DNA from: a virus
DNA: 23,493 nt
Direction: 5' to 3' (one strand)
IMG/VR virus record: IMGVR_UViG_3300012201_000009
Location: 1-23,493 of that record
This document shows positions 1 to 23,493 of this stretch, piece by piece (position 1 is the first letter of the stretch; every line of letters starts with the position of its first letter). Both the position numbers and the translations under genes were made by a program. Below the pieces are notes generated by a model that saw nothing but the letters and a program-made list of their open reading frames with translations, did no database searches and was not told the DNA's origin.

Positions 1-1904
1 CCGGCCGCTGCGGCCTTGGTCACCTGGACGCCCGGAGCGGGCGCGGTGCCCGTTCCCTGAGCCGGGCCGGCGGCGGCGGCGAACGCGGTCTGCGCAGTGA
101 CGCCGGGCGCGGTGCCCGTGGCCGATGCGGGCCCGGCCAAAGCCGATGTGCCGGCCGACGTCGAGGCGGTGACACCCGGTGCCGTGCCCGTACCGGACCC
201 TGGCCCGGCGGCGGCGTTCGACGCGAGCGTCAGCGCGGGAGCAGGCGCAGTACCGGTCCCGGACGGGGCGCCGGGGACGGCCCGGCCGGCCAGGGCCAGC
301 GCCGGGCCGGGGGCCGTGCCCGTGCCGGCGGCCAGCCCGGCAGTCGCGCTGAACGCCGTCTGAGCCGCGACAGCAGGCGCAGTCCCGGTGCCCGCCGCCG
401 ATCCTGCGGACGCGTTCGACGCGAGCGTCAGTCCCGGCGCGGGAGCCGTGCCGGTGCCCTGCGCCGCGCCCGCGCTTGCGGACGTGCCGGACGGGGCGCC
501 GGCCGCGTAGTGCGCGGACACCTGCGCCTGCGACAGCACCGACTTGTACAGGGCGACCTCGTCGAGCAGGCCCAGCCACGCGCCCACCGTGACCGCCGCC
601 GCGTCGACGCCCATCGTGAACGCCGACGATGTGTCGGCGAACGTCTGCGCCGTGTGCGTGCCGGCCTGGTCGGCGCCGTCGACGTAGATGTGCGGCTGGG
701 TGGCCAGCGCCCGGGTGATGACGACGTGGTGCCACGCCGTCTGGTCGTTGAAGCTGGCCGTGGTGACGAAACAGTCGCCGGTGCCGGACTTGCGGATGAC
801 CCACTTGCCGGTCGAGTTCAGCCGGACGACGAACGCATTCGTGCCCTTGCCGAGCGAGTTCGCGATGGTCTGGCCGCTGGCGTAGCCGCCCCACTTATAC
901 CAGAACTCGATCGACCACGGACCGTCGCCGAGGTTGTACGCCGTGCCGGGGCTGGACGCGGTGCCGAGGTAGTCCAGGCCCGCCGACCCGGGGAGCGACA
1001 CGGCGGTGTCCGGGTCGCCGGCGATGCCGCCCGCCGCGCCGAACGTCGGCGTGCCGGTAGCAGCAGCGTTCACGCCGCCTGCGCACGACACCGCCGGGGC
1101 GGCAGCGTCGCCGAGCCGGTAGTACACCGACGGGCCGTCCGCCGCGACCGTGGCCGCGTACAACCCGGCGGCGGCGATCGGCTGCGGGGCGGTGCCCGTG
1201 CCGAGCGCCGCGCCCGCCGCCGCGCTCGTCGCCGGCTGGCTCAGCAGCGCAATCGTCAGGAACGCTTTCGGCGACGCGGCAGCCTGCGTCCAGGTGGTCG
1301 CGCCGCTCGCCCCAGCCGCAGCCAGCGTGCCATCCGCGATGTACGCGCCGCCGCCTGACCCGGTGGTGATCTGCGTCCCGGCGCGCTTGGCCAGCCCGGC
1401 CAGGCTGGCGTTCGTGAACGTCGTGATCTGCGTGGTGGTCGAGTCGGTGCCGCATGCCGCGACGACCACGACCAGTTCGCCCGCGACGGTCGTAGTGACG
1501 CCGACGTCGGTGCCGGACGTGTCGGACGCGGCCTCGACACCGCCGTTGGTCACGTCCCACGGGTTCCCAGACGTGACGCAGCCCGAGTAGGCGAGGATGA
1601 CGGCCCAGTTGTGGTCACCCGAGTCCGACATCGTGGGCGCGGTGAATCCGGCCACAACCCTCGCCCAGAACACCCGCAGGCCCGTGCCGGACCCGGACGT
1701 GCCGGCTGTGCCGGTGCCCTGCGGCGACCCGGTTACCTCAGCCCACGTGCCGACCGTCGACGTCGGCGCGGCAGTGCCGTTCTGGTTGCTGGTTTCCCAG
1801 ACCAGCAGCAGGATGTCGTCGACCTGGATCCCCGCCGGCAGGGCAGGCGTTGCCGCATTCAGTGACGAGGAGACTGCCCCGGCCGCGCGGAAGGCGGCCG
1901 GCAT
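1..1904 (-). CDS. Tail/surface protein with LamG-like domain and GTGTAP repeats (partial, runs off left edge)
   Basis: An open frame of 634 codons runs from an ATG at 1904 to the window edge with no stop. Residues 1-235 form a Gly/Thr/Val-rich beta-type domain (DILLLVWETSNQNG near the start, then SDSGDHNWAV and NPWDVTNGG) of the sort I know from N-terminal parts of phage tail or appendage proteins. Residues about 249-468 look like a concanavalin/LamG domain: PSVYYRLGD, SLPGSAGLDY, WSIEFWYKWGG, WHHVVITR, IYVDG, LLDEVALYKSVLS. From about 469 onward the chain is a low-complexity repeat with GTGTAP motifs. It begins four bases after the preceding gene's TAA. The likely role is a virion surface or tail protein that binds carbohydrate, or a spacer-bearing appendage; the LamG call is by pattern and the role is inferred. 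The C-terminus is not in the window. Confidence 0.75.
   Translation of the reverse strand, partial: MPAAFRAAGAVSSSLNAATPALPAGIQVDDILLLVWETSNQNGTAAPTSTVGTWAEVTGSPQGTGTAGTSGSGTGLRVFWARVVAGFTAPTMSDSGDHNWAVILAYSGCVTSGNPWDVTNGGVEAASDTSGTDVGVTTTVAGELVVVVAACGTDSTTTQITTFTNASLAGLAKRAGTQITTGSGGGAYIADGTLAAAGASGATTWTQAAASPKAFLTIALLSQPATSAAAGAALGTGTAPQPIAAAGLYAATVAADGPSVYYRLGDAAAPAVSCAGGVNAAATGTPTFGAAGGIAGDPDTAVSLPGSAGLDYLGTASSPGTAYNLGDGPWSIEFWYKWGGYASGQTIANSLGKGTNAFVVRLNSTGKWVIRKSGTGDCFVTTASFNDQTAWHHVVITRALATQPHIYVDGADQAGTHTAQTFADTSSAFTMGVDAAAVTVGAWLGLLDEVALYKSVLSQAQVSAHYAAGAPSGTSASAGAAQGTGTAPAPGLTLASNASAGSAAGTGTAPAVAAQTAFSATAGLAAGTGTAPGPALALAGRAVPGAPSGTGTAPAPALTLASNAAAGPGSGTGTAPGVTASTSAGTSALAGPASATGTAPGVTAQTAFAAAAGPAQGTGTAPAPGVQVTKAAAA
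20..475 (-). repeat. Degenerate GTGTAP protein repeat array
   Basis: Within the tail protein, GTGTAP (once ATGTAP) recurs about every 20-28 residues, followed by proline/alanine and stretches such as LTLASNA or AQTAFSA. Seven copies lie between the LamG domain and the window edge, and a single copy (LGTGTAPQP) precedes the LamG domain near 1180-1200. The copies are diverged at DNA level. They look like a flexible or fibrous spacer built by internal duplication. Confidence 0.75.
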
Positions 1905-1907
1905 GGG

Positions 1908-2240
1908 TTACTCGGGGTTCGTGCCAGAACCGGAGTTCTGCACAGCGGCGTAAACGCCGCCGTCACCCAGCGCGCCCGTGACCTGGGCGGCGAGCGCGTA
2001 ACCGGTTTCTTCGGTGTCGGTTTCGAGGTGCAGCGTCCAGGTCAACTGCCCGTTGGCGGCCGGGCCGTTCGGGTCGTCGTTGGCCGGGGGGATCAGCGCC
2101 ATCACCTGCTGGCCGGAACCTGCCGGGCGGATGCTGCCGTAGTTCTGGTTCCGCCACGTGCTCAGCCAGGTGTCGGCACCCAGCGCCTCCTGGACAGTCG
2201 CGTACTGAAGCGTTCCTATGAAAAGCAGCCGTGCGGTCAT
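1908..2240 (-). CDS. Small phage structural-region protein, 110 aa, function unknown
   Basis: The gene starts at ATG 2240 behind a purine-rich AGGAAAGGGA site and ends with TAA at 1908, four bases before the large tail protein. It has no signal peptide, membrane segment or metal motif. The sequence is rich in Gly/Asn/Thr in the second half (ANDDPNGPAANGQLTW, then TDTEETGYALAAQVTG), consistent with a compact beta protein. Its place between capsid and tail genes suggests a head-completion, decoration or tail component. I do not recognise the family and assign no function. Confidence 0.7.
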   Translation of the reverse strand: MTARLLFIGTLQYATVQEALGADTWLSTWRNQNYGSIRPAGSGQQVMALIPPANDDPNGPAANGQLTWTLHLETDTEETGYALAAQVTGALGDGGVYAAVQNSGSGTNPE

Positions 2241-2258
2241 CTTGTCCCTTTCCTGTGG

Positions 2259-2741
2259 TCAGAGCGCGAGCCGGAAGATCCCGTTGACGTCCCAGACCAC
2301 GGTGAATGTCCCGGCGGTCACCGCCGAGGGCTGCGTGCCGAACGCGTGGTACGTCATGCCGGGGTCGGCGACCGGCGTGGTGATCGTGTCGTCGTAGACC
2401 ATCACGCCGTACGCCGACACCGTGACGTTGCCGCCGCCCGCCGTGTCGGCCGCGTCGTACCAGGCGGTCGCCGCCGTCGCGACCTGCAGGGCGCCCGAGA
2501 CGAGGGGCCGCCCGCCCGCAACCCAGTTCGTCACGTCGGTGACCTCGGACGTGGAGAGCCACTGCCCGCCGGCGCCGTTGTACGCGTTGTGCGCGATCGT
2601 GTCGTCCTGGTTCGGCGTCGGCGTGTTCCCGAACAGCGCCGCCTTCGGCACGTCAGCCGCGCCGAGCGCCCACGCCGAGGTGTTCGCCAGCGCGTCGAGC
2701 AGGAAACTCCGCATGATCTTGCTGCTAGTCCCGAACGTCAC
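2259..2741 (-). CDS. Probable phage structural protein, 160 aa
   Basis: It starts at GTG 2741, with a GGAGGG ribosome binding site that lies in the end of the upstream gene. The 160 residues contain alternating hydrophobic and Gly/Thr/Asp-rich beta-like segments (NVTVSAYGVMVYDD, TAGTFTVVWDVNGIFRL) and an N-terminal helical part (IMRSFLLDALA). There is no transmembrane segment. The beta-rich composition and the location among small genes between capsid and tail fit a virion component such as a minor head or tail-tube-type protein. The exact role cannot be read from the sequence. Confidence 0.7.
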   Translation of the reverse strand: MTFGTSSKIMRSFLLDALANTSAWALGAADVPKAALFGNTPTPNQDDTIAHNAYNGAGGQWLSTSEVTDVTNWVAGGRPLVSGALQVATAATAWYDAADTAGGGNVTVSAYGVMVYDDTITTPVADPGMTYHAFGTQPSAVTAGTFTVVWDVNGIFRLAL

Positions 2742-2744
2742 CGC

Positions 2745-3017
2745 TCAGCCCTCCCCGCCCGCCGCCGCCGCCTTCAGGGCGTCTGCCTTAGCCCGCGCCG
2801 CCTCGGCTTCGGCCTCAGCGTCGGCAAGCGCCCGCCGGGCGTCAGCCAGCTCGGCGTTCAGTTCCGCCTTGGCGACCTTGGCCCGCACCTGCTCGACCAC
2901 CAGGGCGACGTGCGCGGCGTCGGCTGCCGCCGCCGCGACCTCGCTGGCCAGCGGCACCGCCGGGCCGAGCTGGCCGTCTGCCGCGCCGGCCGTGCCAGCG
3001 CCGGATGCACTAGTCAT
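2745..3017 (-). CDS. Ala-rich coiled-coil protein, 90 aa
   Basis: The chosen start is ATG 3017, which has a GAGAGG site 11 bases upstream; the longer frame beginning further upstream is Arg-rich and reads as non-coding. After a short Gly/Ala leader the protein is almost entirely helical: roughly residues 30-83 are Ala/Glu/Arg/Lys heptads (AELADARRALADAEAEAEA), a strong coiled-coil pattern. It ends three bases before the start of the 160-residue structural gene. It could be a small scaffold, chaperone or connector-associated protein; this is inference from structure and position only. Confidence 0.65.
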   Translation of the reverse strand: MTSASGAGTAGAADGQLGPAVPLASEVAAAAADAAHVALVVEQVRAKVAKAELNAELADARRALADAEAEAEAARAKADALKAAAAGGEG

Positions 3018-3048
3018 CGGTGTGCAGTCCTCTCTTGTGTCGCCTCGC

Positions 3049-3375
3049 TCAGCGGACGTCGCTGACCCGGCCCTGCGCCAGCGGCGCGAACACCGCCAGG
3101 TCGTTGCTGCCGTCCGCCCGCTCGGTCCGCACCCCCGCGTACGGCCGGCCGTCATCACCAGACCGCTGGATCTCCGACCCCAGGTACTCCTCGCGGCCGA
3201 CCGCGACGACCTTGCAGTCCATCCCGGCTGGCACGAGCGGCGCCTTGAGCATGTGCAGGCGCGGGCACGGGTGGAACCGGGCCGCGTTCGGCGGCAGCGG
3301 CCGGGTCCGGTCCTCCAGGCCGCAGTTCGGGCACTTCCAGTCCTGCCACGCGTCGAGCAGGACCGCGCCGCGCAT
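3049..3375 (-). CDS. Small zinc-ribbon-like phage protein, 108 aa
   Basis: The start is taken as ATG 3375, which overlaps the upstream TGA (TGATG); a GTG one codon earlier is also possible. The N-terminus has WKCPNCG and, about 20 residues later, FHPCPRLH, giving Cys/His pairs that could bind one zinc ion. The C-terminal half (REEYLG, RPYAGVRTERADGSNDLAVFAP) matches my memory of a conserved small protein found in head-tail regions of actinobacteriophages. No enzymatic motif is seen. A structural or assembly role is inferred from context. Confidence 0.7.
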   Translation of the reverse strand: MRGAVLLDAWQDWKCPNCGLEDRTRPLPPNAARFHPCPRLHMLKAPLVPAGMDCKVVAVGREEYLGSEIQRSGDDGRPYAGVRTERADGSNDLAVFAPLAQGRVSDVR

Positions 3376-3656
3376 CACGTCTTGCCGGCGGCGGCTTTGG
3401 ACAGCCCGGCCTTGGCCGCAGGCTTCGCGGGCGTGGCCGCCTCTGGCTCGGACTCGGCGGCCGGTTCCGGGGCCAGCCGCGCGGCCCGCGCCTCCCGCGA
3501 CGCCGCCAGTTCCTCGCTGGTGCCGATGACCTTGGCGGTCACCACGTCGTTGGGCAGCTTGGCCGTCGGCTCGAACAGTTCGCCGACCTGGTACAGCAGT
3601 TCCCCGTTCGCGCCGTGGGCCGGCTGGGTGACCATCAGCAGGATGCGGTCCGTCAT
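3375..3656 (-). CDS. Small protein with Ala/Pro/Lys-rich tail, 93 aa, unknown function
   Basis: It starts at ATG 3656 with a GGAAGGG site nine bases upstream, and its TGA overlaps the next start. Residues 1-50 look like a small folded domain (ILLMVTQPAHGANGELLYQVGELFEP). Residues 52-93 are low-complexity Ala/Glu/Pro turning to Ala/Lys, probably disordered and with a basic end. It lies directly after the glycosyltransferase gene. Nothing in the sequence points to a specific activity. Confidence 0.65.
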   Translation of the reverse strand: MTDRILLMVTQPAHGANGELLYQVGELFEPTAKLPNDVVTAKVIGTSEELAASREARAARLAPEPAAESEPEAATPAKPAAKAGLSKAAAGKT

Positions 3657-3682
3657 CGCGGGTTTCCCTTCCTCGGGTCCGG

Positions 3683-5563
3683 TTACTCGCCGGCGGGCTT
3701 GGGCTCGGCTGCCAGGTACGGGGCGACCGCGCCGTCTTTCAGCACGATGTTGACCTCGCTGTGCGCGTACCCGAGGCTGTCGAGCATCCCGGTCAGCTCG
3801 GCCAGCTTGTAGTAGCCGTAGATGTCGTGCCGCTCGATCAGCAGCTTCGGCCGCAGCCGGTCCAGGGTGCCCGCCATGCCGGTCAGCGCCCGCAGGTCCG
3901 CGCCCTCGACGTCGAGCTTCACCAGGTCGATGCGCGGCTCGCTGGCGAGCAGGTGATCCAGCGGCACCGCCGGCACTGTCCCGTCACCGTCCCCCAGCCC
4001 GGCGGGCAGCACCCGGGTCGACCCGCCCGCGACCCGCCGGTTCGGGTCGTCCAGCCGCAGCCGGGTGACCTCGTCCCACGCGGCCACGTTCAGCACCTCC
4101 ACGTTCGCCACCTGATTGAGTTCCAGGTGCGCGCGCAGCACCGCCGCCGTGGCCGGGTTGGCCTCCACCGCGATCACCGCCGACGCCCGCTTCGCCATCC
4201 GCAGCGACCACCGGCCAACATGGGCGCCGACGTCCAGGAACACGCCGCCCTCGGGCAGCATCCCGGTCAGGACCGGCTCCAGCCACTCCTCGTGCCCGGT
4301 CGCGATCCAGTCGTCGGTATGCCCGCCACGCTGGATCCACCGCAGCCCGTCCGACTCGGCCGTCGGCAGCGGCAGGCCGCCCCGCCCCGCGCTCACCGGG
4401 GCCGCGCCCGCGTACTGGGCCAGCATCTCGACCAGCGGCTTCCAGTACTGCGCGTACACCAGGTCCGCGTCGTACTGCTCGGCGAAAGCCCTCGCCCTCT
4501 GCCGCAGGCCCGGGTTCCTGGCTGTCCGCCACGCCCGGTCCAGCGCCGTGCCGACCGACCTGACCAGCGGCGTCGCCCACCACGCCTCGTCGTCGGGCTG
4601 CCAGTACGGCTGACACTCAGCGGCCCACCCGGCGCCGAGGTACTCCGGCTGCGCCGAGTTGTCGCCGACGATCACCGGCACCCCGGCCGCCTGGCACTCC
4701 ATCGCGGGCAGGCCGAACCCCTCCCCGTACGACGTCATCAGGCCGACGTCGGAGCAGCCCAGCAGCCGCGCCACGTACGTCGGCGTGTAAACCCCGCTGA
4801 CCTGGCCGTACATGTCGCTGATGTGGGTGCAGTCCATCAGGCCCAGGTCATCGAGCAGCGGCACCAGGTCCAGCCCGTAGGGGCTGCGGGCCATCGTGTG
4901 CAGGAACAGCCGCGCCTCCGGGTGCCGGCCCCGGAACGCGGCGAACGCGGCCAGGTTCTCGCCGAACGCCTTCCGCGCCGGGCTGGTGCCCTTGTTCGCC
5001 GCCACCATCGTCACCAGGAACGCGTCCTGCGGCACCGTCAGCCGGTCCCGCGCCTCCGCCCGCTCCGCGTCGTCCAGCGGCCGGAACACCCCGCAGTCAA
5101 TGCCGTGCGGCGCGAAGTACGGGTCCAGGCCCGCGTTCCGCATCGCCGTCACGCCGTGCTGGCTCATCGCGATCGGCAGCGCCCGCGACGCCTTGAAGAA
5201 CCCCCGGTCACCCGCCGACAGCTTGTCGGAGTGGACCGGCGTCCACACCGCCGTCGCCAGCCCTGCCAGGCTCCCCGGGTCCAGGCACCAGGCGTCATAC
5301 AGCGCCAGGACCAGCCCCGGCCGACCGGCGAAGAAATGCCGGGCGTGCTCGCCGATGATGTCGTTGTTGCAGGCCACCAGGCCGACCGGCAGGCACAAGA
5401 TGTCCTTCCAGTACTGTGGCTGGCCGTTCAGGCCCGTCATGCACGCGATCGCCACGTCGTGGCCGTCGGCCTTCAGCCGCTCGGCGAGCAGCGCGGTCTG
5501 CTGCCCGTAACCCGACGCCAGCCACGGCCCGTTCGAGTCGAGCAGGATCGGGAACCCGGTCAC
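3683..5563 (-). CDS. Glycosyltransferase (GT4-like) fused to FkbM-type methyltransferase
   Basis: This 626-residue protein has two enzymatic halves. Residues 1-390 resemble a GT-B family 4 glycosyltransferase: a sugar-nucleotide site with the EX7E signature E281-GFGLPAM-E289, preceded by SYG, and HGID at 153-156. Residues about 405-615 resemble an FkbM methyltransferase: SAM-binding motif LDVGAHVG (443-450), acidic VEANP (466-470), VKLDVEGAD (548-556) and LLIERH (574-579). The GTG start overlaps the upstream stop as GTGA. It sits among head genes on the same strand, which suggests it adds a sugar to a virion protein or host glycan and methylates it; the substrate is unknown. Both domain calls rest on motifs seen; the virion-decoration role is inferred. 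Confidence 0.88.
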   Translation of the reverse strand: MTGFPILLDSNGPWLASGYGQQTALLAERLKADGHDVAIACMTGLNGQPQYWKDILCLPVGLVACNNDIIGEHARHFFAGRPGLVLALYDAWCLDPGSLAGLATAVWTPVHSDKLSAGDRGFFKASRALPIAMSQHGVTAMRNAGLDPYFAPHGIDCGVFRPLDDAERAEARDRLTVPQDAFLVTMVAANKGTSPARKAFGENLAAFAAFRGRHPEARLFLHTMARSPYGLDLVPLLDDLGLMDCTHISDMYGQVSGVYTPTYVARLLGCSDVGLMTSYGEGFGLPAMECQAAGVPVIVGDNSAQPEYLGAGWAAECQPYWQPDDEAWWATPLVRSVGTALDRAWRTARNPGLRQRARAFAEQYDADLVYAQYWKPLVEMLAQYAGAAPVSAGRGGLPLPTAESDGLRWIQRGGHTDDWIATGHEEWLEPVLTGMLPEGGVFLDVGAHVGRWSLRMAKRASAVIAVEANPATAAVLRAHLELNQVANVEVLNVAAWDEVTRLRLDDPNRRVAGGSTRVLPAGLGDGDGTVPAVPLDHLLASEPRIDLVKLDVEGADLRALTGMAGTLDRLRPKLLIERHDIYGYYKLAELTGMLDSLGYAHSEVNIVLKDGAVAPYLAAEPKPAGE

Positions 5564-5835
5564 TGCGCCACCGCCTCATACGTCGCAGCGAAGATCGCCG
5601 GCTTGCACGGGTAGAACTCGCCCTCCACGCCCCGGATGACCCAGTCGCCCGGGTCGGCGTGCATGGTTCCCTCCAGCGTGCGGATCTCGATGTGCGGCAC
5701 CGGGACGCCGTCGTCGTAGGTGTAGCGGACGTCCCCGCCGCACCACCTGGCCAGCCGGACCGCCGTGGCCTCCCGGTTCACGTCGTCGGCGAACAGCTCG
5801 GCGTCGACCACGACGGGCCTCTTGCGGAACTTCAT
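5560..5835 (-). CDS. Conserved small phage protein (PGDWVIRG family), 91 aa
   Basis: It starts at ATG 5835 with an AGGGGAG ribosome binding site. The central and C-terminal motif PGDWVIRGVEGEFYPCKP, followed by FAATYEAV, is one I recognise from a widespread phage protein of unknown function that occurs in many unrelated tailed phages. The N-terminus (KFRKRPVVVDAELF) is also typical. It couples by GTGA overlap to the glycosyltransferase gene and follows the capsid gene across an intergenic region with strong secondary structure. No membrane segment or catalytic motif is visible. Confidence 0.8.
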   Translation of the reverse strand: MKFRKRPVVVDAELFADDVNREATAVRLARWCGGDVRYTYDDGVPVPHIEIRTLEGTMHADPGDWVIRGVEGEFYPCKPAIFAATYEAVAQ

Positions 5836-5894
5836 GTGATCTCCCCTATGGTGTCCGGGACGCGGCGCGCATAGGGGTACACGCCGCGCCCCGG
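5836..5894 (-). promoter_or_regulatory. Candidate RNA switch: hairpin versus ribosome-binding-site masking helix
   Basis: On the minus strand, CCCCTATG (5877-5870) lies in the loop of the strong post-capsid hairpin. It is perfectly complementary over eight bases to CATAGGGG (5850-5843), which includes most of the AGGGGAG ribosome binding site of the 91-residue gene. The two helices cannot both form easily because only four bases link them. The RNA could therefore alternate between hairpin formed with site free, and site masked. Complementarity is seen directly; regulation is inferred. Confidence 0.5.
5855..5894 (-). terminator. Strong hairpin after capsid gene, probable intrinsic (partial) terminator
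   Basis: CCGGGGCGCGGCG pairs with CGCCGCGTCCCGG (13 pairs, one of them G-T), with a 14-base loop. It begins 22 bases after the capsid stop codon. There is no T-run, which is common for terminators of high-GC actinobacteria. It would raise capsid transcript abundance relative to downstream genes. Confidence 0.6.
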
Positions 5895-5916
5895 AGATGA
5901 AGGTGACGCCGGCCGG

Positions 5917-7401
5917 TCAGCCGGTGCCGTTGGCGAGCCACCGAAACGCGTTGGCCGTCGCGACGCCGCTTCCTACGCGCCAGTAGTAGAACCAGCCCTG
6001 CTGGCCGGTAGGCATGTTCGCCGTGCCCGCGCCCTTGATCAGCGGGTCGAACAGCATCGTGGTTCCGATGCGGTCCACGATGACGAACTTCGACCAGTCG
6101 CCGAACACGGCGAGCGCCGAGGTGAGCGCCGTGCCGATCGCCGTGGACGCGGTGAGCGACGGCGACTCAAGGATGGGCTTGTCGAGCAGCCGCTCCGGCT
6201 GACCGGCGCCCAGGTTGGCCCAGAAGGACCCGCCGCCGTACTGGTCGAGCGCGCGGATCGCGTTGATGTTGCGGATGTTCGACACCCAGCCCACCCGTGG
6301 CGACAGCCGGAACCTGGCGCCGAGCGCGGCGTTCAGGTTGTAGATGTTCACCACGCAGCCGGTGCCGGCCGACAGGCCGCCCACGGCCACGGTGCCGCCG
6401 AGGGTGGACGCGAGGACGCGCTGCGCGGTGCCCATCGCGTTGATGATGCCGAGCGGCTGCCCGGCCGTCAGCACGCCGCCGGTTCCGACCGCGAACGCCA
6501 GCTCCTCGGCGACGTCCTTGGCGTCGGCCAGGAGCCCGGGGAGCTGCTCGGCGAAGTTGGTGTCGCCCATGACCTCGAACGACCCCAGGACCCACGCGGC
6601 GCCCTTCTTGGGGTAGATCTGGATCTGCCCGACGGCCGGGTTGGCGTCGGTGGCCTGGCCCGCCTCGTCCAGCCACGCCGTGGTCACGCCCGCGCTGTTC
6701 ACTCCCTGCCACGCATTGGACGTGGTCTGCTTGACCTCCGCAAGCCGCCGGTACGGGTTCGTCGACCCGTCGGAGGTCAAGATGATCGTCGGGTCAAGCA
6801 CGTACGGCAGCAGGTAGCCGCCCGATGCGGTTCCCAACGTCAGGGACCGCTGCGCGGACCGCAGGCCCTCGCCCTGCGGGTCGTTCAGGTACTCCTCGAA
6901 ACTGTCCATGTACTCGTCATGGCCGGTCAGGAGCATGTGCCGGGCGATGTTCGGCGACCCCGCCTTCCGGGTCGCCGCCTCGCCCCGGTCGCCGAACAGC
7001 AGGCCCCGCTTGTCGTGCAGCTCGACCGCGTTCTTGGCGCGGGCGATCATGTCCTTCGGCGTGACCAGCATCCGGCGGACCTTGTCCAGCTCGGCGAACG
7101 GGTCGAGCCGGGTCATGAACTCCGGCGTGCGGGTCCGCTCGATCGTCGCCACGCTGCCGGCGTCGCCGCCGCCGCCGTCGCCGCTCTCCCCGCCGCCCTC
7201 GCGGGCCGACCGGTTGATCAGCTTCAGCTTCTCCATGCGCTCCACGATCGGCGCCTTGCGGGCGTCCAGATCCTGGTGCTCCTGGATCAGCGTGTCACGG
7301 AGGTCGCCGTGGTCCTCCTCGGTGGTGTCCTCTGCGGTGGCGAGGGCGTTCAGTTCCGACCTGATGGCGGCCTGCCGCTCCTCGATCTCGGAGAGCTTCA
7401 T
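5917..7401 (-). CDS. Major capsid protein, HK97 fold
   Basis: The chosen start is ATG 7401 (MKLSEIEERQ), with GGGAGG nine bases upstream and an ATGA overlap with the protease stop. The 494-residue product has an N-terminal coiled-coil region (about 1-65, with further charged sequence to about 110) like the HK97 delta/scaffold domain that is removed by the protease. It is followed by a typical phage_capsid domain: GTASGGYLLPYVLDPTII, SNAWQGV, YPKKGAAWVLGSFE, LPGLLADAKDVAEELAFAVG, GQPLGIINA. The upstream protease and following terminator-like hairpin fit this role. The cleavage site cannot be set from sequence but lies plausibly near 90-115. Confidence 0.93.
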   Translation of the reverse strand: MKLSEIEERQAAIRSELNALATAEDTTEEDHGDLRDTLIQEHQDLDARKAPIVERMEKLKLINRSAREGGGESGDGGGGDAGSVATIERTRTPEFMTRLDPFAELDKVRRMLVTPKDMIARAKNAVELHDKRGLLFGDRGEAATRKAGSPNIARHMLLTGHDEYMDSFEEYLNDPQGEGLRSAQRSLTLGTASGGYLLPYVLDPTIILTSDGSTNPYRRLAEVKQTTSNAWQGVNSAGVTTAWLDEAGQATDANPAVGQIQIYPKKGAAWVLGSFEVMGDTNFAEQLPGLLADAKDVAEELAFAVGTGGVLTAGQPLGIINAMGTAQRVLASTLGGTVAVGGLSAGTGCVVNIYNLNAALGARFRLSPRVGWVSNIRNINAIRALDQYGGGSFWANLGAGQPERLLDKPILESPSLTASTAIGTALTSALAVFGDWSKFVIVDRIGTTMLFDPLIKGAGTANMPTGQQGWFYYWRVGSGVATANAFRWLANGTG

Positions 7402-8834
7402 GTGCTTGTGCCTCCCGGCAAGGTAATCCCCGCCGCCGCGCACTGCTCCTCGTAGCGGAGCAGGTACAGGCGGCGGGAGATGGACCGCGACGGGGCCAGG
7501 TCCGGCTGGCGTCCGGTGCCGGGGTCCTCCGGCGGCTGATAGCCGTCGAAGGCCTCCAGCTCCTCGTCATCGGCGAGACCGGGATCGTCCCCTGTGAGCG
7601 AGCCCGGAAGCTGCATGCGGACGCCGAGGATCTCGGCGCCGGAGTAGGCGGGGAACGGCGTCGGCCCGTACTCCCGCAGGCCCAGCACGAGCCGCTTGAC
7701 CCGCGTCAGGGCGCCGCCCCGGGCCCGGTACTTGTCACCGGGGCCGCGCAGGGCGGGGGCCGAGCGGATGATGCCGCCCGTGAACGACTGCGACAGGATC
7801 GACCCGGAGCGGACGGCCTCCAGGATCTCCTCGCCCAGCGCGGTGGCGTTGTACAGCGTCCGGGTGAGCAGGCCGCGCTGCTCGGGCCGGATGTCCTTCG
7901 GCACGCCGATCGGGATAGAGAACCGCTCCGCCGGGGTGCCGTGGATCGTCATGCCGTGGTTGAACAGGCACGCGACCCGCCAGAACCCGCCGTTGCGGTC
8001 CGGGTGCGCGGCCCGGATCGCCTGGTCGAACGCCGTCTGGTCGATCTCCTCCTCGTAGTGGCCCTCGTGGTCGTGGATCTCGGCGGGCTGGGCGAACACC
8101 GCCGCGTACGCCTCGACCAGCCGCCCGGAGCCGTCACCCTCGGCGCGGGTGATGATCCGGCACTCCTCCAGCGGGTAGGGCCGGAAGAACTCCCCCGCCG
8201 CCCGCGACGCGCTGCCGTCCGCCTTCTTGCGGGCCGCCGCCGCGAGCTGCTTGAACTTGCCCTTGCCGTACTTCTTGCGGCCGATCCACGCTGCCAGCGC
8301 CCCCGGGTCGCCCGCGCCCTTGGCGGCCAGCGACGACTTCAGCTTCGCGAACCGCGCGCCCGTCCCGACCGCCGCAGCCCGGTTCACCTTGCCGCCCGTC
8401 CCCGACATCCCGGTCTGCCCCATGTTGTCGGCGGCGTCGAAGTGCGACACTGCCAGGCCGGACAGGTCGGGCAGGTCGGAGTGGTCGCCCTCCCAGCTCT
8501 CGTCCAGGCCGTCGGCGTCGTACTGGCCCGTGCGCCCTGTGTCCGTGCTCATCACGTCACCGCTCCTCGTCGCCTTCGCCTTGGCTTTCAGCGCTTCCCA
8601 CTCGGCGACCGCCGCCGCCGCCTTGGCCCGTGTCTCCGGGGTCACGTCCCCCCCGCCCTCCGCCCACCGCTTGCACACCCCGACGGCCATCTGGATGGCC
8701 TGCGACTCGCCCATGCCGCGCTGCTCGCGCAGGTCGTTGGCGATGTGCTGGATGTAGGCGGGGAGTTGCATGCCCTTGTGGTGCCACAGCCCCTGCTCGG
8801 TGTGGCCGACCTTCTCGTGCGTCATCGCGGACAC
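7398..8834 (-). CDS. Prohead protease (HK97/S78-like) with two N-terminal modules
   Basis: The start is GTG 8834, with GGAAGG seven bases upstream. Residues about 225-410 are an HK97-type prohead protease: EAYAAVFAQP, LFNHG with the likely catalytic His293, and GSILSQSF with the likely catalytic Ser348, then GLREYGPTPFPAY. The first 220 residues are an extension absent from the minimal protease. It holds a module ending in QMAVGVCKRWAEGGG...AVAEWEALKA (about 20-88) and a second one, RFAKLKSSLAAKGAGDPGAL then IGRKKYGKGKF (about 160-195). I have seen both motif types in phage head and cargo proteins. It is coupled by ATGA to the capsid gene, whose scaffold domain it should cleave. Confidence 0.9.
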   Translation of the reverse strand: MSAMTHEKVGHTEQGLWHHKGMQLPAYIQHIANDLREQRGMGESQAIQMAVGVCKRWAEGGGDVTPETRAKAAAAVAEWEALKAKAKATRSGDVMSTDTGRTGQYDADGLDESWEGDHSDLPDLSGLAVSHFDAADNMGQTGMSGTGGKVNRAAAVGTGARFAKLKSSLAAKGAGDPGALAAWIGRKKYGKGKFKQLAAAARKKADGSASRAAGEFFRPYPLEECRIITRAEGDGSGRLVEAYAAVFAQPAEIHDHEGHYEEEIDQTAFDQAIRAAHPDRNGGFWRVACLFNHGMTIHGTPAERFSIPIGVPKDIRPEQRGLLTRTLYNATALGEEILEAVRSGSILSQSFTGGIIRSAPALRGPGDKYRARGGALTRVKRLVLGLREYGPTPFPAYSGAEILGVRMQLPGSLTGDDPGLADDEELEAFDGYQPPEDPGTGRQPDLAPSRSISRRLYLLRYEEQCAAAGITLPGGTST

Positions 8835-8918
8835 GGCGCCGCCTTCCGGGCATGACTGAGGGCCAGGCCCCGCCTGTTGCGCGGGTCTGGCACTTCCTGG
8901 TGGCCGGCTAACGCGGTG

Positions 8919-9899
8919 CTACAGCGCCGCCGTCCTGGCCTTGGCCTCCAGCGACTTCGCCTCCGCCAGCAGGCCCGCGATCTTGCCGCGCAGCTCGGTG
9001 ATCTGGTGGCTGCGCCGCACCGCGACCGCCCGCTGCCCGCGTGCCGTGCCCCGGTGCCCCGCCGCCGCCTTGCGGTGGTGCAGCGCCAGCGTCCGGTGCT
9101 TGTGCGCATGCTGTGCGTGCTGCGTGCTGGCCTTGGCGGCCTTGGCGGCCGACGCAGCCTGCCGCGCCGAGTGCTTCGCCGCCGCTGCCGCCTTCTTGTG
9201 CGCGGCGACAGCCTGCCGCATCTGGGCGAGCAGCCTGTCCAGTTCCTGCTGGAGCCGGCGCGCCTGCTCGCGCAGCGCCGCCGCCCGCTCCAGCAGGTTC
9301 CGCTTCCGGTCGCCGCCCGGCTGCCGGCCGGCGACGGGCGGGGTGCCCTTGGCCGTGCCGCCGCCACCCGAGGGCGCGGACGCGAACTGGCCGCCGCCTG
9401 GCCCCGCCGGGGCGTGGAGCGGGTTGAACCGTGCCGCCTCCGCCGGCTCCTCGGCGCCCTCCAGCAGGATCGCCAGCTCGGCGTCGTCGCGGTCCAGCTC
9501 GGCCACGTCGATCTCGCCCGGGTCGGCGTCGTCGCCGACAACCACGGCGGTCCGCGTCACCGCGCCGGCCAGGGCGCCCGGGTCGGCGTCGTGCGCCGTG
9601 AGGCTGTCCGCCGCGCCCGGCGCGCCGTGCGCGGCCAGAGGCCGGTCCGGGCCACCGCCTGGCCCGGCCGCGAACTTCCCCAGCCTGTCCCTCGGATGCT
9701 CAGACGGGACGAACCCTGCTCTCGCCAGCATGGCGTCGCCGAGCTGGCCAAGGCCGGCCCCGGCAACCAGCTCCGACGCCCGCGCGACCAGTTCCGCAGC
9801 GGCCTTGACCGCGTCCTCGTGCAGCAGGCCGCCCTGTTCGAGGACCGCAGTCATCAGCCCGGCAGCCTCCTGCCGCTGCTCGCTGCCCGGCGCCGTCAC
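8919..9899 (-). CDS. Basic coiled-coil head-associated protein with HPRDR tag, 326 aa
   Basis: The start is GTG 9899 in a GTGA overlap with the upstream stop. The order of parts is: a helical N-terminus (about 10-60), an HPRDRLGKFA tag (68-77), an Ala/Asp-rich acidic linker, a second tag-like NPLHAPAGPGGGQF (159-172), and a long Arg/Lys/Ala/His-rich helical region (about 195-325) with heptads. The C-terminal third is strongly basic and Ala/Lys/His-rich, reminiscent of histone-like or DNA-coating segments. Its position between portal-side genes and the protease fits a scaffold or an internal, possibly DNA-binding, head protein. Function is not established by any catalytic motif. Confidence 0.75.
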   Translation of the reverse strand: MTAPGSEQRQEAAGLMTAVLEQGGLLHEDAVKAAAELVARASELVAGAGLGQLGDAMLARAGFVPSEHPRDRLGKFAAGPGGGPDRPLAAHGAPGAADSLTAHDADPGALAGAVTRTAVVVGDDADPGEIDVAELDRDDAELAILLEGAEEPAEAARFNPLHAPAGPGGGQFASAPSGGGGTAKGTPPVAGRQPGGDRKRNLLERAAALREQARRLQQELDRLLAQMRQAVAAHKKAAAAAKHSARQAASAAKAAKASTQHAQHAHKHRTLALHHRKAAAGHRGTARGQRAVAVRRSHQITELRGKIAGLLAEAKSLEAKARTAAL

Positions 9900-11074
9900 A
9901 GCTTCTTGGCCCAATCCACTAGTTCCTGCGCCCACAGCGGGACACCCGCACCGACGATCGCCGATAGCTCACCAGGCCCGAGGGAGCCGTGGGAGCCGTG
10001 GGACGCCATGACCAGCGCGATCGCCACACCCGCCGCGACGAGGGCGCAGTGGATCGCCGCCTTGACCCGGTGCTTGTGCCGATCCTCGGCGTCCTGGATG
10101 TCCTCGGTGCGCCTGAACGCCTCTAGCGTGTCCTTCTGGAGCTGAAGCAGTTTCTTGATGTCGGCCTGGTGCTCCACGCCGAGGCCGGCAAGTGCCTTGT
10201 CGAGGTCTGCCTGTGTCAGTGCGGCGGAGCCGCCGCCGGCCTTCTTGGCGAACTTGCCAGCCCGGTCACGCGGGTGCTGCGACGGCGTGAAGTCAGCCCG
10301 GGCAAGTTCCTCGCCCCACGCCCAGCCCAGCCCGCCGCGCCGCGCGGGGGAGGGGGCGACCCCGCCTGGCGCGTCGATGCCGAACACGGTCAGCGCCGCC
10401 GCCCACGCGCCGCCGCCGTGCGCATCCCACCACGCCGGGTCCTGCGCGGCAGCCAGCGCCCGGATCCGACCGAGGTCCATTCCTGAGTCGTCCACCGCAG
10501 CCACCCGCTTATGCCCTCCGTGCAACGCCATGATGTGGTAGTCCGGGTTGTCGAACCGGCCGTAGTCCCACCCCGGCGGGGCTTCCTTCGGGTCGAACGG
10601 ATACCGGGCGCTGTCCTCGAACCCGACCGTGCCGTACATCTTCGGCAGCGCCGGCCCGAAGCACTCGATGTAGTTCGCGCCGTACCGGGCCACCGCCCGC
10701 CGCAGCAGCGCCAGCCCCATGCCCCGCCGGCCCGACGTGTTGAACACCGCCGTCGGCTCGATCCGCCCGTCACCGTGCGGACGGACCAGGATCCCCGCCT
10801 TGCCCCCCGCCGCCAGGACCGGCGTCATGCCGCCTTCCCGGATCTGCGCCGGCGTGTAGTGGTTCACGAACGCGGCGAACGGGCTGCCCTGGAACGCCGC
10901 CTCGAACGCCTTGGAGAACTCCTCCGGGCTCGCCTCCCGGGCGTCGGCCAGGACCGCCGGGGAGTGCTTGATCCAGCCGCCCGCGTTCTTGGCGCCGAAC
11001 TGGCCGAGCCGATCACGCGGGTGCAGCTTCTCATCCCACCGGGCCAGCTCGTCCCAGCCGGCCAGCGCGGTCAC
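9896..11074 (-). CDS. Head-associated protein with GNAT-like domain, two HPRDR tags and a membrane segment
   Basis: The GTG start overlaps the portal stop (GTGA). The 392-residue chain carries an N-terminal HPRDRLGQF tag (18-26). A GNAT-like region follows at about 85-185 (VFNTSGRRGMGLALLRRAV, CFGPALPKMYGTVGF, APPGWDYG), a pattern I know from acetyltransferase-like domains of phage polyvalent proteins. A second HPRDRAGKFA tag is at 267-276, then helices, a hydrophobic segment (about 338-357, ending ALVMASHG), and a hydrophobic C-terminus. Such mixtures are known in proteins packaged with phage DNA and delivered to the host. This could be an injected effector or a minor head protein; acetyl-CoA binding is not proven by sequence. 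Confidence 0.72.
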   Translation of the reverse strand: MTALAGWDELARWDEKLHPRDRLGQFGAKNAGGWIKHSPAVLADAREASPEEFSKAFEAAFQGSPFAAFVNHYTPAQIREGGMTPVLAAGGKAGILVRPHGDGRIEPTAVFNTSGRRGMGLALLRRAVARYGANYIECFGPALPKMYGTVGFEDSARYPFDPKEAPPGWDYGRFDNPDYHIMALHGGHKRVAAVDDSGMDLGRIRALAAAQDPAWWDAHGGGAWAAALTVFGIDAPGGVAPSPARRGGLGWAWGEELARADFTPSQHPRDRAGKFAKKAGGGSAALTQADLDKALAGLGVEHQADIKKLLQLQKDTLEAFRRTEDIQDAEDRHKHRVKAAIHCALVAAGVAIALVMASHGSHGSLGPGELSAIVGAGVPLWAQELVDWAKKL

Positions 11075-13557
11075 TTCCTGCTCCCCCGCGCCCCGTTAGG
11101 CATCGGCGGCGACGGCTGGAACTGGCCCGGCTTCGCGTTCGGCACGTTCGGCTTGCCCACCCCCGGCAGCGCCTCCGGCTTCCCGGCCTGCGGCGGGCGG
11201 CCCGGCCCGATCGCCTTCTGCACCACCGTGCCCGCGATCCCCGGCGCCGGCGTCGCCTGCCCGCCGGTCTGCCCCAGGTGCTCCGTCTCCGTCACCCGGC
11301 CGGCCATGCCCGGCGTCGGCGCGTTCGGGTCGGGCTTGAGCTGGCTGATGTCCCCGCTGTCAGCCGCCGCGATCGCCGACTCGCGGGTGAACCCCGCCGA
11401 GACGAACGACTGCACCGCCTGCGCCTTCACCAGCGTCGTCTGCCCGCGCTGCAGCTCGCCCTCGCGCAGCGCCGCGATGCCCGACACGTCGAACCACAGC
11501 TTCACCCCGACCAGCGGCACGTTCGGCACCAGGTGCTGGAGCACCGCGCACGCCTTCCGCCAGCGCGGCCTAGCCCACAGGTCAGACAGCCGGCGCACCG
11601 CCGCCTGGTAGTCGCCCTGCTCGAACCCCAGGATCACGTCCAGGCCCGGCCCCGCCGCCGCGCAGATCCGCCGCTCACCAACGTGGGTCAGCGCCTCAAG
11701 CTGAAGCTGCTCCAGCGTCGACCCCACGACCGTCGCGTCCGCGCCCTCGTCCAGGACCCAGATCTTCCCGGCGTTCTCCGGGCCGCTGTGCTTCGCGGTC
11801 AGCCGCTTCGCCAGCGTCTCGACCGTCTCGTCCTTCAGCTTCCGCGTGTACTTGACCACGATGCCGGGCATCGCCCCGTTGTCCAGGTGCGTCGTCCGGT
11901 AGCTCGTGATCGCGTCGTCGCCCCGGACCTCCCGGATCAGCGACACCAGCCACGACATGCCCCGCCAGTTGGCGTCCGGGTCGATCGTCGGGCTGTTCCC
12001 TGTGAACCAGATGCTGCCGCGCCGGCGGGCCAGCCATGTCTGATTCGGCGTACGCGGGCACCACACCCGGCCGTCATAGCCGACCCGGCGGATGCGGAAC
12101 CGCCCGTGCCTCTCCTGCGGGTAAATGTGCAACTTAGACAGCATCCGCGCATTGGTCATCCGGTAGCCGGCCTGGTTCACGGACCCTTGCCTCAGCGACA
12201 CCGCCGACCCGGCGAGGATGCACGCCAGCGCGAACGCCTCAGCCGCAGCCGGGTCACGCTGCGCTAGGCGGCGCGGCCCGTTGTTGTCCGCCAGCAGCGA
12301 CACCGCGATAAAGAGATCAAGCTGGGCGCGGGTCAGCGCGCGCAGGAACACTGTGGTCACTATCTTGCCCGGCGCATGCGCGGTGAGCACGTCCCCGGCC
12401 GCTGAATTCAGCCGAAAGATCACGTTGCGCCCGGACAGGTTCTCGCTCCACCGGGGCAGCGAATGACTGGCGCGCCGGTCAGGCGCGGCCGGGCCGAACA
12501 GCGTGGTCAGCGCAGCCCTGATTCGGACTACGTTCGGCTCGCTGACGACCGCTGACTGGCTGATCGTCACAGCCCGTGTCGGCCGGCCATGCCTGCGCCG
12601 GATGCAGCCCTCAGTCCAGAACCAGGCAACCGCCTCCACCAGCGCATCGGACCACTTCGGATCCGCCGGCAGGTCCGACGGGATCGCGGCCACCGGGATG
12701 CGGTCACCCGCCCCGATTGTCTCCGACGTCACCCACCGCCGCCCGTACGTTTGGCGGCGGGAGATCCTGTACTCCGCTGGCCAGCGGTGATTCGGCGTGG
12801 TCAGCGAACTGTGATCGCGGCCCTCCATTGAGATCATCTCGCGGCGTGCCGCCGGGAACACGCATACCTCAGTGACCGGCTGCCATTCCGACATGCCGGT
12901 CTGGTGATTCAGTGTCAGCGCCTCATCGCCTGGCCGAAGATCATCAACGCTCTTCCACCCGCCGGCGGTGAGGATCTGCGTTTCCTCATCAACGCAGTAG
13001 TGCGCCACCTCGTCGACCGTGTAGAACTGGGGCTCCCGGTCGATGCCCAGCGGCCGGACATCCTCGATGTAGCCGACCGGCTGCTTGTAGACCCGGTCCT
13101 GGGTGTCGTGCAGCTCGGCCGACACGATCGTCACCAGGTCCGCCCGCATGACCCGCAGGCTGTTCTCCGAGTCGTCCGACGGCTCGACCCGCTGCACGTA
13201 CGCGTTCCCGGCCGTGGAGTCGCCGACCTCCAGCCGCGACCACAGCTCCCCCGCGTCGGCGTTCGGCCACGGGTGCTCCAGGATCGTCAGATCCTGCGTG
13301 CCGAACAGCGACTTGTCGGCCTGCCGCTGGAACTGGAACACCGCCTCGGACAGCAGCGCCTGCCGTGTCTCCACGCACGCGAACACCGGCCCGTTCGCCT
13401 TGTACGCCTCCCGGGCGTGCCGCACGATGTGCTGCGCGACGCCCTCCCGCGACCGGCCGCCCGGGTCGTTCGACGACACCTCGTACGCGCCGGACCACAT
13501 CGCCTCGTTGTAGCCGGCCAGGCGCGAGATGCCCATCCGGTCAATCAGCCTGGTCAC
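11071..13557 (-). CDS. Portal protein interrupted by an intein
   Basis: The reading frame of 828 codons starts at GTG 13557 (GTGA overlap with the 56-residue gene). Residues 1-187 and 522-828 together form a 494-residue phage portal protein. N-part motifs include GPVFACVETRQALLSEAVFQ and STAGNAYVQRV; C-part motifs include PDANWRGMSWLVSLIREV, NGAMPGIVVKYTRKL and DVILGFEQGDY. The extein join reads VAHY-SPTIDPDANWRGMSW, which restores the expected portal sequence. The C-terminal 100 residues are Pro/Gly-rich and probably disordered. The portal forms the dodecameric DNA gateway and receives the terminase; the adjacent terminase gene agrees. Protein splicing must occur for function. Confidence 0.93.
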   Translation of the reverse strand: MTRLIDRMGISRLAGYNEAMWSGAYEVSSNDPGGRSREGVAQHIVRHAREAYKANGPVFACVETRQALLSEAVFQFQRQADKSLFGTQDLTILEHPWPNADAGELWSRLEVGDSTAGNAYVQRVEPSDDSENSLRVMRADLVTIVSAELHDTQDRVYKQPVGYIEDVRPLGIDREPQFYTVDEVAHYCVDEETQILTAGGWKSVDDLRPGDEALTLNHQTGMSEWQPVTEVCVFPAARREMISMEGRDHSSLTTPNHRWPAEYRISRRQTYGRRWVTSETIGAGDRIPVAAIPSDLPADPKWSDALVEAVAWFWTEGCIRRRHGRPTRAVTISQSAVVSEPNVVRIRAALTTLFGPAAPDRRASHSLPRWSENLSGRNVIFRLNSAAGDVLTAHAPGKIVTTVFLRALTRAQLDLFIAVSLLADNNGPRRLAQRDPAAAEAFALACILAGSAVSLRQGSVNQAGYRMTNARMLSKLHIYPQERHGRFRIRRVGYDGRVWCPRTPNQTWLARRRGSIWFTGNSPTIDPDANWRGMSWLVSLIREVRGDDAITSYRTTHLDNGAMPGIVVKYTRKLKDETVETLAKRLTAKHSGPENAGKIWVLDEGADATVVGSTLEQLQLEALTHVGERRICAAAGPGLDVILGFEQGDYQAAVRRLSDLWARPRWRKACAVLQHLVPNVPLVGVKLWFDVSGIAALREGELQRGQTTLVKAQAVQSFVSAGFTRESAIAAADSGDISQLKPDPNAPTPGMAGRVTETEHLGQTGGQATPAPGIAGTVVQKAIGPGRPPQAGKPEALPGVGKPNVPNAKPGQFQPSPPMPNGARGSRK
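11995..12996 (-). mobile_element. Intein in the portal gene (334 aa, LAGLIDADG-like remnants)
   Basis: The intein runs from Cys188 to Asn521 of the portal frame, with Ser522 as the +1 residue. Block A is CVDEETQILTAGGWKSVDDL and block B contains TTPNHRWPA. Block F begins VWCPRTPNQTWLA, and block G ends WFTGN, with Gly in place of the usual penultimate His. The middle has AVAWFWTEGCI, resembling one LAGLIDADG helix, and FIAVSLLADNNG, resembling a second with altered acidic residues. Codon choice here is somewhat less GC-biased than in the exteins. The splicing domain looks intact; the endonuclease may be decayed. Confidence 0.92.
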
Positions 13558-13724
13558 GGGCCGCTCCGCCCGGCCAGGTGCCGCAGTTCCTGCGCCGCCC
13601 GCTCGACCGCGTCCGCCAGGGTGGGCGCGGAACCCGTGGACCGGCTGGACGGCGCGTCAAGCCAGCGCACATCCCAGTCCCACGCCCCGTCGCCGCGCGA
13701 CACCAGTTCGGCTGTCAGCCTCAT
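13554..13724 (-). CDS. Small protein upstream of portal, 56 aa, unknown
   Basis: This short frame begins with ATG 13724, overlapping the membrane protein stop as ATGA, and ends with TGA overlapping the portal GTG as GTGA. The protein (MRLTAELVSRGDGAWDWDVR at the start, then TLADAVERAAQELRHLAG) has a beta-like N-terminus and a C-terminal amphipathic helix. The precise coupling at both ends and the coding-like codon use are the evidence that it is real. I do not recognise the family. Confidence 0.75.
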   Translation of the reverse strand: MRLTAELVSRGDGAWDWDVRWLDAPSSRSTGSAPTLADAVERAAQELRHLAGRSGP

Positions 13725-14059
13725 CGCCTCAGACGCTCCACGTCCAGGACGTCCTTGACCGTCCGCGCGCCACGGCGCGGCCGACCGTCCCCGTCATCCC
13801 GCGCCAGCCCCCACCCGGCCACCACCACGCCCTCGGCGATCAGCATCAGGCCCAGGCACCACGTCCCGACCAGCGCCCCGCCGCCCAGCACCATCAGCGC
13901 CCCGGCCAGGGCCAGTGCCGCCGACACCAGCGCGTGCCGGTTCTTCCGCGCCCGCTCGGCCGCCATCCGGGCGCGCCCGGCCAGCCGCACCGCCTCCGCC
14001 CGCCACAGCACCGGCAGCCGCGACGCCAGCGACCGCCTCGGCGCCGAGTGCACCGCCAC
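13721..14059 (-). CDS. Small membrane protein, 112 aa, between terminase and portal
   Basis: The GTG start at 14059 sits immediately after an in-frame TAG and within the 3' extension of the large terminase frame. Residues 1-45 are basic and helical. Two hydrophobic segments follow (about 46-64, LVSAALALAGALMVLGGGAL, and 66-83, TWCLGLMLIAEGVVVAGW), then a charged tail. The topology suggests a hairpin of two transmembrane helices. GC-rich codon positions favour this frame over the overlapping terminase frame. A holin-like or superinfection role is possible but nothing specific is visible. Confidence 0.65.
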   Translation of the reverse strand: MAVHSAPRRSLASRLPVLWRAEAVRLAGRARMAAERARKNRHALVSAALALAGALMVLGGGALVGTWCLGLMLIAEGVVVAGWGLARDDGDGRPRRGARTVKDVLDVERLRR

Positions 14060-15584
14060 CTAAGATCACCCACGCTCCCGGCTCGCCCGCACCATACGGC
14101 GCCTTGACCGACTGCACGTACATCGCCTCGCTGACCGCCACCACGGGCGAGATGTCCACCCCCGACTTCTTCCGCCCCCACGCCTTGCCCGCGTCGCCGA
14201 TGTCGCGGGTCGTCGCCCCGGCCAGCGCCAGCGTCAGGTCGTCCTGGCTGCGGTGCTTCAGCGACGTCGCGTCGTCGTCGGTCACCGCGTCGAAGAACAG
14301 CGAGTACGACTGGGCGACCATGCTGGCGTCCAGGATCATCACCTCGGCCGCCAGGTTCTCCTCCGCCAGCGCGTCCCGCAGATCTTCCGCAATCGACTCC
14401 TCGTGCGACTTGTCGGAGATACCGACTGCGACCACGTCATGGCGCTGGCAGATCGCCACGACCCGCTTGATCGTCCAGTTCGTGCCGCCCTGGTAGTCGG
14501 CGACCTCCACATGCCACAGCCCGTCCGGCCGCCACCCCGCCAGGCCGATCGCCGCCGCGCCCCGGTCCCCGGCGAACACCACCGCCAGGGACACCTGCCC
14601 GCCGTCAGTCTCGGACTCCATGTCGACCGCGCCCGCCCACTGGAGCAGCGGGATCACGACCGAGTCCCCGGCGGGCTTGTCATGCCAGCCCATCCGCTCC
14701 CGGCCGAACACCTTCGGCGCCCAGCCGCGACGTTCTGTCGCGATATGCTCCATGCTGATCCGCCGGCCCATCGCCGGGTTCGCAGTCTGCCAGCACTTCG
14801 GGTCGTCGCAGCCGCAGCCCCGTGTCTCCCGCGCGTGGTCGCACTTGACGCCCCTGGCGCACGCCACCTCCGGGTCCGGGGCGCAGAACTCGACGTACAC
14901 CAGCCGACTCTCAGCCGCCGCCACCGCCGGGTCCGAGCACGCCGCCCGGCCCCGCCGCACCAAGTCGTGCAGAACCTCGGACTCCTCATGCGCCGCGCTC
15001 GACCCCGTCACCACCTGCGGGTCGCCGTGCATCGACCGGGCCGCCAGCGTCGGCATCAGCCCGGAGACGTGGCTGTTCTTCACCTTCCAGCCCTCGTCCA
15101 GGATGATCTTCTCGCCGGTCAGGCCCGCGCCGCCGTCCGGCGTCCGGGTCTTGAACAGCAGCCGCGCCCCCGACTTCAGGCCGATCTCCTGGTCCCGCTC
15201 GCCCCGGTGAACGTAGCGGACCTGCCGCCGGAGGAACGCCGCGCCGCTGATGATCTGGTCAAGGTCGTGGAAGTGCCCGGCGATAACATCCCACTCCTGC
15301 CCGGTCCACACCACCGGGTCGTCGCCGAACAGGAACGTCCAGCCCAGCGCGGCCTGCTTCTCCACCGCCGTCTTGAAGTTCTGCCTGGCGCCGATCAGGA
15401 CCGTCTCATAGGCCACCGACCGGCCGAACCGGTCCCGGCCGAAGATCGCGTCCAGGCACAGCCGCTGCTCGCCGTCCGGCCCGTACCCCGCCTGCGCGCA
15501 CAGGTCCGCCACCTGGTCGCCGTCGGTGTAGTCGTACGACGGGATGTGGCACCAGGCCGGCTCAACCAGCGTCAGCGCGCTCAC
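13794..15584 (-). CDS. Terminase large subunit (functional end probably near 14060)
   Basis: This is the motor ATPase and nuclease that packages DNA through the portal. It starts at GTG 15584 behind GGGGAG with very short spacing. Seen motifs: an atypical Walker A GARQNFKTA (65-73), Walker B IILDEG (160-165), coupling motif VTGSSA (192-197), a Cys-rich insert (about 234-264), and a C-terminal RNase-H-like nuclease region (VSLAVVFAGDR at 331-341, VAVGISDKSHEES, SQDDLTLALAGA). The usual length is about 500 residues, which matches residue 507 at WVIL. Beyond it the frame continues 88 more codons as Gly/Ala/Arg-rich sequence across the membrane protein gene, which reads as out-of-frame translation. 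The stop may have been lost through one extra base. Confidence 0.94.
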   Translation of the reverse strand: MSALTLVEPAWCHIPSYDYTDGDQVADLCAQAGYGPDGEQRLCLDAIFGRDRFGRSVAYETVLIGARQNFKTAVEKQAALGWTFLFGDDPVVWTGQEWDVIAGHFHDLDQIISGAAFLRRQVRYVHRGERDQEIGLKSGARLLFKTRTPDGGAGLTGEKIILDEGWKVKNSHVSGLMPTLAARSMHGDPQVVTGSSAAHEESEVLHDLVRRGRAACSDPAVAAAESRLVYVEFCAPDPEVACARGVKCDHARETRGCGCDDPKCWQTANPAMGRRISMEHIATERRGWAPKVFGRERMGWHDKPAGDSVVIPLLQWAGAVDMESETDGGQVSLAVVFAGDRGAAAIGLAGWRPDGLWHVEVADYQGGTNWTIKRVVAICQRHDVVAVGISDKSHEESIAEDLRDALAEENLAAEVMILDASMVAQSYSLFFDAVTDDDATSLKHRSQDDLTLALAGATTRDIGDAGKAWGRKKSGVDISPVVAVSEAMYVQSVKAPYGAGEPGAWVILGGGALGAEAVAGVAAAGAVAGGGGAAGRARPDGGRAGAEEPARAGVGGTGPGRGADGAGRRGAGRDVVPGPDADRRGRGGGRVGAGAG

Positions 15585-15617
15585 GTCTCCCCATCAGCGC
15601 GCCCGTGCCCTCCTGCG

Positions 15618-15809
15618 CTACCAGCCGATGCTGTCGAACTCCCCGCGCTTCGCCCCGTGCGTGAACGCGGCCCACTCCGACTCCGTGAACCGCAGCACCG
15701 GCCCGTCCGGGTCCTTGCTGTCCCGCAGCGCCACACCGCCCTCGGGCAGCGCCGCGACCTCGACGCAGTTGCTGTTGCTGAACGACAGGCTTGACTTGAC
15801 CCACTCCAT
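15618..15809 (-). CDS. DUF397 protein, 63 aa
   Basis: The start is ATG 15809 with GGAGAGG nine bases upstream; two earlier in-frame ATGs lack proper spacing. The protein matches the DUF397 pattern: WVKSSLSFSNSNCVEVA, GGVALRDSKDPDGPVLRF, then EWAAFTHGAKRGEFD. In Streptomyces and relatives, DUF397 proteins usually accompany a helix-turn-helix regulator and act with it in development or toxin-antitoxin-like regulation. Here no such regulator is adjacent; the gene lies between the two terminase subunit genes on the same strand, likely host-derived cargo. Family assignment is strong, role in the phage is unknown. Confidence 0.88.
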   Translation of the reverse strand: MEWVKSSLSFSNSNCVEVAALPEGGVALRDSKDPDGPVLRFTESEWAAFTHGAKRGEFDSIGW

Positions 15810-15860
15810 GTGCAGCATCCTCTCCAGTGAAACTTGCACCGAGAGGCTAGCAGGTTCGCG

Positions 15861-16259
15861 TCACCGGGCGCTGGCGCGCTGCTCACGCCGCTTCGCCACC
15901 TCATCCCGCCCCTGCTGCACCGGGTCATCCGGCGCCGCGTTCGCCAGCGCCCGGCTCATCGCCGACGAGTATTCCCGCGCCAGCGCGGCCAGCGCAGCCC
16001 CGCCCTCACCGCCCCGGTCCAAAGCCTCCGCCAGCTCCAGCGCCACCAGCCCCGCCGCGCTGCCCTCCCGCCGCGCCAACTTGAGCTCGCGCAACGTCGC
16101 CGCCTGGATCCGCCTCCGCCCCCGCCCCGGCGGTGCCGCAGGCCGCCCCGGCGGCCTCGGCGCGATGTGCGCACGATACCGGCACCGGTCCGAACAGAAC
16201 CGCTTACGGCCCCGGGCAGCGAACCTGACGCTGCAACCCGGCCCCTCGCACGACTTCAC
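15861..16259 (-). CDS. Probable terminase small subunit with N-terminal zinc finger, 132 aa
   Basis: The start is taken as GTG 16259; a TTG at 16283 would add eight residues. The N-terminus has CEGPGC and FCSDRC about 13 residues later, a four-Cys zinc-binding pattern. The rest is charged and helical (ATLRELKLARREGSAAGLVA, LAALAREYSSAMSRALANAAPDDPV), ending in a basic stretch. This helical pattern and position, one gene upstream of the large subunit and downstream of an HNH gene, resemble small terminase subunits of actinobacteriophages. It would recognise the packaging site. The call rests on context and composition more than on diagnostic residues. Confidence 0.65.
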   Translation of the reverse strand: MKSCEGPGCSVRFAARGRKRFCSDRCRYRAHIAPRPPGRPAAPPGRGRRRIQAATLRELKLARREGSAAGLVALELAEALDRGGEGGAALAALAREYSSAMSRALANAAPDDPVQQGRDEVAKRREQRASAR

Positions 16260-16271
16260 AGCCCGATCGTA
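16257..16271 (-). promoter_or_regulatory. Possible -10 element for leaderless small-terminase transcript
   Basis: TACGAT (16271-16266) fits the actinobacterial TANNNT -10 pattern and ends six bases before GTG 16259, which has no convincing ribosome binding site. That spacing would give a leaderless mRNA. No clear -35 is present. Confidence 0.25.
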
Positions 16272-16328
16272 CGGCCCGCCCAAACGTTGACGACCGTGAC
16301 CACGGACGCACGCTGGCTGTGGGCGGAG

Positions 16329-17186
16329 TCAATGGAGCGGTGGACGGAATGCACTATTTGCCCGAATGGCCCGGGCTGTCGCCAACCGCTCTTCGCGCGT
16401 TGATGCAAGCGGGATGTCGGCGAAGACATCGCCGTACCGATTTAGCCGATGGTAGTGGGGGGCGCAGCAACCCCGGCCGAATGATCCTTTGGCACTGCAT
16501 CCTGTAACCCGGCAAGTCTGACCACGCGGGCGCTTCGGCTTCAAGTGGCGGGCGGTGATGCATGACGCGCATGTCGTGCTGTTCGCTCTTGCTTTCTTGA
16601 TCACACTGCCACACATGCATATGCGTATCGGGTCGTGCAACGGGCAGCGCCTAGCAGTGATTCTCTCGCCACAGATATCGCAGTAGCGGGGTCTGCGTTC
16701 GGGCCTTGGCCTGGCTTCTAGGTCTGCGCCGAAGTCGAGGATGCCCTGCAGGTCGGGCGTGTTGCCTCGTGCCATGTTGCAGCCGAGGTGTGCTGCCCGC
16801 TTGTTGAGCGCGGTGTCTGAGCCGCCGTGTGAGAGGGGCACGATGTGGTCGATGCTGGGTGAGCGCAGGTGCGGGTACTTGTAGGTCTTGCCTATGCGCT
16901 TGCGGCAGATGCCGCAGATCCAGCGATCCCGGTCCCTGACCTCATCGTCGGTGACGCCGTCGTACCCTGCGGCGTTCAGCCACATCCGCCGCTTGCGGGC
17001 TTTGGCGAGCGCCTTGGTCGCACGCTGCTCGGGTGCCTGTGCAAGCCGGCCTTGGCTGTTGCGCCAGCTAGTTGCGCAGGACTTGGAGCAGAACCGCTGC
17101 GGCGGCTTGCCTCTTGTCCTTGATCCTGGCGTGTAGATGACATGGCAGTCCGGCCACTCGCATTCGCGTGGCTCGCGCTTGCTCAT
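16329..17186 (-). CDS. HNH endonuclease with several zinc-binding motifs
   Basis: Starting at ATG 17186 (GTG 17192 also possible), the product is about 285 residues. Order of parts: an N-terminal zinc finger (CEWPDCHVIYTP then RFCSKSC), an HNH core (ICGICRKRIG, SIDHIVPLSHGGSD, LGCNMARGN), a second Cys cluster (YCDICGERI, CPLH, CMCG, CASC), and a C-terminal CxxxGC...RGCCAPHYHR.NRYGD motif often seen in homing-type nucleases. HNH proteins beside terminase genes take part in cos-end packaging in HK97-like phages, but the extra DNA-binding fingers also fit a free-standing homing endonuclease. The GC content at its 3' end is lower than in its neighbours, which hints at separate acquisition. Confidence 0.88.
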   Translation of the reverse strand: MSKREPRECEWPDCHVIYTPGSRTRGKPPQRFCSKSCATSWRNSQGRLAQAPEQRATKALAKARKRRMWLNAAGYDGVTDDEVRDRDRWICGICRKRIGKTYKYPHLRSPSIDHIVPLSHGGSDTALNKRAAHLGCNMARGNTPDLQGILDFGADLEARPRPERRPRYCDICGERITARRCPLHDPIRICMCGSVIKKARANSTTCASCITARHLKPKRPRGQTCRVTGCSAKGSFGRGCCAPHYHRLNRYGDVFADIPLASTREERLATARAIRANSAFRPPLH

Positions 17187-17276
17187 GGGCACATCGTCCC
17201 GTACGCCACCGACGGTCCATGTTATCGTGCAGGTCAGCGGGGACTGGCATGAATACGCCGTACTTGCCCATCGTAA

Positions 17277-18071
17277 TCAGCCATCCAAGGCCGGGTCTGC
17301 GGTCAGGGCCGCCAGCCTGGCTGCTTGCCAGGCTGGTTCGCATCGGGCGCGCAGGTCATCGGTGAGGCGGCTTCCTGGGGGCAGGGCGGACAGGATGTGG
17401 TCGGCCTCGCTGGGCGTGTGCCTGTAGGGGCGGTACTTGCCGCAGAGGGCACACCTACCGTAGTCGCCCCGCTCGGTGAGCGGGTCGTCGCAGTGGCATG
17501 TCTCGTGGGCACTGGCCACGGTGTCGCAGCCGTGGTGGTACAGGCCGGGTTCGCCTTTCCGCCAGGGTGACCTGGGGGCGTCCTGCTGGCGGCTTATGTT
17601 GACGGGGTCGTGCTTGCGGGAGGGCCCGCCGCACCAGGCGCAGCGGGTGAGGAGCCATCTGCGTGCGGCCTGCCAGGGGTGGACCTGGATCTGCCAGTGG
17701 TGCACGTGCCAGCGCCAGGCCCTGTGCCGCCTGGTGGTGTAGGTGCCGTCTGCCTGGCGGGTGCGGGTGTAGTGCCGGCAGACCTCGCCTGAGTCGCGCC
17801 CGCCGGGCTCGGCATGCCAGACCGTGAGCAGGGGCGGCCACCAGTAGTCGCGGCCGGCGAGCCGCCAGTGTGACAGGTAGGAGGAGGGCCGCCACCAGGG
17901 GAACGGGCCGTCGGGGTGCGGCGGGTCGTGTTCCCGGCAATACGCCGTGTGCTGGTGGTTCAGGCGAATCCGCCAGCGCACGCCGTCGGCCCGGGTGCCG
18001 GTTGCGGGCAGGCTGCTGCGCGACGGCCAGGGGCGGCGGACGGTGAACGCGACGACGAGCGGGTCGTGCAC
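17277..18071 (-). CDS. Conserved Cys/His/Trp-rich phage protein, 264 aa
   Basis: It starts at GTG 18071, five bases after the upstream TAG. The N-half is unusually rich in Trp, His and Arg (FPWWRPSSYLSHWRLAGRDY, WRWHVHHWQIQVHPWQAARRW). Zinc-type pairs follow: CAWCGGPS, CHC, CALCG. I recall proteins with HDPLxVAF and RCAWCGGxSRKxDPVN motifs in many Streptomyces phages, annotated only as hypothetical. It is probably a metal-binding protein, perhaps nucleic-acid binding. No catalytic motif is evident. Confidence 0.75.
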   Translation of the reverse strand: MHDPLVVAFTVRRPWPSRSSLPATGTRADGVRWRIRLNHQHTAYCREHDPPHPDGPFPWWRPSSYLSHWRLAGRDYWWPPLLTVWHAEPGGRDSGEVCRHYTRTRQADGTYTTRRHRAWRWHVHHWQIQVHPWQAARRWLLTRCAWCGGPSRKHDPVNISRQQDAPRSPWRKGEPGLYHHGCDTVASAHETCHCDDPLTERGDYGRCALCGKYRPYRHTPSEADHILSALPPGSRLTDDLRARCEPAWQAARLAALTADPALDG

Positions 18072-18076
18072 GAGGG

Positions 18077-18265
18077 CTAGTCCATGCCAGGCGCGAAGCT
18101 GCCTTCGTGCAGGGTGGGGGTGCCGAGGGCTTCGGCGTTGGCTTCGGTGATGGCGAGCCGTTCAGCGACGGATTCGTGCATCTCCTCGGCGCAGCCGGCG
18201 GTGTCGGGGCCGTCGGGGACGGGTTCGGGTTCCTCGTGGGTTACGGCCATGAACGCTGGGTCCAT
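18077..18265 (-). CDS. Small acidic protein, 62 aa, unknown
   Basis: ATG 18265 is preceded by a strong TAGGAGG site six bases upstream. The protein is Glu/Pro-rich (EEPEPVPDGPDTAG) with a short helical middle (ESVAERLAITEANAEALG). It ends five bases before the next gene. It has no recognised domain; the good ribosome binding site is the main support. Confidence 0.6.
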   Translation of the reverse strand: MDPAFMAVTHEEPEPVPDGPDTAGCAEEMHESVAERLAITEANAEALGTPTLHEGSFAPGMD

Positions 18266-18314
18266 GTTGTACCTCCTACAGGTCGCGGCTGGCGATGCCG
18301 TTGGTCCGGCGATT

Positions 18315-18638
18315 TCACTCGGGCAGGTCGGCGGCGATCATGCGCAGGGACATGATCGCGGCGAGCACGACTGGGGGCAGCAGGTTGTCGCTGTCCTCAA
18401 GCTGCTGGGCGATCTTGCGGAGCTTGCCGGGGATGCCCTGGCTGGCGACGTCGCGGCGGCGGACGATGACGATCTCGTCGGGCCGGTAGATGTGCTCGGC
18501 CTGGTCGTTGCGGATGCGGTAGCCGACGATCTCGTACGCGTGGGCCTCGGCCTGGCACTGGGTGCAGAGCTGCGGTCCGCCGCAGCGGGCCTTGGCGCCG
18601 TCGGGGCGGGGTTCGACGTGGCCGTGCGGCCCGATCAT
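18315..18638 (-). CDS. Small phage protein with Cys pair, 107 aa
   Basis: The start is ATG 18638, overlapping the upstream TGA as ATGA; the longer upstream frame is the shadow of that gene. The N-terminus has RCGGPQLCTQCQAEAH, a possible zinc knuckle. A central basic/acidic part (YRPDEIVIVRRRDV) follows, then a C-terminal amphipathic helix (KLRKIAQQLEDSDNLLPPVV and on). It is part of the accessory gene train. I cannot assign a function. Confidence 0.65.
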   Translation of the reverse strand: MIGPHGHVEPRPDGAKARCGGPQLCTQCQAEAHAYEIVGYRIRNDQAEHIYRPDEIVIVRRRDVASQGIPGKLRKIAQQLEDSDNLLPPVVLAAIMSLRMIAADLPE

Positions 18639-18865
18639 TCGCCGCACCGAATAACCGCCATGTCCCGCACGTCGTCGAGGACCGCGAACGTCAGGCCGCG
18701 CGCCGCACCCCACTTCCTGATCCGGTCGGCCTGGTCGGCGGGGAGCCGCCGGTTGAAGGCGATCACGAGGACGTCGCCGGGCTTGACGATCGCCGCCTTG
18801 TCAGGGGTGATCTCGGCCGGCAGGCGCATGCCGTCGTCGTGGCGGCGGATCGGGATCTCAGCCAT
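18635..18865 (-). CDS. Small phage protein with KPGDVLVIAF motif, 76 aa
   Basis: ATG 18865 overlaps the end of the upstream gene by eight bases and the stop forms ATGA with the next gene. The signature KPGDVLVIAFNRRLPADQADRI is one I recognise from small proteins common in actinobacteriophage early regions. The motif resembles the RPKPGDVLILVCD of the gene at 19758-20009, so the two may share ancestry. The fold is probably a small alpha/beta domain. Function unknown. Confidence 0.68.
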   Translation of the reverse strand: MAEIPIRRHDDGMRLPAEITPDKAAIVKPGDVLVIAFNRRLPADQADRIRKWGAARGLTFAVLDDVRDMAVIRCGE

Positions 18866-19226
18866 TCGCCGGCTCGCTCTGGTGCAGCGGCGTCACTTCT
18901 GCCGATCCTGCCGCGTCCCGCTCGGCCAGCAGCCAATACGTCTTTCCGCCATCGCCGGAGAACGCTGTCGAGTCGCGCTTGTTCTGCCACATCGGGTGAC
19001 CGCCTGACTCCTTCGTACGGTCCATCCACTCGCCGGGGTCATCAGTGAGCGGGCTCAGCGCGCGGAATTGCAGCAGCTCGTGCAGGACCGGGATGGCGAC
19101 GCTTGCGCTGCCGCCTGAGTGCCCGGCGGACGCGAACTCGGTGATGACCCGGCAGTACCAGTCGATCACGCCTGGTTCCTCGCCGATGCGCTGCAGCTCG
19201 TGGCGGGCGTGTTCAACCAGGTTCAC
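18858..19226 (-). CDS. Conserved actinobacteriophage protein, 122 aa
   Basis: The start is GTG 19226, because GGAGAGG lies six bases upstream; an earlier GTG at 19241 overlaps that site. The sequence NLVEHARHELQRIGEEPGVI, GHSGGSASVAIPVLHELLQF, LTDDPGEWMDR and SGDGGKTYWLL matches a small protein I have seen in many mycobacteriophage and Streptomyces phage genomes, with unknown function. It overlaps the upstream gene by 14 bases. The helical first half and WxxxRxSxxFS-like end are typical of the family. Confidence 0.78.
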   Translation of the reverse strand: MNLVEHARHELQRIGEEPGVIDWYCRVITEFASAGHSGGSASVAIPVLHELLQFRALSPLTDDPGEWMDRTKESGGHPMWQNKRDSTAFSGDGGKTYWLLAERDAAGSAEVTPLHQSEPANG

Positions 19227-19761
19227 TGGCAGCCTCTCCACCGGTCCAGGTGAAGATTTTCGTGCCGTCCTGCTCGACGGACTCCTCCACGTAGTGCGGG
19301 GCCTTCGCCGTGGCCGCCGGGACGCCGCCGCCCCACCCGGACGACACCTCCCCCGCCGGGCCAGGCTCGCTCAGGTGCGACGGCCCGATGTAGAAGTCGG
19401 TCACGTCGGCGGGGAACCGCAGCGTCTGGCCGTCCATCGGCCCGCCGGCGAACCGGACCGCGACGCCGCGCCGGGTCATCGCCTTCTGCTCGGGTGCGGG
19501 CAGCGGCTTCGGCCACACCTGGCCGTGCTCGTCGCGCAGCGGCTCACGGGCCGGGTCCGGATAGTCGATGCGGATGATCTCCGGGGCGTTGCCGCCGCCG
19601 AGGGCCTGCTCGATGCGCTGCCCCGGCGCGAGGGTGAACTTGCAGGCAACCAGCCCGCAGCGGGCGCAGTACAGAACCAGGTCGGTGCCGTGGGAGACGG
19701 CCTTGAACTCCTCGCCCGTGCACCGGCACGCCACCTGGACGACCTCCGGGGGCTGGTTCAT
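19213..19761 (-). CDS. Phage accessory protein with N-terminal Cys cluster, 182 aa
   Basis: The start is ATG 19761 in an ATGA overlap. Residues 10-40 have CRCTG and LYCARCGLVACKF, a zinc-ribbon-like arrangement. A second part (GVAVRFAGGPMDGQTLRFPADV, then FYIGPSHL) resembles the small 'GGPxDGxxxxxP' domain found in phage and bacterial hypotheticals. The C-terminus includes TKIFTWTG. Two domains of unknown function appear to be joined here. No enzymatic assignment is justified. Confidence 0.68.
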   Translation of the reverse strand: MNQPPEVVQVACRCTGEEFKAVSHGTDLVLYCARCGLVACKFTLAPGQRIEQALGGGNAPEIIRIDYPDPAREPLRDEHGQVWPKPLPAPEQKAMTRRGVAVRFAGGPMDGQTLRFPADVTDFYIGPSHLSEPGPAGEVSSGWGGGVPAATAKAPHYVEESVEQDGTKIFTWTGGEAASEPG

Positions 19762-20009
19762 GGCAGCGCCCACACGCCGGCGGGGGGCTCGGTGCCCTCG
19801 CGGGCGTACTTCTCGTACAGGCAGGCCAGCCCTTCCTCCAGGATCGCCGACCAGCCGTGCTCGGGTGCGGTGACTTCCGCGAACGTGTTCAGGGCCATGG
19901 TGACCCAGGCGGTGGCGCCCTTGGCGTCGCAGACCAGGATCAGGACGTCGCCGGGCTTCGGCCGGGGAGCCGGGATCGTCACGTGCGGGTCAACGTCGAT
20001 AGTGATCAC
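19758..20009 (-). CDS. Small phage protein with KPGDVLILVCD motif, 83 aa
   Basis: The start is GTG 20009, in a GTGA overlap with the upstream stop; the longer upstream extension is the shadow of that gene. After a short beta segment (ITIDVDPHV) comes RPKPGDVLILVCDAKGATAW, similar in position and form to the 76-residue protein encoded at 18635-18865. The C-terminal half is helical and ends WALP. Likely a paralogue of that gene, of unknown function. Confidence 0.65.
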   Translation of the reverse strand: MITIDVDPHVTIPAPRPKPGDVLILVCDAKGATAWVTMALNTFAEVTAPEHGWSAILEEGLACLYEKYAREGTEPPAGVWALP

Positions 20010-20242
20010 GGGCCGGCCTCCGGGGGCAGGTTCGGGCCGAAGCCGAACGCGGCAGCGTTCACCGGCACCCGGTGCGCCGGCTGCCACGACGAGCTGACCT
20101 GGGCGGCTGTCGTGCTGACCTCGCCCTGCGCCTTCGCTGGCTCAGCAGGCTCGGGCTTGGCAGACTCGGGCTGGAGGGCCGCCCAGAGCATGTTCCCCAT
20201 GGCATCCCACAGCTTGCGGAACTGCTGCTCCGAAACAGGCAT
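20006..20242 (-). CDS. Small Pro/Ala-rich protein, 78 aa, unknown
   Basis: It starts at ATG 20242 and ends with TGA overlapping the next GTG. The N-terminus is an amphipathic helix (EQQFRKLWDAMGNMLWAALQ), followed by a disordered Glu/Pro/Ala linker and a C-terminal FGFGPNLPPEAG. There is no visible ribosome binding site. TAGACT (20255-20250) lies seven bases before the ATG, the geometry of an actinobacterial leaderless start. Confidence 0.55.
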   Translation of the reverse strand: MPVSEQQFRKLWDAMGNMLWAALQPESAKPEPAEPAKAQGEVSTTAAQVSSSWQPAHRVPVNAAAFGFGPNLPPEAGP

Positions 20243-20255
20243 GGCGGCAAGTCTA
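20243..20255 (-). promoter_or_regulatory. Possible -10 element (TAGACT) for leaderless transcription
   Basis: TAGACT fits TANNNT and ends seven bases before ATG 20242, which lacks a ribosome binding site. It lies in the only gap of about 100 bases in this gene train (20243-20343). No -35 match is seen. Confidence 0.25.
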
Positions 20256-20343
20256 CGTCAGTACGCTTGAGCCCGTGCGCCCCAGGCAAGGCCACTACCA
20301 GCGCGACACGTCTCCAAGTGCGACCCGCCTAGCCGGGGGCGTC

Positions 20344-20682
20344 TCACCATCTCGTATACGTTCCGCGCTTCGGCGTGAATGCGGCGCGGATGGCGTTACC
20401 GACCTGCGCACCGTGGCTGCGGTTGCACGCCCGGTACGACAGCCGCTTGACCTGCGGCCCGCCGAACCGGCGCCCCGGGTAGTCGTCCAGGTCGAGCACT
20501 GCGGAGCGGGGTTTGCCGTCCACCCAGTAGACGAACGCCCGCCACATCGGGTGGTAGACGCCGCGCAGCTCGCACCGGAAACACGGGTCGCCGTCAGCCA
20601 GGGCGCTCAGGGCCTTAGCGCGGGCAGCCTGGTGGGCGCCGCCGAGGCCGCGCTCAGCGGTCGGCCAGCGCGGCGCAGCCAT
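20344..20682 (-). CDS. HNH-like small protein, possibly degenerate, 112 aa
   Basis: ATG 20682 overlaps the upstream TGA by one base. The arrangement CFRC, then LDLDDYPGRRFGG, then LSYRACNRSHGAQVGN resembles small HNH proteins of actinobacteria and their phages, where the last motif is usually LSHRxCNRxxGA. Here the His is Tyr, and only one Cys pair is clear, so activity is doubtful. An N-terminal helix (HQAARAKALSALADG) precedes it. It may be an inactive or DNA-binding derivative. Confidence 0.6.
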   Translation of the reverse strand: MAAPRWPTAERGLGGAHQAARAKALSALADGDPCFRCELRGVYHPMWRAFVYWVDGKPRSAVLDLDDYPGRRFGGPQVKRLSYRACNRSHGAQVGNAIRAAFTPKRGTYTRW

Positions 20683-20969
20683 CAGTCCGGCCAGCAGGCC
20701 AGGTGGGTGTACTGGTCATGGCGGCCCCCGATGACGTAGATGACCGTCCGGTCGCGGGCGTTGATGACGAGCCGGCAGCCTTTCCACTCGTCGCCCGGGT
20801 CACAGCCCCGGTTCGTGACGTCGAAACGCGACCACGGCCACTCCTCCGCAGGAAAGGGGCCCGCCGCCATGATCCCCATCAGCTCGTCACCGACCAGGAT
20901 GACCGGGCCAGCCCTGGCGACAGTGACCCACCGCTCGCCGCTGTCCGCATCGAAGTGCGCTGTGACCAC
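20682..20969 (-). CDS. Small conserved phage protein, 95 aa
   Basis: The first usual start codon is GTG 20969. The same frame stays open upstream to the TGA of the nuclease gene at 21066, with plausible coding sequence (PNPCALKGFPIGEC) but no ATG/GTG. The C-terminal RLVINARDRTVIYVIGG followed by ACWPD resembles small actinobacteriophage proteins ending in 'xEWPD'. Because the open frame continues in phase with the nuclease gene, an upstream unusual start such as CTG cannot be excluded. Confidence 0.6.
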   Translation of the reverse strand: MVTAHFDADSGERWVTVARAGPVILVGDELMGIMAAGPFPAEEWPWSRFDVTNRGCDPGDEWKGCRLVINARDRTVIYVIGGRHDQYTHLACWPD

Positions 20970-21349
20970 GCACTCGCCGATCGGGAACCCTTTCAGGGCG
21001 CACGGGTTCGGCTGCGCTCCCGATGTTGCACGCTGAACCGGCGGCTTGTCAAACCCCGCGCCCGCTCACCCGGCCATCGCCACGGCGTTGCCCGAGGCCA
21101 GCATCAGGGCCGCGAAGTCGCTGCCGTCAGGCAGGGTGAGCGTCCCGTCCCACCGGCCTCCGTACTTGTCCCAGGAGTGCGACACGGCGGTGACCATGGT
21201 ACCGGGCGGGCACACCTGCACCGCGTAGGCCAGCGCCGCCTTCCCCGCGTCGGTGGACAGTTCGGGAGCGTTGATGCCCCAGATGCGGCACGAGAGCTGC
21301 GGGCGCCCGGACAGGGTGTACGCGGCGGCGCGGATGGCGAAGCCCAGGT

Positions 21350-21358
21350 CTGTAATAT
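21350..21358 (+). promoter_or_regulatory. AT-rich junction with possible -10 (TAATAT) for the HNH gene
   Basis: TGTAATAT at 21351-21358 is conspicuously AT-rich in this GC-rich DNA and contains TAATAT, near-consensus for a -10 box, reading toward the HNH gene 62 bases downstream. CTGTA at 21350-21354 recurs at the other element boundary (22059-22063). No clear -35 is seen. Confidence 0.3.
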
Positions 21359-21368
21359 GTCCACGTGG

Positions 21369-21427
21369 GCAGTGTCCCCATCATGCCAATCTAGTACGCG
21401 AGCAGGGTAAGGACCGTAGGTGGACAT
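21369..21427 (-). repeat. Left copy of nuclease 5'-end direct repeat
   Basis: This 59-base segment aligns without gaps to 22064-22122 at about 43 of 59 positions. On the minus strand both encode a nuclease N-terminus, agreeing at 17 of 20 residues (shared GPYPARV and WHDGDTA). This copy uses less GC-rich codons and has the strong ribosome binding site. Confidence 0.85.
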
Positions 21428-22064
21428 GGAATCACCTCCTTCAGCCGATCGCCGTCAGCGACCGGGCTTGGCGGAACGCAACAGGGCACGAAGAGGCGGC
21501 CCGTACTACTACGAGGACGCAGACTGGATGAACGAGGCTTACGTTATCCGGGGCCTCAGCCTTCGCCAAGTTGCCGCCGAGGCCGGGTGCTCGCTCAGGA
21601 CGATCGCCAGATGGATGAAGGTCCACGGCATCGCCACCCGGACTGCCGCACCGCCGCCGGTCCGGGCCGGCAAGGAGCATCCAAGATGGCGCGGCGCAGC
21701 CATCTGCCCCGGCTGCGGGGGACTCAAGTCGCGGGGCAAGACGAGGACGTGCATCAAGTGCCGCGTACGGCGAGGCGCGGATAACCCGAAATGGCGCGGC
21801 GACGAGGCAGGCTACACCGCTATCCACTATCGCCTGAACGCGGCGCGCGGGAAGCCTTCCGAGCACAGTTGCGCCCGGTGCGGGAAGGCGGCGGATGAGT
21901 GGGCCTACGACCACGCCGATCCAGGTGAGCGGCGGAACGGCATAGGCCGGGACGATGGTCCTTTCAGCCTCGACTTGGCCCGCTACATGCCGTTGTGCAA
22001 GCGATGTCACCGGCAGCTTGACAATGGCCGTGCTGCGGATCGCCGGGCAGATAGCCGCCTGTAG
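21420..22064 (+). CDS. HNH homing-type endonuclease with helix-turn-helix
   Basis: GTG 21420 is preceded by TAAGGA six bases upstream; ATG 21426 is the alternative. The 214-residue product has a helix-turn-helix (about 44-66, GLSLRQVAAEAGCSLRTIAR), a zinc ribbon (CPGCGG...CIKC), two W-R-G motifs (EHPRWRG and DNPKWRG) like NUMOD-type DNA contacts, and a C-terminal HNH core (CARCGKAADEWAYDHADP and PLCKRCHRQLDN). This is the layout of phage free-standing homing endonucleases. It is antisense to the nuclease gene; its start lies in the left 5'-end copy and its TAG stop abuts the right copy. It should cut a nuclease-gene allele lacking the insertion, by analogy with known homing enzymes. Confidence 0.9.
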   Translation: MDMESPPSADRRQRPGLAERNRARRGGPYYYEDADWMNEAYVIRGLSLRQVAAEAGCSLRTIARWMKVHGIATRTAAPPPVRAGKEHPRWRGAAICPGCGGLKSRGKTRTCIKCRVRRGADNPKWRGDEAGYTAIHYRLNAARGKPSEHSCARCGKAADEWAYDHADPGERRNGIGRDDGPFSLDLARYMPLCKRCHRQLDNGRAADRRADSRL

Positions 22065-22122
22065 CGGTGTCGCCGTCATGCCAGCCGACGACGCGGGCAG
22101 GGTACGGGCCGAACGTGCTCAC
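22064..22122 (-). repeat. Right copy of nuclease 5'-end direct repeat (orphan start)
   Basis: On the minus strand GTG 22122 opens a frame encoding MSTFGPYPARVVGWHDGDTA, the same N-terminus as the nuclease gene, in GC-rich codons like the surrounding genes. Homology stops exactly at the HNH stop codon (TAG 22062-22064). It appears to be the original 5' end of the nuclease gene, now separated from its body. Confidence 0.82.
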
Positions 22123-22151
22123 GGCGTCAGAACGTCCCGGGCAGGTCCGCC

Positions 22152-22244
22152 GTGCGGGTCACCGGCACGGCGATCAGGTATGTGTGCGGGCACTCGCTCG
22201 ACGAGCTGGCCGACGCGATCGAGCGTGCCGAGGCCCGGCCATGA
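22152..22244 (+). CDS. Very small phage protein, 30 aa
   Basis: The frame from GTG 22152 (MRVTGTAIRYVCGHSLDELA, then DAIERAEARP) ends in TGA overlapping the next ATG as ATGA. It has a weak GGCAGG site and GC-rich third positions. The size is minimal, so the call depends on the coupling and codon pattern. Function unknown. Confidence 0.5.
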   Translation: MRVTGTAIRYVCGHSLDELADAIERAEARP

Positions 22245-22642
22245 CCCGCCTCCCGCGCCCGGCCGGCGACAACGGCCCGTACGAGACCCGCGAGCAGGCC
22301 CGCGCCGTCGCCGAACCGGTCTACGCCGCGACCAGGAACCTGTACGGCGCCAGCGCGGTCGGCGCGATGCAGCCGCACAACCACAAGCTGCTGTGCTCGG
22401 CGCTGACTGCCGCCGGCGTCGAACTCGGCGCCTACGACCACCGGGTTATCTGGTGGTGCTGGTCGGCGCGAGACACCCGCAGATACGGGCCCGTGCGCAA
22501 GTCGCGCAGGTCGCTTGTGTCGCGCCGTCGTTGTGATCGTTGCCGTGCCATCGTTGCCGCCTGCCCTCTTGGTTGCCGTTCTGAGGCCTACGGTCAGTCT
22601 ATACCCAACTGGCAGCAGTCAGTTCCCACGAACTGCCGCTAG
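22241..22642 (+). CDS. Small phage protein, 133 aa, C-terminal third doubtful
   Basis: ATG 22241 is coupled to the preceding small gene. Residues 1-70 look like real coding sequence (ETREQARAVAEPVYAATRNL, HNHKLLCSALTAAGVELGAYDHR) and resemble a short actinobacteriophage protein of unknown function. After about residue 75 the sequence becomes Arg/Ser/Cys-rich, and the DNA after 22530 loses its GC bias. This suggests a frameshift or an altered end. The stop is TAG 22642, convergent with the next gene. Confidence 0.6.
   Translation: MTRLPRPAGDNGPYETREQARAVAEPVYAATRNLYGASAVGAMQPHNHKLLCSALTAAGVELGAYDHRVIWWCWSARDTRRYGPVRKSRRSLVSRRRCDRCRAIVAACPLGCRSEAYGQSIPNWQQSVPTNCR
22620..22635. terminator. Small inverted repeat at convergent gene ends
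   Basis: CAGTTC and GAACTG flank a CCAC loop, just inside the end of the plus-strand frame and 30 bases before the end of the minus-strand gene. The surrounding 120 bases are relatively AT-rich. It could be a weak bidirectional terminator. Confidence 0.3.
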
Positions 22643-22664
22643 TTGTGAAATGGGTCGCAGCAGG

Positions 22665-23006
22665 TCAGGCGTCGTCCGGGTCCTTGACGCCCCAGAAGTC
22701 GCCGCCGTCGGGGTCGGGGTCCGGGTCGTCCAGGTGCCGGGGCACACCCCACACCGCTGCCCGCCGCGCACCCGCCGGGTACACCGTCAAGTAGACCGCG
22801 CCGTCCGGGCGGTCGCCGAAGAACACCTCCAGCTCCGGGTCCGCCGCGAGGCGTGCCCGCAGCCGCCGCAGGTGCGCCACCTGCCGGCCGTCGGCCGCCG
22901 CAGCGGCGAACTGCGCGACGCCGTCCCGCGCCAGGTGAGACCGCGCCATCCGCTCCAGCTCGGCCACATGAACGCGAGGGCTGACAGTGATTACCGACCC
23001 GGGCAT
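22665..23006 (-). CDS. Isolated minus-strand protein, 113 aa, unknown
   Basis: ATG 23006 opens a GC-rich frame: helical N-half (VHVAELERMARSHLARDGVAQ, LRRLRARLAADPELEV), a beta-like middle (VFFGDRPDGAVYLTVYPAG), and an acidic Asp/Pro tail. It faces the plus-strand genes on both sides, with its start next to a palindrome. No known domain is recognised. Its standalone orientation suggests independent regulation. Confidence 0.65.
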   Translation of the reverse strand: MPGSVITVSPRVHVAELERMARSHLARDGVAQFAAAAADGRQVAHLRRLRARLAADPELEVFFGDRPDGAVYLTVYPAGARRAAVWGVPRHLDDPDPDPDGGDFWGVKDPDDA

Positions 23007-23021
23007 TAGCAGCTATGCTAA
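23006..23021. promoter_or_regulatory. Palindrome in divergent intergenic region (possible operator/promoter)
   Basis: TTAGCA-GCTA-TGCTAA has perfect 6-base arms, abuts the start codon of the minus-strand gene, and contains TATGCT (23014-23019), a possible plus-strand -10. TTACCG lies 17 bases before it, a weak -35. A regulator bound here could control both directions. Confidence 0.4.
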
Positions 23022-23102
23022 CGGCAGTTCACCCCGCGCCAGGGTTCGCGCCACCAGCGCGCCGATGTTGCTCGGCGGGGCATCGCTGAGGGAGATCCCG
23101 GC

Positions 23103-23312
23103 ATGCCCCTGACCGCTGAGCAGCGCACTGCCCGAGCCCGCCTCGCCGCAGACGCCCGCCACCACCCCGGAGCCGACCCGGCCGAGCTGGAGCGCGAGCG
23201 CACCGAGGCCGCCATCGCCGACATCATCCGCCGCGCCCCCGACATGACGGCCGAGCAGCGCGCCCGCGTCGGCCGCATGTTCAACTACGTCGACGCGGAC
23301 GCCGCCGGGTGA
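23103..23312 (+). CDS. Small helical actinobacterial mobile-element protein, 69 aa
   Basis: ATG 23103 follows GGGAGA by seven bases. The protein (PLTAEQRTARARLAADARHH, ELERERTEAAIADIIRRAPD, MTAEQRARVGRMFNYV) is helical and charged; similar short 'PLTxEQRxxRARxAA' proteins are frequent on actinomycete phages and integrative elements. Its TGA overlaps the next GTG. No function is known to me. Confidence 0.72.
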   Translation: MPLTAEQRTARARLAADARHHPGADPAELERERTEAAIADIIRRAPDMTAEQRARVGRMFNYVDADAAG

Positions 23313-23493
23313 GCCAGCAAGGCGAAGGCCCGAGGCGGCAACTCCTCGGGCCCTCTGAGGCCATCACATCCGGGCAGGACGTGGGCGGCACCTCCATCTT
23401 GGCACATGACGCCGACGGCCCTGACGAGGACTACCTGGCCGCCGTGCTCGCGGGCAGCGCCAACGGGCAGGCACCGAAGGACGACGCCGACCG
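23309..23493 (+). CDS. Partial unknown protein (runs off right edge)
   Basis: GTG 23309 overlaps the upstream stop (GTGA) and the frame stays open to the end of the window (61 codons). The sequence is acidic and Gly/Asp-rich (HDADGPDEDYLAAVLAGSAN). A 9-base-pair hairpin lies inside the first codons, so translation start or transcription may be affected. The C-terminus is not seen. Confidence 0.45.
   Translation, partial: MSQQGEGPRRQLLGPSEAITSGQDVGGTSILAHDADGPDEDYLAAVLAGSANGQAPKDDAD
23327..23352 (+). terminator. Strong GC hairpin inside the start of the last gene
   Basis: GGCCCGAGG pairs perfectly with CCTCGGGCC across an 8-base loop, 15 bases after the stop of the 69-residue gene. There is no T-run. 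It could end the upstream transcript, or if the overlapping frame is real, act as a pause or attenuator. Confidence 0.4.

Follow-up and report, generated by a model that had tools for sequence, protein, structure and literature searches.

An uncultured phage carries a plus-strand HNH open reading frame (ORF) flanked by two 5′ ends of one SNase-like gene, and this arrangement is, with a probability of roughly 0.6, the phage counterpart, mirrored to the 5′ end, of the homing elements that replace gene ends in fungal mitochondria, having arisen at one break that was closed by an imperfect joint. The locus lies in a window of 23,493 nucleotides, by which we mean the whole stretch of DNA analysed (IMG/VR virus record IMGVR_UViG_3300012201_000009). 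From its letters can be read two copies of the gene start, of which the left one appears to be foreign together with the HNH gene, a single break zone in the resident gene, and two interlocked starts. We regard the anatomy of the locus and its origin by insertion into a single break as well supported. Cutting by the HNH protein itself, and concealment of the gene from it by the left copy, are plausible, with about even chances.

If true, the phage case would add to the fungal one another, probably independent means by which a selfish nuclease can interrupt a conserved gene and yet preserve it, and would show how phage genes may come to be chimeric. Sequence alone reveals the intact target, a predicted cut zone of ~12 nt and the supposedly resistant allele, so that the idea is directly testable.

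Two starts of one gene around an HNH gene

The first-pass annotation, made from the letters alone, had described the plus-strand HNH gene as lodged between two diverged 5′ ends of the SNase-like gene. This is borne out by an independent repeat search, in which the pair formed the longest and strongest direct repeat of the region (66 nt at 73%), and by a blastn alignment of the two HNH-gene flanks with each other (E = 7e-10). The agreement that it had given for the two copies was reproduced as well, with 43/59 bases (73%) and 17/20 residues shared between 21369-21427 and 22064-22122, and the CTGTA noted at both boundaries is present on direct reading (Table 1). The left copy is indeed a codon-diverged 5′ end, but its extent had been underestimated: it reaches beyond 21369 to codon 24 at 21356, and the right copy ends at codon 20. 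The left copy reads MSTYGPYPARVLDWHDGDTAHVDI from its ATG at 21427 to codon 24; the right copy, which begins at the HNH gene's stop codon, reads MSTFGPYPARVVGWHDGDTA from the GTG at 22122 to 22064 and is then cut off. Comparison of the flanks of ~30 related HNH genes revealed no comparable gene-end repeat. Flank repeats at two other HNH genes (L113 and L086) were rejected, as the repeated parts were not gene ends.

Table 1. Features of the interrupted SNase-like gene and its insert, in window coordinates.
Feature	Position	Strand	Remark
Body of SNase-like gene, codon 25 (D of DLGF) to stop; probably original resident gene	21066..21350	-	Open frame, shifted relative to left copy
CTGTA at left joint	21350..21354	+	Direct reading
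TTACA, 5 extra bases at joint of left copy and body	21351..21355	-	Absent from 37/38 distinct 5′ ends of relatives
Left copy, complete 5′ end of SNase gene, codons 1-24, ATG 21427-21425; probably foreign	21356..21427	-	GC3
TAAGGA, likely ribosome-binding site of HNH gene, antisense in recoded G-P-Y codons of left copy	21408..21413	+	6 nt upstream of GTG 21420
HNH endonuclease gene, 214 residues, GTG start 21420, alternative ATG 21426	21420..22064	+	PHROG 8446
AAGGAGGTGAT, predicted ribosome-binding site of left copy, in HNH codons 4-8 on the other strand	21431..21441	-	11-nt perfect match to Shine-Dalgarno consensus
CTGTA at right joint, end of HNH gene	22059..22063	+	Direct reading
Right copy, codons 1-20, GTG start 22122; probably original 5′ end of SNase gene, stranded as remnant	22064..22122	-	73% identity to left copy; GC3

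Codon composition indicates which of the two copies is foreign. GC3 amounts to 0.50 in the left copy (10/20), 0.85 in the right copy (17/20), 0.94 in the body (89/95) and 0.76 in the HNH gene (162/214); four further window genes range from 0.88 to 0.96. Compared with the body, a difference is found for the left copy (Fisher p = 1e-5, a signal carried by 20 codons) and for the HNH gene (p = 1e-4), but not for the right copy (p = 0.19). A general lowering of GC3 at gene starts was excluded as the cause of the left-copy value by 35 intact relatives, in which the 5′ end minus its own body gives −0.13 to +0.18; the left copy, at −0.44, falls outside this range. Because of these differences, the simplest reading joins the right copy and the body in one original gene, in keeping with the earlier proposal that the right copy is its start, and treats the left copy together with the HNH gene as an insert from elsewhere.

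The HNH protein matches PHROG 8446 (HNH endonuclease) over residues 30-204 (E = 4e-19), and its last ~90 residues, the C-terminal part, are 33-47% identical to those of relatives in Mycobacterium, Gordonia, Streptomyces and Rhodococcus phages. The WAYDH, CxxC and CxxCH residues align with these phage relatives, the core DH and CH residues being kept. Pfam yielded only sub-threshold helix-turn-helix matches on this protein, and its HNH models were not reached. The structure model is confident in the nuclease core only, and a fold search with this model gave no significant match. Two marks of a free-standing HNH homing endonuclease were found, namely an HNH domain with its core residues and an empty, uninterrupted site in relatives.

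The starts of the HNH gene and of the left copy are divergent and interlocked, since the HNH start overlaps the start codon of the left copy. The predicted ribosome-binding site of the left copy, AAGGAGGTGAT, occurs only once in the window (0.00 expected). By reading, the TAAGGA of the HNH gene is absent from the right copy, and the original SNase start (GTG 22122) has no recognisable ribosome-binding site. The replacement end therefore carries its own translation start. Back-to-back starts, each with its ribosome-binding site in the coding sequence of the other, suggest a compact unit with its own gene start, in which the HNH gene and the left-copy SNase start look adapted to each other. The insert contains no sigma-70-like promoters and no terminators, the promoter result being little informative for actinophages.

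The uninterrupted gene in relatives and the break site

Relatives were gathered with the body as query and with a seven-member profile, which provided ~50 viral loci; 5′-end patterns added two more contigs. A search for an uninterrupted SNase gene, as had been recommended, was successful: the gene is intact in nearly all of the ~50 related viral loci, one intact relative being 81% identical to the window's body over 79 residues, and 37/38 distinct 5′ ends continue in frame into the body, with L023 as the exception. A duplicated 5′ end was seen in no relative among these 38. SNase relatives from GTDB contigs and from 396 genomes of a single phylum were only distant and had no HNH gene of these kinds nearby.

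Aligning the relatives, which the first-pass annotation had named as the means of defining the insertion point, placed both recipient breakpoints at codons 20-25, within ~12 nt. The original gene stops at codon 20 on one side of the insert and restarts at codon 25 on the other, ~12 bases having been lost, and the left copy provides codons 1-24, so that it ends where the body starts and covers exactly the codons upstream of the break. Since two unrelated crossovers would rarely lie so near each other and match in position, a single double-strand break into which a cassette was fitted is the likely explanation. The break sits directly behind the catalytic DGDT motif. In staphylococcal nuclease, this motif contains metal-binding aspartates. 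Homing nucleases often target functionally critical codons (PMC2988022).

The left copy does not restore the reading frame into DLGFAIRAA: the 5 extra bases TTACA lie between them and put the hybrid gene out of frame, and because of them the hybrid SNase gene is broken in this genome. Either imprecise joining at the insertion or later gene decay could account for this joint. Losing a few bases while gaining a short insertion is reminiscent of end joining, a pathway present in many actinobacteria; the CTGTA repeat may have been copied as filler from the opposite end or may match by chance. Gene 60 of T4 contains a bypass element across which it is read; at the TTACA joint, a programmed frameshift or ribosome hop was considered and rejected, no slippery heptamer being found by reading and no evidence speaking for either.

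The spacer between GDT and D[LVIF]GF comprises 5 residues in most relatives and is shorter in none of the 38 distinct 5′ ends. It is longer in L054, L059, L060 and L062, which have insertions of ~8-14 residues there; these are in frame, and the GDT-DLGF hairpin therefore tolerates length changes.

A separate observation concerns L023, a close relative that is 82% identical to L022, likewise close. At 4995-5060 of L023, 8 additional bases (TTTAGCGT) within the DGDT codons shift the frame of the SNase gene, not far from where the window's gene is broken. No HNH gene is present at or near the site in L023. The insertion could have been left by repair after a cut at the equivalent position, or could have arisen by chance; by a rough estimate, the chance that one frameshift in a gene of ~350 bases falls within ~10 bases of the window's breakpoint is several per cent.

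Origin of the insert

We propose the following history. A free-standing HNH homing-type endonuclease gene would have entered the SNase-like gene as a cassette together with a foreign, codon-diverged 5′ end. The resident gene would have been broken once, between codons 20 and 25 and right after DGDT, presumably by the HNH protein itself. Codons 1-24 of the cassette would then have been joined to the resident body from codon 25 on, and the end of the HNH gene, on the other side, to the stranded original codons 1-20. Imprecise joining, as in end joining, with ~12 nt lost and 5 nt added, would have left the rebuilt gene out of frame. Through the foreign codons of the left copy, the rebuilt gene would escape recognition by the HNH nuclease and be resistant to cutting, and the left copy and the HNH gene may form a mobile unit. 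The earlier idea of a gene-end-replacing homing element holds in respect of the intact relatives, the codon match, the one break zone of ~12 nt and the replacement end's own ribosome-binding site, but not in respect of the reading frame.

To trace a donor, IMG/VR was searched with the HNH protein, with its C-terminal part and with a two-sequence profile, phage records were searched by tblastn and plasmids by blastn, and an HNH profile was run against 31 SNase-bearing viral records. The unit of left copy and HNH gene occurs once in everything searched: neither a donor nor a second copy was found in IMG/VR, phage or plasmid records, which returned distant HNH genes only. This result, the out-of-frame hybrid and a composition signal of 20 codons stand against the full idea. 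That the insert represents a new class of phage homing cassettes with a recoded gene start, which would interrupt a conserved gene while providing it with a resistant 5′ end translated from its own start, is a tentative suggestion, the odds being somewhat against it; on this reading, the out-of-frame joint would be a secondary or failed event.

The most serious rival is ordinary illegitimate recombination between two phages, by which an HNH gene and the adjoining SNase start landed here by chance, with the HNH protein uninvolved and the second 5′ end having no rescue function. Such an event would suit the mosaic nature of phage genomes, the lack of a second copy of the unit in IMG/VR and the SNase-bearing viral records, and the out-of-frame joint, at which no rescue is seen. 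It would, on the other hand, have to place both recipient breakpoints within ~12 nt, stop the inserted 5′ end at the matching codon, end the HNH gene exactly at the other joint and pick up two interlocked starts, and we regard it as unlikely, if by no means far-fetched.

Two tandem SNase paralogues are disfavoured and improbable. The left copy and the body would here be one gene, to which the left copy's own start codon and ribosome-binding site would be suited, and the right copy would be a decayed second gene that took up the HNH gene; GC3, however, separates the left copy sharply from the body and does not separate the right copy, the left copy and the body are in different frames, and no relative has two copies. 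An assembly chimera of two related phages has to be considered for any metagenomic virus record such as this one, and is highly improbable: the copies share short exact stretches only, so that an assembler would have had no long shared word for switching, and the interlocked starts are a biological feature. Least probable of all is a transposon-like insertion with a target duplication of 4-5 bp. In its favour, CTGTA flanks the insert (a 4-5 base match at both joints would arise by chance in an estimated ~1-2% of cases); against it, no transposase is present, and the empty site would have 2 residues (GDT-AT-DLGF) where relatives have at least 5. A simple CTGTA target-site duplication is disfavoured because removal of the insert would leave the gene three residues shorter than any relative.

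Related elements and further observations

The nearest parallel to the proposed homing insertion is provided by the mobile ORFs (mORFs) of Glomus (atp6, atp9, cox2, nad3) and Allomyces (atp6) mitochondria, in which an endonuclease ORF lies between a foreign and a native carboxy-terminal end (PMC3630166). In Glomus, the inserted end is 64-81% identical to the native one; the native end is closer to the gene core or to relatives, the core runs into the inserted end in frame, and the hybrids are transcribed (PMC3630166). The phage locus resembles mORFs in that its nuclease gene lies between a diverged, apparently foreign end and a native one, the copies being 73% identical, and in that the inserted end is the foreign one and the stranded end the native one, as judged from GC3 over 20 codons (PMC3630166). 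Unlike the phage locus, with its 5′ end and divergent HNH gene, mORFs replace the 3′ end, the ORF lies downstream in the same direction, and it encodes a LAGLIDADG or GIY-YIG enzyme. Their hybrids are in frame and transcribed, whereas the joint in the phage is out of frame, and for this reason we do not file its element as a member of the mORF type.

Among phages, Cluster J mycobacteriophages contain a free-standing HNH gene, e.g., Omega gp51, whose insertion was accompanied by the loss of 35 bp of target and a new lysA end (PMC3706429). The present locus likewise shows an HNH insertion in an actinophage with target loss (~12 nt) and an altered end of the neighbouring gene; in Cluster J, by contrast, the new lysA end has not been presented as a homologous replacement, nor is there mention of an original end left stranded (PMC3706429). 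The free-standing homing endonucleases of T4, such as MobA in gene 60, MobE and SegF, similarly lie at functionally critical codons, inside a conserved gene or next to it, and MobA splits its host gene, but no duplicated gene end is described for them (PMC2988022). No phage example of gene-end replacement was found in open-access papers, most subscription papers being beyond reach.

Several further features were observed in the window and in L035, a phage whose capsid and portal are related to those of the window. A second HNH gene of the window (16329-17192, minus strand; PF01844, E = 7e-6) has a GC3 lowered to 0.74 and no duplicated gene ends alongside. In L035, the SNase gene has a different, HNH_3-type gene (4310-4981; E = 5e-9) as its immediate upstream neighbour on the same strand. 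The major capsid gene of L035 apparently contains, close to its 3′ end, an intron-like interruption of ~250 bases (~3935-4205), which has no Rfam match and behind which the missing C-terminal residues (FMYWRVG...) recur. The window's portal gene (11071-13557, minus strand) likely contains an intein: the L035 portal aligns as two contiguous pieces to portal residues 84-188 and 522-772 of the window, and the ~333 inserted residues begin like a Hint domain (weak Pfam match to Hint_2, E = 0.014). Finally, imperfect direct repeats with 67-69% identity at 34-458 of the window encode GAVPVPD-like units in one frame.
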